A DNA stretch of 64,000 nucleotides from an uncultured Bacteriovoracaceae bacterium (lineage in GTDB: Bacteria; Bdellovibrionota; Bacteriovoracia; Bacteriovoracales; Bacteriovoracaceae): positions 1 to 64,000 of the forward strand of contig CALHLC010000022.1 in the NCBI GenBank assembly GCA_938034385.1. Reading direction: 5' to 3'. Position numbers and translations under genes: made by a program. The notes beneath the pieces were generated by a model that was not told the origin of the DNA, searched no databases, and was given only the letters and a program-made list of their open reading frames with translations. This document shows, piece after piece, positions 1 to 64,000 of the stretch. Numbering within the stretch: the stretch's first letter is position 1; the number at the start of each line of letters is the position of its first letter.

Positions 1-126
1 TTACTTTTTTCTTCTTAGTTACTTTTTTCTTCTTAGTTACTTTTTTCTTCTTAGTTACTTTTTTCTTCTTAGTTACTTTTTTCTTCTTAGTTACTTTTTT
101 CTTCTTAGTTACCTTCTTCTTTTTAG
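1..126. repeat. 18-bp tandem repeat (minisatellite) inside a coding region
   Basis: Six identical copies of ttacttttttcttcttag run from 1 to 108 and a seventh, diverged copy covers 109-126. The array continues off the left edge, so its true copy number is unknown. The unit is a multiple of three, and read on the minus strand each copy encodes six residues, TKKKKV, so copy-number change would not break the frame. Confidence 0.95.
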
Positions 127-172
127 AAGCTTTTCTTTTTATAGTTTTGGTAGTCTTTTTTTTCTTTGCCAC
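1..172 (-). CDS. Lys-rich repeat protein, N-terminal part (cut by window edge)
   Basis: The gene starts at a GTG (172-170) preceded on the minus strand by a good ribosome-binding site (AAGGGAGATAG). The first residues are MAKKKKTTKTIKRKAS, followed by a Lys patch and then tandem TKKKKV hexapeptides to the edge. The composition resembles histone H1-like or basic nucleic-acid-binding tails. Two other proteins in the window (20664 and 40178) also begin with a Lys/Thr/Ala-rich tail, so this could be only the tail of a larger protein whose folded part lies outside. No function can be assigned from the visible part. The start and strand are well supported; the identity is open. Confidence 0.75.
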   Translation of the reverse strand, partial: MAKKKKTTKTIKRKASKKKKVTKKKKVTKKKKVTKKKKVTKKKKVTKKKKVTKKKKV

Positions 173-250
173 GACTATCTCCCTTGATTTTAGATATTTC
201 TAAATAAATATATGTGTATTGGTAAATTCTTACAAGTAGGAGGAAGAATT

Positions 251-2749
251 TTATTGATAATTTTTTACTTCATCTAATTGAGTATTCTCTTCAAGAAGGT
301 TCTCAATTTTTCCACCAGCTGTATCTCCTTGAGCTACTCCTCCTCCTTTGCCTTCACTATACTTAAAAAGGAAGAGAGGTTTTTCAGATCTAACATGGCT
401 AAGTGAAATTAATTTAGTAGAATAAAAATTTCTTAATGATTTAGTAGGCCTATTTCCTCTAATGGGATTATTTAAATCTCCATTTTCTCCAGTTCCTCCA
501 GAGTTTTGCCCTGGAAAGAAAGCACTGAATTTCTTATCAAGAGTCATTTTTTTGGAAAAATCTATAGGGTAGTCTTGTAGGTAAAAATCTCTAAAATTTT
601 GATCTTGGCCTGCAGTAGTGAAATATGCAGTTAAACCATTTATGTACGTGTCTGCACCGCCTTGATTATCACTATCACAAGTTGTTGTATCACCGATCTC
701 AGCAGCAGCTGGACCTATTAAAAAGCTAGTGAGTTGACCAATAACTGAATTACAACTTAGTGGAGAATCAATAAAGAGGTTCATAGCATCTACATAATTG
801 GCTTGCTCTCCATTGGCTGCAGCAGATGCTAAAGCTGCTTGCCTTACTTCATACATCTTATCTCTAAATGCTATAATTGATTTTGCTTGGGCCTCAAAGA
901 ACTGAGTAATAGTAGAAAGCATTTGATCTGTTTCGTAGATTGCATTTCTTCCAAAAATTGGTGCAAAGACTTTTAGTCCATGGGAATCTGTTGAACTTTG
1001 GCCATAGTGATCAACTCGGGTTGATGGAAAACTTGAATTATCTCGATCAGTAGTTGGAATTAAGTAGTTTTGAGCTTCATAATTAGTTGGAGATCGAACT
1101 TCTCTAATTGCATCTGCAACTTGTCTAACACTTGGTCGTGCTGAAGTCAGAGATCCTTTAAAAGCAGATAATTGTTCCGGATCATAAAGTCCTACTTTGT
1201 ATGCATTATCTGAAATTTCAATTGGCGTATTCATAACATAAATTGATTCAGCATGATCTAATGAGTTTCCAGTTTTATCATAAGTTAAATTAGGAATAAC
1301 AAATTTGGGATCCTCGGAACCCGTCAACCCACCAATTGCTTCATCAGGACTTTGAACCCAAAAGCTTTCACTGTCTGGCAAAATAGGAGGAAATGCTGAT
1401 GAATCTCCACCAGGAGTTGGCTTTAAACCAAAAATATAACTAGATGATCTTTTGGATGAAGTAGTATCACCTTTTACTCCTCTAGGAGTAACAAATGTTT
1501 CATTGGAATAGGTATCAAAAATTTTGGGCCCTATCCTTGCACCAAAGGGTTTAGCTGCTGCATAAGCAACTAATCTAATTCCATCTTTAGAAAACGGATT
1601 GAACAGCCCATTAAACTTAGTTTCTCCTTTGACTGCATAATAGGTTAAAACATTTTGGTTTTTATCAAAGCCAAGTGGAAAAGCAGGAACAGGATAAGCT
1701 GTTTTAATAACTTCACAAGATGCTTGGCTTGTATCATTACCTTTAGGAGCCAAAGTAGTGAAAAAGATCGCCATGTTTATTGGATAAAATTTAAGATCAA
1801 TATAATACTTATTAATTGCTTCACTTGAACCTGGTATGAGTAGGTTAGATAAACTACTGGGAGCTCTGTCTGCTAATCTGATGGGACTAAGTTCTGTAAT
1901 CTTTAATTCATTTTTAAGGTTTTTATCACTCCCATTACCAAGGTTTCGATAAGCTGAATAAAATGATTTCACTAATCTTTCATTTTTAGCTAATCCAGAT
2001 TGTTCAATACTAGTAATAGAGTTTATTGTTGCTTCACCTGGGGCAGCATTGAGCATTGCTTCTATATTTCTAACTCGAAATGCAAGTTCAATCCCTTTTG
2101 TCCATGCTCCTGGGCGAGTGACAATTAATTCTTTAGGAAGGAGGTCACTATTAGTTTGGCTTTGGCCTAAGCCATAAGTCCATTGTTGAGCTGCTACAAA
2201 GTTTGTATTGGTTGCATTGATACAATTTTTAGCAACTGCTGTTGCAATACTATTTTCTAATTCTTTTGTAACTTGATCAAGACCCGTAAAACCAATATTA
2301 CTTAATCTAGGAACCCCTGGGAGACTATAAAAACTACAAACATTACTAGTTAAATGACTATCAAGACAGATACTAGGAATATTATACTTATCTCCTGCTC
2401 CACCTCTTTCAAATTGGTTACCCAACCTAAAGTTTGATTGGCCAGGAAAAGCACTCGGATTTTGTACTCCTTTGGTGGAATAATTTCCCAATACATAATA
2501 CTTAAAAAGCCACTCTTTATAATTATTGCGCATTTCCCAATTTAAATATCCAATATCAGTAAGTTGCCTTGCTTGAACAGCAGCCCCAGACCAAGCCGCG
2601 GCATCAACAGCATTTTGAAGATTGATCTTTGCTTTTACAAAAAGACCAACATTGATAACAAAGGCCACTGTCGTCATGAAAAACACGATAGAGATGGCCA
2701 AGAATATACTGAGCTGACCTTTCTTATTAATGACGATTCCTTTTGTCAT
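251..2749 (-). CDS. TadG-like membrane-anchored protein (Flp/Tad pilus-associated)
   Basis: An 832-residue protein. Residues about 8-50 hold a short basic head, the GQLSIF motif and one long hydrophobic helix, followed by a KAKINLQNAVDAAAWSGA-type segment. That is the layout of the TadE/TadG N-terminal helix, in which the protein is anchored in the inner membrane and the rest faces the periplasm. The remainder is rich in Asn, Ser and Gly with few Cys and gives no recognisable catalytic motif. TadG proteins are minor components of the Tad secretion/pilus machine; I see no other tad gene beside it, so its pilus role is inference. The next gene, rnc, is divergent, with about 100 bp between them. 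Confidence 0.7.
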   Translation of the reverse strand: MTKGIVINKKGQLSIFLAISIVFFMTTVAFVINVGLFVKAKINLQNAVDAAAWSGAAVQARQLTDIGYLNWEMRNNYKEWLFKYYVLGNYSTKGVQNPSAFPGQSNFRLGNQFERGGAGDKYNIPSICLDSHLTSNVCSFYSLPGVPRLSNIGFTGLDQVTKELENSIATAVAKNCINATNTNFVAAQQWTYGLGQSQTNSDLLPKELIVTRPGAWTKGIELAFRVRNIEAMLNAAPGEATINSITSIEQSGLAKNERLVKSFYSAYRNLGNGSDKNLKNELKITELSPIRLADRAPSSLSNLLIPGSSEAINKYYIDLKFYPINMAIFFTTLAPKGNDTSQASCEVIKTAYPVPAFPLGFDKNQNVLTYYAVKGETKFNGLFNPFSKDGIRLVAYAAAKPFGARIGPKIFDTYSNETFVTPRGVKGDTTSSKRSSSYIFGLKPTPGGDSSAFPPILPDSESFWVQSPDEAIGGLTGSEDPKFVIPNLTYDKTGNSLDHAESIYVMNTPIEISDNAYKVGLYDPEQLSAFKGSLTSARPSVRQVADAIREVRSPTNYEAQNYLIPTTDRDNSSFPSTRVDHYGQSSTDSHGLKVFAPIFGRNAIYETDQMLSTITQFFEAQAKSIIAFRDKMYEVRQAALASAAANGEQANYVDAMNLFIDSPLSCNSVIGQLTSFLIGPAAAEIGDTTTCDSDNQGGADTYINGLTAYFTTAGQDQNFRDFYLQDYPIDFSKKMTLDKKFSAFFPGQNSGGTGENGDLNNPIRGNRPTKSLRNFYSTKLISLSHVRSEKPLFLFKYSEGKGGGVAQGDTAGGKIENLLEENTQLDEVKNYQ

Positions 2750-2902
2750 AAGCTTATTATCTCTTAAAATTTATCTATATTCATATTAATGCGTAAAGTC
2801 ATTACTTGTAAAATATTCTCTACTTCTTGAACTTAGGACTAGCTATTGCTAAACAAACTTATTCAACCATTTTGGTTGTTGATGACCTACCTTGGAGTTG
2901 TA

Positions 2903-3643
2903 ATGATTTATGACCTACCTTGGCAAATTAACGAGTTTGAAAGCTTACTTGCCTCGAGTTTTTATTATCCAGAAATTAAAAATATTGATTTATTTACTAA
3001 GGCCTTAAGTCATAGAAGTTATATTCACGATCATAAAATGAATAAAATTAACTCTAATGAAAGGTTAGAGTTTTTAGGTGATGCAGTCTTAGATCTACTT
3101 ATCAGCGAAAAGTTATATGAAAATCAAGCCAATCTTGATGAAGGTGACCTTTCTCAAATTCGAAGTGCTCTAGTTAATGAAGATATTTTAAGTGAACTTA
3201 CTAAGTTTACAAAATTAGATAAATTTTTACTTCTTGGAAAAGGTGAAGAAAAAAATGGCGGACGTGAGAGGTCAAAAAACTTATCAAGAGTTTTTGAGGC
3301 CATCATTGGTGCAATTTATCTGGATTCAAATTATGAGAAGACCAATGAGTGTTTAGTCAAAGTTTATAAAGATTATGAAAAATCTCACAATCTTAATCTT
3401 TTCTCTACAGAGATTTTAGAAGACTTTGATTCAAAATCAGAACTTCAAGAAAAAATCATGAAACATTTTAAACTAACCCCAGAATATAGAACTAAAAATA
3501 TGGGGCAAGGAGTTTTTCAAACAACTCTTTGGGTCGGAGATAAATCTCTAGGTATGGCCCTTGGAGAGTCAAAGAAAAAAGCCGAAAAAAAACTAGCAAA
3601 AGAAATTTTAGAAAATCAAGAAATATTTAAGGAGTACAAGTAA
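2903..3643 (+). CDS. rnc: Ribonuclease III
   Basis: Endoribonuclease that cuts double-stranded RNA, including rRNA precursors. The RNase III signature NERLEFLGDAVLDLL is present, the second acidic catalytic site lies in the RVFEAIIGAIYLD segment, and a double-stranded-RNA-binding domain forms the C-terminus (SKSELQEKIMK to KKAEKKLAKEIL). I chose ATG 2903 because GGAG lies five bases upstream and the length (about 246 residues) then fits the family. The same frame opens at TTG 2846, also with an AGGA upstream, giving 19 extra residues. It is first of rnc-era-der, and its TAA overlaps the era ATG by one base. Confidence 0.93.
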   Translation: MIYDLPWQINEFESLLASSFYYPEIKNIDLFTKALSHRSYIHDHKMNKINSNERLEFLGDAVLDLLISEKLYENQANLDEGDLSQIRSALVNEDILSELTKFTKLDKFLLLGKGEEKNGGRERSKNLSRVFEAIIGAIYLDSNYEKTNECLVKVYKDYEKSHNLNLFSTEILEDFDSKSELQEKIMKHFKLTPEYRTKNMGQGVFQTTLWVGDKSLGMALGESKKKAEKKLAKEILENQEIFKEYK

Positions 3644-4599
3644 TGCTTATCACCCATCAACACCCACACAACAAGTCCATTATGGTTTCTCTCTTAGGAA
3701 AACCTAATGCTGGAAAAAGTACTTTGATTAATAATCTGCTAGGTTTTGATCTCTCTATCGTAAGTAGAAAACCTCAAACAACTAGAAATACTTTTCATTG
3801 TTGTTTTACTGTAGATAGAACAGAGATTGTTCTTGTAGATACTCCAGGAATACATAAATCAGGTCAAGAGTTAAATATTAGAATGAATGGTCAAGCAGCA
3901 AGAGCTAGTGAAGGGTCTGATCTTAATATTATTTTGATTGATGCTAGAAAAAACATTCTAGAAGAGTTTGAAAACTTTATGAGTTGCCTCCAAAAAGACC
4001 TAACAAAGTCATGGGTCATATTTAATAAGAGTGACGTGGCTGAGAATAGATCGTATGAGGAAGACTTTAGTAAACTTCAAGAAAAATATGGTTTTCTTGA
4101 AAAGTACTTTTTAATTAGTGCAAAGACTGGATCAAATGTTCATGAGTTAGTAGGAGCCCTGTGTGATGAAGCTCCAAATGGACCACACCTTTATCCAAAA
4201 GGAGATGTTTCAAACAAGAATATGAGGTTTTTTGTAACCGAATATATTAGAGAGCAAGCATTTAGGGTGTTAAAAGAAGAACTTCCTTATGAATTAGCTG
4301 TAACTATAGATAAATTTAAAGAAAAGCCAACAGAAGAATCAAAAGTTCAAGCTGATATTAGTGCTACTATTTTAGTAAATAGACCGAGTCAAAGAGCTAT
4401 TGTTGTTGGGTCCAAGGGAAGTGTTATTAAAGATATTGGATCCAATGCTAGGAAAAAAATTGAGGCCATGATGGGTGGGAAAGTTTATTTAAAACTCCAC
4501 GTAAAAGTTGCACCTAAATGGTTTAAAAATAATTTTATTCTCGAAGAGATAGGGCTCCCTAGAGTTCAAAATTCTAAGCGTGTATGGAGGAAGAGATGA
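3643..4599 (+). CDS. era: GTPase Era
   Basis: Ribosome-assembly GTPase that binds 16S rRNA at the inner membrane. The N-terminal G domain has GKPNAGKST (G1), the QTTRN switch I, DTPG (G3), NKSD (G4) and SAKTG (G5). The C-terminal KH RNA-binding domain contains IVVGSKGSVIKDIG, the expected GxxG-type loop. At 318 residues it is slightly longer than the usual 300, owing to a short His/Asn-rich N-terminal segment (MLITHQHPHNKS) before the G1 strand. It is translationally coupled to rnc (TAATG overlap) and to der. Confidence 0.96.
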   Translation: MLITHQHPHNKSIMVSLLGKPNAGKSTLINNLLGFDLSIVSRKPQTTRNTFHCCFTVDRTEIVLVDTPGIHKSGQELNIRMNGQAARASEGSDLNIILIDARKNILEEFENFMSCLQKDLTKSWVIFNKSDVAENRSYEEDFSKLQEKYGFLEKYFLISAKTGSNVHELVGALCDEAPNGPHLYPKGDVSNKNMRFFVTEYIREQAFRVLKEELPYELAVTIDKFKEKPTEESKVQADISATILVNRPSQRAIVVGSKGSVIKDIGSNARKKIEAMMGGKVYLKLHVKVAPKWFKNNFILEEIGLPRVQNSKRVWRKR

Positions 4600-6242
4600 A
4601 AACTCCTGTTATATCAATTATAGGAAGACCAAATGTCGGGAAGAGTACGATTTTTAATCGTTTACTTGGAAATTCCATGAAAGCAATTACACATAATAGA
4701 CCAGGTGTAACAAGAGATAGGCATTATGGTTTATATAAATACACAGATAGTGATCATCAAGATAAAGATCTAATCCTAGTCGACACAGGAGGCTTTTATC
4801 CTGACCTTGAAACAATTGATGATGATAAATTATATTCAGTAATGGCTCAACAAGCTCGAATAGCGGTTAAAGAATCAGACCTTGTTTTAATCGTTATGGA
4901 TGTGAGAGATGGACTATTACCATTTGATGAATCAATCGTTCAGTTTACTAGAAAAGAAAAAAAGAACTTTTGGATTTTAGTGAATAAGTACGATGATGAT
5001 AGATTAGCTGGAATAGAAAGTGATTTTTATAAATACGCGAGTGAAGGGATTTCTCTCGTTTCGGCAGAACATAATCGTGGATTAAGTGATTTGAAAGATC
5101 GAATCTCAAACTTTGCAAAAGAGTTTACTACTGAACAAGAAAAGATTTTTGACGGGGTGAAACCAAATTTTCAAATAGGCGGAAGGATTTCAATTATTGG
5201 AGCTCCTAATGTTGGAAAATCAACTCTTCTAAATCACTTAATAGGAAGTGAGAGAGCAAGTGTTTCTAGTATTGCTGGGACAACCATTGATCCTATTGAA
5301 GGTTTCATTGATTTAGATTTTGGTCAAGATGTTAAATACTTAAAAACTTCTCAATTTAACTTTAAAAAAGATGAAATTAGTCTTTTCAAAAAAGTTTTAG
5401 AAGAAGGAGACGGGTTCATTGATACTAAAGAGTATGATGATGGGAACTTCTTTTATGAGCAAGATGATTTAGATGTTTCACTGGAGGAGACTTCTGATGA
5501 AGTGATAATAATCCAAGAAGAAGAACCTGAAGACGAAACTATTATCGAAGATACAATTCGATCTCTAAAAGTCATAGATACAGCAGGGATCAGAAGAAAG
5601 AGCCAAGTGAGTGATTTTATTGAGACTCAATCTGTTTATAGATCGCTTAGGGCCATCAATGAAAGTGATATTGTTATCTATATGGTGGATGGAGTTGTAG
5701 GCCTTACAAGCCAAGATAAAAAATTAATGGGAATAGCAATTGAGCGGGGAAAGACTCTTGTGATCGCTATTAATAAAATCGACCTTAAAGAAGAAGTGTA
5801 CTCTGATAAAAAAGAAAAGAAAGAGTTTCTATTAGACTTTGAATATGAACTTCCTTGGTTAAAATATTGTCGACCTGTCTTTATTTCAGCAAAGACTGGC
5901 TGGGGAATCAAAGGTTTAAAGCAATCAATTAAAGAAGGATTAATTTATAGAAATAAATCTATTCCAACTGGAGCTTTAAATAGAGTGATTCATCAATTGG
6001 TAGAGAGAAACCCAACTGTCATTAGAGGTAGAGGTGGTGCTCGAGAGTTTAAATTTAAATATGCAGCTATGGTTAAGTCTGATCCTCCAACATTTTTATT
6101 ATTTGTGAATAGATCAAGAGGTGTACCAGTTCAATTTAGAAGATATTTAGTAAACGGAATTCGAAGAAACTTTCCTATTCCTAATACTCCAATTCATTTA
6201 GTTTTTAGAACAGGTAAAGGTGATCTTACCAAGTTAAGTTAA
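4596..6242 (+). CDS. der: Tandem-domain GTPase Der (EngA) with an acidic insertion
   Basis: 50S-assembly GTPase with two G domains and a C-terminal KH-like domain. I chose ATG 4596, which overlaps the era TGA, because a GGAGG sits just upstream; the same frame also opens at 4584. Domain 1 has GRPNVGKST (10-18), DTGG and NKYD. Domain 2 has GAPNVGKST (202-210), GTT (about 229), DTAG (328-331) and NKID (393-396). The family has about 18 residues between GTT and DTAG; here there are about 97, an extra 80 residues that are strongly acidic (EEGD, QEEEPEDE). The total is 548 residues against the usual 430-490. The 3' end overlaps the convergent gene by 17 bp. Confidence 0.95.
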   Translation: MKTPVISIIGRPNVGKSTIFNRLLGNSMKAITHNRPGVTRDRHYGLYKYTDSDHQDKDLILVDTGGFYPDLETIDDDKLYSVMAQQARIAVKESDLVLIVMDVRDGLLPFDESIVQFTRKEKKNFWILVNKYDDDRLAGIESDFYKYASEGISLVSAEHNRGLSDLKDRISNFAKEFTTEQEKIFDGVKPNFQIGGRISIIGAPNVGKSTLLNHLIGSERASVSSIAGTTIDPIEGFIDLDFGQDVKYLKTSQFNFKKDEISLFKKVLEEGDGFIDTKEYDDGNFFYEQDDLDVSLEETSDEVIIIQEEEPEDETIIEDTIRSLKVIDTAGIRRKSQVSDFIETQSVYRSLRAINESDIVIYMVDGVVGLTSQDKKLMGIAIERGKTLVIAINKIDLKEEVYSDKKEKKEFLLDFEYELPWLKYCRPVFISAKTGWGIKGLKQSIKEGLIYRNKSIPTGALNRVIHQLVERNPTVIRGRGGAREFKFKYAAMVKSDPPTFLLFVNRSRGVPVQFRRYLVNGIRRNFPIPNTPIHLVFRTGKGDLTKLS

Positions 6243-7023
6243 AGGTTGTTTTAACACTCCAGCCAAGACCTTTTAAATCATCATACCCAACAGTATTACC
6301 TGTGGATGGCCTCCAGCTTGTGACATCACCATCAAAATAATTAACTGGATGAACGAGTGCTTCTATTCCTAGATACCTCTTTTTAAACTCTAGTGGAAAT
6401 TCTAAACCAAAACCAAATCCGCCCCCAAGACCTCCACCTTTTTCTTGGCCACCTTCAATGATAGTTGGAGAATCAAGAAACTTATTGGTTTGATACCAAT
6501 ATTCAACTCTTCCAGTAAAATAGGGATTGGAGTAAGTAAATACTGAGCTTAAATTACTCGTATCTATATAAAATCGATAAGCTAAAAAAGGTCTAATAAT
6601 AGAAACATCAATGGCACCTATTTCATCAGTTCGAGGAAATCTTCTCGTCTGAAAATCAATAGTCATCTGATGTTTAGAAAATTCAACTCCAAAATTTATA
6701 GCGGATAAGAAATCAAGAAAATAGGTGAGAGAGAAATGGAAGGTAGGGAACTTATCTTTGAAAGCTGTTCCTCTATTTCCAGTAAAAGTCGTATGACCTA
6801 TTCCTAAATTAACTGAGAAAAAACGACCATATCTATAAAATCTCTCATCTTCTAAAATTTGAGCAGATTCTACGTTTTCCTGGAAATCCGTGAATATATC
6901 GTTTCCAACACTCAAATCATCATCCATAGACTCTAAGATCTCATCTGAGACCTGTGATTGAGTAAAAGAGCTGCTACTTAGGCAAAATAACAATAAAATG
7001 ACAAAGCGCTTTAAAGTAATCAT
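6226..7023 (-). CDS. Secreted outer-membrane beta-barrel-like protein, unknown function
   Basis: 265 residues with a clear Sec signal peptide (MITLKRFVILLLFCLSSSSF, cleavage near TQS). The mature part alternates aromatic and polar residues in short strands (FSVNLGIGHTTF, YFTGRVEYWYQ, LGGGFGFGLEFP) and ends with TTFNLTW, an aromatic C-terminus typical of outer-membrane barrels. I do not recognise a named family. It lies in opposite orientation between der and the yfgM-bamB pair, interrupting a grouping that is contiguous in many proteobacteria. Confidence 0.6.
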   Translation of the reverse strand: MITLKRFVILLLFCLSSSSFTQSQVSDEILESMDDDLSVGNDIFTDFQENVESAQILEDERFYRYGRFFSVNLGIGHTTFTGNRGTAFKDKFPTFHFSLTYFLDFLSAINFGVEFSKHQMTIDFQTRRFPRTDEIGAIDVSIIRPFLAYRFYIDTSNLSSVFTYSNPYFTGRVEYWYQTNKFLDSPTIIEGGQEKGGGLGGGFGFGLEFPLEFKKRYLGIEALVHPVNYFDGDVTSWRPSTGNTVGYDDLKGLGWSVKTTFNLTW

Positions 7024-7068
7024 TAATAAAAATCTTAACTTAAGAGCTCTCTTTATTCTATAGCTATT

Positions 7069-7098
7069 TTGACAACTATGGTGCTTGGAAATTACTAT
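7069..7098 (+). promoter_or_regulatory. Candidate sigma-70 promoter for the YfgM-like/bamB pair
   Basis: A perfect -35 hexamer TTGACA (7069-7074) is followed after 18 bases by TACTAT (7093-7098). An alternative -10, TATAAC at 7096, would need a 21-base spacer. It lies 40-70 bases before the 7140 start, which carries a TAGGAG ribosome-binding site. This is pattern evidence only. Confidence 0.45.
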
Positions 7099-7139
7099 AA
7101 CAGACGATTATAAATATAATTTATTAGGAGTAGAAAAAG

Positions 7140-7829
7140 ATGGCTAAATCCAAGAATGCTAAACCAGTTGTACCAGTAATTGATCCAGCACAAATGATTG
7201 CTGATAATGATGAAAAATTAAAACTTTATTCCAAGTGGGCCATATTTTTACTAATTGCTGGGATCCTTATTTCTCTGCTAGTTGGATATATAAATAGCAA
7301 GTCAGCTCAATCTGTGGACACAAGCTCTAAAGTAATGGGAGCATTTGAAACAAGTACTCTTCAGGACTTTAAAGATAAAAAAATTAATACTCTTGATTTT
7401 ATTAATAAATCAAAATCAACAATCAATGAACTTGGAAGTTCAAATAGTTTTTTAGTTGTAGCTTCTGAAGCATTTGATGCAATAAAAAAAGATACGACCT
7501 CTCAGGACCAGGCGATTGAATTTTTTAACTTTTTAAAAACAAAATCAAGCCATGAACTATCAAGTTATTATTATAGTCTTTATTCTTCAGTTTTAAATGA
7601 AGACAAAGGAAATTATAAAGAAGCGATAAGGATCTTAAAATCAACTCTTTCATCTAGCTTGAAATTAGAAGAAAAAACTTATCTTGATCTTGGAAGACTT
7701 CACCTTTTAGATGGGCAAACTGATCAAGCAAAAAGTAATTTTCAACATTTATTGAAAAATTTCCCAGCTTCAAAAGAAGCAAACCTTGCAAAAATCTTTG
7801 CAAACGAAAACTCTATAATTTTAGAGTAA
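7140..7829 (+). CDS. YfgM-like inner-membrane TPR protein
   Basis: 229 residues: a cytoplasmic N-terminus of about 28 residues, one transmembrane helix (about 32-52, WAIFLLIAGILISLLVGYI), then a helical periplasmic part with TPR-like pairs (NYKEAIRILKS; YLDLGRLHLLDGQTDQAKSNFQHLL). This is the layout of YfgM, the periplasmic ancillary chaperone of the Sec translocon. The gene lies nine bases before bamB and close to der, the same neighbourhood as yfgM in gamma-proteobacteria, which supports the call. Sequence similarity in the middle is weak, so the name is partly from context. Confidence 0.7.
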   Translation: MAKSKNAKPVVPVIDPAQMIADNDEKLKLYSKWAIFLLIAGILISLLVGYINSKSAQSVDTSSKVMGAFETSTLQDFKDKKINTLDFINKSKSTINELGSSNSFLVVASEAFDAIKKDTTSQDQAIEFFNFLKTKSSHELSSYYYSLYSSVLNEDKGNYKEAIRILKSTLSSSLKLEEKTYLDLGRLHLLDGQTDQAKSNFQHLLKNFPASKEANLAKIFANENSIILE

Positions 7830-7838
7830 AGGAAAAAC

Positions 7839-8942
7839 ATGAAATACCTCCTTCTTATATTTGTTCTCTCGTGTGCGGGACTAGAAAAAACTAGTAGCAA
7901 AATTTTTAATAAACCAGTCAGAGACACTAAGGTTTTAAGTGTCTCATGGAATAAAAATTTAGACCCTGCTTATAAGACTGGAAACTTACCAATAGGTGGA
8001 ATCACTCCAAAGATTACAACTGATAAATTAATGGTTGGTAGTCTAGAAGGTGGAGTTTATGTTTATAACCACAAAGGAATTAAAACTGCTCATATAGATA
8101 CAAATGGTGCTGTGGTTGGAAGACCATTACTACAAAATAACATTTTATATTATGGAACCAATGAAGGTTATGTTGTTGCAAAAAATCTTTCGACGAAAAA
8201 AGTAATTTTTAAAGAGTTCTTACAATCTCCAGTAGAATCAGATGTTGTTGCTCACAAAGATCTCATCATTGTGAGATTAAGAAGTCATGTTGTTGTTGCT
8301 TTAAATAAAGCAGATGGAAAAATTAAGTGGCATTATAAAAGATCTGTCGCTCAATTATCAACGCTTAATAGGTTATCAACTCCCAAGGCTTATAAAGACA
8401 ATCTAATCTTCGGTACAGCAGATGGCTACCTTGTCTCCGTTAAGCTATCTGATGGAGCTCTAGACTGGGAGAGAAAATTATCAAATAAGAAGAAGTTTAT
8501 CGACATAGATATGAGCCCAAGCTTAATAGAGAATAAAATCTGGATAGGCTCGCTTGGTGGAGATTTTCATTTAATCAATCCAGATAATGGGAATGTTATC
8601 AATAAGTATAAGTTAAATGCTTCTGCTGAACCTGTGTACTTAGGCCATAAGGTTTATGTTTTTGATAATACTGGTCATGTTTATGTTTTTAATCTTGATG
8701 GTGTTCTGGATACAAAAAAGAAAATTTCTAAATTTAGTTTTGGTTCAGCAAAGTTTTGGAATCATCACCTTGTAGCTTCTACATACAAAGGTCATATACT
8801 TGCAATAGATCCAAGAACTTTAAAAGTTGTAGATACTTTTCATCTTGGACATAAGTTTTCATCTATTTTTGGTCATTTAGAAACTGATGGGAAATCGCTT
8901 GCGGCTTACTCGAGTCGAAATCGACTTTATGTTTTTAAGTAA
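7839..8942 (+). CDS. bamB: Outer-membrane assembly lipoprotein BamB
   Basis: 367 residues with a lipoprotein signal peptide and lipobox ending in Cys (MKYLLLIFVLSC), then repeated PQQ-type propeller blades with recurring GxxxG, V(Y/V)ALN and D/NG(K/A)xxW patterns (NKADGKIKWHYK; LSDGALDWERKL; INPDNGNVINKYK). BamB is the beta-propeller subunit of the BAM complex that inserts outer-membrane proteins. It forms an operon with the upstream YfgM-like gene. The sequence TTTATGTTTTTAA occurs twice, near 8682 and near 8928; a decayed partial copy of this gene lies at 9488 (see there). Confidence 0.88.
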   Translation: MKYLLLIFVLSCAGLEKTSSKIFNKPVRDTKVLSVSWNKNLDPAYKTGNLPIGGITPKITTDKLMVGSLEGGVYVYNHKGIKTAHIDTNGAVVGRPLLQNNILYYGTNEGYVVAKNLSTKKVIFKEFLQSPVESDVVAHKDLIIVRLRSHVVVALNKADGKIKWHYKRSVAQLSTLNRLSTPKAYKDNLIFGTADGYLVSVKLSDGALDWERKLSNKKKFIDIDMSPSLIENKIWIGSLGGDFHLINPDNGNVINKYKLNASAEPVYLGHKVYVFDNTGHVYVFNLDGVLDTKKKISKFSFGSAKFWNHHLVASTYKGHILAIDPRTLKVVDTFHLGHKFSSIFGHLETDGKSLAAYSSRNRLYVFK

Positions 8943-9111
8943 TCACTGAGAAATTAATGAGTAAATGGCGGAAACGATAAGTAGCATTTAAAACCTTATC
9001 CATGAAGTAGATAAAACATGTCGATTTACAGAAAGACTCAATAATTTATAAAAAATAAAAAAAAAATCTCCAATATAACATTCTTCGATTTAATTAAATA
9101 CAATTAAAAAG

Positions 9112-9391
9112 TTAGTTTACTCTTATGGTAGGTATAGTTCTTATAAACTCGTCTTTGTTTCTGTCATATTTTATAGTCATTGCCCTTGGTTTCGAAAAAC
9201 AATGAGAAGACCATACAGTATCAACTTCTAGAGTCAAGTTGGAAACTAGCTCTAACTCGATACTATCTCCTATTTCATAAAGATATGCACTTGCGTTTGT
9301 TCTATTCTCTATAGCAGAAGGTGTTTTGTTTATGATTGCCGAAGAGCAACCACAAAGAATAATAAAATAGAGAATAGTTAAAGTTTTTCAT
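9112..9391 (-). pseudogene. Small lipoprotein gene with a frameshift after the start codon
   Basis: From the stop TAA at 9112 a clean frame runs back for about 90 codons to an apparent signal peptide with lipobox (LTILYFIILCGCSS). The ATG at 9391-9389 is one base out of frame: the tract after it has five A where four would read MKTLTILYFIILCGCSS. Read as it stands, the ATG frame stops after 29 codons. Total length is 280 bases, one more than a multiple of three, as expected for a single inserted A. No good ribosome-binding site is visible. It is a pseudogene, a slippage-read gene or a sequencing error; mature function is unknown. Confidence 0.55.
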
Positions 9392-9487
9392 AATGATTAA
9401 ATCAGTATAGCTGACAAATAGTTTAATTTTGTATCAATAATATAGCAATTTCCATCATACAATATTTCAGGGTTTTATATTCTGGAT

Positions 9488-9577
9488 TATAACTTCAATG
9501 TATCTGCAGAACTTGTGTACATAGGGTATAAGATTTATGTATTTTGATAATACTGGTCACGTTTATGTTTTTAAGTA
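9488..9577 (+). pseudogene. Remnant of a second bamB copy
   Basis: Bases 9488-9574 align to bamB 8607-8692 with about 11 mismatches and one inserted A. After the shared TTTATGTTTTTAA the fragment continues as GTAAT, which is the 3' end of bamB, not its interior. That is what a deletion between the two internal TTTATGTTTTTAA copies of bamB would leave. The remnant cannot encode protein because the inserted A breaks the frame. Confidence 0.75.
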
Positions 9578-9816
9578 ATAGGCTCTTCTAAACAGTAATC
9601 AACGAATTCAAGAAAGAAAGAGACTTTTTTGTTCGAATGAAAGCTGTATATTATTTAGACACCTAAGGTGAACAAATCATAATTCCCTTTATAGAGTGTA
9701 GATAATCGTAAAATGGATCTTTAATTCATTGAAGTTTTATGAAGTATTTATTTCTAATGAGATTCATATTTACTTTTGAGAAAGTTAATTAGTTGAGATT
9801 AATTTTAATTTCTATC

Positions 9817-11256
9817 TTATAAATATTGAAGGCAGGGATTTGCAAGTTTTAAGTTTTTAAATGAATCATTTGGAGATAATTTCTTTATATACCTTTTATT
9901 TTCATAGGGCTTCATTCCTCGAGGAACTTCAAGTCCTTCTTTAGGACGAGGTGGAATTATTTCCCTTAAGAATTCTACAGGTTCATCAATATGATTCATT
10001 TTCCATAAATCAATGGAGAGATCGTGAGTTTTTCTTAAGTAATCATCATAGGCCCATTTTTTTGCTTTACTTTTATATTTATCAATTCCTTTAAGATCAA
10101 CTTGCTTATTCCCATCTTGATCTAAGATGTATTCTCCAGCATTTGAATCATAAGCTGGATATACTTTAAATATGCTCCTCGGATCAATTCTATAATATGG
10201 ATCAGGATGAGCCGTTAGATTTTTAATTTCCATTTCGCTCATATTTTTTATTTTATTTATTTCACTGTTTAAATTATCAACTATTTGATTATATTTATTA
10301 AGATAACTTGTCCCATCTCCATCAATTAATTTAGCTAAGCTACTATTGTTTGAGAGTTTCTTAGGTTGAGCGCCATTTGGGGAAATATGTAAATACATAT
10401 CAGGGATTCCTTGTCTGTGCCAACTTAAGGTATCATCAATTACATTTTTAGAGTAAGTCTTTCGAGCTTGAAGAATGTTTTTCTGGGCTATTTCTTTTGA
10501 AATTATTCCTCTTTCTAGTTTTTTTTCTATAGTAGCAACATTTACATCTAAATCTATAGATCTCAAGGCATGAGAAGTAGCACCCATCTGCATCCCTCCA
10601 CCAACTGTAGGGGTGGCATTGCCAACTGTATCACCAACCATTCGTAAATTATTTCCTGAAATAGCATCAGAGCTAATCCGTTGATCTAAGAAAAATAGTG
10701 ATGGATCTTTAAGTCTTTCTAAGGGACCACTTATTTCTACGTTTTCAAGGTCATGAGGGTTGATCCTAAGTGCTTGACTTGAAACTCTTTTGTATTCTTT
10801 TCTAGTGAGCCGTGATTTCTCTTTTTCAAAATTAACTTTCAATTCATTTAATCTCGCTTCATATTCGGTGCTACCTTTTGCTAAATTTTGATCCTTAACT
10901 TCTAGAGGGAAATTATCTGGGTTTGGATCAACTTTATTGGCATGAACATCAGTAACAACCCATATTTTATCAGAGTTTTTTGTTTCCATTGTATAAGCAA
11001 CTAATTGTTCGCCAGATTCAGACCTGAAGTTTTTAGCCATTGCCCCTTTTCCATTCAAGCTTATTTCTCCAGCCATTTGTAAACGAGCCTCTGTTGTTTG
11101 CACAGAATTTATTCCAACTCTTTTTGCATTAGAACTATTAGCACCTTCAGCTAAAACTATAATGTCTGGATTATCAAAGCTCTGAAAGATTTCACCATTC
11201 TTATTTTTAATTTTTACTGAATGATTGTTGAACTCATTAAGTTGCGGATTAACCAC
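9817..11256 (-). CDS. FAD-dependent oxidoreductase-like protein, C-terminal part of a frameshifted gene
   Basis: 479 residues read from an internal GTG. Near the N-terminus PDIIVLAEGANSS matches the DG motif of flavoprotein monooxygenases (usually D-x-x-x-G-A-D-G-x-x-S). A later GNNLRMVGDTVGNATPTVGGGMQMG matches the second FAD-binding GD motif (GDAAH-P..G.G). The true reading continues upstream: codons for EQLLEDFIRDQKDIDVLQGE precede the GTG without a start, and join the 11307 frame by a shift at 11321-11324. I see this as one gene of about 725 codons, 9817-11993. The C-terminal 250 residues are Lys/Asp-rich and not recognised. Confidence 0.65.
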   Translation of the reverse strand: MVNPQLNEFNNHSVKIKNKNGEIFQSFDNPDIIVLAEGANSSNAKRVGINSVQTTEARLQMAGEISLNGKGAMAKNFRSESGEQLVAYTMETKNSDKIWVVTDVHANKVDPNPDNFPLEVKDQNLAKGSTEYEARLNELKVNFEKEKSRLTRKEYKRVSSQALRINPHDLENVEISGPLERLKDPSLFFLDQRISSDAISGNNLRMVGDTVGNATPTVGGGMQMGATSHALRSIDLDVNVATIEKKLERGIISKEIAQKNILQARKTYSKNVIDDTLSWHRQGIPDMYLHISPNGAQPKKLSNNSSLAKLIDGDGTSYLNKYNQIVDNLNSEINKIKNMSEMEIKNLTAHPDPYYRIDPRSIFKVYPAYDSNAGEYILDQDGNKQVDLKGIDKYKSKAKKWAYDDYLRKTHDLSIDLWKMNHIDEPVEFLREIIPPRPKEGLEVPRGMKPYENKRYIKKLSPNDSFKNLKLANPCLQYL

Positions 11257-11306
11257 AACTTCTCCTTGAAGAACATCTATATCTTTTTGATCTCTAATAA
11301 AATCTT

Positions 11307-11993
11307 CTAAGAGTTGCTCATTTTAGTTTGTGTAGTTAATACAGATGGTTGAGATAGCATATCTTTAGCACTTTTTATTTGTTCTAGTTGAAGCGAACTA
11401 GAAGATTTAATTTCATCGACACTATATTCAGATAATTCTCCGTTAGTATTAATATGATATGAGGCATCAAGTTTACTCATAACTTTTTCATTGATGAGGC
11501 TCGATAAGTCATTATCAGTCGAAAGAAGATTCAACATACTAATTAATGACTCTCGTACTGCCCATTGGATGTTTCTGGTATACTTTTCTCGTGTATCAAA
11601 AATGCTTACTTTATAACCTTGTCTTTGTAAGATTAAAGCTTGAACCATGCCAACAATAGATCTCCCGCTGATAACTGCAGTTGCTTGACGGGGAGGATTG
11701 CCAATCATTTTACGTGTAGTTTGATAACTTTTTTTTACTTCATGATTTATACGAAGAAAGTGACTTGGATAAGAATCCATAAACCTTCTCATCCTTTCAA
11801 CATCGCTCTCTTCAAATAGACCCGAGGCAAGTGTTAACAATTGCTCTCTAAGAGCTATTTTAGCAACAGGATATTCTCTATAAATCTCATCCAGACTCGA
11901 ATTTACCCAAAGTTCTAGAGCTGGATTATTGGGAAATTGAGCAAACCCCATAGAAGTAAATAAAAGAATAAATATAAATTTTAATCTAAACAT
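11307..11993 (-). CDS. FAD-dependent oxidoreductase-like protein, N-terminal part with signal peptide
   Basis: 228 residues beginning with a Sec signal peptide (MFRLKFIFILLFTSMGFAQ). A Rossmann nucleotide-binding segment follows after about 100 residues (ATAVISGRSIVGMVQALIL), in which the usual GxGxxG reads GRSIVG. The frame ends at TAG 11307 after TKMSNS. One extra A in the AAAA tract (11321-11324, complement) would make it read TKNEQLLEDFIRD and fuse with the downstream half. So the gene is a recent pseudogene, is read by slippage, or carries a sequencing error. An exported flavoprotein of this fold is unusual, since FAD normally loads in the cytoplasm; Tat-type twin Arg is absent. Confidence 0.65.
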   Translation of the reverse strand: MFRLKFIFILLFTSMGFAQFPNNPALELWVNSSLDEIYREYPVAKIALREQLLTLASGLFEESDVERMRRFMDSYPSHFLRINHEVKKSYQTTRKMIGNPPRQATAVISGRSIVGMVQALILQRQGYKVSIFDTREKYTRNIQWAVRESLISMLNLLSTDNDLSSLINEKVMSKLDASYHINTNGELSEYSVDEIKSSSSLQLEQIKSAKDMLSQPSVLTTQTKMSNS

Positions 11994-12271
11994 CTTATTG
12001 TTAATTATATCAAATTTGGAAAATTAAGAAATACTGTGAGAAATATCCGAAGACGATAAAATAGTAGATATTTCTCTTAAAAATTAACAGATATTCGCAC
12101 TTATGTTTAATCTTGGCAGTCTTTATTATTGTCAAGAAAAGCCGTTTGATACGGTTGCTGAGCTCATTGATTTGAATAAATAGATTATTGTTTTGGTCTG
12201 ACTTTAAGACCTATAACAAATTGTTAGAAAAATAATTTTAACCACAAGCCACTGTCTAAATTTTATTTATT

Positions 12272-12280
12272 TGTTATAAT
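12272..12280 (+). promoter_or_regulatory. Extended -10 promoter candidate upstream of nrdJ
   Basis: The sequence TGTTATAAT is a perfect extended -10 (TGnTATAAT). No good -35 is present at the usual distance. A start near 12287 would give nrdJ a leader of about 210 bases, with both NrdR-box-like sites downstream of it; a second promoter near TTGACG (12414) is also possible. Confidence 0.4.
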
Positions 12281-12356
12281 AGATCAGGCCACGGCCTCAA
12301 ATTTTGGGATATTTAGATATTTCAGGACCATATGAGTTTACGCCAAAAATATGATC

Positions 12357-12414
12357 ACACTAGATATAGTAGCAAAAACAAAAGATTGACTCTCAAATGT
12401 TCTATATCTTGTGT
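12357..12414 (+). promoter_or_regulatory. Pair of NrdR boxes upstream of nrdJ
   Basis: Two sites resemble the NrdR box (acaCwAtATaTwGtgt): ACACTAGATATAGTAG at 12357-12372 and GTTCTATATCTTGTGT at 12399-12414. Their starts are 42 bases apart, four helical turns, so both would face the same side of the DNA; known pairs are usually about three turns apart. NrdR represses ribonucleotide reductase genes when dATP is high, and an nrdR gene lies at 49635-50111 in this window. Confidence 0.7.
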
Positions 12415-12497
12415 TGACGAAAATACGGATTGGCCGTTTACTAATCTTACCCCGTTATCAAAACGAAATATTTTTTATCGCTTAAAAAGGAGTTGAA

Positions 12498-15400
12498 GTG
12501 AAATTTCAGAGAATCTTTACCACAGAAGGAAAGTCCCCATACGCAGGAATTGAATTCGAAAAACGTACCTCAGAGGTCAGGAACTTAGATGGATCAACTT
12601 CATCAAGTATGGATGTAACTGTTCCCAAAGCTTGGTCACAAGTAGCAACAGATATTATTGCTCAAAAATATTTCAGAAAAACAGGGGTTCCTCAAAAAAA
12701 TGAAAATGGGGAAGTTATATATGATGAAAACGATAAAGTGATTACAGGAACCGAGACTGATGCCAGACAAGTATTTGATAGACTTGCTGGTTGTTGGGCG
12801 TCTTGGGGAAGAAGATATAACTATTTTGACTCAGAATCTGATGCTCAAGGCTTTGAAGATGAAGTGAGGTATATGCTTTGTCATCAAATGGCAGCACCAA
12901 ATTCACCCCAATGGTTTAACACAGGTTTACATAGTGCTTATGGAATCACTGGTTCTCCACAAGGTCATTACTATGTAGATCCAAGTACTGGAAAATTATT
13001 AAAATCAACTAGTGCTTATGAAAGACCTCAACCACATGCTTGTTTTATTCAATCTATTAAAGATGATTTGGTAAATCCAGGCGGGATTATGGATCTTTGG
13101 ACTAGGGAAGCTCGTCTCTTTAAATATGGATCCGGAACAGGAACAAACTTTTCTAATATTAGGGGAGAAGGAGAGCCTTTATCTGGTGGAGGTTTTTCTT
13201 CTGGTTTAATGTCATTTTTAAAAATTGGAGATAGGGCCGCTGGAGCAATCAAGTCTGGTGGAACAACTAGAAGAGCAGCAAAGATGGTTTGTATAGATCT
13301 AGATCATCCAGATATTGAAGAATTTGTAATGTGGAAAGTTAAAGAGGAGAGAAAAGTTGCTTCTTTAGTTACTGGATCAAAAGTTTGTCATAACTCATTA
13401 AAGTTAGTGATGAGTGCAATTACTGAATCTGATATTGAAGGTAATGATAGATATAAAACCAAAACTAACCCTGCTCTAAAAGCTGCAATCAAAAAAGCAT
13501 CTGAGGGATATGTTCCTATGAACTATATTTCAAGGTGTATTGATCTTGCCAAGCAAGGAATTAAAGAAATTGAATTTGAAGTTTATGATACAGATTGGGA
13601 TAGTGAAGCTTATAGAACAGTTGCTGGGCAGAACTCAAATAACTCAGTTCGTATTCCAAATAAATTTTTTAAAGTATTAGAAAAAAATGGAAACTGGGAA
13701 TTAAAGTCTAGAAAAACTGGAAAGACGACTAAGACTATTAAAGCCGCTGATCTTTGGGCAAAGATTAATGAATCGGCGTGGCAATCAGCTGATCCTGGCG
13801 TTCAATTTGATGATACAATTAACGAATGGCATACATGTCCAAAAGATGGAAGAATCAACGCATCTAATCCTTGTTCAGAATATATGTTCTTAGATGATAC
13901 GGCTTGTAACCTTGCAAGTTTAAACCTTGTGAAATTTTTAGATCCAGTGACGCAGATGTTTGATGTCGAAAAATTTATTCACGCTTGTGAAATTTGGACA
14001 ACGATACTTGAGATTTCTGTTTTAATGGCGCAATTTCCTTCTCAAGAAATCGCGCAGCGAAGTTACAAATATAGAACTCTAGGTTTAGGTTTTGCTAACA
14101 TCGGTGCGCTTTTGATGAGATTAGGAATGCCATATGATTCTGAAGAAGGTCGAAATATGACTTCAGCAATCACAGCTATTATGGGTGGAACTAGTTATAA
14201 AACTTCAGCACTACTTGCTAAAGAGCACGGCCCATTTCCAGGATACGCTACTAATAAAGAAGATATGTTAAGAGTTATCAGAAATCATAGAAGAGCAGCT
14301 TTTGCTAAGAGTGATGCTGATTATGAAGGATTAACAGTTTGCCCTGTTGCTTTAAACAAGAAATTTGCTCCAGAGTTTTTAGTAAAAGCTGCTAAGAAAT
14401 CTTGGGATGAAGCTTTAAAACTTGGTGAGAAGTACGGTTATAGAAACGCTCAAACAACAGTGCTCGCTCCAACTGGAACAATTGGTTTGGTAATGGATTG
14501 TGATACGACAGGAGTTGAGCCTGACTTTGCACTTGTAAAATTCAAAAAACTTGCTGGCGGTGGTTACTTTAAAATCATCAATCAATCAGTCCCTGTATCT
14601 CTAAAAACACTTGGATATTCTGCAACTCAGATTGATGACATTATTGGACATGCCGTAGGAAGAGGAACATTTAAAGGTTGTGATGGAGTGAATCATAAAA
14701 CTTTAAAAGAGAAAGGTTTCACAGATAAGCTTATTGAAAAAATAGAATCTTCTCTAGAGAGTGCATTTGATATTAATTATGTCTTTTCTAGATTTACTCT
14801 TGGGGATGATTTTATTTTAAAAACTCTAAAGCTTAGTGAAGAAAAATTAAATGATCCTATGCTAAATATTCTTCAAGAAGTTGGATTCACTGCTGAGCAG
14901 ATTAGTAACGCTAATGATTATGTTTGTGGAACGATGGCCATTGAAGGAGCTCCTCATATTGAAGATAAACATTTAGCAGTTTTTGATTGTGCTAATAAAT
15001 GTGGAAAGTATGGAAAGAGATTAATTAGCTATCAAGGTCATATTAAAATGATGGCCGCAGCTCAACCATTTTTAAGTGGAGCAATTTCAAAAACTATTAA
15101 CATGGCAAATGAAGCAACAGTAGATGATATCGCTGATGCATATAAACTATCATGGAGTTTGATGGTTAAGGCTAACGCAATTTATAGGGATGGCTCTAAG
15201 CTTTCTCAACCATTAAATGCTCAGGCCTTTGATAATTTATCATTGGAGGACTACGATGAACTTTCCCAAACAGAAAAAATCACACAGGTTGCCACTAAAA
15301 TTGTTGAAAAAGTTATTTACAAAGAAGTATCAAAAAGAAAAGTTCTTCCTAATAGAAGATCTGGCTATACTCAAAAAGCAAATGTCGGCGGTCACAAAGT

Positions 15401-15998
15401 CTACCTCAGAACAGGACAATATAACGACGGAACTCTAGGTGAAATTTTTGTAGATATGCATAAAGAGGGAGCAGCTTATAGATCACTTATGAATTGCTTT
15501 TCAATTTCTATCTCTCTTGGTCTTCAGTACGGAGTACCACTAGAGGAGTTTGTTGAAGCCTTTACTTTTACTCGTTTCGAACCAAATGGTGTGGTTATCG
15601 GTCACGACAATATAAAAATGTCGACGTCTGTTATTGATTATGTATTTAGAGATCTTGCTTGTAGATACTTAGGAAGACATGACCTTGTTCATGTGAAACC
15701 AACAGATCTTAAGCCTGACGCCATTGCTGGAGAAGATGAAAATCAAGAGCCATTATTAGATATGATAGAAGGGACAACTCAAGTTGATCACGCTGATGGA
15801 AGAGTAGGAGTTAAGACTCATAAAGTTTTTACTAAAGAAGCAAATTCTGAAATGAGAGAAGCTCAACAAAAACGACAAACCGCTAAGATGAAAGGATATG
15901 AGGGAGAACCATGTACCGATTGTGGGGCCTTCACACTTCTTAGAAATGGGTCTTGTATGAAGTGTGATAGTTGTGGTGGAACAACTGGTTGTTCATAG
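12498..15998 (+). CDS. nrdJ: Adenosylcobalamin-dependent (class II) ribonucleoside-diphosphate reductase
   Basis: 1166 residues, the length of the large class II NrdJ proteins. It makes deoxyribonucleotides with a B12-generated radical and needs no oxygen. Visible landmarks are [37 protein letters not shown] broken around the catalytic site region, the LAPTGTIG segment, and a C-terminal Cys-rich zinc-type tail ([20 protein letters not shown]) that supplies electrons. The start follows AAAAAGGAG at good spacing. A strong hairpin after the stop ends transcription. Upstream NrdR boxes suggest repression by NrdR. No cobalamin riboswitch was found in the leader. Confidence 0.95.
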
Positions 15999-16017
15999 TA
16001 TAAAGCATTCGTTTTAG

Positions 16018-16071
16018 GTTCTCTCTCAACTCTTTTGAGAGAGAACTAGCTTCGACTCGTTGCGTTTTTTA
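16018..16071 (+). terminator. Terminator-like hairpin after nrdJ
   Basis: GTTCTCTCTCAA (16018-16029) pairs perfectly with TTGAGAGAGAAC (16035-16046) around a five-base loop, a 12-bp stem. The nearest T run (six T) comes about 20 bases later, so it may act as a 3' stabiliser as much as a classical terminator. Confidence 0.65.
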
Positions 16072-16158
16072 TAACGAAAAAGTAAGAAAGTTTAACATAT
16101 ATTAACAAGATAGTTGACCAAACTAGGCTAGACTCATTGAAAATAAAGGAACTCAATA

Positions 16159-17499
16159 ATGAAAAAAATTGTACTTTTCTTTTACATTTTAAGCTTTAAC
16201 TCAATAGCATTCGCAGCTAAAGTTCAAAGTTATTTCAATCAAAACGAATCAAAAAAATATATAGATCCATATCGAAATATAGAAAAAAATGGTGATGACT
16301 TAGAAGCAGTTCTCATTAAAGCGGCCAATATCGCTAAAGTTTCACTAGATGTTGCAGTTCAGGATTTTAATATCACTAATTATGCTAAGGCCTTAGTAAA
16401 AGCTAAAAAACGTGGTGTTAAAGTAAGGGTACTTTTAGAGGATCAATATAACTTAAGCCTTGCAAAGATAACTCCAGCTCAAAAGAGAGAACTTCCACAA
16501 GAGCTTAGATCTAAAGTTCAAGAGCAACAAGATTTTTTAGATATAAACGGAAACGGGAAAATATCGACTAGAGAAATAGAGAGTAGAGATGCTCTAACGA
16601 TTTTAAAAAAAGGTAAAGTTATAGTTAGAGATGATAGGTTAGGACCTAAGTCAGGATTAATGCATCATAAATTTGTCGTTATAGATAAGAAATATCTTAT
16701 TGTTTCTTCAGCAAATTTTACTCGAAGTGGAATTCATGGAGATTTTAATAGTAGAACTTCCGTTGGAAATGCTAATGCGATGTTAGCCTTTTCTGCTCCA
16801 CGATTATCTCAATACTTTTTAAAAGAATTTAATTTTATGTGGGAAAAAGGTTTATTTAAAAAATCAAAGCCCTATAGAGAGCCAATTACTTTCAGTATGA
16901 ACTCTAGAAATACATTACTTAAAGTTCAATTCGCACCTACTAGTGTTAAAAAGTTTGGAGTCAAAAGTAGTACAAATGGGTTAATAGCAAAAACCTTAAA
17001 GACAGCAAAGCGATCTATTAAGAGTAGTTTGTTCGTATTTAGCTCGCAATATTTAGTCGATGAATTAGAAAAGATTAAAAAAAATAGGCCATCAATTAGC
17101 ATGGAATTTCTTGTCGATCCATTATTTGCAACAAGGTATTATAGCCAACTTTTAGATATGTGGGGCGTGAAAATGAGAAGTCCTCAAAGTTGTAAATATG
17201 AAAAAGGTAATAGGCCTTGGAGACTACCTGAAAGAGATGGTGGAATTCCAAAGATCAATTCGGACGATAAATTGCATCATAAATTTTCGATTATTGATAA
17301 TAAGACTCTTATTTTTGGATCTCAGAATTGGTCAAAAGCCGCTAATGAGGAAAATGATGAAACTCTTTTAGTTCTTCAAGACGAATCTGTTGTTAAAGCC
17401 TTTGCCAAGGAACATAGACGACTTTATAAAAAATCCTCTATAGGTGTTACTAAGAAGTTAATTAACAAGATCGATTCTATTAACTCAAAGTGCCGATAA
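16159..17499 (+). CDS. Secreted phospholipase D-family protein with an EF-hand loop
   Basis: 446 residues with a signal peptide (MKKIVLFFYILSFNSIAFA). Two HKD motifs are present: H169-x-K171-xxxx-D176 followed by SSANFTRSG, and H373-x-K375-xxxx-D380 followed by GSQNWSKAA, so both catalytic halves are intact. Between the first strands and HKD1, residues 128-139 (DINGNGKISTRE) match the 12-residue EF-hand calcium loop at every ligand position. Family members act on phospholipids or nucleic acids; the substrate cannot be told from sequence. It is likely periplasmic or exported. Transcribed alone after the nrdJ hairpin. Confidence 0.87.
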   Translation: MKKIVLFFYILSFNSIAFAAKVQSYFNQNESKKYIDPYRNIEKNGDDLEAVLIKAANIAKVSLDVAVQDFNITNYAKALVKAKKRGVKVRVLLEDQYNLSLAKITPAQKRELPQELRSKVQEQQDFLDINGNGKISTREIESRDALTILKKGKVIVRDDRLGPKSGLMHHKFVVIDKKYLIVSSANFTRSGIHGDFNSRTSVGNANAMLAFSAPRLSQYFLKEFNFMWEKGLFKKSKPYREPITFSMNSRNTLLKVQFAPTSVKKFGVKSSTNGLIAKTLKTAKRSIKSSLFVFSSQYLVDELEKIKKNRPSISMEFLVDPLFATRYYSQLLDMWGVKMRSPQSCKYEKGNRPWRLPERDGGIPKINSDDKLHHKFSIIDNKTLIFGSQNWSKAANEENDETLLVLQDESVVKAFAKEHRRLYKKSSIGVTKKLINKIDSINSKCR

Positions 17500-17584
17500 A
17501 TAGGCAGCTTCTAAGCCTTTAAGAATATAATGTAATTTTTTTATACTAAAGAGTAAGGCTCATTTTTTGAGCTATATTGCAGCC

Positions 17585-18676
17585 ATGAAAACCTTAATGC
17601 TCTTTTTGTCTTTTAATCTTTTTTCAAATTCAAGCTTAGATGAAAAATGGTTTGATTCTAAGAACATTAAGTGGGGCAAGTATTCTGAAGAGGGATACTC
17701 AAAAACAAAAATCACTCAAGACAATCTTAGTCCATTGATAAATTTGATAAAACAAACGACTTTTAAGTCTGAAGTTTTTAAAGATAATGGTGAACTTATT
17801 CACCCTAATCTTATTTCAAAGGTTTATGCCTGTAAGTTTGAGGTTAATACTTATAAATTAAGAGAAGAGGCTTATGCTCAATTTGGAGTAACTATTGATC
17901 ATTCAGCGGAGAATTCATTTCAATCTCGAGTAAAAAACCTTGATGATAAAAAGAAGCTTTTATCAATTTCTGATCAAGAAGAGAGAAAAAGATACTTAAT
18001 AGAAGAAATGTTTAATCTAGAATATAGTAACGACTTTGAATACGAGGTTAAAGAAACTAAAAGTTTAATGAAAGTTAGGCAATTAGAAGCTGATCCTATT
18101 GTCTGCATTGATCATAAACTGAGCATTTTTGATGCTGCCAGTACACTTTTACATGAACTTATTCATTTTAATGCTCAAGATCCAGTAGATTATACTTTTG
18201 ATCAATTAAAAGATGAATCGATTTTCAATGAATTATATTTTAACCAAATAGGTAGTGAATATGATGCATTTTCAAAACAATGTGCTTACGAACAAGAATT
18301 ACGACTAAAAAACTTATCTACTGGTAATAGTAAATCTCCATGTTCTGATTCAAGCATTATTGACGAACAAGGAGCATTGATTAGTGGTGCTTTGAAAAAA
18401 ATCTTCTTATCAGATTACTCGATTCAAATTTTATATACTAGATACTCAAATCTTATCTTTTTAAGTAATGGGCTACTCTCTGATGACTTTGAACTCTCTA
18501 GAGGTGCTATTTCAATAAGGTCTAAAATTAGAGCAGCCAAAAGAAGTCAAAACAAAGTAGAACTTAAATTCTACGAAGAGTTATCTAAGTCGATAGAACA
18601 AGAAAAGAAAACCAATAAAGCTATTAAAGAAAAAGTAGATAAGTTAATAGAAGAAATAGAAAAAAGCCAAAGCTAA
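17585..18676 (+). CDS. Secreted HExxH-motif protein, putative metallopeptidase
   Basis: About 363 residues starting MKTLMLFLSFNLFSNSS, a short signal peptide. An in-frame TTG at 17567 would add six residues and has AAGG at better spacing, so the start is uncertain. The segment ASTLLHELIHFNAQDP holds HELIH (190-194), the zinc-binding HExxH of metallopeptidases, in a helix-like hydrophobic context; the third ligand is not obvious. The C-terminus is a Lys/Glu-rich predicted coiled coil. I recognise no named family. Follows the PLD-family gene in the same direction after about 85 bases. Confidence 0.6.
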   Translation: MKTLMLFLSFNLFSNSSLDEKWFDSKNIKWGKYSEEGYSKTKITQDNLSPLINLIKQTTFKSEVFKDNGELIHPNLISKVYACKFEVNTYKLREEAYAQFGVTIDHSAENSFQSRVKNLDDKKKLLSISDQEERKRYLIEEMFNLEYSNDFEYEVKETKSLMKVRQLEADPIVCIDHKLSIFDAASTLLHELIHFNAQDPVDYTFDQLKDESIFNELYFNQIGSEYDAFSKQCAYEQELRLKNLSTGNSKSPCSDSSIIDEQGALISGALKKIFLSDYSIQILYTRYSNLIFLSNGLLSDDFELSRGAISIRSKIRAAKRSQNKVELKFYEELSKSIEQEKKTNKAIKEKVDKLIEEIEKSQS

Positions 18677-18677
18677 G

Positions 18678-20546
18678 TTACTTCTCCTTCATAGAGCTAA
18701 TTATTTTAAGAGCAACTTTTTCTGAAATCTTAAAGTTTATACTCATCTCTTTAGGACTAAGTTTTGCAAGCTCTGCAATATTTCCTTTAAATTGTGATAA
18801 GATCTTTTGAACAGTCACTTTACCAACTCCTTCAATCTTAGACAGATCAGAATGTATAAATTGTTTCTTTTCGTTTTTATGATGAAGTTTTCTTGAAAAT
18901 CGATGGGCCTCATCTCTCATTTGAGTGATAATTCGATAGAGTTCAATACACTTCTCAAGTGGGTAAGGGTTTACTCTATTGGAAATAAAAAGTCGCTCTT
19001 GGCTTTTGGATATTTTTTGGTTTCTAAATGTATGCTTTGTTTGAGTTGCCTTTGACTTAGCAATAGCTACGACTGGTATGTCTACACTTTTTTCTTTTAA
19101 TACTTTTTTGAAAGTACTCAATTGTTGCTTGCCACCATCTACAATGAAGACATCTGGATAATTATCACTTTTTAGTCGACGGGTAAGTGTTTCTTCTAAC
19201 ATAGCAAAGTCATTATTGCCTTCAGGTCTTGTTTCTAAATGATAAGCTCGGTAATTTTTTTTATCGGGTTTTCCATCCTTGAAGGTGATTTTTGCAGAAG
19301 TAGGCGATTGACCTTGCCATACGGCTACATCATAACACTCTAGATTTCTTGGCATTTCCTCTAGTTTTAATAAATCCTGAAGACGTTTTAGACCTTTAAA
19401 GATATTTTGATAATTCTCTTTTCTCATTCTTTGAGAATTACTAGCATGCTCTTTTGTAACATCAAGTAAAGATTTGAGTCCACTAGGACATAACTTAGAA
19501 CTCATTGCACTATCACTTAAAGTAGCGAGTAAATCATTAAACTGGTTAAGGGTTTTAGTTTCTAAATCATGAAAAATAAATTTAGGAGGATGCTTATGAT
19601 CAGCATAATAAGAAAAAAGAAGAGAAGGCAGCTGCACAATAAACTCCTCTTCATTTTCATAAGTATTAAAGAAGTTTATATTTTTTGAACCAATGAGAAG
19701 AGAGTTTCTTATTTCATAAAAACTAAGATCGATCTCATCTTGATTAAAATGAAAGGAAAAAAGGTCTATATCACTTAAGTTTTTATTAAGCTCTACCTTT
19801 TGGGCCTTAACACTATTAATGAAGGCCTCAATGCTAGTCAAAGAATCACGTAGTATAATAGCACGCTCAAACTCTTCGTTTTCTGAATAGGAGAGCATCA
19901 TTTTTTTTATATTACTTTGAATTTCTTTTCTTTTTGTTTGAGAAGTAAAAAAAGAACTCGCACTTTTAAGATCTTCTTTATAGTTTTGTGCACTTATATA
20001 GTCTAAACAGGGAGCATTACATTGATTCATTTGGTGGAGAATACAAGGTGATTTCCTTGATCTAAATTCATAGATAGAACAATCTCTTAATTTGTAGATT
20101 TTTATAATGGCCTTTATTGCTTCTTTTAGATTATATCCTTCCGGATATGGCCCTAGAATCTTATGTCCTTTTTTATATTTTGGTTTTCTCGTGTATGTAA
20201 TCTGAGGGAATTTCTCGTTATTATTAATTTGAATGTATGGGTAAGTCTTATCATCTCTTAATCGAATATTATATTTAGGCCCATGCTTTTTGATGAGATT
20301 ATTTTCTAGGATTAATGCTTCTATTTCAGTACTAGTTAAGATGAATTCAAAATCTTGAATATTCTTAACCAATGCCTGAGTTTTTGAAAATTTTTGCGAT
20401 TTATCAAAATATGATTGAACTCTTTGTTTCAAATTTTTAGCTTTTCCAATATAGATAATATCTTCTCTTTTGTTCTTCATTAGATAACACCCTGGAGTCT
20501 TAGGCAGGGTTTTAGCTTTTTCAAAAAGAGATTCTATTTTTTTCAT
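18678..20546 (-). CDS. uvrC: Excinuclease ABC subunit C
   Basis: 622 residues, the full UvrC length. It makes both incisions in nucleotide excision repair with UvrB. Order of domains: GIY-YIG nuclease (GCYLMKNKREDIIYIGKAKNL split at residues 17-37), a Cys cluster near 170-185, a UVR/UvrB-binding segment around 205-235, the RNase H-like endonuclease domain with ECYDVA, FIVDGGKQQL and the downstream His, and a C-terminal helix-hairpin-helix pair (IEGVGKVTVQKIL). Convergent with the HExxH gene, with one base between the stops. Confidence 0.96.
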   Translation of the reverse strand: MKKIESLFEKAKTLPKTPGCYLMKNKREDIIYIGKAKNLKQRVQSYFDKSQKFSKTQALVKNIQDFEFILTSTEIEALILENNLIKKHGPKYNIRLRDDKTYPYIQINNNEKFPQITYTRKPKYKKGHKILGPYPEGYNLKEAIKAIIKIYKLRDCSIYEFRSRKSPCILHQMNQCNAPCLDYISAQNYKEDLKSASSFFTSQTKRKEIQSNIKKMMLSYSENEEFERAIILRDSLTSIEAFINSVKAQKVELNKNLSDIDLFSFHFNQDEIDLSFYEIRNSLLIGSKNINFFNTYENEEEFIVQLPSLLFSYYADHKHPPKFIFHDLETKTLNQFNDLLATLSDSAMSSKLCPSGLKSLLDVTKEHASNSQRMRKENYQNIFKGLKRLQDLLKLEEMPRNLECYDVAVWQGQSPTSAKITFKDGKPDKKNYRAYHLETRPEGNNDFAMLEETLTRRLKSDNYPDVFIVDGGKQQLSTFKKVLKEKSVDIPVVAIAKSKATQTKHTFRNQKISKSQERLFISNRVNPYPLEKCIELYRIITQMRDEAHRFSRKLHHKNEKKQFIHSDLSKIEGVGKVTVQKILSQFKGNIAELAKLSPKEMSINFKISEKVALKIISSMKEK

Positions 20547-20663
20547 TTGTGCATCTTCTCTATATTGGCGTAGAGAGTTGTATTTTATAGAGAAACTTTA
20601 CTAGAGGCCACTAAAGCTGTAATATTACGCACTCTAACCGTTAACAAAAGGTTTTTCTTTCGC

Positions 20664-20936
20664 ATGGCAACAAAAAAAACAACTAAGAAAACTACTAAGA
20701 AAAAACGTAAAAAAAGAAAGTCTAGTGCTGAAGTTGCTAAAGATCTTTGGATTAAAGGTATAGCAAACTCTTCAACTGACGAATCAAGATCATATTCTGT
20801 AAAAAACAACTATGAGGTTGGTGAGATTATCGACCATAAATCATTTGGTAGAGGCGTAGTAAAATGCCTTGTTGGTAATGAGAAGATTGAAGTTGTATTC
20901 GAAGACGTTGTTAAAACTCTAGTTCAAAATAAATAA
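20664..20936 (+). CDS. Small basic protein with a UvrD-C/Tudor-like domain
   Basis: 90 residues in two parts. Residues 1-20 are almost only Lys, Thr and Arg. Residues about 50-90 (YEVGEIIDHKSFGRGVV to VVFEDVVKTLVQNK) match the small beta-barrel found at the C-terminus of UvrD/PcrA helicases and in short stand-alone proteins of deltaproteobacteria, which bind RNA polymerase or nucleic acid. Divergent from uvrC. A role in DNA repair or transcription coupling is inference from the domain and the neighbour. The ribosome-binding site (AAAAGG) is 12 bases from the ATG, longer than ideal. Confidence 0.75.
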   Translation: MATKKTTKKTTKKKRKKRKSSAEVAKDLWIKGIANSSTDESRSYSVKNNYEVGEIIDHKSFGRGVVKCLVGNEKIEVVFEDVVKTLVQNK

Positions 20937-20964
20937 GAATATTTAAAGATTTAAAACTAAAGCT

Positions 20965-22629
20965 TTAAAATGGTCCAAACTGTGGGCCAGCATAAGGTGC
21001 TCCCCATCCTCCGGAAAATTGTCTTTGTCCATAAGATTGAGCATCTCTACCTAAAGCCATTTGCTGTTTATTATATTGATAATATGTTGATTGAGGATTG
21101 TAATAACCTGATGATCTTCCAATGCCTCCTCGACTTGTTCCATTTCTAGCTGCTCCTGAGTTTCCATATCCATTTCCATAGCCTGCTCCATATCCATTCC
21201 CATAGCCTCCACCAAATCCATTGATATTTCCACCGCCATATCCATAACCGTTTCCACCGCCGTATCCATAACCGCCTCTACCACCAAAACCACCTACAGC
21301 TCCACCTAATAGATAAGCAGAACCTACAGCGCCTCCAGCTCTACCAAAGCCACCACGTGCACCACCATTACCATAAGGAAATCTTCCGCCAGCATATCCT
21401 GGAACGTGTCCATTATATCCAGCTTGCCATGGAGCTCCTCCTCTATAGTGACCTCCACCTTGCCAACCACGATTATGATTAAACATTCCTGGATGTCCTC
21501 CTCCAAGATTTAAATTAAACATTGCTCCCATTCCACCGTAAGGGTTCATTCCTTGAACACCTTGGTTATATCCTTGGAATCCTCTTCCATACATTCCACC
21601 ACCAAAGCCTCCTCGACCACCGCCAAGTCCAGCATATTGACCAAAAGAAGCTCCATTACAATTTGGTGATCTAGGTTTAGTAAATTCTACTGGAGGTTCG
21701 TTATTGTTGGCCCTTCTAATATTTTCTTGAAGAGTATTATCATTTAAATTTTCATATCCTCTAATATAAGAGTCATAAGAAGTTGGACAAGCATCTGCAA
21801 AAGATTTCATTGTTTTATGATTAAACCAAGCTGGAAGAGCAACACCTAAGCCAACGCCAGCAACAGTATTCATGAAATTCCAAAAACCACCCTTTCTTCT
21901 TTTTTTATGGGCCTTACACTCTGGACAGTCTTGATCATATTGATCTTCATATCTTCTTCTGTGTCCTTCTTGGTCAAAGCATCCTCTAGAGCCGATAGCA
22001 CAACTAGCTGACCCATCCATAACAACTCTAGCAGGATCTCCATCGATAATTTGATACTTGCCTTGTAAGCAAGCTTTAGAGTTTGATCCACTCATCATAC
22101 ATTGAGTTGTTTGATAATCAGTTAAACAATTAAAACAATTTCTTTTATGCCTTTTCTTGGGCTTATCACCATTTCTAAAAGCTCTGTGATATCCTTTACA
22201 TTCTTTTTTACAAACTTCAGTACTAGTATAAACTCCGTCACCAACTTCATAGACCTTGCCTCCACATTCTCCAGGAACATACTTTCCATTCTTTTTAGCA
22301 TGTGGACAATTCACAATGTCATGTTCAATAACTTGAGGATTCCCTGAACCTTGTTCTATCCTATCAATGGCCTCTAATACGTCCGTTGTGTTGTGACACT
22401 TATCAAGTTTTTGTTCTAGATTTATTTTCCAAACATCGCCATTAGAACCAACACAAGATGCTCTATGAAAACATGTGATTCCGTTTTCTTGGCTTTGTTC
22501 GATTTTAATATTTGCTTTTTTAGATTTACATTCATTGAGCCAATCACCTAAATGAGTTCCATTATATGGAGACTGGGCAAAGAGTGAACTTGAAAAAATT
22601 GCTATTAATAAAAATGTGTTTTTTAGCAT
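20965..22629 (-). CDS. Secreted Cys-rich / Gly-Tyr-rich two-part protein
   Basis: 554 residues with a signal peptide (MLKNTFLLIAIFSSSLFAQS). Residues about 20-290 are rich in Cys, about 20 in all, including CFNC and CPEC pairs, with basic linkers (KPKKRHKRN, KAHKKRRKGG). A hydrophobic stretch follows (FMNTVAGVGLGVALPAWF, about 250-270). From about 325 to the end the sequence is low complexity, built of Gly, Tyr, Asn and Phe (GGYGYGGGNGYGYGGGN). This looks like an extracellular or envelope structural protein in which the tail phase-separates or adheres, but no family is recognised and the role is unknown. Confidence 0.65.
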   Translation of the reverse strand: MLKNTFLLIAIFSSSLFAQSPYNGTHLGDWLNECKSKKANIKIEQSQENGITCFHRASCVGSNGDVWKINLEQKLDKCHNTTDVLEAIDRIEQGSGNPQVIEHDIVNCPHAKKNGKYVPGECGGKVYEVGDGVYTSTEVCKKECKGYHRAFRNGDKPKKRHKRNCFNCLTDYQTTQCMMSGSNSKACLQGKYQIIDGDPARVVMDGSASCAIGSRGCFDQEGHRRRYEDQYDQDCPECKAHKKRRKGGFWNFMNTVAGVGLGVALPAWFNHKTMKSFADACPTSYDSYIRGYENLNDNTLQENIRRANNNEPPVEFTKPRSPNCNGASFGQYAGLGGGRGGFGGGMYGRGFQGYNQGVQGMNPYGGMGAMFNLNLGGGHPGMFNHNRGWQGGGHYRGGAPWQAGYNGHVPGYAGGRFPYGNGGARGGFGRAGGAVGSAYLLGGAVGGFGGRGGYGYGGGNGYGYGGGNINGFGGGYGNGYGAGYGNGYGNSGAARNGTSRGGIGRSSGYYNPQSTYYQYNKQQMALGRDAQSYGQRQFSGGWGAPYAGPQFGPF

Positions 22630-22747
22630 GCTATCATCCTATGATATGTTTAAATGTCTACGACTAATATTATATATCTAGTATAGGGCATGTTTATTTA
22701 ATGGAAAATTTTTCAAATACTACAAACTTGAGTAGAACTATCAAGAG

Positions 22748-23353
22748 ATGAATTCTTTGCCGCCTAGTTTTTCGACTTTTAATTATCTACTGGTTTTTCA
22801 GTGGTTATTACTGATTTGTCTTCTTTACTTCCTTTATTATGCAGCTAAGAAGATTAAAGCTGAAAAATCAACATTTATAGATGAAGCAGAATTTGTTAAG
22901 TATAAAAAAATCTCATTATTAATTCCTCGGTGGTGGCAAAGCTCCAAGAAAGCCGAGGGGAATGCTCTGGAATTTTTTCGAAGTGATACTCGTTATGACT
23001 GGAGTTGTAGAGTAGAAGAAGTTAATTCTAACCTGGATGTAAAATCATATGCAGATGGTTACTTATTAGAAAACAAAGTTGTTCTTGATAATTCTTATGA
23101 TAGTTATGAACTTACGACAAAAGCAGAATATCTTTTTAGGGACTCAGAAACTTTAAAGCTGGTTGAAGAATTTATTAGATATGAAGCAACTGGAACTAAA
23201 AATGAAACGGATAGAATTTATTTGGATATTGTTTGCTTTAGAATTAAAAACGATAAAAATATATACCATCTTGAAAGTATAAGTTCTGTTTTAAATGGTT
23301 GTGTAGAAGGACCTTTTTTTGAAGAAAGTTTAAAAAGTCTTATAATCTCTTAA
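22748..23353 (+). CDS. Membrane-anchored hypothetical protein
   Basis: 201 residues. One N-terminal transmembrane helix (about 13-33, YLLVFQWLLLICLLYFLYY) is followed by a basic stop-transfer segment (KKIKAEK) and a soluble domain of about 160 residues, probably cytoplasmic. The soluble part has a conserved-looking IPRWWQSS segment and alternates strands and helices. I recognise no family. Divergent from the Cys/Gly-rich gene; its 3' end overlaps the DUF507-like gene by 14 bp. Confidence 0.6.
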   Translation: MNSLPPSFSTFNYLLVFQWLLLICLLYFLYYAAKKIKAEKSTFIDEAEFVKYKKISLLIPRWWQSSKKAEGNALEFFRSDTRYDWSCRVEEVNSNLDVKSYADGYLLENKVVLDNSYDSYELTTKAEYLFRDSETLKLVEEFIRYEATGTKNETDRIYLDIVCFRIKNDKNIYHLESISSVLNGCVEGPFFEESLKSLIIS

Positions 23354-23783
23354 CTGAAAATTTTCTTAATCTCTCAACTAAAAAGCTAACTAGTTCTGTA
23401 TCAGTAGCATAAACTTCATCAATATCATCATTGGTTAAAAGATAATCTTTAATTCTTAAAGCTACATTATGTAGAGATTCTGTTAAGTAGAGACCTGATA
23501 TATTTTCGCCACTAAAACTTTTAATTATTTCTTTTCTAGCGTGATTATACATTTCAGTTTCTGTAATATCTTCAGGAATATCTTGTCCAAATTTATCTTG
23601 AACTTCTTCAATAGCTTGTTCTTTAATATCTTCTTCCGTTGAAAAACTAACGTTTAACTCTGTAGCCAATGAATCTATGAGCACTGTTCTTTTATCAATT
23701 TGAAATTCAGCAATATCAGCTTCTTGGAGATGATTTAATACATAACTTCCAAGCAATTGCAGCGTGTCGAAATCGGTTCTCAT
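23340..23783 (-). CDS. DUF507-like protein
   Basis: 147 acidic residues with two similar helical halves. The pattern IDKRTVLIDSL, then an acidic helix, then a DIPEDITETEMYNHARKEII segment matches DUF507 proteins of deltaproteobacteria and Aquificae, whose function is unknown. It follows murJ on the same strand; a short hairpin with GGAG/CTCC arms lies between them but has no T run. The family assignment rests on my memory of the profile, not on a search. Confidence 0.55.
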   Translation of the reverse strand: MRTDFDTLQLLGSYVLNHLQEADIAEFQIDKRTVLIDSLATELNVSFSTEEDIKEQAIEEVQDKFGQDIPEDITETEMYNHARKEIIKSFSGENISGLYLTESLHNVALRIKDYLLTNDDIDEVYATDTELVSFLVERLRKFSVKRL

Positions 23784-23857
23784 GCCTTACCTTTTCACTT
23801 AATTATTATTCTATTGAAGTGTATCGGAGGCCATTGGCTCCTTCAACACATTTATTA

Positions 23858-25426
23858 TTATTTTTTCTTGAATTTATAAATAAAGTTTCTTTCTCCTAGC
23901 ATATACAAGACCCCTAGAAACAAAAGTAAAACTAAGAAAGAAAAAGATGAGAAATATAATAATTTTTTTATTAAGAGTTGGTCTAAAAGGTTGGGTAGCT
24001 GAGACTTAAGTACTCTTGCAAAGTAATAAGAGGCCGCTCCGGCTAAAAGCATTTTTAAGTATTTTTTGTTTACAAAAAATGAGCTCTTAAGATTAAGATA
24101 CTTTTTTAAAAACACTAATTGCATCAAGAGGTTACATATCGTGGCTAAACTTAATGACATGGCTAGAACAACAAACCCGAAGTTATCTATAAAAAACAAG
24201 GCAAAAGTAATATTAATAAAGATAGAAATAATGGATGTGAAAACAGGAATCTTTTCTTTATCTATAGAATAAAATAGTGGAACTGTGATTTTGTATAATC
24301 CGTAAAAAGGAATAGAAAAAGCATAGTAAAACAACACGTTTGCAGTATTTAGAGTATCTTGTCTTGAAAACTGGCCTCTTTCAAAAACAATATTAGAGAT
24401 CCAATCAGGAAAAACTAATATAACTATAGTTATAGGGATCAATAAAGTTAGACTTATAGTAATTGTTGATTGAAATAATCCTATAGCTTCGACTTTTTTA
24501 TTTTCTTTCCACTTTTGTGAAAAATGAACGAGATGAGAATTTCCTAAGGAGACACTTAATATCCCATTTGGAAATTGAAAGAGCCTAAAGCCCCAGTTTA
24601 GAAAGCTTAATGCTCCTACTACTCCACTAGAAGTTGCCAAAATCGTATTGACCAATAGGTTGATTTGATTAGCAGAAAACCCGATCATACCTGGGCCCAT
24701 TTTTGTTAATATTTTTTTTACATTTTTAGTGAGGAGTTTTTTAGGAAAAGAGAAACTATATCCTTTTTTTAAAACACTCGGTAACTGTATGAAGAATTGT
24801 AAAATTCCACCAAGGAACACTCCTACGGCGATAGATAAAATACTATTATAACCCATCGATTCAATTGTGCTTGATAGAAATAAAATAGAGCATATAACTG
24901 CGAGGTTTAAAAATGCAGGAGTGATAGCTGGAAGAAAAAATATTTTATAGGTATTTAAAACACCCATTAGTAAGGCTGCTAGTGAGATTGCCAATAAAAA
25001 AGGAGAGATAATTCTTACCAGCAAGATGGTTAGTTGAAATTTCTCAGGGTCAGCTTTAAAGCTAGGTGCAAAGATTCCAACAAGAATAGGGGAAGAGAGA
25101 AAAATAATTAAGCTTAATAAGCCTGTAATAATGAGTAGGGTCCAAAATGCAGCTTGAAAAGTTTCTTTAGAATCTTGTTTAATTTTGGATTCAGTAAAAA
25201 TAGGGACAAATGCTGATGAAAAGGCACCTTCAGCAAATAAATCTCGCAATAAGTTGGGGATCCGATAAGCTACATAAAAAGCGTCTGTTAGGCCTGATGC
25301 ACCAAATGTGGCAGCAATGAGCTGCTCACGGACTAATCCTAGTATTCTAGAGCAAAAAGTTGCTACCGCCATTTTGGCAGATGTGAATAAGATTGATGCT
25401 CTACTTCTTTCTTGACTATTGGCCAC
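23858..25426 (-). CDS. murJ: Lipid II flippase MurJ
   Basis: 522 residues with 13-14 predicted membrane helices, the MOP-superfamily MurJ layout. It moves lipid II across the inner membrane for peptidoglycan synthesis. The N-terminal ASILFTSAKMAVATFCSRILGLVRE and the LFAEGAFSSAFVPIF segment are family signatures, and the Arg residues of helix 1 and loop 1 are in place. Divergent from hppA across a 76-bp gap, so the two probably share a promoter region. Confidence 0.94.
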   Translation of the reverse strand: MANSQERSRASILFTSAKMAVATFCSRILGLVREQLIAATFGASGLTDAFYVAYRIPNLLRDLFAEGAFSSAFVPIFTESKIKQDSKETFQAAFWTLLIITGLLSLIIFLSSPILVGIFAPSFKADPEKFQLTILLVRIISPFLLAISLAALLMGVLNTYKIFFLPAITPAFLNLAVICSILFLSSTIESMGYNSILSIAVGVFLGGILQFFIQLPSVLKKGYSFSFPKKLLTKNVKKILTKMGPGMIGFSANQINLLVNTILATSSGVVGALSFLNWGFRLFQFPNGILSVSLGNSHLVHFSQKWKENKKVEAIGLFQSTITISLTLLIPITIVILVFPDWISNIVFERGQFSRQDTLNTANVLFYYAFSIPFYGLYKITVPLFYSIDKEKIPVFTSIISIFINITFALFFIDNFGFVVLAMSLSLATICNLLMQLVFLKKYLNLKSSFFVNKKYLKMLLAGAASYYFARVLKSQLPNLLDQLLIKKLLYFSSFSFLVLLLFLGVLYMLGERNFIYKFKKK

Positions 25427-25502
25427 TATATTTCCATTATCTATTGGTTTTAACTACATTCATTTTATGATGAAGATCTAACGTTTAGGAAGGTGAAATT
25501 TT

Positions 25503-27533
25503 ATGGAAAATGCTATCGGATTTATGAACTACAGTCCATTTATTGCTGTTGCAGGCTTTGGATTTGCTGTTTTAACTTACTTTTGGGTTGTAAAGCAGCC
25601 TGCAGGTAGTGCTAAAATGGTTGAAATCGCTGGATTGATTGAAGCTGGGTCAATGACTTTCTTGAGAAAGGAATACACTCTACTTATTGGATTTTTAGCG
25701 ATTGTTGCTATTTTAATAGGAACTTTTCTAAATCAATTAACTGCAATTTGTTACTTAGTAGGAGCTTTTGCTTCTATGTTTTGTGGATTCATGGGAATGA
25801 AAGCTGCAACTAAATCAAATGTTAGAACCGCTCAAGCAGCTTCTGTGTCAGGTCAAGGTAAAGCTCTCTCAGTTGCTTTCTTTGGTGGATCAGTTATGGG
25901 AATGACTGTTGCTTCTCTTGGTTTATTAGGAGTTGTAGTAGCATTTATGTATTTAGGTATGGATAATATGGCCGCACTAAACGGATTTGCTATGGGAGCC
26001 TCATCTATTGCTCTTTTTGCAAGAGTTGGTGGTGGTATTTATACAAAGGCCGCTGATGTTGGTGCTGACCTTGTTGGTAAAGTAGAAGCAGGGATTCCGG
26101 AAGATGATCCAAGAAATCCAGCAACTATCGCTGATAATGTTGGTGATAATGTTGGTGATACTGCTGGTATGGGTGCAGATATTTTTGAATCATATGCTGG
26201 TTCAATTATAGCTACAATGTTTATTGGCTCTACTATAACGATGAGTCCCATGGGAGACGCACTTAGTGCAATGCAAATTAAAAGTGCAGTTGTTCTACCT
26301 TTAATAGTTGCAAGTATTGGATTGATCGCTTCATTTTTTGCAATTATGACGATGAATCTTTTAAAAAATTCTGATCCAGCCAGTGCCCTTAGATGGACAC
26401 CAGTAGTTGGAATCTTAGGATTATTTTTAGGATCTTGGTTTTTAGTAGATGCTATGGATTTTACACAATTTAGCCATGCAATGGGGCCGTTTTGGGCCAT
26501 GGTAATAGGATCACTTTCTGGTTTAGGAATTGGTTTTGCTACTGAATATTATACTGCAGGAGAGTTTGCTCCAGTTAGAGCTATTGCTCTAGCAGGTAAA
26601 ACCGGTCCAGCTACAAATATTATTGCTGGTATCGCAGTTGGGATGTATTCATGTATTATTCCTATCTTAATTATCTGTGCTGCTATTTTTTATGCAAATG
26701 ATTTTGCAGGTCTTTATGGAATTGGGATTGCAGCAGTTGGTATGCTTGCAACAACAGGTATTACTATGACTGTTGATGCTTACGGACCGATTTCAGATAA
26801 TGCTGGTGGTATTGCTGAAATGAGTGAGCTTGGACCAGAAGTTAGAAAAATTACTGATGGACTGGATTCTATTGGAAATACAACTGCAGCAGTTGGAAAA
26901 GGATTTGCTATTGGTTCAGCAGCCTTAACGGCACTTGCAATGTTTTCAGCTTATTCAACAGCAGTTGGACTAGAGTCGATTAATATTATGAATCCTATGG
27001 TTGTAATAGGGTTACTTATTGGTGGAGTGCTTCCATTTTATGTCGGGGCAAACACAATGAGTGCTGTAGGTAGGGCTGCTCAATCTATGGTTGAGGAAGT
27101 GAGAAGACAATTTAGAGAAATTAAAGGAATTATGGATGGATCTGGAAAGCCAGATACTGAAAAATGTATAGCAATTGCAACCTCAGCAGCTCTTAAAGAA
27201 ATGGTTGCTCCAGGAATTGTAGCTGTTGTCGCTCCAATTCTTATGGGATTCTTACTTGGTAAGGAAGCTCTTGGTGGAATGCTTGCAGGTGCAACTGTAA
27301 CAGGTGTTTTATTAGCACTTTTTATGGCAAACGCTGGAGGAGCTTGGGATAATGCTAAGAAGTCTATCGAGCAAGGTCACATTAAAGGTGAAGCTAAAGG
27401 TGGAGAGGCTCACAAGGCAGCTGTTACTGGTGATACTGTAGGTGATCCATTTAAAGATACCTCAGGTCCAGCAATGAATATTCTTGTGAAGCTTATGAGT
27501 ATTGTTTCACTTGTTATTGCTCCTTTATTATAA
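25503..27533 (+). CDS. hppA: Membrane-bound proton/sodium-pumping pyrophosphatase
   Basis: 676 residues with about 16 membrane helices. It pumps cations with the energy of pyrophosphate hydrolysis. The substrate-binding Asp-rich motifs are intact ([57 protein letters not shown]). The determinant [10 protein letters not shown] (residues 458-467) has Ala at 462, where potassium-independent enzymes have Lys, so this should be a potassium-stimulated type; some of those pump sodium. Strong AGGAAGGTGAAA ribosome-binding region. A hairpin with T run follows the stop. Confidence 0.95.
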
Positions 27534-27547
27534 TTTTATTTATAAAT

Positions 27548-27582
27548 AGGTTCTTGGGTAGTTCTTACCTAGGAACCTTTTA
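27548..27582 (+). terminator. Rho-independent terminator after hppA
   Basis: AGGTTCTTGGGTA (27548-27560) pairs with TACCTAGGAACCT (27566-27578), with G-U wobble pairs, around a five-base loop; TTTTATT follows. Confidence 0.75.
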
Positions 27583-27634
27583 TTGTTAATAAAGATTAAA
27601 ATCGTCATAATAGAAAAAACATCGGAAATAAAAT

Positions 27635-28588
27635 ATGACAAAAAAAATCTTAGTTTGTGATGGGATGGACTCATCAATTTTTTCAAAGCTTTTAAATAAT
27701 CAAGAATTTAGTGTTTATCCTGAAGCTAAAAACCCTCAAGAGATAGTCAGAAAGGAAGCTAGAGATGCTGATGCTTTAGTTATACGATCATCTACTAAAG
27801 TAACTAAAGACTTCATAGATAGTTGTTCTAATTTAAAACTTGTTATAAGAGCTGGAGAAGGAACTGATAATATAGATAAAGCCTATTGTAAGGAAAAAGG
27901 TATTAAAGTCGCTAATACTCCGGGAGCTAATAATAATTCAGCTGCAGAACATGCGATTGCTTTGATGTTTACTCTACTTAGAAAAACAGCTTGGGCCAAT
28001 AGTTCTATGCAGACTGGTAAATGGGACAAAGCAAGGTTTACTGGCAATGAGATGACTAATAAAACTATCGGAGTCATAGGCTTTGGAAGAATAGGACAAT
28101 TAGTTGCTAAGAGGTTAATTGGATTTGATCCTGAGATTTTATTTTATGATCCGTTTATTAGTTCTCACTCTATTGGTTATGATAATATTAAGAAGGTTGA
28201 CGACCTTGAGACGATTTTTAAAAAATCTGATATAATTACTGTTCATGTTCCTTTAGTGAATCAAACCAAAAACCTTATTGATAAAAAGCATTTTAGCTTA
28301 ATGAAAAATAATGCAATTTTTGTAAATGCTGCTAGAGGCGGGATTGTTCATGAAGGTGACCTATTAGATGCTCTAAAAAATAAGAGTATTAGGGCAGCAG
28401 CTCTAGATGTCTTTTTAAATGAACCTTTAAAAGAAAAAACAGACCTTCATGAAATAGAGAATCTTATCCTAACTCCTCACCTGGGAGGAAGTACTCAGGA
28501 AGCTCAATACAGAGTAGGAGAGATGGCCTATCATCAATTAAAAGAATTTTTTATGAATGACAATCTTTTAAACGAAGTGCGAGCTTAA
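27635..28588 (+). CDS. serA: D-3-phosphoglycerate dehydrogenase-like, short form
   Basis: 317 residues of the D-isomer 2-hydroxyacid dehydrogenase family. The NAD site reads GVIGFGRIGQLVAKRL; catalytic landmarks are the Arg in NAARGGIVHEG, the Glu-containing DVFLNEPL and the His in LTPHLGGSTQEA. GGSTxEA is typical of SerA. There is no C-terminal ACT domain, so no serine feedback site. It probably starts serine synthesis, and glyA in the same window uses serine. Another 2-hydroxyacid substrate is possible. Confidence 0.85.
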   Translation: MTKKILVCDGMDSSIFSKLLNNQEFSVYPEAKNPQEIVRKEARDADALVIRSSTKVTKDFIDSCSNLKLVIRAGEGTDNIDKAYCKEKGIKVANTPGANNNSAAEHAIALMFTLLRKTAWANSSMQTGKWDKARFTGNEMTNKTIGVIGFGRIGQLVAKRLIGFDPEILFYDPFISSHSIGYDNIKKVDDLETIFKKSDIITVHVPLVNQTKNLIDKKHFSLMKNNAIFVNAARGGIVHEGDLLDALKNKSIRAAALDVFLNEPLKEKTDLHEIENLILTPHLGGSTQEAQYRVGEMAYHQLKEFFMNDNLLNEVRA

Positions 28589-28615
28589 TTAGCTCGAAAT
28601 TGTCTACTTTTTTTA
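28580..28615 (+). terminator. Weak terminator-like hairpin at the serA stop
   Basis: CGAGCT (28580-28585) and AGCTCG (28591-28596) form a 6-bp stem with the stop codon in the loop; a T run comes about 15 bases later. Confidence 0.35.
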
Positions 28616-28736
28616 CACCTGCCAAAATTTAGCTAATCAATTACTCACAAGATCTAATCTATGCCGCTTAGAGGTTGGCATCATTTATGCAATGTAATTA
28701 CACATATAACTTAAAGCTTTCATAAGGGAGAGAATT

Positions 28737-29291
28737 ATGAAAAAGACAATTTTAATTACAGCATTAACTACATTACTTTTATCATGTGGTAGTGACGATA
28801 GACCAAGAACTAACAATAATATTGCTTCTAGTGCTATCTCGCAAAGGGTTCAAAGTCTTGAAAGATCACTAAGATGTAATAATGGAGTGACAACAAGAAG
28901 AAGCATTGGATTTATTGCAGACTTATCTAATAGACAAGCATTTCCAGAACTAAAATTTAGAAGATTAGTTAGAAGTGTTAGTTTGAGTAACTTGAACAAT
29001 GTTATGGGAACTTACGTAGGAACAACTCAATATAATGATATCGTAGTTGTGAAAGAAATTAATTCAACTACGGCTGAAGTTTTAATTAGAATGTGTGAGC
29101 ATGAATCATTTGTAAGTCAAATTACTCGATTTGATGTTTTTCAATATAGTACCAGTAACGTGTCAGGGTGTGACTTTAATCAAATCACTGCTTTAAACAT
29201 GCAAGTAACTTCTAGAACAATTGGAGTTGATCCTGAGCCGATGATTACTACATCTGCTTGTGATAGAGAATTTCAAAATGGTGGTTTTTAA
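28737..29291 (+). CDS. Lipoprotein, unknown function
   Basis: 184 residues with a lipoprotein signal and lipobox (MKKTILITALTTLLLSCGS). Asp at +2 is absent (Gly-Ser), so outer-membrane sorting is likely. The mature part has four more Cys, which could form two disulfides, and short strands (GTYVGTTQYNDIVVVKEI). No family recognised. AAGGGAGAGAA precedes the ATG, and a perfect 12-bp terminator follows. It stands alone between serA and the amidase. Confidence 0.7.
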   Translation: MKKTILITALTTLLLSCGSDDRPRTNNNIASSAISQRVQSLERSLRCNNGVTTRRSIGFIADLSNRQAFPELKFRRLVRSVSLSNLNNVMGTYVGTTQYNDIVVVKEINSTTAEVLIRMCEHESFVSQITRFDVFQYSTSNVSGCDFNQITALNMQVTSRTIGVDPEPMITTSACDREFQNGGF

Positions 29292-29351
29292 GAAAAAAAT
29301 ATATCTCCACGGTTAAAGATAACAATTAATTTTAACCGGCTCTCATCCCGA

Positions 29352-29387
29352 AAACTCTAAAGATAGGTTCTTTAGAGTTTTTGTTTT
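29352..29387 (+). terminator. Rho-independent terminator after the 28737 lipoprotein
   Basis: AAACTCTAAAGA (29352-29363) pairs perfectly with TCTTTAGAGTTT (29369-29380) around TAGGT, followed by TTGTTTTTG. The stem overlaps the stop codon of the convergent amidase gene, and a short A run on the other side could let it work weakly in both directions. Confidence 0.85.
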
Positions 29388-30085
29388 TGTAGGAAATATT
29401 TATTAATTGAAATAATTATTGCTTGGGCTGATTGTTCTAAATACTTTGAATCTAATATTTTTTCTCTCTCTTCCTTATTTGAAATAAATCCAATCTCAAT
29501 TAAAACACCAGGGATTTTTGATAACGCTAATACAAAAAAGAGTCCTGGCTTTAATCCACGATCTTTTATATTAAACTTAGAATAAATAGGTCTTAACTTT
29601 GAGTGAACCAATTTTGCAAATTTCTTAGAAGCATCTAAGTTTAAATTAATAGAGAGATCAATTAAGATCTTATTTACTATCTCACTTTTAGATTCTCTAA
29701 AGTCTGAGTTTTCTAAAGATTCAATCTTTGAAACGGCTTTATTCTTATGATTATCTAAATAAAAAATTTCAGCACCAGAGACAGACTTTATTTTAGATGC
29801 ATTGAAATGCAGAGATAAAAAAAGATCAGCATTTACAGTTTTTGCCATCTTAGCTCTTTGTTCTAACGAGTAAAACTTATCATCCTCTCTAGTGAGAACT
29901 ACCTTGTGATGCTTTTCTAATTTTTCTTTTAGGATATGAGCAAATCGTAGAGTTAAATCCTTCTCAAATAGATCTTTTTTTTTATGTTTGATTTTAGCAC
30001 CGACTTCATAGCCACCATGGCCTGGATCAATCAGGATAGTTTTTGCAAAACTCGACAAAGACATAATGAGTAAGAGATAAAGCAT
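29372..30085 (-). CDS. N-acetylmuramoyl-L-alanine amidase (Amidase_3)
   Basis: 237 residues with a short signal peptide (MLYLLLIMSLSSFA). It cuts the bond between MurNAc and the stem peptide. Zinc ligands are His in DPGHGG, Glu in the EKDLTL helix and His in SLHFNAS; the catalytic Glu is in LIEIGFISNKEE. The protein is just the catalytic domain, without AMIN or SPOR targeting parts. It lies 11 bases after the SpoIID-like gene on the same strand. Amidase followed by SpoIID-type transglycosylase is a known functional sequence, since SpoIID prefers denuded glycan. Confidence 0.9.
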   Translation of the reverse strand: MLYLLLIMSLSSFAKTILIDPGHGGYEVGAKIKHKKKDLFEKDLTLRFAHILKEKLEKHHKVVLTREDDKFYSLEQRAKMAKTVNADLFLSLHFNASKIKSVSGAEIFYLDNHKNKAVSKIESLENSDFRESKSEIVNKILIDLSINLNLDASKKFAKLVHSKLRPIYSKFNIKDRGLKPGLFFVLALSKIPGVLIEIGFISNKEEREKILDSKYLEQSAQAIIISINKYFLQKQKL

Positions 30086-30096
30086 ATTATATCTTA

Positions 30097-31317
30097 TTAA
30101 ATATTAGCAAGATTGACGATTTCTAGCTCAGGGAAATAATACTTAAGAATTTGTTTATGACTGACTCCTTTTCTAGCTAGTTTGAGTGCTCCCAATTGAC
30201 ACATACCAACGCCATGTCCATAGCCTTGTCCAGTAAAAACAAAGTTTGAATCGCTCGAAGAAGACATTTGAAAATTATTTGAAGGAAGTGTTTTTCTTCC
30301 AAAGATACTTCTTAGTTTTGACCTCTTTAAATTGTATAGAGAACTGTTGATAGCAAGAGAGATAAGGTTAGATTTTTCATTGATGTGCTTTATAGAAATA
30401 GAACTTATTCTTTCTCTTATTTTTAAAGCCTGAGAGAGTTTTTGTGAAAGAGAACTAAAAGATATTTTTTTACTCCAGTCTTTCATTCCAAGTCCTGCAC
30501 AAAACGGGCAGCTGACAGGAGCATAGCCTTTAATAATATTACCCCATACTTGTTTGGGAAGAAACGTTTTTCCACCACACTTTGAATGATAAAAAACAGG
30601 AGTAATATGATTTTTATGATTAGCTAGTATCAGACCATTTGTTTCTATTGCAGCTTGCTTTGCATTTTTGTTAATCATTTTTAAATTTCCAATTACTTGA
30701 TCTTTTTCGGAGTTTTCAAGATGAGAAAATGATTTTTTGTTTTTTATTTGCATTTTATAAAATGCATAACTTCTTGCTGCAATAGCTTGAGCTTTAAGTG
30801 CTTCGATTGGCCACGTTGGATTCATCTCTTTTGTTAGAATTAGTTGAATATATTTTTCAAGATCCATTTTACTGACGATGTCACAACTATTCTTAGAACT
30901 TAAAGACCTTATACTTATCTCGCCTGGATAAGAAATATTATTAATCTTAATTCTTTGTTCTTTATTTTTTAGAGAAACATATAGATTTTGCTTATTAATA
31001 GCATCTTCTTTTGTGTCACAATTATAGCGAATAGTTTTCGTACCAGATAATTTGTGTACTTGATCCGACCATGAATTTTTTTTAATAAGGTCTTTACCAG
31101 TAATTTCTACTTTTCTTGCATTTTTTTCTATAAGTACTGAAATATCTCGATTAGAAGAATATGAAAGGTTAGATAATACGAATAGAATTAGAAAAAAAAT
31201 AGTTCCCTCCTTGGAACTAAAGCCGAAGCCTAATAATAGCATAAATATAGATTTAAATTGTGGCAAATCAGAGTGCTTGATGGATACGATCGGAAATTCT
31301 TTGAAAAATGTTCTCAA
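30097..31317 (-). CDS. SpoIID/LytB-domain protein, probable lytic transglycosylase
   Basis: Up to 406 residues. The SpoIID core is clear: MDLEKYIQLILTKEMNPTW, ALKAQAIAARSYAFY with its catalytic Glu/Arg region, HSKCGGKT and the C-terminal GYGHGVGMCQLGA. SpoIID family enzymes cleave peptide-free glycan strands. The N-terminus is uncertain: the frame opens at TTG 31317 and ATG 31242, but neither has a good ribosome-binding site. AAGGAGG lies at 31212-31206 in front of an in-frame ATT (31200), just before the hydrophobic export segment. The same AAGGAG is in the loop of a terminator-shaped hairpin (31192-31219). Same operon as the amidase. Confidence 0.82.
   Translation of the reverse strand: MRTFFKEFPIVSIKHSDLPQFKSIFMLLLGFGFSSKEGTIFFLILFVLSNLSYSSNRDISVLIEKNARKVEITGKDLIKKNSWSDQVHKLSGTKTIRYNCDTKEDAINKQNLYVSLKNKEQRIKINNISYPGEISIRSLSSKNSCDIVSKMDLEKYIQLILTKEMNPTWPIEALKAQAIAARSYAFYKMQIKNKKSFSHLENSEKDQVIGNLKMINKNAKQAAIETNGLILANHKNHITPVFYHSKCGGKTFLPKQVWGNIIKGYAPVSCPFCAGLGMKDWSKKISFSSLSQKLSQALKIRERISSISIKHINEKSNLISLAINSSLYNLKRSKLRSIFGRKTLPSNNFQMSSSSDSNFVFTGQGYGHGVGMCQLGALKLARKGVSHKQILKYYFPELEIVNLANI
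31192..31219 (-). promoter_or_regulatory. Hairpin with T run over the 5' end of the SpoIID gene
   Basis: On the minus strand TAGTTCC (31219-31213) pairs perfectly with GGAACTA (31206-31200), with the ribosome-binding-like AAGGAG in the six-base loop, and eight T follow directly (31199-31192). The shape is that of an intrinsic terminator or attenuator; it could also hide a ribosome-binding site. Confidence 0.45.
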
Positions 31318-31378
31318 CTTGATTAATAGATTAAGTCTTTATGGAATAAATCGATAAATAGTTTATGGGAATTAGAAA

Positions 31379-31588
31379 ATGTTAAAAGTAGATTTTAAGA
31401 AAGAAGACTTTTTAGAATACTTTGGATCAAAAGAAGATGTTCAAATTCAAATGAATAGATGTAAACATTGTGATTCAAAGTTATTACTGACTCATTTACC
31501 CGACTATGGGAGATTATTTGTTCAAGAAACAATGCGATGTCTTGATTGTGGCCAAATTCACAAAAAAAGATTGCATGTACTAAACTAA
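31379..31588 (+). CDS. Small zinc-ribbon protein
   Basis: 69 residues with CKHC and CLDC pairs about 30 residues apart, the pattern of a small zinc ribbon, and basic residues at the C-terminus (KKRLHVLN). ATG follows GGGAAT at good spacing. Such proteins are common in deltaproteobacteria and their function is unknown. Divergent from the SpoIID-like gene. Confidence 0.65.
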   Translation: MLKVDFKKEDFLEYFGSKEDVQIQMNRCKHCDSKLLLTHLPDYGRLFVQETMRCLDCGQIHKKRLHVLN

Positions 31589-31693
31589 AAATAATTGACC
31601 ATCTTTTTACTAACTCTTTGCTATTTCCAGTATTGTATTACTTAAAGTTCTTATCTATTATAAGTGTTAATTAATTTCTTCAAAGGAAGTAAA

Positions 31694-32500
31694 ATGAAAT
31701 TATTAATCACTTGTTTATTTGTTCTTTTCTCTTGTAATCCACAGCAAGGTTCTACCAAGGGTTCGGTTGCAAACTCTAATTCTGGTTCTTCTTTAGATAA
31801 AGAAAGCGTTAGGCAGATTCTATTAGATAATCCTGATATTATTGTTGATGTACTAGATGCACATCCAGTTAAAATTTTAGATGGTTTCCAAGCAGCTGCT
31901 AAAAAAGCTCAAAAAGTTCAACAAGAAAGACAGAAAGCTGAAAGCTTTGATAAGCCTATCAACATAGCAATGAGATCTGATGAATTATTTAGAGGTCCTA
32001 AAGAAGCACCTTTAACTTTAATTGAGTACTCAGATTTTCAGTGTGGGTATTGCTCTAAAGGGTTTCAAACTGTTCTTAGTCTTTTAGAAAAATACAAAGA
32101 AAAAATGAGATTTGTTTACAAGCATCTCCCTGTTATTGGTCAGCATTCAAGGGCTTGTGCTGAATATTACGAAGCTATTAGATTACAAGATCCTCAGAAA
32201 GCGATTAAGTTTCATGATGAATTATATGCTAATCAAGGAAAGATTAGATCTGGTGGATTGAAGTATATTAAGGAAGTCACTGCTGCTGTTGGGGCAGATA
32301 CAGCTAAGGCTGAAGCTGATATTAAAGCTGGGAAGGTTAAAGCTAGAATTGATGCAGATATGGCTGAAGGCCGTAAACATGGATTTAGCGGGACTCCTGG
32401 ATTTTTATTGAATGGAGTAGCTGTTAAAGGTGCTTATCCAGTAGATCACTTTGTAGGTATCGTGGAAGAGTTGAAAAAAAGAGGAAAAGTTAAACTTTAA
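31694..32500 (+). CDS. DsbA/Com1-family thioredoxin-fold lipoprotein
   Basis: 268 residues from ATG 31694, chosen for its AAGGAAG and because it gives a clean lipoprotein signal (MKLLITCLFVLFSC). An N-terminal helical region (about 35-85) precedes a thioredoxin fold with active site CGYC in EYSDFQCGYCSKG and the cis-Pro loop in SGTPGFLLNG. Proteins of this type oxidise or isomerise disulfides in periplasmic proteins; the Cys-rich secreted proteins in this window are possible clients (inference). A strong terminator follows. Confidence 0.88.
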   Translation: MKLLITCLFVLFSCNPQQGSTKGSVANSNSGSSLDKESVRQILLDNPDIIVDVLDAHPVKILDGFQAAAKKAQKVQQERQKAESFDKPINIAMRSDELFRGPKEAPLTLIEYSDFQCGYCSKGFQTVLSLLEKYKEKMRFVYKHLPVIGQHSRACAEYYEAIRLQDPQKAIKFHDELYANQGKIRSGGLKYIKEVTAAVGADTAKAEADIKAGKVKARIDADMAEGRKHGFSGTPGFLLNGVAVKGAYPVDHFVGIVEELKKRGKVKL

Positions 32501-32526
32501 GTTTATACACATTTTATTATCTATAG

Positions 32527-32550
32527 GGGCAACAGTAGTTGCCCTTTTTT
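32527..32550 (+). terminator. Rho-independent terminator after the DsbA-like lipoprotein
   Basis: GGGCAAC (32527-32533), loop AGTA, GTTGCCC (32538-32544), then six T. Confidence 0.9.
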
Positions 32551-32635
32551 ATTGGCCATTCTAGTGTTGCCAATTTCTGTCCTTTAAGTTTTCATAGAAT
32601 TAGTAATAAACATTTTAATTTTCAAGGAGAGAAAA

Positions 32636-32914
32636 ATGAACAGAAAAGAATTAATCGATGCAATGCTAACTAACAAAGAAATTTCTGGATGGACTAAGAA
32701 AGATTGTGAAACTTTTATTAACTGTATGACTAATACTATTAAGCACACTGTTAAAAAAGGTGATGATGTTTCTTTATTTGGTTTTGGTACTTTTACAAAA
32801 ATCAGAAGAGCAGCTAGAAATGGTGTAAATCCTTCAACTGGTGAAAAAATTAAAATTAAAGCAAAGACTTCACCAAAGTTTAAGCCTGCTAAAGGCTGGA
32901 AGGACATGTTCTAA
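32636..32914 (+). CDS. hup: HU-family DNA-binding protein
   Basis: 92 residues, the standard HU/IHF length. The dimer arm signature is present (GFGTF..IRRAARNGVNPSTGE and IKAKTSPKFKPAKG). It bends and compacts DNA. AAGGAGAGAA precedes the ATG, and strong hairpins with T runs lie on both sides, so the gene is a single transcription unit. Whether it is an HU homodimer or an IHF-like subunit cannot be told here. Confidence 0.93.
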   Translation: MNRKELIDAMLTNKEISGWTKKDCETFINCMTNTIKHTVKKGDDVSLFGFGTFTKIRRAARNGVNPSTGEKIKIKAKTSPKFKPAKGWKDMF

Positions 32915-32950
32915 TTTACTGAGTAAATTAGTTTTTTTAGTAAAAAACGA

Positions 32951-32979
32951 AAGAGAGGATTTATTCCTCTCTTTTTTTT
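32951..32979 (+). terminator. Rho-independent terminator after HU
   Basis: AAGAGAGGA (32951-32959) pairs with TCCTCTCTT (32965-32973), and the T run extends to 32979. Confidence 0.9.
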
Positions 32980-33036
32980 GTTTATCATTGTGTGTCATAA
33001 AAAAAAACAAGTATAATATATTTATTGGGAGTAAAT

Positions 33037-33546
33037 ATGAATAATCTAATGGGTGACTTAGAAATTTCTAAATTCTTTGATCTTAATAATTTAGTAGTAA
33101 CTACAGATGATCAAATAGAAAAAAATATTTCCAAATCTATAAAGTCTCTAATAGAGAAAACTTACTCTCAAAACTTAAAAGTTACTTGCTCGCGCTTTGA
33201 AGCTTTAACAAGTCAAGAATCAAGGTTAGTTCTTGAAGGTGCTGAGAAGATCTATTCATTATTTGAAGCAGATGATTATGAAGTCATAGGAATTATAACT
33301 AAAGATGCTATTGCTCAGTTCTTACAACTACTCTTAGGAGTGAGTAATAAAAAATCGACAGAAGACTTAAGGCATCCAAGTGAACTTGAATTATTCTTTA
33401 TTGACGATTTATTTTCAGAAATTTCTCATCTTTCAATCTGTGATCTTGAAGATTATATATTCAAGGTTAATTTAAAGAGTGATATCTCTTTATCGTGCTC
33501 TTTTTATATGTTTCGATTACCAAAGGTTAAAGGGAATTTATCATGA
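33037..33546 (+). CDS. FliM-core-like protein upstream of flhF
   Basis: 169 residues from ATG 33037, which has GGGAG at good spacing (33025 is an in-frame alternative). The order of elements (an N-terminal helix, a strand around LKVTCSRFEAL, a YEVIGIITKDAIAQFLQLLLG segment, then SELELFFIDDLFSEI) resembles the FliM middle domain (CheC-like fold). There is no C-terminal FliN/SpoA domain and no CheY-binding N-terminal peptide. The stop overlaps the FlhF start (ATGA), so the two are translated together. The FliM link is my fold-level inference, not a firm family call. Confidence 0.45.
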   Translation: MNNLMGDLEISKFFDLNNLVVTTDDQIEKNISKSIKSLIEKTYSQNLKVTCSRFEALTSQESRLVLEGAEKIYSLFEADDYEVIGIITKDAIAQFLQLLLGVSNKKSTEDLRHPSELELFFIDDLFSEISHLSICDLEDYIFKVNLKSDISLSCSFYMFRLPKVKGNLS

Positions 33547-34670
33547 AGCAAAAAACGTTTGAAGGAAACTCTTTAGAAGAAGCACTTGAATCAGTTAGAC
33601 AACATTTTGGTCCAGATGCTGTAATTTTAAAAACAAAAAATTACACAGGACTACAGGGAGCTTTAAGAAAAAATAAGTTTGAAGTTACTGCAGGAGTCTA
33701 TGAGGATAGCCTCTCTAGTCACTCAACCTCTGATTATAGTGAAGATAGAGAAGATGAAGCTTTCTTTTCAGATATAATTGACGACCAGGATCTAAATGAA
33801 GATGTAGAAGGAGTTTCAGAGCTTGTAAAGGAGCAGGAGCGGCGAATTGACCAGTTGGAAATGATAGTTAACAAATTGCAAACAGAACTGAGATCGAGCA
33901 TAGAAAAAAAGAGTGCAGTTTATGAAATCAGAAAGATTTTGAAATCTTTTGATTTATCAGAACAAGTTATTTCACATATTGTAAAAAAAGCTAACTTTGA
34001 ATTAAGCATGGAAGACTTGAAAAATCATAATTTGGTTTATGACTTGGCCTTAAGAGAGATATCTCAAATGATTTTAATATCAAAAGCGAAGTTTTTTGAT
34101 AAAAGATCTGATAATTCATGTTCGATTACTATCGTCTGTTCGCCTCGATCATGTGGTCAAACCTCTATGTTATCTAAAATGGCACAATTAAGTGATGGTT
34201 CACAAATAATCAACTTTAGATTTGATGAACAGAATACTTTTAAAACTAAAATGTTGGGCATGGACGTGGAGAGTGTACATACTTTACATGAACTTGTTGC
34301 GATGATTAATCAAAAGAGAAAGAATCAGAGAAATATATTCATTGATTTAAATGGTAATTCTTATCCAGAAGATCAGACAAAGAAGATTATTAGTTCAATA
34401 AAAAAGAATTTCTCTAATGTCGAAGTACTCTTGTCCCTTTCTGCTATTCATTCTGAACTTTATAATACAAGAATAGCTCAGCGCTATGCTCCGATTGTTG
34501 ATGGATTAGTTATTTCTCACTTAGATGTATGTCTAAATCTTTCTGCTCTTATAAATCTTCAATTTAACGTAAAGCTCCCTTATCTCTTCTTTGGGACAGG
34601 TCCTGTGATACCTCAAGATATTGAGATAGCTTCGAGAGAAAGTATTGTTTCTGAGATTTTTGACCTATAA
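33543..34670 (+). CDS. flhF: FlhF-like protein with degenerate GTPase motifs
   Basis: 375 residues. The N-terminal basic domain is typical FlhF (MKQKTFEGNSLEEALESVR..FGPDAVILKTK), followed by an acidic linker, a coiled coil (about 95-125), an N-domain-like helical region and an SRP-type G domain. In the G domain every nucleotide motif is altered: the P-loop reads SPRSCGQTS (200-208), with the essential Lys changed to Gln206; DTAGRS is DLNGNS (268-273); TKLD is SHLD (325-328). GTP binding is therefore unlikely. FlhF normally positions polar flagella with FlhG; flhG is not next door, while fliA follows directly. Confidence 0.82.
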   Translation: MKQKTFEGNSLEEALESVRQHFGPDAVILKTKNYTGLQGALRKNKFEVTAGVYEDSLSSHSTSDYSEDREDEAFFSDIIDDQDLNEDVEGVSELVKEQERRIDQLEMIVNKLQTELRSSIEKKSAVYEIRKILKSFDLSEQVISHIVKKANFELSMEDLKNHNLVYDLALREISQMILISKAKFFDKRSDNSCSITIVCSPRSCGQTSMLSKMAQLSDGSQIINFRFDEQNTFKTKMLGMDVESVHTLHELVAMINQKRKNQRNIFIDLNGNSYPEDQTKKIISSIKKNFSNVEVLLSLSAIHSELYNTRIAQRYAPIVDGLVISHLDVCLNLSALINLQFNVKLPYLFFGTGPVIPQDIEIASRESIVSEIFDL

Positions 34671-34766
34671 TTTCCAATTACTAAATTGGTCTGCCTTTAA
34701 TCGTTAGCATGTGATATATTTTTCTTCAGAGAGTAATCGATCTTGATCAGATGTATAATATTCTCA

Positions 34767-35546
34767 ATGACAACTAAATTAAAAGACTTAAAAGATTACC
34801 GTGATACAAAGAACCCGCAGGTTCGGCAAAAAATTATTGTTGAATATGCTCCTTTGGTAAAATTTATCGCTCAAAGAATAGCCTCAAGATTGCCATCAAA
34901 TATTGAACTTGATGACCTAATGTCGTGTGGCGTGATTGGACTGATGGATGCTATTGAAAAATTCGATGCTACTCGACAAAATAAATTCAAGACTTATGCA
35001 GAGTTTAGAATTCGAGGAGCTATTTTAGATGAATTAAGGGCCCAAGATTGGGTTCCAAGGTCAGTAAGAGATAAAGCTAAAACGCTTGATAGGGCGGCAG
35101 CTAAGATAGAGAGTAAGATCGGAAGAAAAGCGACAGAAGATGAAATGTGTAAAGAGCTTGATGTGAGTATTGAAGAGTATCATAGCTTATTAAATCAAAC
35201 CCAATCCGTTTCTTTACTAAATATAAATGACTCTAGTTTATTTAAGAAGTGTGATAAGAAATCAATGAAAAAACTAGTTGAGAGTCGTAATGGAGCGAAT
35301 CCATTCACAACAATTAATGATAAAGATCTTAAGCTAAAACTTATGAAATATATTAAGGATCTTCCTGAGAAACAAAGATTAGTACTTTCTTTGTATTACT
35401 ATGAAGATTTAAATCTTAAAGAGATTGGTAAAATCCTAGGTGTTACGGAGTCTAGAGTATCTCAATTACATACTCAGGCAATGATAAGGTTGCGCTCAAA
35501 ACTCAAGTATCATCTTAGTGAAGAAGATGCATTGTCAGCAGCTTAA
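34767..35546 (+). CDS. fliA: RNA polymerase sigma factor of the FliA/WhiG type (sigma-28)
   Basis: About 259 residues from ATG 34767; an in-frame TTG at 34743 would add eight. Regions 2, 3 and 4 are all present: EYAPLVKFIAQRIASRLP and DLMSCGVIGLMDAIEKFD (region 2), ILDELRAQDWVPRSVR (the FliA-type region 2.4/3 junction), and LPEKQRLVLSLYYYEDLNLKEIGKILGVTESRVSQ (region 4 helix-turn-helix). It directs transcription of late flagellar and chemotaxis genes. The anti-sigma factor FlgM is not visible nearby. Confidence 0.92.
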   Translation: MTTKLKDLKDYRDTKNPQVRQKIIVEYAPLVKFIAQRIASRLPSNIELDDLMSCGVIGLMDAIEKFDATRQNKFKTYAEFRIRGAILDELRAQDWVPRSVRDKAKTLDRAAAKIESKIGRKATEDEMCKELDVSIEEYHSLLNQTQSVSLLNINDSSLFKKCDKKSMKKLVESRNGANPFTTINDKDLKLKLMKYIKDLPEKQRLVLSLYYYEDLNLKEIGKILGVTESRVSQLHTQAMIRLRSKLKYHLSEEDALSAA

Positions 35547-35646
35547 ACATAAGTGATAAACTTGACTCACTAACTAGGTCTTCTTTTCAAATCATTTCCA
35601 CTAAGCGATCATATAAATATAAAGAATATAAAAATGAGGATGATCT

Positions 35647-37569
35647 ATGCTCGCTAAACAATTTAAAGATACTTCCAGAATATATTTTGGCTTTTACTTA
35701 GTATTTACAATAATTACGTTCTTAACGTTTTTTTTATTTGTTCATTTTAAAAATCAGTCATTACAAAGATCTATTAAGTCAGCAAATTTGAAAAATAATG
35801 TTGCAGTTATCGTTAAAAATTCAAGTAAGATAAAAAGAAAGAACTTAGATCAAGCTAGTTTCGTAGAAAACTTAAATTCATTAAAAGAATCAAATCATTT
35901 AATTTTAGATGTTCAAGAAGTTCTTGGTGAAGATGAAAACCATGATAAAAGAGTTGAACTCTATTCCTTCTTTCAAAAAACACCTTTACCAATTAATAAT
36001 ATTAATCAGGTCTGGGAAGGTTATGTTAACAAGAATAAAGACTTTCTTAAATATGTAAAATCTAATAATTGGAAGACTTTGACTAGTATCTCGAAAAGAA
36101 TGGTTGCAAGGACGCCTCAGAAGTTTGATTGGAACAGAATTCCTACCAGATTTATTAATGATAATGAGAAAGATTATCAAGGAATTTTAAAAATTGTTGA
36201 TAAATCAACACTAAATAAAAGTGAAAAAAATTCAGTTAAAGAGCAGATAGAACGCTTGAAAGAAAGTACAAGCTCTGTTCAAAGAAGTCTTGCTCAAATT
36301 ACTCCCTACAAAGGAAAGTATTCGGAATATTTAAACTTTACAGATAAATGGGTTCAAAGATGGAATAAAGTCACTTTAGGTAAAAAGAATGTTCAGGGGA
36401 GTATTATAGGGTTTAAAGATCTATTAACTCTATTGTTTATTATGTTTCTATCGATCATTATGTTCTATTTTATTGCAAGGAAAATAGGAGATTACTTAGA
36501 ACTAAAGACTGAAAAGAACAATCTTTCAATTTTGAATAAACTTATTATTAAAGATGATATCTCTTTTGCTAAGGATTCAAGTTTTGAATATAAGAGTTCA
36601 GTTAAGTCGATGCGAGAGTATATAAAAAGGAAAACAAACTTTGGAAATATATTACAAAAAACATTACCTTACCCGGCGATACTTGTAACTGAAGACTTTA
36701 CGGTTAAGTGGTGTAATGAATTATTTAATGAAACCTTTGACCTTGTTTGTGATAACCCTGAGAAGCTTTGGAATATGTTTAAAGATAAAATTGAAAATGA
36801 TTTAGATTTTATAGAACAAAGCTTTGATACTTTAGTTGCAGGTGTTTCTAAAGTAGATATTAGTGGACAAACATTAAGGTCATATCAAGCTTACTCTTCT
36901 CCTATCGAGATAGGAGGGAAAAAGTATTTAATGATATTCTTTAACTCTTTAAACGAAATCAATGAATCTATTACTTTGCATTCCAACTCTTTGATAAGCT
37001 CCCTTGAGAGGATCTTAGAAGACCTTGAAGATGGAAAAATAGATGCAAATGAATTATCTAATGAATTCTCTGTAAACGAAGTAAAAGTTATTTACGAGAA
37101 ATTATTAGACTTTGTTTCTTATAAACATAATAAAAGTAAGCACCTTGAGAAAAACATTGATAACTTAGGTGATGATTTAAAGAGTTCTCATAATTTATTA
37201 AAAAAGATAGAAGAACTGAACCAGGAGTCTATTGGAGTCTATAAAGATATTTCAGGTCAATTTTCAAACTTGCAAGAGGCCTTGGTAAAATCGATGTCTT
37301 TAAATGAGACCCTTTTTCAAAGAAACTCTGAATCAAACGAGTTATTTAATCAACTCAGAACAGAAGTTCTTGAAGACAACTCAGCTCTATATCTTAAAGT
37401 TTCAAGCTTTCTAGAATCTAGTATTAGTGCCAATGAACAATACAGTGATCATGAGCAAGAAATTATTGATTTACTACAAAATATTGTTGGATCAACAAAG
37501 TTAATAGGAGCTCATCTCACGAGTGTTTCTCAAAGTGTAAAGAGCACTTTGAATGATACTACACATTAA
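35647..37569 (+). CDS. Membrane sensor-like protein with PAS and coiled-coil regions, no output domain
   Basis: 640 residues. Two transmembrane helices (about 11-33 and 259-281) bracket a periplasmic helical domain of about 220 residues, the layout of chemoreceptors and sensor kinases. In the cytoplasm there is a PAS-like segment (about 335-440, PYPAILVTEDFTVKWCNELF), then long coiled coils to the end. No histidine-kinase, GGDEF or receptor signalling-hairpin motif is present. Placed after fliA, it may be a flagellar or chemotaxis accessory sensor; this is inference. Confidence 0.6.
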   Translation: MLAKQFKDTSRIYFGFYLVFTIITFLTFFLFVHFKNQSLQRSIKSANLKNNVAVIVKNSSKIKRKNLDQASFVENLNSLKESNHLILDVQEVLGEDENHDKRVELYSFFQKTPLPINNINQVWEGYVNKNKDFLKYVKSNNWKTLTSISKRMVARTPQKFDWNRIPTRFINDNEKDYQGILKIVDKSTLNKSEKNSVKEQIERLKESTSSVQRSLAQITPYKGKYSEYLNFTDKWVQRWNKVTLGKKNVQGSIIGFKDLLTLLFIMFLSIIMFYFIARKIGDYLELKTEKNNLSILNKLIIKDDISFAKDSSFEYKSSVKSMREYIKRKTNFGNILQKTLPYPAILVTEDFTVKWCNELFNETFDLVCDNPEKLWNMFKDKIENDLDFIEQSFDTLVAGVSKVDISGQTLRSYQAYSSPIEIGGKKYLMIFFNSLNEINESITLHSNSLISSLERILEDLEDGKIDANELSNEFSVNEVKVIYEKLLDFVSYKHNKSKHLEKNIDNLGDDLKSSHNLLKKIEELNQESIGVYKDISGQFSNLQEALVKSMSLNETLFQRNSESNELFNQLRTEVLEDNSALYLKVSSFLESSISANEQYSDHEQEIIDLLQNIVGSTKLIGAHLTSVSQSVKSTLNDTTH

Positions 37570-37576
37570 GAGATTT

Positions 37577-38602
37577 TTATCCTTTAAGGTTAACAAATCT
37601 AACTTGATCACCAATTTTTAATCCTAAGGTTGATGCACATAGATCATTAATACCAATTTCATTATTATTGATTATTTGTATTTGTCCAAGGACCGAGAAA
37701 AATTTGTGTTTTTCAAGGTTTGAAATAATAAATTTTTCATCACTTTCAAAATTTTCAGTAATTTTTGAAATAACGGCTAATTTACTTTTCTTAATTGTTC
37801 TAATATTTTCAACTTTAGCTTTCACTATGGGACCTGGCTCAAAGATTCCAACTAAATCAGATATTTCAAAACCTTCTTGTTGTAAAATTCTTAGGGCCGG
37901 GACAGTATTTTCATGGACCTCACCAACAACCTTCTGAGCTTCTTCTGGAAGGAGGTCCTTTATTATAGGGTGATGAGGCATGAGATCTTCAATGAAACTT
38001 TTATCTTTCATTGTTAGAGAGTCAGCTTGGACAAAAGGAATTTTAAAGAACTTTTTCCCAACAGCTTCCCAGAAGGGTGATCTCCCTTCTTTATCAACTT
38101 GTCCCCTCATTTCAGCAATAATCTCTTTTTCAAATAGATTCAGATGATTCGCGATAAACTGAAAACGTGTTAGAGATAAGAATCGACCATTTTGAGAGTT
38201 TCTGTATTCTGGGCTTAAAAAGAGACTACAAATCTCAGCAGGACCACTAAATATTTTGTGAACATGCATGGCCGTAACAGTATTATCTACACCTAATGTT
38301 CTAGAGGTTCTTATTTGTTTTTCTAATTTATAGAAATAATAAGGATCAAAGCCACCAATCTTTGAAATAATTCCACAAACTCCAATCAGTTTTGACTTAA
38401 ATAAGTCTTCCATAACAAATAGGTATTGCTCACCACCTGGTTTATTATTCTCAGCAAAATCAAAACTTCTTTCACTTTGAACTATCCTTGGAACTAGTAC
38501 TTCTTCATCTAATGGAAGAGAAGTTAATCCATGGCCAGCATGAACGAGAAGGTCCATTAGGCTACCGAGGTCATCTTGAGTAATGGGACGAATGATTAAC
38601 AT
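37577..38602 (-). CDS. astA: Arginine N-succinyltransferase
   Basis: 341 residues, family length. It transfers succinate from succinyl-CoA to arginine, the first step of the AST arginine-degradation route. The landmarks are LIIRPITQDDLGSLMDLL at the N-terminus, KIGGFDPYYFYKL, EICSLFLSPEYR, and AEMRGQVDKEGRSPFWEAVGKKFF split across the acyl-CoA site. The acetyltransferase (GNAT-like) fold is split by an insertion, as is normal for AstA. The next gene upstream on the same strand is a class III aminotransferase, which fits AstC. astB, astD and astE are not in the window. Confidence 0.9.
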   Translation of the reverse strand: MLIIRPITQDDLGSLMDLLVHAGHGLTSLPLDEEVLVPRIVQSERSFDFAENNKPGGEQYLFVMEDLFKSKLIGVCGIISKIGGFDPYYFYKLEKQIRTSRTLGVDNTVTAMHVHKIFSGPAEICSLFLSPEYRNSQNGRFLSLTRFQFIANHLNLFEKEIIAEMRGQVDKEGRSPFWEAVGKKFFKIPFVQADSLTMKDKSFIEDLMPHHPIIKDLLPEEAQKVVGEVHENTVPALRILQQEGFEISDLVGIFEPGPIVKAKVENIRTIKKSKLAVISKITENFESDEKFIISNLEKHKFFSVLGQIQIINNNEIGINDLCASTLGLKIGDQVRFVNLKG

Positions 38603-38696
38603 AATCTCATTGTATTAAATTATCTCTGCTTTGATGAGCATAGATTTAAAATCTATGAATTAATTAGTATAGGAGAGCTTTTCAGTATGAGATGCT

Positions 38697-40067
38697 TTAA
38701 AATTCTTTTAGAGTTTTATCGATGATCTCACAAACTTCGTCAATATGATGGTTTTCAATAGCTCCAGCTGGCACTAAAAATCTAACTCTAGTAGGGAGTT
38801 GACCAGCAATAAAGCTTAACACTCCATTTTTAAATAATTTAAATGTAAACTCTTTGGATTTTTTCATATCACCTTTAAAGAGAGTCATTGCAACCATTGC
38901 TCCAATTCCCCAAGGTCCCTCAATTTTATCAGGGTGGGCCTTATGAAGCTCCTCTAGCTTCTTACTAAAATAAGAATGAATTGTATTAATTTTTCCATCA
39001 GCTCCTAAGTAACCATCATTAACTATACTGTTGATAATATAATAACTGGCATTAATAGCTGTAGATGAAGAAGTAAAAGTTTGAGAAATTAAACCAGGTC
39101 TTGGTTTATGATTGGATCTATAAATTGTTGCACATGTTTGAGAATTTTTGCCAATATTTACGAAATCTACGTATTTATCTAATCCAAAATATTGAAAAGC
39201 AAAAAGTTTTTCTGTTCTTCCAAAGCTTTGAACTTCATCAATAATAATAGAGATATTATGTTCTCTACAGACAGTGAAAAGTTTTTCAAAGTACTCCTTA
39301 TTGCCTAACCAAGAACCTGCTTCACCTTGGATGACTTCACAAAGTAGTGCTGCATGTTTACCAGGATATCTTTTTAGGTAACCAGCTAAAGCACATTCCA
39401 TTCTTTCAATTGACCTTTTGTGATCATTGGCATCATAAAATGGAAGGTAGTCAACACAAAACGCTTCAGGTAATCCATCTCTATAAACGGCTTTATCAGT
39501 GACTCCTGCAACAGCGATTGTTCTTCCATGAAAGCATTTATTAAAAGCTAGTACTCTATCTGCAGGATGATTTTTCTGGAAGGCCATTTTAAGAGCATTC
39601 TCATTTGCCATTACTCCTGAAGAAGTTAAAACAACGTGAGATAAATCTGCTCCATACTTATTAGCTTGAGTTAATAAAAGATCAATGAGCTTTTCTGAGT
39701 CAGTATTTTGTTGGAGGTTTCCTTGCATAACTGTATTGCTGATCGCTCCATCAATTAAAGCTTCCATTAGTCCTGGGTGAGAGTGACCAAAGTAGTGAAC
39801 TCCAATTCCCGTAATAAAATCATATTTTGTTGAACCATCAGCAAGTTCTACAAATGGGCCCTTACCAAATCCGCTCCCTATATAATCATAAAATAATTTT
39901 CCACCTCTATTATCAGATAGTTTCTTAATGAGTGCTTCATAGCTTTTAGGATCTGAGCTAGGCATAAGACCTGTAATCTTTTCCTGGTGAGTTTCTAAAG
40001 CCTCTTTTATGAGTTTTTTTGCCTCTTTGACCTTGGGATCATTGTGAAATTGGTTTGAAATAGTCAT
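38697..40067 (-). CDS. Class III (ornithine-type) aminotransferase
   Basis: 456 residues of the PLP-dependent fold I, subgroup III. Landmarks: TSSGVMANENALKMAF, FHGRTIAVAGVTDK, the cofactor Asp in SIIIDEVQSFGRTEKLFAF, and the probable PLP Lys in NIGKNSQTCATIY. Position next to astA suggests succinylornithine transaminase (AstC-like), but the sequence is longer than AstC and the N-terminal 50 residues (KLIKEALETHQEKITG) are unusual. Lysine or other omega-amino acids are possible substrates. Confidence 0.75.
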   Translation of the reverse strand: MTISNQFHNDPKVKEAKKLIKEALETHQEKITGLMPSSDPKSYEALIKKLSDNRGGKLFYDYIGSGFGKGPFVELADGSTKYDFITGIGVHYFGHSHPGLMEALIDGAISNTVMQGNLQQNTDSEKLIDLLLTQANKYGADLSHVVLTSSGVMANENALKMAFQKNHPADRVLAFNKCFHGRTIAVAGVTDKAVYRDGLPEAFCVDYLPFYDANDHKRSIERMECALAGYLKRYPGKHAALLCEVIQGEAGSWLGNKEYFEKLFTVCREHNISIIIDEVQSFGRTEKLFAFQYFGLDKYVDFVNIGKNSQTCATIYRSNHKPRPGLISQTFTSSSTAINASYYIINSIVNDGYLGADGKINTIHSYFSKKLEELHKAHPDKIEGPWGIGAMVAMTLFKGDMKKSKEFTFKLFKNGVLSFIAGQLPTRVRFLVPAGAIENHHIDEVCEIIDKTLKEF

Positions 40068-40177
40068 ATCTTTTCCTAAATAATATAAGTTGAGAGTTCT
40101 GTTAAATATGCTTTTACTTAGATATAACTATATCACCTAATTTTTCAGATAGATATATTTTTAGAAATGGAGCACAA

Positions 40178-42358
40178 ATGGCTAAGAAAAAGAGTAGAAA
40201 AAAAAGTAAAAAAAGCAAAAAGAAAGTAGCTAGTAAAAATCCAAAGAAAGCTAAAAAGGTTGCTAAGAAGACTAAGAAAAATGCTGCAAAGAAATTTCCT
40301 GTAGCCCCTAAAGAGGTTTATCTAAAACCGGTAAATCATTTTGGTCTAAAGAAAACGAATAAAAAAACTTTAATAAATTGGTATAAGATCTTAACCCTTG
40401 GAAGAATGGTTGATGAAAGAGCTCCAAATTATTTAAAGCAAGCACTTGGTTGGTCTTATCACGCACCTTGCGCTGGTCATGATGGAATTCAATTAGCGGT
40501 TGGGCAAGTCTTTGATAGAAAAACAGATCATATGTTTCCATATTATAGAGATATGATGACTGCTCACTCTGCTGGGATGAGTGCAACTGAATTAATTTTA
40601 AATGGTTTATCAAAAGCTGATGATCTGGCTAGTGGTGGTCGGCACATGTCTAATCACTTTGCTAAACCTGAATGGAATATTCACAACGTGTCAAGTTGTA
40701 CAGGTAATCATATTCTTCACGCCGTTGGTGTTGGTCGAGCAATGAAATATTATAATCACTCAGGAGTTGTTATTAACTCTCAAGGTGAATCTTCACTAAG
40801 TGAAGGATATTGCTATGAAGCTATTAATGGAGCTAGTAAAGAAAAGCTTCCAGTGATTTTTGTTGTTCAAGATAATGGCTATGGGATCTCTGTTCCAAAG
40901 CGTGACCAGACGGCCCATGAAAAATATGCTGATAACTTTTCTGGATTTTTAAATTTAAAAATCATTCATTGTGATGGGACTGATATTTTTGATTCTATGA
41001 ATGCCATGAAAACGGCTAAAGATCACGCTCTTAAGTATTCTGAGCCGGTGATTGTTCATGCCATGTGTGTTCGAATGGGAAGTCATTCAAACTCTGATAA
41101 ACATGAGCTTTATAGGTCGGAAAAAGAAATAGCTGAAGCAGTCGCGCAAGATCCAATCCCACGTTATGAAAAATCTTTATTAAAGCAAAAAGTACTAAGT
41201 AAGACCGATATAGAAAAAATTAAAAAAGATTGTAAAGATGAGTTAATGAGTGCTCATAAAGATGGTGTTTCTGCCGCTCATCCAAGTCCAGAATCCATTT
41301 ATGATTTTGTTATTCCAGAGCCTTACAATGGAGATAAATTTGGAGATGGAACTCATGATGAAGACGGCGATGAGATTAAATTCATTGATGCTTTAAATAC
41401 CACTTTAAAAGAAGAATTTAGACATAACCCAGATACTTTTATTTGGGGACAAGACATGGCAAATGGAGATAAAGGTGGAATCTTTAATGTCTCTAAAGGA
41501 ATGCAAAAAGAATTTGGAATAGAACGAGTCTTTAATGGCCCAATTGCTGAGGACTTTATTCTAGGAACCGCTAATGGGGTTTCACGATTTAATGATAAAA
41601 TTAGAGTAGTAGTAGAGGGAGCTGAGTTTGCAGATTATTTTTGGCCAGCAATGGAGCAATTGGTAGATTCAAGTCATGATTATTGGAGATCTAATGGTGC
41701 ATTTTCTCCAAATGTGACTGTTCGTATCGCTTCTGGTGGATACATTGGTGGGGGACTTTACCACTCACAAAATATTGAAGGAACATTAACTACTTTTCCT
41801 GGAATACGAGTCGTCGTTCCGGCTTTTGCTGATGATGCGGCAGGGTTACTTAGAACATCTATGAGGTCCAGAGGGATGACGATGTTTTTAGAGCCTAAGG
41901 CCCTATATAATTCTAAGGATGCTATGAGTGTAGTGCCTGAGGGATTTGAAGTTCCTTTTGGTAAAGCGAGAGTCAGAAGAGAAGGAAGTGACTTAACTTT
42001 AATTACTTATGGAAATACAGTTCATCATTGCTTGCAAGTAGCGCAAGAGCTGAGTGATCAATATGATATTGAAGTTTTAGACTTGCGATCTTTAAGTCCA
42101 CTAGATGAAGACGCAATTATTGAAACTGTAAAAAAATGTTCAAGAGCTTTAGTTGTTCATGAAGATAAAGTTTTTGCTGGATTTGGAGGAGAGATCGTTT
42201 CATTGATTAATGAAAAATGCTTTGAATTTTTAGATGCACCAGTTTTAAGAGTTGGTTCAACTTTTACTCCTGTTGGATTTAATCGGATATTGGAGCGAGC
42301 AATTTTGCCTGATGCAAATAGAGTAAAAGATAAAGTGCTTGAGGTGTTGGGATATTAA
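40178..42358 (+). CDS. Fused E1 alpha-beta subunit of a 2-oxoacid dehydrogenase, with Lys-rich tail
   Basis: 726 residues. Residues 1-45 are almost only Lys, Ala and Ser. Residues about 60-385 are the E1 alpha part, with the thiamine-diphosphate site GESSLSEGYCYEAINGASK..VQDNGYGIS. Residues about 405-726 are the E1 beta part (EEFRHNPDTFIWGQDM; EDFILGTANG; GGYIGGGLYHSQ; ITYGNTVHHCLQVA). Such alpha-beta fusions are mostly the branched-chain 2-oxoacid or pyruvate type. The E2 and E3 genes are not next to it. Substrate is uncertain; branched-chain is my preference. Confidence 0.87.
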   Translation: MAKKKSRKKSKKSKKKVASKNPKKAKKVAKKTKKNAAKKFPVAPKEVYLKPVNHFGLKKTNKKTLINWYKILTLGRMVDERAPNYLKQALGWSYHAPCAGHDGIQLAVGQVFDRKTDHMFPYYRDMMTAHSAGMSATELILNGLSKADDLASGGRHMSNHFAKPEWNIHNVSSCTGNHILHAVGVGRAMKYYNHSGVVINSQGESSLSEGYCYEAINGASKEKLPVIFVVQDNGYGISVPKRDQTAHEKYADNFSGFLNLKIIHCDGTDIFDSMNAMKTAKDHALKYSEPVIVHAMCVRMGSHSNSDKHELYRSEKEIAEAVAQDPIPRYEKSLLKQKVLSKTDIEKIKKDCKDELMSAHKDGVSAAHPSPESIYDFVIPEPYNGDKFGDGTHDEDGDEIKFIDALNTTLKEEFRHNPDTFIWGQDMANGDKGGIFNVSKGMQKEFGIERVFNGPIAEDFILGTANGVSRFNDKIRVVVEGAEFADYFWPAMEQLVDSSHDYWRSNGAFSPNVTVRIASGGYIGGGLYHSQNIEGTLTTFPGIRVVVPAFADDAAGLLRTSMRSRGMTMFLEPKALYNSKDAMSVVPEGFEVPFGKARVRREGSDLTLITYGNTVHHCLQVAQELSDQYDIEVLDLRSLSPLDEDAIIETVKKCSRALVVHEDKVFAGFGGEIVSLINEKCFEFLDAPVLRVGSTFTPVGFNRILERAILPDANRVKDKVLEVLGY

Positions 42359-42371
42359 GTACTCTGTTGAA

Positions 42372-42668
42372 ATGTTAAGTGAATATTCCTTTGAAGGTAA
42401 AGTTTGGAAAAACCAAGGGGCTGGTGGATGGCACTTTGTTAGTTTACCTAATAATCTATCCAGTAAGATTAGAAGATTCTACAAAGATTCAGAAGAAGGC
42501 TGGGGGAGATTAAAAGTGAGGGCCACTGTAAATTTATCAGAATGGAACACAGCCATTTGGTTTGATACTAAAAACAATACCTATTTGTTACCAGTTAAAT
42601 CGTTGATTCGTAAAAAAGAGAAAATTGATATTGATTCGAAAGTTATAGTAAACTTGTTGATATTATAA
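42372..42668 (+). CDS. DUF1905-domain protein
   Basis: About 98 residues from ATG 42372; the frame also opens at GTG 42339 inside the preceding gene. The pattern FEGKVWKNQGAGGWHFVSLP...RLKVRATVNLSEWNTAIWFD..YLLPVKSLIRKKEKI is that of DUF1905, a small beta-barrel family of unknown function. It follows the E1 gene by 13 bases and is probably cotranscribed. Confidence 0.75.
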   Translation: MLSEYSFEGKVWKNQGAGGWHFVSLPNNLSSKIRRFYKDSEEGWGRLKVRATVNLSEWNTAIWFDTKNNTYLLPVKSLIRKKEKIDIDSKVIVNLLIL

Positions 42669-42788
42669 AAGCAAAGTATTGGTGTTTTTTTAGATATTAT
42701 TCACCAAAACTTGTGCAGTGACTTTATTGAACTGTTCTATATTGCAATGTAGTTTGTTTTTGAAGATTAAAAATATTACATCTAAAAA

Positions 42789-43655
42789 TTAATGTTTATT
42801 GATAAGGTAAACTCCGAAAATAACGAATAAAAGACCGATGAAAAGACTCATATGAATAACTTCGTCTAAAAATAAGACTCCAAATGTAACTCCAAAGATA
42901 GGAACAAAGTTTATGAATGCTGCAGCTTTGCTTGCACCTATTCTTTGAATTCCTTGATAAAAAAGAATAAACCCTACAGAAGTTCCTAAGGCCCCTAGGT
43001 AAAATAAGTGAAGCCAGGAGTTAAGGCTAGTTTGACTCAAACTATTTATATTAATTGAGCTAAATGGAAATAGGAGAATAGTTCCTATTATAGTTGCCAT
43101 TGTTGTGGCAAAGAGTGGAGAAACCTTTTTTAAAATAATTTTTCCTAAGATAGAGTATAAAACCCATGAAAAAGCCGCACAAAATAAATAAATTTCACCT
43201 TGTTTTAAACCAATGGATAACAAGCTTAAGTAATTAAACTTAGTTATAACTGTTAGAACACCTAGAAAAGCTAGAATCATACCGAATATTTTTTTTAAGG
43301 AAAGGTGTTCGTTTAAAAAAAGGGAAGCTAATAAAACAGTGAAAGTTGGGTTGCTAGCAATTATGATAGAGGCTTTACTTGCTTGAGTCGTTTTTAATCC
43401 AGAGAAGAAGAAGTAGTTATAAGAAAAAATACCAAGTAACCCTAATAAGAAAATGATGAGATAGTCTTTTAGGTTTAAGCTAGCAAAGTATTTAAATTCT
43501 TTGACTGAGAAAAACAATAAAATAATAGATGCGATTAGAAATCTTAAAAAAGAAATATCAAATGAAGACATACTTTGAGCGAGTATTCTGCCAGAGATAA
43601 AGGTACCTCCCCAAAGGAGCATTACAAAGAGTAGTTTGAGTGACTCATTGATCAT
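42789..43655 (-). CDS. EamA/DMT-family transporter
   Basis: 288 residues with ten predicted membrane helices in two EamA repeats (MLLWGGTFISGRIL in the first; FSWVLYSILGKIIL opening the second; FINFVPIFGVTFGVLFLDE near the end). DMT exporters move amino acids, metabolites or nucleotide sugars. The substrate is unknown. The gene overlaps the SixA-like gene by 11 bp. Confidence 0.85.
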   Translation of the reverse strand: MINESLKLLFVMLLWGGTFISGRILAQSMSSFDISFLRFLIASIILLFFSVKEFKYFASLNLKDYLIIFLLGLLGIFSYNYFFFSGLKTTQASKASIIIASNPTFTVLLASLFLNEHLSLKKIFGMILAFLGVLTVITKFNYLSLLSIGLKQGEIYLFCAAFSWVLYSILGKIILKKVSPLFATTMATIIGTILLFPFSSININSLSQTSLNSWLHLFYLGALGTSVGFILFYQGIQRIGASKAAAFINFVPIFGVTFGVLFLDEVIHMSLFIGLLFVIFGVYLINKH

Positions 43656-44115
43656 TTATTAATCTGGGGTAGATAAGAGCCAACAATTGAGGATAATCTT
43701 TATAATTATCGATAATTGTAATAGATCCTTTCTTCATACTTGTGTGAATTTGTTTTTGAAAAAGAAGATCAATAATTTGTGGGATTTCAGAACCATGACC
43801 TATGTAAGCGATGTTTTTCTCTTTTCGGTTTTTTAAGAAACTAAGTATATCCTTGGCCTGGTTTCCTTCATTTAATTCATTATGAAAGGTGAAGCTTTTA
43901 TTAATTTGTTCACTTAATAGCTTTGCAGTTTCTACTGTTCTTAACAAAGCACTTGAATAAATATGATCAATTTTATCGATAAGATGAATATTTTGAATTA
44001 AATTCTTAAACTCAACAATTCCTTCTTGTCTAAGAGGTCTATCATAATCACTGTTAATGTGATTCCACTCTATTCTTCTAACTGATTTTGCATGTCTAAT
44101 AAGGAAAAGTTTCAT
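43645..44115 (-). CDS. sixA: SixA-like histidine phosphatase
   Basis: 156 residues of the histidine-phosphatase superfamily. The active-site RHAKS lies at residues 7-11, the second Arg in SSALLRTVETAKLL, and the second His in AYIGHGSEIPQII. SixA removes phosphate from phosphohistidine, for example on HPt or PTS proteins. Without a partner nearby the substrate is not defined. Confidence 0.8.
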   Translation of the reverse strand: MKLFLIRHAKSVRRIEWNHINSDYDRPLRQEGIVEFKNLIQNIHLIDKIDHIYSSALLRTVETAKLLSEQINKSFTFHNELNEGNQAKDILSFLKNRKEKNIAYIGHGSEIPQIIDLLFQKQIHTSMKKGSITIIDNYKDYPQLLALIYPRLINDQ

Positions 44116-44136
44116 ATAAATTCTGCCTATAAGGAA

Positions 44137-45051
44137 TTACTTTGAATTTTTCTTTATATATAAAGGTCTACTTTTTATTTCGTCAAATAATTCTGCGATA
44201 TATTCTCCTATTACTCCTAGGACTATTAAATTTAAACCTCCAAAAAACCCAACCATACATACGAGAGTAACAAAACCAGGGACTGCATTTCCAAAAATAA
44301 GTTTGGAAAAAATAACGTAGAGAATATATAAGAAAGAGAGTGAAGCAAAAAAGCTTCCAACCATTATCCATATTTTTAAAGGTGCAGTACTAAAAGAAAT
44401 AAAGCCTTTTCTAGCATATGCAGAAATTTGTGATGGTGAAAAACTTGTAACTCCAGCACTTCTAGTTCCAACTTTAAATTTTAAGTATTCAGTCTTAAAG
44501 CCGTGCCAAGAAAGCAGTCCTCTAATAAATCTCTCTTTTTCATCCATGCTGTTGATTGCATCAATAACTTCTCTTTTGATCATACAAAAATCAGTAGCAT
44601 TTTCTGGAAAATAAATGCTTGAGTATTTATTTAAAAAGGTATGAAATACTTTTCTCATAATACCTTTTAATAAAGTTTGGCTTGTTCCTTGTCTAACCCC
44701 TGTCACTTGATAAATCTCTGGATCTTGTAAGATTTTATGAAACTCTTTGATCGTTACAGGAGGATGTTCAAGGTCAACATCAATTAAAACAGCGTAATCA
44801 CCTGTGCACTCTTTTAGTCCCGCTGACATTGCGGCATCTTTACCAAAATTTCGAGAGAAGTTAATAGTTTTAATTTTATGATTTCTTTTTGCTGCTTGGT
44901 CTATTTTTACTTCTGTTTCATCACTACTTCCATCGTTAACAAAAATAATCTCATAGTCTTCATTTATTTCACTTAAAACGGGAGTAATCGCTGAGACAAA
45001 AGTCTCAATACACTCTGATTCATTAAATACAGGAACAATAATACTAATCAT
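44137..45051 (-). CDS. GT2 family glycosyltransferase (polyprenyl-phosphate sugar synthase-like)
   Basis: 304 residues. The GT-A fold opens with ISIIVPVFNESE, has the DGSSDE nucleotide site and the metal-binding Asp in VLIDVDLEHPP (DxD type). Two C-terminal membrane helices (about 230-250 and 265-287) follow, as in GtrB, ArnC and bacterial dolichol-phosphate-mannose synthases. It probably loads a sugar onto undecaprenyl phosphate. It overlaps the adjacent GT-C-like gene by 8 bp, which suggests that gene uses the product. Confidence 0.88.
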   Translation of the reverse strand: MISIIVPVFNESECIETFVSAITPVLSEINEDYEIIFVNDGSSDETEVKIDQAAKRNHKIKTINFSRNFGKDAAMSAGLKECTGDYAVLIDVDLEHPPVTIKEFHKILQDPEIYQVTGVRQGTSQTLLKGIMRKVFHTFLNKYSSIYFPENATDFCMIKREVIDAINSMDEKERFIRGLLSWHGFKTEYLKFKVGTRSAGVTSFSPSQISAYARKGFISFSTAPLKIWIMVGSFFASLSFLYILYVIFSKLIFGNAVPGFVTLVCMVGFFGGLNLIVLGVIGEYIAELFDEIKSRPLYIKKNSK

Positions 45052-47038
45052 ATAAACTCTTTTTCATAAATAGGATAAAGATCAACAGCAGTAATGTAAA
45101 TATACTTATGAATGGGGTGACTTTAGAGATAATCGATCCTGTGAATTGAACTCTTGTCTTTGTACCTTTAGGAGTAATACCTATAAAAAATGGATACATT
45201 TTTTCTAATTTTTCTCCACTTAAGGAGTTTAAATATGGATGATAGGAATATTTTAAGAAATGTTTTTTATTTGGACAATCTGTATGTAAATCAAACCCAT
45301 GAAAATCAACCTTTACGCTTGCATTACATCCTTGAATATCGTCTTTGCTCGGGGATTGGAGTTTATCTCTAAAATGATAATATGATTCTGAAAATGTGTT
45401 GGGATAGAGGTAAGAATCATTATTGATTACATTAACCATCTTGGTTTTCTCTTTAAGTGACCAAATTTCAAAAGGTTGAACTTCAGCTATTTTATTGAAA
45501 TATTGATTATCCTTAAATTTATTCTTGGCAACTTTATCCACGAGAATAATTGATTGCCCACCAAGAAATGAAAATTTATGATGGAAATGTTCTAAGTTTA
45601 AAACATCACACTTATACTTATAACCAAAAACACAACTTGGTTTATCGCTAACATATCCTTGCATTAGCATTGCAAAAGGAGAGAACTTATGAGCTTCAGA
45701 GAATAAACTTTCAAATGTTGCTCTGTTAGCCAGTATTCCTAAACTCTCAAAAACTCTTGTTGTTCCTGCTCCATTTAAAACAGGGTGATGTTCATATAGT
45801 ACTCTTGGGTCAGATAAACTTCCTTCAATTTTTTGTACTAGTTTTTTTGCTTTCTGAAAGAGAGGTTTTTTCTCCCATCCTGAGTAATTCCACTTCGCCC
45901 AGCTTTTAGTATTAATGGTTTCATTGTTAATAAAAATAAATACTCCGAGGATAAATAATATACCTAAGGTTGATTTTACTTTAAACGAGATATTTTGATA
46001 TTGAGCAAGTGAAATGAATCCAACTAAAATAGAAAAATAATAAAATGGAGCTAAGATTCTTGAAGGGTACAACTCTAAAGCTGAAAATAAAAATCCATAT
46101 CCTATTAATCCAATGAGATAAGTTATATAGGGAGCAATAATTTTATTTCTTTTTAGGTAAAGAGTTATAATTGAAAAGGCGAGGAAGAGGAGAGACAAAA
46201 TGCCAGGAACTGTTAATATTTTTTTTAACTCTTCATCCATAAAGAAAAAGAACTTTAAAGCTTCTGTATATTTTTTCGACTCTATCATAGGTAATAATTG
46301 CCAAGCAGAGAGTCCAAGTATTGCTATGCCTGAAATTAGCAGAAGAAATAAGTTTTTCTTTGAATATTTAGTAATTAGTATTCCAAGTAACAAAAGAGGA
46401 ATTGTAATGAATAAATATGCATGAGACATAGAGACGAATGCAGAGAAAATAATCCCAAGAATTAGATTTTTCTTATGTTGTTCAATAAAGAAAAATCTAA
46501 TAAAAAAACCAGAAGCAATGAGTAAAAAATTTGCAGAGATGATAAAGCAAAACTGTCCAGCCAGAGTAGATAAGATATTTCCTCCAAGCATGACAAATGA
46601 TTCATCAAATAAGATCAGAAGAGAAGCAATAGAACATAAAGAACTGGTTATTCTATCTAGCTTTATAAGCTCACAATGAAGGAAAATACAAAGAGGTAAG
46701 AGTAGTGGTCCTAAAATTGTAGTAATATTAAATGCCATCCCAATTGGAATAATATAAGAAAGAAGTCCTGCAAAAAAATAAGGAAGAGGAAAGTAGTGTA
46801 AAAATACAGGTTCTCCTCCAAGATTAGCAGGGTTCCAGGCCCGCATTCCTAGAATTCCTTGATCCCAAACTTGCTCTCTAAGTATTTTTAAGTACCAAAA
46901 ATGAGAACCCATGTCTCCGCCAGTTGCAGGGCTAGGATTTAGAATTAAATCAATTGGGAAGTATGTAAAAAAGAACATCAAGATAGAAATTTGAAGAAAA
47001 ACCGGAAAAAAATAGTTGATTAATTTATCTTGATTCAT
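45044..47038 (-). CDS. GT-C-like integral membrane glycosyltransferase, copy 1
   Basis: 664 residues with about 12 membrane helices and a C-terminal periplasmic domain. The first loop contains TGGDMGSHFW, an acidic motif as used by GT-C enzymes, and WNPANLGGEPVFLHYFPLPY, a pattern of the PTPS-related membrane family (PF10131-like). It probably transfers a lipid-linked sugar on the periplasmic side; acceptor unknown. A second copy (47082-49175) lies just upstream with the same motifs, so the pair arose by duplication. Confidence 0.7.
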   Translation of the reverse strand: MNQDKLINYFFPVFLQISILMFFFTYFPIDLILNPSPATGGDMGSHFWYLKILREQVWDQGILGMRAWNPANLGGEPVFLHYFPLPYFFAGLLSYIIPIGMAFNITTILGPLLLPLCIFLHCELIKLDRITSSLCSIASLLILFDESFVMLGGNILSTLAGQFCFIISANFLLIASGFFIRFFFIEQHKKNLILGIIFSAFVSMSHAYLFITIPLLLLGILITKYSKKNLFLLLISGIAILGLSAWQLLPMIESKKYTEALKFFFFMDEELKKILTVPGILSLLFLAFSIITLYLKRNKIIAPYITYLIGLIGYGFLFSALELYPSRILAPFYYFSILVGFISLAQYQNISFKVKSTLGILFILGVFIFINNETINTKSWAKWNYSGWEKKPLFQKAKKLVQKIEGSLSDPRVLYEHHPVLNGAGTTRVFESLGILANRATFESLFSEAHKFSPFAMLMQGYVSDKPSCVFGYKYKCDVLNLEHFHHKFSFLGGQSIILVDKVAKNKFKDNQYFNKIAEVQPFEIWSLKEKTKMVNVINNDSYLYPNTFSESYYHFRDKLQSPSKDDIQGCNASVKVDFHGFDLHTDCPNKKHFLKYSYHPYLNSLSGEKLEKMYPFFIGITPKGTKTRVQFTGSIISKVTPFISIFTLLLLIFILFMKKSLYD

Positions 47039-47081
47039 TAGATGCTTATTATCTCTAAGAATCCTTATAAAGAGAAATTTG

Positions 47082-49175
47082 TTAAACTTTTTTATTCATT
47101 CTTTTAAATAAAAATATAATAGTAAAAAGGTAGGCTATTAGACTTATAATTAAATAAAGAGACCAATTAGAATTAGCACCAAATTTAAAAACAACCTTTT
47201 TTGTTTTAGGAAAACTTAAGATGAAGCCAGGACTAATAAGATAATACGGAGAATGATCGCTAGTTTGAAAGCTTGGATGGTAAGTAAACTTAATAAAGTG
47301 AGGAGTATTGGGGCAATTCGTATTAAGTTCAAAGCCTTTAAAAGATGTTTTAATACTAGGATTACAATTTTTGTTTGAGAGTTGTGTAGAGTTATTGAGA
47401 GCATTATCAATCTTTGCGAAAGACTCCTGAATCTTTTTTTCATGTGCTATTGAAATTATAAAAGTTGCATCTTTATTGTATCTTTTAGTCCATTGATAGA
47501 AAGAATCTTTCCAGTTTTTATTATTCAAAATTTCGTATGGCTTTGTGAAAACTTTAACTAATTCAACCTTTTTATTTAAGCTAAATATTTCCCAGGGACC
47601 ACTTGCAAATTTAAAGGTTAGTTCATTAACTTGCTTAGCCATTTTCTTTGCTTGATCGCTCATTAAGACAAGGTCTTGGATTCCAAAGAGCTCTAGGTAT
47701 GGGATTACTTTTTTAATATTTAAGCTAGAACAACTTCTAGTCGTAAAAAAAGGGCAGCTAGGAGTTTTACTTAACATTGATTGCACATAAAAAAATGATG
47801 GAGCAGTAATAGTAGATTCTTGATAAAGACCAGAGCCAGTAGCTCTATTTGCAAAGTATGGAAGCATTTCAAAAGCTCTAGGGGTACCAGCCTTATTTGA
47901 ATCATCAGAGCTTTCAGCAAATACTCTAGGCATAGACAAATTACCAGAGAGTTTTTGATTAATGGCCTTGAAGTCTGAATAGAGTTCTTTTCTTGTCCAG
48001 CCTTCATAGTTCCATTTTGTCCAATGGACAAGATTTACATTTAGATAGTAAGTAGCACAACATACTAATAGGAAGATAAAAACTTTTGAATAATATAGAT
48101 CTATAACTTTATATTGATTTAAAATATGACCAATTGGTATAGCAAAAATGATAATTGCAACAGGTAAAAGAGTTGCTAAGACTCGACCGTCAACTAATCC
48201 AATATTTGGAAATAAGAAGTAAAAACCAATTAAAGTAAAAAGTAGAGAAAAAAGGATGAAGAATTGTTTTTTATAGGGAAGAGTTCTTTGAGCAATGGAG
48301 TTTTTAGTAAAAAGAGTGAGAAAAGGGAAGCTTAATATTCCTATGAAAATATGAAAGTCTGAAGTAAGTATTTTCTTTAACTCTGAAGAAGTCATTTGGT
48401 ACATAAAAGGGCTGGTCCAGCCATGGTTTTCAATCATTGGTAGGATAAACCATAAAGCTAGAACTAATGATAAGGCTCCAGATAAAATTAAATGTATAAG
48501 AGTTTGGGAAGTTCTATGAACAAAGAGAAATATTAAAAACACACAAGGAATCAGGATAAATGTATAAGCATGAGTAATTGCTATAATAGAAAATAATAAA
48601 GTTGAAGTTAAGGGAAATTGCTTTTGGCTTATTTCTTTGTAAAGAGTACCCATTGATAGAAAAAAAATAGATATAGAAAGAGAGTGAGAAAATTGTCCTG
48701 CAAGGGTTGAAGAGAAATTTCCACCGTAAATAGAGTAGGAGTCATTTAAAAGAAAGACCATGGATAAGATGCTACCAACAAGAGGAATAGGATCTTTAAG
48801 TTTAAATCTTGAAAGCATAAAATGAATTGATGCAGGTAAACTCAAACAACCTAAAATAGTAACGATATTAAAAGCTGTCGCAATAGGCATAAGATAAGAT
48901 AAAAGGCCCATAATCATAAATGGAAATGGGAAGTAGTGGAGAAATAGAGGTTCTCCTCCAAAGTTACCAGGATTCCAGAACTTAATAGAAAGATCACCTA
49001 AGCTCCAACCAAACTTCTTCATTACATAAAGGGGCCAAAAATGTGAACCAGTATCTCCGCCTGTTGCAGGTAAATCAGAAAAGAGGTAATTGAGAGGGAA
49101 GTAGGATAGAAGATAGGCAATTATTAAAAGATTAATAATTGTATTGATATTTAACTTTTTAAACATAGAGTTCAC
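47082..49175 (-). CDS. GT-C-like integral membrane glycosyltransferase, copy 2
   Basis: 697 residues, about 12 membrane helices. It shares with copy 1 the TGGDTGSHFW loop, WNPGNFGGEPLFLHYFPFPF, the NFSSTLAGQFSHSLSIS segment, the HWTKWNYEGW motif after the last core helix and a CNPSIKTSFKGFELNTNCPN type C-terminal motif with two Cys. Similarity is spread along the whole length. The conserved acidic loop is intact in both, so both may be active on different donors or acceptors. Confidence 0.7.
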   Translation of the reverse strand: MNSMFKKLNINTIINLLIIAYLLSYFPLNYLFSDLPATGGDTGSHFWPLYVMKKFGWSLGDLSIKFWNPGNFGGEPLFLHYFPFPFMIMGLLSYLMPIATAFNIVTILGCLSLPASIHFMLSRFKLKDPIPLVGSILSMVFLLNDSYSIYGGNFSSTLAGQFSHSLSISIFFLSMGTLYKEISQKQFPLTSTLLFSIIAITHAYTFILIPCVFLIFLFVHRTSQTLIHLILSGALSLVLALWFILPMIENHGWTSPFMYQMTSSELKKILTSDFHIFIGILSFPFLTLFTKNSIAQRTLPYKKQFFILFSLLFTLIGFYFLFPNIGLVDGRVLATLLPVAIIIFAIPIGHILNQYKVIDLYYSKVFIFLLVCCATYYLNVNLVHWTKWNYEGWTRKELYSDFKAINQKLSGNLSMPRVFAESSDDSNKAGTPRAFEMLPYFANRATGSGLYQESTITAPSFFYVQSMLSKTPSCPFFTTRSCSSLNIKKVIPYLELFGIQDLVLMSDQAKKMAKQVNELTFKFASGPWEIFSLNKKVELVKVFTKPYEILNNKNWKDSFYQWTKRYNKDATFIISIAHEKKIQESFAKIDNALNNSTQLSNKNCNPSIKTSFKGFELNTNCPNTPHFIKFTYHPSFQTSDHSPYYLISPGFILSFPKTKKVVFKFGANSNWSLYLIISLIAYLFTIIFLFKRMNKKV

Positions 49176-49212
49176 TATCTTAAGATTATAACTAAAATTT
49201 CAAAAGGAGTAA

Positions 49213-49638
49213 TTAAATATCTTGGTTTGAGATTTTATCAAGGATTCCATTTACAAAGCTATGAGATTTTTCATTTCCAAACTTCTTAGCGACTTCTATA
49301 TATTCATTTATTATTACTGCTACTGGAGTCTTTTTTTCGATGAATTTCATCTCAGAAATAGCTAAGATTAAAATAGATTTATCAATATTTGAAACTCGTT
49401 CTAGTTTCCAGTTTTTTAAATTATTTGAAATAATTTCTTCTATTTGAGTCTTATTTTTTTGAGCACTTAAAAGTGTGTCATAAATATATTCTGTGTGGTC
49501 TTTAGGAGCTTCAATGCTTTTTGAAAGGTTTTCTATCACTGCTTGTAATTGAACTTTATTTGAATAAAACTCCTCATTTAAGAAAACGGCATGGTAGAAA
49601 GCTTGAAATACAAATTCACGTGAAGGGCTAGCACTCAT
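49213..49638 (-). CDS. nusB: Transcription antitermination factor NusB
   Basis: 141 all-helical residues of NusB size. The C-terminal segment KTPVAVIINEYIEVAKKFGNEKSHSFVNGILDKI is the family hallmark, and the N-terminus SREFVFQAFYHAVF fits the first helix. NusB with NusE supports antitermination on rRNA operons. Its ATG overlaps the nrdR stop by four bases. Confidence 0.93.
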   Translation of the reverse strand: MSASPSREFVFQAFYHAVFLNEEFYSNKVQLQAVIENLSKSIEAPKDHTEYIYDTLLSAQKNKTQIEEIISNNLKNWKLERVSNIDKSILILAISEMKFIEKKTPVAVIINEYIEVAKKFGNEKSHSFVNGILDKISNQDI

Positions 49639-50111
49639 TGGATTTGGTCCTTGAAAAAAAGATGCTTCTGATCTTCTTTTAAATAATTAAAAAATTCTTC
49701 TATGTCTTCGTAACTTGTATAAACAGATGCGAACCTAATATAAGCAACAGGGTGTAAATCTTTTAAATGAGTCATCATGAAGTTACCAATCAAGCGTGAC
49801 CTTATCTCGGATTTATTAAGTTCTAGTATCTTTTTTTCGATTTTCTCTACAATGTTTTCAATTTGCTTGGGAGATACTGGTAATTTTTGACAGGCTTTTT
49901 CTAGGCCTCCTAGGATTTTCTCTCTATTGTACTCTTCTCGTCTACCATCTTTTTTAAAGATCTTAGGCATAGATAATTCAATTGTTTCATAAGTTGTAAA
50001 TCTTCTTTCACAACTATGGCAGACTCTTCTTCTCCTAATTGAAGCACCAGATTTTATTAATCTAGAATCTAAAACTTTTGAATCTTTATAAAGACAAAAA
50101 GGACAGTTCAT
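49635..50111 (-). CDS. nrdR: Transcriptional repressor NrdR
   Basis: 158 residues. A zinc ribbon (CPFC at 3-6 and CHSC near 32) binds DNA, and an ATP-cone domain follows (MPKIFKKDGRREEYNREKILGGLEKAC). NrdR senses ATP/dATP and represses ribonucleotide reductase genes through NrdR boxes. A box pair lies before nrdJ in this window (12357-12414). nrdR next to nusB and glyA is a frequent bacterial arrangement. Confidence 0.95.
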   Translation of the reverse strand: MNCPFCLYKDSKVLDSRLIKSGASIRRRRVCHSCERRFTTYETIELSMPKIFKKDGRREEYNREKILGGLEKACQKLPVSPKQIENIVEKIEKKILELNKSEIRSRLIGNFMMTHLKDLHPVAYIRFASVYTSYEDIEEFFNYLKEDQKHLFFKDQIQ

Positions 50112-50336
50112 TTACGGACATTCTCCTTGAGTGTAATCTCCCTCTTTTGCTCCTTCACATCCTGCAAAGCAACTATTGGAGTAGTTCTTACCTTTATAAC
50201 AAACTGGTGCATACATTTCCATACAAATACAATTTTGAGCGTCATCAATTTTAATGGGTTTTGTATCTGTAATATCAGACTTTTGAGGAGTGGAATTACA
50301 AGAAACTAATAAAAATAATAAAAGACTAATTTTCAT
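50112..50336 (-). CDS. Kazal-type protease inhibitor lipoprotein
   Basis: 74 residues from ATG 50336-50334, which follows GGAG and overlaps the glyA stop by 11 bases. A lipoprotein signal ends at [13 protein letters not shown]. The mature part holds one Kazal domain with six Cys: C-I-C, then [18 protein letters not shown] and GEC. By alignment to ovomucoid-type domains the reactive P1 residue would be Glu (C-M-E-M-Y), which points to a glutamate-specific serine protease as target (inference). It is set between glyA and nrdR, in a housekeeping operon. Confidence 0.82.
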
Positions 50337-51561
50337 AAATAGGAAACTCCTTACATAGTTCATAAACTTGTTTTTTAATATCACTGAGAACTGATTCTTT
50401 GTCATGGTTTTTTAGAGTTTTTGTTATTAAGCCAGCAATGAGCTTCATTTGATCTTCCTTCATTCCTCTTGTTGTTATGGCTGGAGTCCCTATTCTAATC
50501 CCTGAAGTTACAAAAGGACTTCTTTTATCTCCCGGAATCATATTTTTATTACAAGTTATACCAACGTGATCTAGAGCAATGGATCCATCTTTACCTGATA
50601 GTCCAACCGAATCAGTCTTTATAGTCATTAGGTGATTATCAGTTCCTTTGGAAACGATATCTATATCATGTTCAAGCAATTGGCTTGCTAGAATTTTAGA
50701 ATTTTTTATCACTTGCTCTTGATAAGTTTTAAAACTGGGATCAAGTGCTTCTTTGAAAGCTACTGCTTTAGCAGCTATAACATGCTCAAGCGGACCACCT
50801 TGAATACCAGGGAAAATATTGAAATTGATTTTCTTTTCAAACTCTTCAGTCATTAATATTAATCCACCTCTTGGTCCTCTTAATGTTTTATGAGTAGTTG
50901 AAGTTATGATATCTGCTAGACCCACAGGGCTAGGGTGAACTCCGGCTGCAATTAAACCAGCAATATGGGCCATATCAACTAAAAGATAAGCTCCTACTGA
51001 GTCTGCTATCTCACGAAATTTTTTAAAATCAATAATTCGAGGGTAAGCCGATGCACCTGCGACGATGACCTTGGGTTTGTTCTTTTTAGCAACTTCTTCA
51101 ACATGATTATAATCTAAAACTTCTGACTCGGTATTGACTCCATAAAAACAAGTTTTAAATAATTTTCCAGAAAAGTTAACAGGACTCCCGTGGGTTAAGT
51201 GACCTCCTTGAGCAAGGTCCATTCCCATTATAGTGTCACCATGCTCTAGCATGGCAAAGTATGATGCCATATTAGCACCAGATCCAGAGTGAGGTTGAAC
51301 ATTAGCATACCCCACATTAAATAATTTTTTTAATCGTTCTATGGCCAGTGTTTCTATTTGGTCAATAAATTCACATCCATCATAATATCTTTTCCCAGGA
51401 TATCCTTCAGCGTATTTATTAGTTAAGACAGTTCCTTGTGCTTCCATGACCGCTCGAGAGCAATAGTTTTCAGAAGCAATAAGTTCAATCCCATCAAATT
51501 GTCTTTTTTCTTCTTTTTTTATTAAATCAAAAATGGCAGGATCAGTTTTTTCTAAAAGCAT
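50326..51561 (-). CDS. glyA: Serine hydroxymethyltransferase
   Basis: 411 residues, family length. It interconverts serine and glycine with tetrahydrofolate and PLP. The PLP Lys is in [13 protein letters not shown]; other marks are [23 protein letters not shown] and [12 protein letters not shown]. It directly follows fabF (one base apart), so the fatty-acid cluster and glyA are one transcript. Confidence 0.96.
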
Positions 51562-51562
51562 T

Positions 51563-52834
51563 CTATTCTCCTTGAAATTTTTTAAAAATTAATGATGAAT
51601 TTGTTCCACCAAAACCAAATGAGTTATTAAGAGCGATATTAATTTTTTTCTTTATGGATGTATTAGGTGTGTAGTTTAAGTCACACTCTGGGTCTGGATT
51701 ATCAAGATTAATAGTGGGAGCGATTTCTTGGTGAACTAAACTTTGAACACAGAAAAAACTCTCTATTGCTGCGGCACTACCAAGAAGATGACCAGTCATT
51801 GATTTAGTTGAACTAATATTTAATTTATAAGCATGTTCCTTAAAGACACTTTTTATAGCATTGGTTTCAGAAATATCGCCAAGAGGAGTTGAAGTTCCAT
51901 GAGCATTAATATAATCAACTTGGTTAGGTTCTATACTGGCTTCTAATAATGCTTGCTCCATTGCTTTTATAGCACCTTGTCCTTCTGGGTGGGGTGAAGT
52001 TATATGGTGGGCATCGGCACTGGATCCACATCCAATGATCTCTGCTAATATTGTTGCGTCTCTTTTTAATGCTGAATCTAGACTTTCTATAACTAAAATA
52101 GCTGCACCTTCACCTATGACAAATCCATCTCTATCAGAGCTAAACGGACAAGATGCGTGTTGAGCTGGAACATCTCTTTTTGATAATGCTTTCATTGAGT
52201 TAAATCCAGCGATAGTGAGTTTAGTTAAAACAGCTTCGGATCCACCAACTAATACAGCGTCTTGAATTCCAGTTTGAATTTGTCGAACACCCATTTCAAT
52301 TGCATGACCACTAGAAGCACAAGCACTAGAGATACTAAAGTTCGATCCTTGTAATCCAAGTTTTATAGAAATTAGTCCACTGGCCATATTGGGAATAATA
52401 GAAGGAATGAAAAATGGACTTGTTCTTGCCCTTTTTTGTTTCAAAAACTTTCTATAAGAGCTCTCTGTTAAAGGAAAGCCTCCCATTCCAACTCCCAAGA
52501 TACAACCTATCTTATGTGGTAGAACGTCACTCCCAATCTTTAAGTTAGAATCAATTAATGCATGATGAGCACTATGAAGTGCATAGTGAATAAAAGTATC
52601 AAATCGGTCTTGTTCTTTAGGTGATAGAATTTCATCATCTATTTTGAAGTTATTAACGTATGATGCGATGTTAACAGGGAAGTCAAATTCGATATCATCT
52701 ATAAAGCGATCATTAAGTTTTTTGATGGATGATTTACCCGAAAGGGCGTTTTTCCATATTTCATTTTTACTATGTCCAAGACCACATATTCCAGATAGTC
52801 CTGTAATAACAACTCTTTTTTTATTAGTTAACAT
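51563..52834 (-). CDS. fabF: 3-oxoacyl-ACP synthase II
   Basis: 423 residues. Condensing enzyme of fatty-acid elongation with catalytic triad Cys in [14 protein letters not shown], His in [12 protein letters not shown] and His in [16 protein letters not shown]. It overlaps acpP by 11 bp. The N-terminus ([15 protein letters not shown]) is as expected. Confidence 0.94.
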
Positions 52835-53060
52835 CCTTATCTTTTAGATATCCGACAACATCTTTAACAGTTTTTAGTTTTTCTGTATCTGTTTCTGGAA
52901 TTTCAATTCCAAACTCGTCTTCCATTTTCATCATTAATTCAACCATATCTAATGAGTCTAAATTTAGATCATCTACAAAGCTGGTAGTTAGTTGAATTTT
53001 ATCTTGATCGATCTTTGTCGCAGAGCTTACTAGGCCTATAATTTTACTTTGAATTTCCAT
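52824..53060 (-). CDS. acpP: Acyl carrier protein
   Basis: 78 acidic residues. The phosphopantetheine Ser lies in DSLD within LNLDSLDMVELMMKMEDEF. It carries the growing acyl chain. Located between fabD and fabF; fabG, often found here, is absent. Confidence 0.96.
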   Translation of the reverse strand: MEIQSKIIGLVSSATKIDQDKIQLTTSFVDDLNLDSLDMVELMMKMEDEFGIEIPETDTEKLKTVKDVVGYLKDKDVN

Positions 53061-53106
53061 TCCATACCTCTATATGTAGTAGCGTTAGGTTATAAATTTC
53101 ATGGAA

Positions 53107-54060
53107 TTACACGAAAGTGTCAAGATCACTTTCATAGAGTTTATCTTTTTCAAACGATAGTATTTTAAGGTCTCTATTGATTTTTCTTATCAATCCTGAG
53201 GTGACTTTTCCTGGTCCCATATCGATAATTAAATGATCTTGAGTTATAGCTTCAACGCTTTGAGTCCAAAGAACAGATGATGAAATTTGTTTAATTAAAT
53301 TTTCTTTTATCTGATCAGAGGAAGTTGTTTGGTTATATTCTTTAGCATCTACATTTGCGATATAGCTAAACTCTGGTGAGTTGAGATCAAAGTTCTTTAA
53401 ATGATTACTCATGATCTCTTGGGCCTTAATCATTAATGGAGAGTGAAAAGGAGCTGATACTTTTAGCTCTATTACTCTATAAGGACCTTCCTGGAAGTCA
53501 CTTTCAAGTTTTTTAAGAAATCTATTACAAGCTTCAATATGACCTGAGATAACAATTTGTCCTGGAGTATTAAAGTTTGCAGGGACAACTTGTGATTGTT
53601 CAGAGCTAACCTCAGTACAAATTTTTCTTATAATAGTTTCAGGTACTCTCATGATGGCATGCATGGCACCAACTCCAGAAGGAGTCGCTTGGCTCATAGC
53701 TCTAGCTCGCTTAAAGGTTAAATCAATTCCTTGCTCAAAGGAAATAACTCCGCATGAGTAAAGTGCAGCGTATTCACCTATAGAGTGACCAAGACAAAGG
53801 TTAATATTACTTGTCTGTTGTTTTATAATATCACTACAAATAGAGCTGATTAAGAAAATCATTGGTTGGGTAAACTGAGTAAGCTTTAATTTTTCTTCAG
53901 GACCTTGAAGGCAAAGTTCCATTGCATCGTAACCAAGTAATTCACTAGCTTGCGTAAAACGGTTTTTTACTAATTGTTGATACTTAGATTCAAGTAGGTC
54001 ACTGCCCATCCCAACGTATTGAGATCCTTGACCAGGAAATGAAAGTGCAATTTTTTTCAT
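53107..54060 (-). CDS. fabD: Malonyl-CoA:ACP transacylase
   Basis: 317 residues. The nucleophile Ser is in GHSIGEYAALYSCG, the opening FPGQGSQYVGMG is the family signature, and the active-site His is in SAPFHSPLM. It loads malonate onto ACP. Its start overlaps the fabH stop by one base. Confidence 0.95.
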   Translation of the reverse strand: MKKIALSFPGQGSQYVGMGSDLLESKYQQLVKNRFTQASELLGYDAMELCLQGPEEKLKLTQFTQPMIFLISSICSDIIKQQTSNINLCLGHSIGEYAALYSCGVISFEQGIDLTFKRARAMSQATPSGVGAMHAIMRVPETIIRKICTEVSSEQSQVVPANFNTPGQIVISGHIEACNRFLKKLESDFQEGPYRVIELKVSAPFHSPLMIKAQEIMSNHLKNFDLNSPEFSYIANVDAKEYNQTTSSDQIKENLIKQISSSVLWTQSVEAITQDHLIIDMGPGKVTSGLIRKINRDLKILSFEKDKLYESDLDTFV

Positions 54061-55046
54061 TAATATGTGAGTAGAACTGTTCCAGATGTTAATCCAGATC
54101 CAAAAGCCGTGAGAAGAAGTTTATCTCCTCTTTTTAATCTACCAGCTTCAACTGCTTCACTTAAAGCAAGAGGAATAGAGGCCGATGAAGTATTGGCATA
54201 TTTTTGAACATTGATAAAAACTTTTTCTTTTGGAAATTCAAAACGGCGAGCAACTGCTTCGATTATTCTCATATTTGCCTGATGAGGAATGAATAAATCA
54301 ACATCTTCTTTAGTAGTATTAGTTTGTTCTAAGATAGAAGCACACTGAGAAGCCATCGTTTTTACAGCAGATTTAAAAACTACTTGTCCGTTCATTTCTA
54401 CTATGTCCATACTCTTAGAGTCTACAAAGAATGGGCTTCGTGCCATACCAGTTCTCATTATAAGATCATCTTTTTTACTGGAATCAGATGACAAAATACT
54501 TTTATGGATCTTAGAGTTCTCGTTATTTGATTTAGATAAAACAATCGCTCCACAACCATCGCCAAAAAGTACACTTTTAGATCTATCCATCCAGTTGTTA
54601 TAACTACTTGTTGTTTCTGAGCCTACAACCAAAATATTTTTATATACTCCATTTGCGATCAATGAATTAGCCATAACTAGGGAGTACAACCATCCAGTGC
54701 ATGCTGCATTTAAATCTATACAAGCACATTTATTTTTCATGCCTAATAAGTCTTGTAAAAGTGTTGCAGTATTTGGGAAGTGATAATCCGACATAGTAGA
54801 TGAGAGCAGAATAATTTCTATTTCTTCTTTATCAATTTTAGCGTTCTTTATGGCCATCTTAGCAGCTTGCAGTGCCATGGTAGATGGGAATTCATTTTCT
54901 TTAGGGTTAGCTATTCTTCTTTCTTTAATTCCAGTTCGCTCTGTGATCCATTCATCAGAGGTATCAAAAAGAGTTGTCATATATTGATTTGTATAGATTT
55001 GATCTGGAACAAAATGACCGGTTCCTAATATTTGGGAAGTGTACAT
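54060..55046 (-). CDS. fabH: 3-oxoacyl-ACP synthase III
   Basis: 328 residues. It starts fatty-acid synthesis from acetyl-CoA and malonyl-ACP. Catalytic Cys in DLNAACTGWLYSL, His in FIPHQANMRIIEA and Asn in QKYANTSSASIP are intact. The gene follows rpmF by 28 bases, with no plsX between them, although rpmF-plsX-fabH is the common order. Confidence 0.95.
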   Translation of the reverse strand: MYTSQILGTGHFVPDQIYTNQYMTTLFDTSDEWITERTGIKERRIANPKENEFPSTMALQAAKMAIKNAKIDKEEIEIILLSSTMSDYHFPNTATLLQDLLGMKNKCACIDLNAACTGWLYSLVMANSLIANGVYKNILVVGSETTSSYNNWMDRSKSVLFGDGCGAIVLSKSNNENSKIHKSILSSDSSKKDDLIMRTGMARSPFFVDSKSMDIVEMNGQVVFKSAVKTMASQCASILEQTNTTKEDVDLFIPHQANMRIIEAVARRFEFPKEKVFINVQKYANTSSASIPLALSEAVEAGRLKRGDKLLLTAFGSGLTSGTVLLTY

Positions 55047-55074
55047 TTTAATCCTTTAAGAGTTTTTAAGAGGT

Positions 55075-55287
55075 TTACTCTTCTGTATCTTCTTCTGAAT
55101 TTCTTTCTTTGATTGTAAAAATTTCTCTACCTTTGTAAGTTCCACAACTTGGACACGCACAATGAGGTAAATTCATTGCTCCACAATTTCCACACTTGGA
55201 AGTATGTTTTCTATACATTTTATGATGTTGGCCTGCTCTTCTTAGACCTTTTCTTTGAACACTTGTTTTTTTCTTAGGAACTGCCAC
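55075..55287 (-). CDS. rpmF: 50S ribosomal protein L32
   Basis: 70 residues with the L32 start AVPKKKTSVQRKGLRRA and a zinc ribbon (CGNC, CPSC). GTG start with GGAGG six bases upstream. The acidic C-terminal tail (RNSEEDTEE) is a little longer than usual. First gene of the fatty-acid operon. Confidence 0.95.
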   Translation of the reverse strand: MAVPKKKTSVQRKGLRRAGQHHKMYRKHTSKCGNCGAMNLPHCACPSCGTYKGREIFTIKERNSEEDTEE

Positions 55288-55590
55288 CAGTTACCTCCAT
55301 TTAATATTTTCGAGTCTTGCTACATTACGCAATCTTGCAGCTTTTTGTCAATAAGCGTTAGTTAAATGATGCTTTTAACAACCTGCGTAGTCGTGACAAT
55401 GAATATTTCCACTTTATGAGAGGTCTGCTTTTAATAAATATTAGTTTAGGATTGTAAGTAGTTTCCATAAAAAAACTCAATTTTGGTGGCATTTAGGGAT
55501 TAACACTTTAAAAAAGTCATTTGAAAATAGAGTTATCAATATTTTTTACTGGATGTAAAAAACTTAAATCTTTCTACCAAGGGGGGGCCT
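55288..55590. other. Divergent intergenic region between rpmF and a lipoprotein gene
   Basis: 303 bases. It holds the rpmF promoter candidate and, next to the lipoprotein ATG, an unusual ribosome-binding region AAGGGGGGG. Nothing else (no RNA gene, open frame or repeat) is visible. Confidence 0.55.
55323..55351 (-). promoter_or_regulatory. Promoter candidate for the rpmF-fab operon
   Basis: On the minus strand a perfect -35 TTGACA (55351-55346) is followed after 17 bases by a poor -10 (GTAATG, or TAATGT one base on), about 36 bases before the GTG of rpmF. Confidence 0.4.
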
Positions 55591-56145
55591 ATGAAAGTAA
55601 CAAATGTATTTTTTCTTTTTTTATTAAGCTTAGGATTTATGTCGTGTGGATCAAAAAATAAAACGGCCACATTGCCTAAAAATTCTCAAAATCAACTGAA
55701 TCAAATTCAAACTTTTGATCTCGCTAATCTTGAAGGTCATTATGTTGGAGAAACTAAGTATGTTGATTTTTCAACTTATCATAGTTCAATTGATTTACTT
55801 CCTGCTTTAAGCCAATCATTTCAAGCTTTTGATGATCCGACTTGTCAGGATATAAATGCTCAGAGGTTCTTAAGAAGAAATGCTCTCAGATGGAAAGACT
55901 TAGATGTTGAAATAACAAAGCACTTACTTATTCAAGGAAGTAAAGTCACATTTAAGGAAGTTATTTTATCGTACTACAACTCCGAATTAGTTGGAGTAAA
56001 GTGTAATAAATCTTTGAATGTTGGTAGAATAGAGAAAAACTTTGATAATGCTTTTATTTACTTCAGTTCCACTAAAGGGGAAACCTTAGCTTACGAAATT
56101 TACAAATCAAACGGGAAAATGATTTTAGAGAACTTAGCTAATTAA
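55591..56145 (+). CDS. Lipoprotein, unknown function, inserted between yceD and rpmF
   Basis: 184 residues with lipobox MKVTNVFFLFLLSLGFMSCGS. The mature part has GHYVGETKYVDF-type strands and two more Cys; no family recognised. It is read opposite to the surrounding operon and stands between yceD and rpmF, which are adjacent in most bacteria, so it looks like an insertion into the old operon. Confidence 0.65.
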   Translation: MKVTNVFFLFLLSLGFMSCGSKNKTATLPKNSQNQLNQIQTFDLANLEGHYVGETKYVDFSTYHSSIDLLPALSQSFQAFDDPTCQDINAQRFLRRNALRWKDLDVEITKHLLIQGSKVTFKEVILSYYNSELVGVKCNKSLNVGRIEKNFDNAFIYFSSTKGETLAYEIYKSNGKMILENLAN

Positions 56146-56176
56146 GAAACAATTTATAGCTAGGGCTCTATGAGTT

Positions 56177-56668
56177 CTAGCTATCTTCAGTGACTTTTGG
56201 AAAGAAATCATAATTAAGATAAATTTGTTCATGAAGCATAGATTTAAGGTCAAACCTTCCTCGGTCTTCATAGTAAATGTCATAAATTGCATCTTGTAGA
56301 TATGTTTCAGTTAACTCTTTATAAGCTTCATCTTCCTTAAAGCTTTCGTGAATAAATGCTGCATTAAATTTAAAATCAAGTTCTCTCTCTAGAGGTTCTA
56401 GAGTTTTTACACATCTAGTGCAATATACACTCTTTAGGTGAGACTTTATCAAGAGGGTCTGATCTAGCTTGGAATCAGAATATCTTTCTATTTCCATATG
56501 AATATTTAGTGAGCTTAATTTATCTAACTGCTCTGGAGAATATTCGGAGTTTTCATTTAGCTCCTCCAGCAGTAGGGCGACCCAATCAATGCTTTGAGTC
56601 AGGTCATATTTTCCGTCTTTATTAAAAAAGAGCTCTTTGAGGCTCGCTATAGCGGGTAAAGTTTTCAT
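56177..56668 (-). CDS. yceD: DUF177/YceD family protein
   Basis: 163 residues. The central segment LKSVYCTRCVKTLEPLERELDF is the DUF177 Cys motif, and the acidic second half (DLKSMLHEQIYLNYDFFPK) fits the family ending. YceD is linked to 23S rRNA/ribosome assembly and is normally next to rpmF. Here it reads toward rpmF but is separated by the 55591 lipoprotein gene. Confidence 0.8.
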   Translation of the reverse strand: MKTLPAIASLKELFFNKDGKYDLTQSIDWVALLLEELNENSEYSPEQLDKLSSLNIHMEIERYSDSKLDQTLLIKSHLKSVYCTRCVKTLEPLERELDFKFNAAFIHESFKEDEAYKELTETYLQDAIYDIYYEDRGRFDLKSMLHEQIYLNYDFFPKVTEDS

Positions 56669-56772
56669 AGTAAGAACTGTTTATGAAAAAATGTCACAAC
56701 TTGTCAATTAAATTCATGGAGTGGTAGAATTTAATTGATGAGAGCATGAAGCTCCCAAATATAAGGTTCATT

Positions 56773-58236
56773 ATGAATAGTATCAATCGCAATGATTACG
56801 AAATTGCTATTTTTTCTAAAGACTTGAGTTTCTGCTCAACCATGTCTAAAGAGTTGAGAGATTTTAAAGTTATAGTCCCAACAATTACTAAGCTGCCTAA
56901 AATAATTGAAAGCATAAATGATCGAAAAGTTGATTTGATTTTTATTGATTTAAATACTTTCAAAGAATGCTATCTCATCCTAGGTGCACACCCTAAAATT
57001 TTAAGTCGTTCAACATTAATCGTTATTTGTACTAGACCAGGAGAAAACATTTCCACTTCTCATGAGTTAAGTGCATCTGGATCATTTATCTATCAGATAG
57101 TAAGAATGGATGATGACTTTACTTTAAGTCTACAATCTATTCTAAATTGGGTTAAGCATAATGTGAGATCTTTAAATTTGGATCGGTCAAGAGTTCGAGA
57201 ATTAAATCTTATAAAAGAGAGATTTGAAAATACATTTAATGTATTACAAAAAAATGAAGAAGCTATCACAAAAGTAAATGAAAAGGTTTCTCAATTTGAG
57301 AATATCTCGGAGATAGTTTTAGATCTAAAAAAGAAAAATATTTATGATAAGGATAATTTCATAGTAGAGCTTTCTAAAGTTTTAAATTCTTGGTCTGATG
57401 TAACCTCTTTTAGTTATTATGCGCTTTCACCGTCAAAGACCAGTTTAACGACTCTTGAATTAGATGCATTGAAATATGTAGATCTTCCTATGGTTGAACT
57501 TGGAGACGAAGCAATTAATGGAATAGGACCAATTGCTCAAGAACAAATTTATCAAATGGCTTTTAATGAAATGGGGCTAAGGACTCTTGCTCTTCGGATC
57601 GAAGGAGTTAGTACTTATCCTGAGGTGATTTGTTTTGTTAGCTTTAAAGAAAATAAATTTGATAGTTTAGTAGAGAGTAAGAATAACTGGGATTTATTTG
57701 AGAGTTTATTAAGTTCTATTTATCGAGGTGTTTTGATTCAAGACATAGAACATGTAGAGAGTTCAGAGTTTATTACTATATGGGACGCTCTGAATATTAT
57801 GGATGAAACTGACAGTGAGGAATTTGGCTATAAATTCTTTAATATAGACCTTCTCGCTTTTAATAGATTCGTTTCAAAAAATAGGCATTTAAAATTTAAT
57901 TGGCGAAGTTTCTTTAGTGATATCTTGATAATGATTAGCCAAGAAGTTGGCTCACAATGCAAAATTACAACTTTTGGCTCAGCACAGATTTTAGTCTTGG
58001 TACCAGCTCAGAGGATAGAAGCAGAGTTTAGTGTTTTGAAAAAGGTTGTTGAATCTATTGAATATTGGAAATATTTCTCAGATACAACAGTAGTGATGCC
58101 TAGGTATGTTTACCCAAAAGTTAATTTAGTTCCTAGAAGTTCTTCTTTTTATTTAAGTAAGATTTTATTTGGAGAAGGTTCTAGATCAGAAGTAGCAAGA
58201 ATTCATGAGAATACATTCTCGTCTAAAGATTTTTAA
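56773..58236 (+). CDS. Degenerate receiver/GGDEF-like signalling protein
   Basis: About 487 residues from ATG 56773, chosen for AAGG six bases upstream (56746 is an in-frame alternative). Residues about 1-120 resemble a receiver domain (YEIAIFSKD..VDLIFIDLN..LIVICTRPG). A coiled coil follows (about 150-200) and then a mixed region. The last 130 residues (KFFNIDLLAFNRF..KITTFGSAQILVLVPA) align with a GGDEF domain in which the GGDEF loop reads FGSAQ, so no cyclase activity is expected. Both assignments are fold-level inference. The end overlaps alr by 32 bp. Confidence 0.5.
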   Translation: MNSINRNDYEIAIFSKDLSFCSTMSKELRDFKVIVPTITKLPKIIESINDRKVDLIFIDLNTFKECYLILGAHPKILSRSTLIVICTRPGENISTSHELSASGSFIYQIVRMDDDFTLSLQSILNWVKHNVRSLNLDRSRVRELNLIKERFENTFNVLQKNEEAITKVNEKVSQFENISEIVLDLKKKNIYDKDNFIVELSKVLNSWSDVTSFSYYALSPSKTSLTTLELDALKYVDLPMVELGDEAINGIGPIAQEQIYQMAFNEMGLRTLALRIEGVSTYPEVICFVSFKENKFDSLVESKNNWDLFESLLSSIYRGVLIQDIEHVESSEFITIWDALNIMDETDSEEFGYKFFNIDLLAFNRFVSKNRHLKFNWRSFFSDILIMISQEVGSQCKITTFGSAQILVLVPAQRIEAEFSVLKKVVESIEYWKYFSDTTVVMPRYVYPKVNLVPRSSSFYLSKILFGEGSRSEVARIHENTFSSKDF

Positions 58237-59317
58237 AAATCGTCTAGACCATAACTTAGAATTGATTTGTCAGAAAACTAAAGATCAAAAACTTATTTTG
58301 ATGTTAAAAGCAGATGCATATGGTCACGGGATTAAAGGTGTGGTTGAGTTTTTGAAAGACTACTCTAGGGCGATTGATTATATAGGCTTAGCTTCGCTGG
58401 GCGAAGCATTGTTTTTACAATCTCAATTCCGAGAGCTTGATTACTCTATGGTTGTATTTTCTGAAATTGGAAATTTGAAAGACTCACTTAATTCTTATGG
58501 AAAAAAGCTTATCCCAGTAATTAGTGACTTAGATGATCTTGAATGTTTTTTATCCAATCAAAACTCTAAAGAGATTCCACTTTTTTTGAAGTTCAATACT
58601 GGGATGAATAGGTTGGGATTAAATATTTCAGAGTTAGAGCAAGTAATAAATCTTTTGAAAAAATATGACAGAACTAAAATAGATCATCTACTCTCTCACT
58701 ATTCAAGCTCTTATATGGTTGATAGCTTTCAAAAAACTCAGTATCAAATATTTCAAAAATTGAATAATGAAATCAGTTCAGCTGGCATTGAGGTTCATGA
58801 ATCATCCATTGATAATAGTGGTTCTATAGAAAATAATTTAGTTGATTTAAATACTACACACTTTAGACCTGGACTCTTACTTTATGGAGCTCAATCTAGC
58901 TTTGTATCAAAAAAATTAATGCCACTGAAAGTTATTTCTGACTTAGAAACCAAAGTGATAAAAAGTCGTCCAGTTAAAAAAGGTATGAGTTATGGGTACG
59001 GGAATACTATTTTGAGTGAGAATGGATCAATGCATATTATTCCACTTGGTTATGGAGATGGAATATCGACCTTTTTTAAAGGCTTAGAGTTCATGCTAGA
59101 TGAATATAAAGCCAAGTTTATTGGTCGGGTAAATATGGATCTTAGTGCTATTTTTATACCAGGTGATCCAAGCTTAGATTTACGAGGTAAGAGTGTTCTA
59201 ATTTGGAATGAAGATATTTTAAAAATAAATAAAATAAGCAAACATTTAAAAACTCACCCATATGAAATTTTTTGTATGCTTTCTAGTCGCCTCCCAAGAG
59301 TTTATCTACTAGAATAA
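58205..59317 (+). CDS. alr: Alanine racemase
   Basis: 370 residues. It makes D-alanine for peptidoglycan. PLP Lys is in MLKADAYGHG; the catalytic Tyr lies in SYGYGNTI; RVNMDLSAI and the C-terminal ISSRLPR-like segment (LSSRLPRVYL) match the family. The start lies inside the previous gene and the stop overlaps mlaE by one base, so the four genes are translationally linked. Confidence 0.94.
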   Translation: MRIHSRLKIFKNRLDHNLELICQKTKDQKLILMLKADAYGHGIKGVVEFLKDYSRAIDYIGLASLGEALFLQSQFRELDYSMVVFSEIGNLKDSLNSYGKKLIPVISDLDDLECFLSNQNSKEIPLFLKFNTGMNRLGLNISELEQVINLLKKYDRTKIDHLLSHYSSSYMVDSFQKTQYQIFQKLNNEISSAGIEVHESSIDNSGSIENNLVDLNTTHFRPGLLLYGAQSSFVSKKLMPLKVISDLETKVIKSRPVKKGMSYGYGNTILSENGSMHIIPLGYGDGISTFFKGLEFMLDEYKAKFIGRVNMDLSAIFIPGDPSLDLRGKSVLIWNEDILKINKISKHLKTHPYEIFCMLSSRLPRVYLLE

Positions 59318-60132
59318 TGTCTATGCAAGCTGTATTGTCTCCATTTTATAAACTTTTTGAATATTTTTATGAAAGTATCATAGAGAAAGTAGAGGGTGCT
59401 GGAGACTTTGCTTTACATGTAAGTGCAATATTATACTGGACCTTCAAAAAGCCATATCGGTTTCAATTATTCGTTGATCAATTGTATTTCATTGGAAACA
59501 AGAGTTTATTTATTGTAGCTCTAACTTCTATTTTTTCAGGAATGGTTATTACTTACCAAACTTATATAGGAATGAAAGTAATGGGGGCCTATACTTTAGT
59601 TGGTCCTATTGTTGTTTTAACGATTGCTAAAGAATTAGCTCCAGTTTTCTCAGCAATCATTGTGGCAGGAAGATGTGGTGCTGCAATGGCCGCACAAATT
59701 GGAACAATGAAAGTGACAGAACAAATTGATGCTTTAGAGGTAATGGGAATTAGTAGTCGCCAATACTTAGGAGTACCAAGAGTTTGGGCCACTATGATCG
59801 CTCTTCCTTTGTTGAATTTAGTTTTTTTATTTGTAGCCAATATTGGATCATGGCTAGTAGGCGTTAAGGTTCTTGGAATTGAAGAAGCAAAATATTATTC
59901 GAAATTACATGCTTTTGTAGTCCCTAATGTTTTATGGGAAGGAATAATTAAAGCAGCTGTTTTTGGTTTCCTAGTTGGTATTATTGGAACTTACCATGGT
60001 TTTAAGGTTCAAGGTGGAGCTGAGGGAGTTGGAAAAGGTACAAACGCAGCAGTAGTTTGGGGAATGATCATTATTTTAATAATCGATTATTTTTTGACGA
60101 ACTTATTAGTACCAATTCTTTATAACATATAG
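59317..60132 (+). CDS. mlaE: MlaE-type phospholipid ABC transporter permease
   Basis: 271 residues with five to six membrane helices. The MlaE signature is clear (VGPIVVLTIAKELAPVFSA, AGRCGAAMAAQIGTMKVTEQIDAL split at 95-125). It is the membrane part of the system that moves phospholipids between the outer and inner membranes. Followed directly by mlaF and mlaD. Confidence 0.93.
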   Translation: MSMQAVLSPFYKLFEYFYESIIEKVEGAGDFALHVSAILYWTFKKPYRFQLFVDQLYFIGNKSLFIVALTSIFSGMVITYQTYIGMKVMGAYTLVGPIVVLTIAKELAPVFSAIIVAGRCGAAMAAQIGTMKVTEQIDALEVMGISSRQYLGVPRVWATMIALPLLNLVFLFVANIGSWLVGVKVLGIEEAKYYSKLHAFVVPNVLWEGIIKAAVFGFLVGIIGTYHGFKVQGGAEGVGKGTNAAVVWGMIIILIIDYFLTNLLVPILYNI

Positions 60133-60145
60133 TGTAGGAGAGTAG

Positions 60146-60895
60146 ATGGAAAGTGCAATTAGTTGCCAAAATCTTACTAAAACATTTGGTGATCATACAG
60201 TTTTAAAAAATCTCTCGATTGAAATTCCGAAAGGAAAGATCACTACTATCTTAGGATATTCAGGAGCAGGAAAATCTACTTTAATGAAACACTTTTTAGG
60301 TTTACAAAAACCTACGAAAGGTAAACTTTTAGTTTTGGATAAAAATGTAAGTGAGTTAAGTGATGATGAACTTAGAAATTTTAGAAAACAATTTGGTATG
60401 CTTTTTCAATACGCAGCTTTGTTTGATTCTTTAACTACTTATGAAAACATTGCCTTTCCTTTAATTGAATTCACTAAAATGAATAAACCCCAAATAGAAA
60501 AAAGAGTTAATGATTTGATGAGCTCAGTAGGTCTTCAAGAACAAAGTTTACATAGACTCCCGTCAGAGCTCTCGGGAGGGATGAGAAAAAGAGTTGGGCT
60601 AGCAAGAGCTTTGGCCCTCGAGCCGGATATCTTGCTTTATGATGAACCAACGACTGGGCTTGATCCAATTACAACTAAAATGGTCAATGATTTAATTATT
60701 ACAACAGGAAGAACTGAAAATACGAAAGAATTAACTTCAGTTATTATTTCCCATGATATACAGGCGACTTTAAAGATCTCTGACTATATCGCTTTTTTAG
60801 AAAAAGGAGAAATTATTGAGTTTTCTCCTACTAAAGAGTTCAAGAAAACAACTCATCCGACGATAAGAATGTTCTTGGACCTTACGACTCATTAA
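60146..60895 (+). CDS. mlaF: MlaF-type phospholipid ABC transporter ATPase
   Basis: 249 residues. Walker A GYSGAGKST, Q-loop FGMLFQYAALFDSL, signature LSGGMRKRVGLARALA, Walker B ILLYDEPTTGLDP and the switch His in IISHD are all present, so the ATPase should be active. It powers MlaE. Confidence 0.95.
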   Translation: MESAISCQNLTKTFGDHTVLKNLSIEIPKGKITTILGYSGAGKSTLMKHFLGLQKPTKGKLLVLDKNVSELSDDELRNFRKQFGMLFQYAALFDSLTTYENIAFPLIEFTKMNKPQIEKRVNDLMSSVGLQEQSLHRLPSELSGGMRKRVGLARALALEPDILLYDEPTTGLDPITTKMVNDLIITTGRTENTKELTSVIISHDIQATLKISDYIAFLEKGEIIEFSPTKEFKKTTHPTIRMFLDLTTH

Positions 60896-60944
60896 GTTAT
60901 GTTATTATAATTACTATAGTTTAAATGAATTTTAGGAGACTTTG

Positions 60945-62315
60945 TTGAAGGCATTTAAAGTTGGATTATTCAGTATTTTAGCACTCGTGTGTTGTGCGTA
61001 TATGGTGACTATGGTCACTGCTAAAAATGCATTTTTTGGTTCTTCGATGACTTACAAGGCCGTTGTGAATGATGCTGAAGGACTGTTTGAAAAAAGTCTA
61101 GTAAGAGTTGCAGGTATTGAAGGTGGGTTCATTGAAAGTATTGAACTTGTTGGTGATAGGGCCTTAATTAAATTTAAAATTCAAAAAAGATTAAAAGTTA
61201 CAAAAGATTCAAGATTAAAAATTAAATCAATTGGTTTCTTAGGGGATAGATATATAGACCTATTCTTAGGAGATCCTAGTCAAGAAAGATTAGCTGATGG
61301 GGAAGAAATAATAGTTAATGAAGGAGGTGGTCTTGACCAAGTGACTGCTTCAGCAGGAGCTAGCATGAAAGACCTTGAAGGAATCATTGGTAAAATGAAA
61401 GAAGCAATTCAAAACGAACAAACCGATAATGCGATGAAAGATATTGTTTTGGATCTAAGAAGAACTGTTAACGCTGTTGCAGCAATAACAAATGACAACC
61501 AGCAAGCTATTTCAAATGTGATGAGAAACCTTGACCAGATGACAAAGGGTATGAGTGCACAGTTTAACCCTAGAAATCCTAATTCACTAATTAATAAGAT
61601 GGCTGAATTATCGGTTGTTATTGATAATTTTAAAGACGCTTCAGAGAGTGCTAAACAAATCATGGCAAGCATCAACAGTGGGGAAGGTGTTGTTGGAAAG
61701 TTTTTGACGGATAAGGAAACGGAAGAGCAAGTTACGGATACTATTTCAAATGTTAACAAATTAGTAAGTAGAATAAATTCAGTTCAATCAGATGTTGAGA
61801 TTTATTCTGGTTATAATACTGATCATGGATCAAAAACTGAATTGAATGTTGATTTATATCCTACTCCTGAAAGATTTTATAAACTTGGTGTTGTAATGAG
61901 TAACTTTGGACCAACAACTTCTAAAAAGAAACGAACAAGTTCTACGACAGCAGGAATTACGACCGTTGTAGATGAGGAAGAACAAGAAATAGATGCCTTA
62001 AAGTTTAATGCTCAAATCGGGAGAGTTTTTCAGAATTGGGGTGTCCGTGGAGGGTTGATAGAATCCACTGGTGGGGCTGGAGTTGATTTATATATAAATA
62101 AAGCTAATGCAAAGTTAAGTGCAGATATTTATGATTTCGGAAATGATGATGGAGCTAATCTGAGGTTTACTGGTGATGTTAGGCTGTGGAATGTCTTGTA
62201 TGGAAGAGCGACATTAGAAAATACTCTGAATGAATCAAGAAGTGTGACAGTGGGAGGAGGTCTGAAAATTTCAGATGAAGACCTTGCCTCAATATTTGGG
62301 TTTTTAGCAAGGTAA
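60945..62315 (+). CDS. mlaD: MCE-domain (MlaD-like) protein with long coiled coil and C-terminal beta domain
   Basis: About 456 residues. TTG 60945 is preferred over TTG 60942 because AGGAG is then six bases away. One N-terminal membrane helix, an MCE domain (about 35-115, AEGLFEKSLVRVAGIEGG..IKSIGFLGDRYIDLFLG), a long helical region (about 130-280) and a strand-rich C-terminal domain (about 290-450) follow. E. coli MlaD has only about 183 residues; the longer form could reach further across the periplasm, as in PqiB or LetB-like proteins. mlaB and mlaC are absent here. Confidence 0.88.
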   Translation: MKAFKVGLFSILALVCCAYMVTMVTAKNAFFGSSMTYKAVVNDAEGLFEKSLVRVAGIEGGFIESIELVGDRALIKFKIQKRLKVTKDSRLKIKSIGFLGDRYIDLFLGDPSQERLADGEEIIVNEGGGLDQVTASAGASMKDLEGIIGKMKEAIQNEQTDNAMKDIVLDLRRTVNAVAAITNDNQQAISNVMRNLDQMTKGMSAQFNPRNPNSLINKMAELSVVIDNFKDASESAKQIMASINSGEGVVGKFLTDKETEEQVTDTISNVNKLVSRINSVQSDVEIYSGYNTDHGSKTELNVDLYPTPERFYKLGVVMSNFGPTTSKKKRTSSTTAGITTVVDEEEQEIDALKFNAQIGRVFQNWGVRGGLIESTGGAGVDLYINKANAKLSADIYDFGNDDGANLRFTGDVRLWNVLYGRATLENTLNESRSVTVGGGLKISDEDLASIFGFLAR

Positions 62316-62324
62316 GGACCACAA

Positions 62325-63284
62325 ATGAGTAATGTTACAAAATGGATGATTAGAACGAGAAACAATCATCTTCTTGGGCCTATTCCAAAAGAAAAATTGA
62401 TAAACCTTTTAAAAACAAACTCTTTAGATGAAGATGATGAAGTTTGCTCTGGAAACGGTTATTGGTTTAAAATTAAAGAAAAAGAATATGTTGATCGTTA
62501 CATTCATGGAGATGAAATCTTAGGATTTAATCCTGTAAGTGAGGCTCTCAGTGAGCAACGATTAAGAGAAGATCAACTTAGAAGCAATGCTCTTGATGCG
62601 ACTATAGAAAGAAGAAAAAAAGACTATAATGAAGATGACACAACTGAGATTGTTAATATTGATCAATTGCTAGAAAGGTCTGACGAGAAAAGTAAGAAGC
62701 CTGAACTTAGTTTAGATTTCAGTAATCCATTAGTTACTAATCCTTTAATTAATGATGAAGTTTTAGATCCTAAAGTAGAAGCACTAAAAGATGAAAAAAA
62801 ATTAATTATAGAAAAGTTAAATAAAGATATTCACAAAGAAGAAGTTAAAGAATCAAAAGTCTCGACTGTGCAATCAAATAAAGAATATAAGGATTTAAAA
62901 ACAAATTTAGACAAAAGTATTGTTACCCAATATCCATTTTGGAGTCGAATCATCTTTGTCAGAGTACTTCTAACTATTGCTCTCGTTTTATTAATGTTAG
63001 TTATGTATTATGGAATAAAGATAGTAGACGTCTTTTCGGTGGCATATGCTCAAGAAGTTGAAGCTCAAGAAGAAGTTATATTGGAAAGAGAGAACGAAGA
63101 AACTATTGAGTATTCAGAAATACAATTTAAACCCATTTTTTCTATATCGGGCTTTAGGTTGGAGAGCTCTCAATTGGAAGAGAAAATTGATTGCGATGAT
63201 TTATTAGATGTGGAACTGGCATACTTGGGTCGTTTCCTAAACCAAGAAAAAAATAGCAAAGAAATTTCAAAAAAAAAAGTCTAA
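62325..63284 (+). CDS. GYF_2-like membrane protein, ends just after an A10 tract
   Basis: 319 residues. Residues 5-55 (KWMIRTRNNHLLGPIPKEKLINLL..GNGYWFKIKE) match the GYF_2/DUF4339 type. A charged, mostly disordered linker follows (about 65-195), then one membrane helix (about 209-230) and an acidic segment starting AYAQEVEAQEE. The end ISKKKV is written by an A10 tract at 63269-63278. In the -1 frame an open frame continues to the window edge, so the natural product may be longer. Located nine bases after mlaD. Confidence 0.7.
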   Translation: MSNVTKWMIRTRNNHLLGPIPKEKLINLLKTNSLDEDDEVCSGNGYWFKIKEKEYVDRYIHGDEILGFNPVSEALSEQRLREDQLRSNALDATIERRKKDYNEDDTTEIVNIDQLLERSDEKSKKPELSLDFSNPLVTNPLINDEVLDPKVEALKDEKKLIIEKLNKDIHKEEVKESKVSTVQSNKEYKDLKTNLDKSIVTQYPFWSRIIFVRVLLTIALVLLMLVMYYGIKIVDVFSVAYAQEVEAQEEVILERENEETIEYSEIQFKPIFSISGFRLESSQLEEKIDCDDLLDVELAYLGRFLNQEKNSKEISKKKV

Positions 63285-63403
63285 TCCTTTGCGGAAAAAC
63301 TATTCCTACTTTCAAGGATAACTTCGTAGTTAATGATAAATTCTTAGAGATTTTTCAAGAGCAAAAGAAAGCAAAAAAAACAATCTTTGATTACCGAGCA
63401 AGT

Positions 63404-64000
63404 ATGTTGGAAGTAAGCTCTATTCCTAATTCGATTTATAAAGACTTGCTTGTTATTTATATTCATTTAAAAAATAATCGATTTGATAATATTAGAAAAT
63501 ATGTCAAAGAAACGATTGAAGAGTCATTCTTGGAAAAAGTATTAGTCCCCGATTCACTATACCTGGAAGAAGGGATAAATAAATCCTTCATAGAGACCCT
63601 GGTACAACTGAAAAAAAGTGATTCAAAGACATATCATAGTTATTTAAATTATTTGAGCTTTTTTGATTACCGACAAAGCAAGAGCATTCTTGAAGAGTTT
63701 ATAAAGAGTGAGATTGCTAGTTATGATAAAAACTCTGAGCTTTATAAAGATGTAGCATTTGGTTATCCAATGGCGAACCTTTGGAGTGTTGATATCTTCA
63801 ATCTACATGGGGAGAAAAAATACTATGAATATATTAATAGATATTTTGATTTTTTTCATAAACCTCGAAAGATTTTAAATTTGATACCTGTCATAACTCA
63901 GGCATTTCCTTATAAGCATAAAAAGAAAATTTATGATGATATTTTGAGTCTTAAAAGAAATTTAATCTCCGAGAATAAAAAAATACATTTTTTTAATATT
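63404..64000 (+). CDS. Open frame after the A10 tract, cut by window edge
   Basis: A frame without stops runs from 63257 to the end of the window, 248 codons. The first ATG is at 63404 and has no convincing ribosome-binding site. The codons before it (from 63279, reading SLILCGKTIPTFKDNFVVND) look as coding as those after, with no start codon among them. The most economical reading is that it belongs to the 62325 gene and is joined by a one-base slip at A10. The protein part is helical and rich in Tyr, Lys, Asp and Phe (YVKETIEESFLEKVL; YLNYLSFFDYRQSK); no family recognised. Confidence 0.7.
   Translation, partial: MLEVSSIPNSIYKDLLVIYIHLKNNRFDNIRKYVKETIEESFLEKVLVPDSLYLEEGINKSFIETLVQLKKSDSKTYHSYLNYLSFFDYRQSKSILEEFIKSEIASYDKNSELYKDVAFGYPMANLWSVDIFNLHGEKKYYEYINRYFDFFHKPRKILNLIPVITQAFPYKHKKKIYDDILSLKRNLISENKKIHFFNI

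Follow-up and report, generated by a model that had tools for sequence, protein, structure and literature searches.

A class-wide FlhF with altered GTPase motifs, probably a pseudo-GTPase adaptor, is retained in a genus of Bacteriovoracaceae without a flagellum

The window, a 64,000-nucleotide stretch of DNA from an uncultured Bacteriovoracaceae bacterium, encodes an FlhF protein in which key residues of the GTPase motifs have been replaced. The most probable reading, to which a probability of approximately 0.7 can be assigned, is that FlhF is a pseudo-GTPase throughout the class Bacteriovoracia, functions as a nucleotide-independent adaptor, and has been kept for a probable new client in the genus of the window, which lacks a flagellum. 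FlhF has been described as a GTP-driven dimer switch that directs the placement of the flagellum in many bacteria. In Pseudomonas and Vibrio, the binding of GTP by FlhF has been reported to be necessary for flagellar placement (PMC12713375, PMC6092412). The gene in the window and the segments of it that are considered here are:

33543–34670, + strand: putative pseudo-FlhF, 375 aa (open reading frame, FlhF profile matches, AF2 model resembling the NG domains of FlhF and SRP GTPases, dN/dS)
33543–33695, + strand: N-terminal B domain, residues 1–51, predicted β-α-β-β (AF2 secondary structure, identity to G068)
34140–34166, + strand: G1/P-loop S-P-R-S-C-G-Q-T-S, from S200 onward, with Lys replaced by Gln206 at 34158–34160
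34344–34355, + strand: G3 D-L-N-G replacing D-T-A-G, with Asp268 kept
34515–34526, + strand: G4 S-H-L-D, from S325 onward, replacing T-K-L-D, with Asp328 kept

The reading frame is intact and starts with ATG. Profiles and a match in fold place the protein among FlhF relatives over both the B and NG domains. The FlhF model TIGR03499 of NCBIfam matches it with an E-value of 8e-18 and 65 bits, which is under the 174-bit equivalog cut-off, and the match to Pfam SRP54 is confined to residues 254–373, the final third of the protein. A profile of 52 orthologues detects FlhF of B. subtilis (2px0) at 1.6e-9. The AF2 model (built on 52 orthologues, pLDDT 78) is composed of an N-terminal β-α-β-β domain, a low-confidence linker (57–89), and an NG domain; its top match in the PDB is FlhF of S. 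putrefaciens (8r9r, E = 1.3e-13), followed by Ffh and FtsY. The protein thus shares with FlhF of B. subtilis and Shewanella the NG fold, an FID-like N-terminal domain, and the match to the FlhF profile. By analogy, the B domain is FID-like: it putatively corresponds to the part of Shewanella FlhF known as the FliG-interacting domain (FID). FtsY, Ffh, and the FlhF of the window are the only SRP54-domain proteins in the window's own genome. A second, intact FlhF elsewhere in this genome or in the class was considered and rejected, as none was found.

Unlike FlhF of B. subtilis and Shewanella, the window protein lacks the intact set of SRP GTPase motifs G1, G3, and G4 with the insertion box: the P-loop Lys has been replaced by Gln, and the insertion box has been lost along with the Gly of G3 and the Lys of G4, so that no GTP switch is expected. 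A renewed reading of the translation reproduced exactly the SPRSCGQTS with Gln206, DLNG, and SHLD of the original prediction. The accompanying statement that the active site has been lost at every motif is right about the replacements and overstated in the word "every", as Gly205, Thr207, Asp268 of G3, and Asp328 of G4 are still present. In P-loop GTPases, the equivalent of Asp328 reads the guanine and that of Asp268 is the Asp on the magnesium side. The loss of the Lys alone is no proof of inactivity, because Vibrio FlhF with the P-loop substitution K305A still supports the production of flagella, although fewer of them (PMC6092412).

Of the 129 genomes sampled from the family, 121 contain relatives of FlhF; in this sample, family and class coincide. 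The records that carry a name are assigned to Bacteriovorax, Halobacteriovorax, and uncultured Bacteriovoracaceae. In every one of the 81 aligned orthologues from Bacteriovoracia, Gln occupies the position of the P-loop Lys, as it does in four very divergent members of the class. By contrast, all 19 aligned FlhF proteins from sister classes of the same phylum, which are canonical, orthologous, and encoded in the same operon, retain the Lys. Among the 81 orthologues, the first Gly of the P-loop is Ser in 80, the Asp of G3 is followed mostly by Tyr, Leu, or Val and then by Lys or Arg, with the loss of the glycine of DTAG, and the Lys of G4 has mostly become His or Asn. The insertion-box motif of SRP GTPases occurs in none of the 81, as opposed to 18 of the 19 canonical proteins. 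Because substitutions of the same kind run through the whole class, they are not due to chance. None of the 129 class genomes encodes an FlhF that scores above the TIGR03499 cut-off, which is exceeded in 110 of 291 genomes of the phylum sample, class members included. In a tree of 53 sequences, calculated by a quick method and containing some long branches, there is a single change between Lys and Gln, on a branch with 100% SH-aLRT support. Judged from these alignments, the motif loss is a trait of the whole class that originated on the branch leading to Bacteriovoracia. A single decaying gene with intact motifs in its close relatives, the outcome that would have contradicted the original prediction, is not what was found, since the orthologues share the replacements.

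Gly205, Gln206, Asp268, and Asp328 are invariant in the 81 aligned sequences, position 207 is Ser or Thr in 80 of them and Ala in one, and Ile302, Glu305, and Asn308 are invariant residues specific to the clade. These positions could belong to a constrained pocket, the last three as new components of it, in which a guanine nucleotide (GTP, GDP, or an alarmone) is bound and not hydrolyzed, with Gln taking the place of the P-loop Lys. Such a ligand-locked switch is unlikely, however, considering that the insertion box is missing in 81 of 81 sequences, that the first P-loop Gly is almost always Ser and the G4 Lys almost always replaced, and that one further orthologue (L048:7215–8639) has A-Q-F instead of G-Q-T in its P-loop, which takes it still further from a nucleotide site. 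Because of this A-Q-F sequence, it can be argued that residual nucleotide binding is not generally needed. For the pseudo-GTPase as a whole, weak or altered binding of a guanine nucleotide would be conceivable because Gly205, Ser/Thr207, Asp268, and Asp328 remain, and is judged unlikely from the sequence. GTP hydrolysis and the GTP-dependent dimer are, on the same grounds, very unlikely to occur.

FlhA is encoded in 117 of the 129 class genomes, and 116 of these 117 also encode the putative pseudo-FlhF. The operon of the flagellated relatives has the order fliP-fliQ-fliR-flhB-flhA-flhF-flhG-fliA, in which the names from fliP to flhA are based on profile similarity and gene order, and it is followed by the class-conserved gene c5, sometimes with c11 before it. 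The flhF gene of the relatives thus has the same place as that of B. subtilis and Shewanella, between flhA and flhG-fliA, whereas the genus of the window keeps flhF-fliA only. In the window, the downstream genes are:

34767–35546, + strand: fliA-type sigma-28 gene (TIGR02479, 275.6 bits, above the cut-off), with the start taken as the ATG at 34767; the longest open reading frame begins at 34743
35647–37569, + strand: c5, conserved across the class; two membrane segments are predicted and the tail is probably a coiled coil; flagellated relatives also have this gene behind fliA

It has been shown that the Gln of the DQAxxLR helix of FlhG stimulates the GTPase of FlhF (PMC12826062). FlhG of the flagellated relatives has the intact ATPase motif KGGVGKT and no DQAxxLR activator helix, and the genus of the window has no FlhG; a partner with DQAxxLR is therefore found in neither. 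According to a published description (PMC5760749), Halobacteriovorax marinus BE01 carries one polar flagellum, and an isolate of H. marinus (L185) encodes the Gln form of FlhF. Because most carriers encode a flagellum, including the polar-flagellated H. marinus, it seems that an FlhF without an apparent GTP switch serves polar flagellation across the class.

A group from a sister lineage (f6: L116–L118 and L206) exhibits partial erosion, in which the P-loop Lys is kept and DFAG or DFTG and TSLD replace DTAG and TKLD. The eroded G3 and G4 suggest that the motif loss was stepwise, although the pattern is also that of the tree. The flhF genes of this group adjoin an flhG without DQAxxLR, which is a possible intermediate state. 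In the sister classes, the G4 Lys is kept in 8 of 8 cases with a DQAxxLR-containing FlhG, compared with 5 of 17 without it (Fisher 0.0012). The association of the two losses was rejected as independent evidence, because it follows the tree and some of the loci overlap in lineage.

The genus of the window is represented by four genomes, three of which are 94–99% complete, and in none of the four were FlhA, rod and hook proteins (Flg_bb_rod), FliG, or FlhG found. The best scores in searches for FlhG were 61–69 bits in the genus, in contrast to 218–435 bits in four control relatives. MinD/ParA-type ATPases of G000 were rejected as FlhG, as the best of them reaches 63 bits compared with 412–435 bits in three relatives and 218 bits in a divergent fourth. 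A gap in the assembly that hides the flagellar genes was also rejected, because all four genomes are without them and three are nearly complete. The earlier remark that flhG is missing here is thus confirmed for the genus, and this absence is part of a general loss of the flagellum.

The flhF gene has been kept in three of the four species (G000, G068, and G066) and is gone from G067; the retained role is therefore dispensable in G067. Two other aflagellate genomes of high completeness, G065 and G071, have also lost FlhF. In comparison with G068, flhF as a whole has a dN/dS of 0.053 and its G domain one of 0.022; residues 1–51, the FID region, are 100% identical at near-saturated synonymous sites, and the linker varies freely. 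The comparison with G066 is less informative, as the synonymous sites are saturated. The low dN/dS and the identity of the B domain at near-saturated synonymous sites indicate that the protein is under strong purifying selection. The gene could nevertheless be regarded as decaying and as persisting only because little time has passed since the flagellum was lost: the genus has lost its flagellar genes, one species is without flhF, and the proteins have been shortened from approximately 480 aa in relatives to 346–375 aa. This explanation is very improbable, because the dN/dS of 0.05 (0.02 in the G domain), obtained at saturated dS, largely refutes decay, and three species, with identities as low as 59%, still have an open frame. 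Furthermore, the loss of motifs is common to flagellated relatives and therefore predates that of the flagellum.

The gene that precedes flhF in the window is:

33025–33546, + strand: genus-specific open reading frame, 173 aa, with a predicted CheC/FliM/CheX fold, which overlaps flhF by four bases

Three species share the 4-bp overlap. Convincing matches to the upstream protein were found within the genus only, those elsewhere being weak (E-value of 4e-4 or worse), and Pfam searches with this protein and with c5 gave nothing above the cut-off. The top 29 Foldseek matches of its model (pLDDT 62) in the PDB are all CheC, FliM, FliY, or CheX, with a best E-value of 2.3e-4 and TM-scores of 0.3–0.5. 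What may link the upstream protein to this superfamily is these matches in fold; it differs in that it lacks a Pfam match, occurs in one genus, and has a low-confidence model. The coupling of flhF to an upstream gene resembling the FliM core, as put forward originally, is supported by the overlap and by this fold-level similarity.

The tightness of the operon and the conservation of fliA, which is 82–98% identical across all four genomes of the genus, none of which has a flagellum, would be in line with the flhF frame being kept for translational or regulatory signals that its neighbors require, and not for the protein. However, selection acts on the amino acids (dN is much lower than dS), most strongly in the folded domains, with the linker left free, and G067 keeps the neighbors without flhF, which makes this the least credible of the explanations. 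In G067 (L227:6409–6525), flhF has been cleanly removed, with approximately 115 bases between the upstream open reading frame, which persists, and fliA.

The preferred reading is that of the pseudo-GTPase adaptor. The motifs have been lost in all members and the fold is under selection, as is expected of a pseudo-GTPase. The proposal of a retained pseudo-GTPase is strongly supported by the class-wide motif loss, the selection, and the fold, although it describes a property of the class and not a peculiarity of the gene in the window. It has been shown that the first 60 residues of Shewanella FlhF bind FliG and that its NG domain binds HubP regardless of whether GDP or GTP is present (PMC11236974). 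Both the FliG-binding and the HubP-binding parts are kept here. A nucleotide-independent adaptor is the simplest model. As the sequence and the model show, the P-loop Lys and the insertion-box motif disappeared from the G domain, together with the Gly of G3 and the Lys of G4, on the branch that gave rise to Bacteriovoracia, and selection continued to act on the fold. The resulting protein would neither hydrolyze GTP nor pass through a GTP-dependent dimer cycle, and would most likely act as a static adaptor that joins its client to a polar site. Homology and conservation suggest that its FID-like domain may hold a client of the C-ring type, which in flagellated relatives would be FliG, and the NG domain may bind a polar landmark or FlhG without a nucleotide, as in the interaction of Shewanella FlhF with HubP. 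The genus of the window has lost the flagellum and kept the adaptor, which probably serves a new client there. The identity of this client is a guess; gene order makes the overlapping FliM/CheC-fold protein (33025–33546) the best candidate. The previously suggested scaffold that marks the flagellar pole does not apply to the organism of the window, whose genus has no FlhA, FliG, or rod and hook proteins, and is reasonable for the flagellated relatives. It is a tentative extension, with the odds slightly against it, that polar flagellation in the class operates with a switchless FlhF and a helix-less FlhG and that, in the aflagellate genus, this pseudo-FlhF has been drawn, together with FliA and the new FliM/CheC-like protein, into a non-flagellar module.

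A G-domain fold has likewise outlasted its nucleotide motifs in the eukaryotic pseudo-GTPases represented by the pG domains of p190RhoGAP (PMC5593906) and by the dynein light intermediate chain (PMC4359372). These domains are Ras-like and represent an independent loss in another family of GTPases. In a literature search that covered only a minority of papers from subscription journals, FlhF was not found linked with Bacteriovorax, Bdellovibrionota, or pseudo-GTPases. If confirmed by biochemistry, the class, which consists mostly of predatory bacteria, would be a natural exception to GTP-requiring flagellar placement. Culturable predators with one polar flagellum and a switchless FlhF would separate the placing function from the switch and provide a natural test system, and the aflagellate genus offers a second test, that of the role of FlhF without a flagellum. 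Downstream of fliA, the C-terminal part of c5 is approximately 150 residues shorter in the genus of the window.
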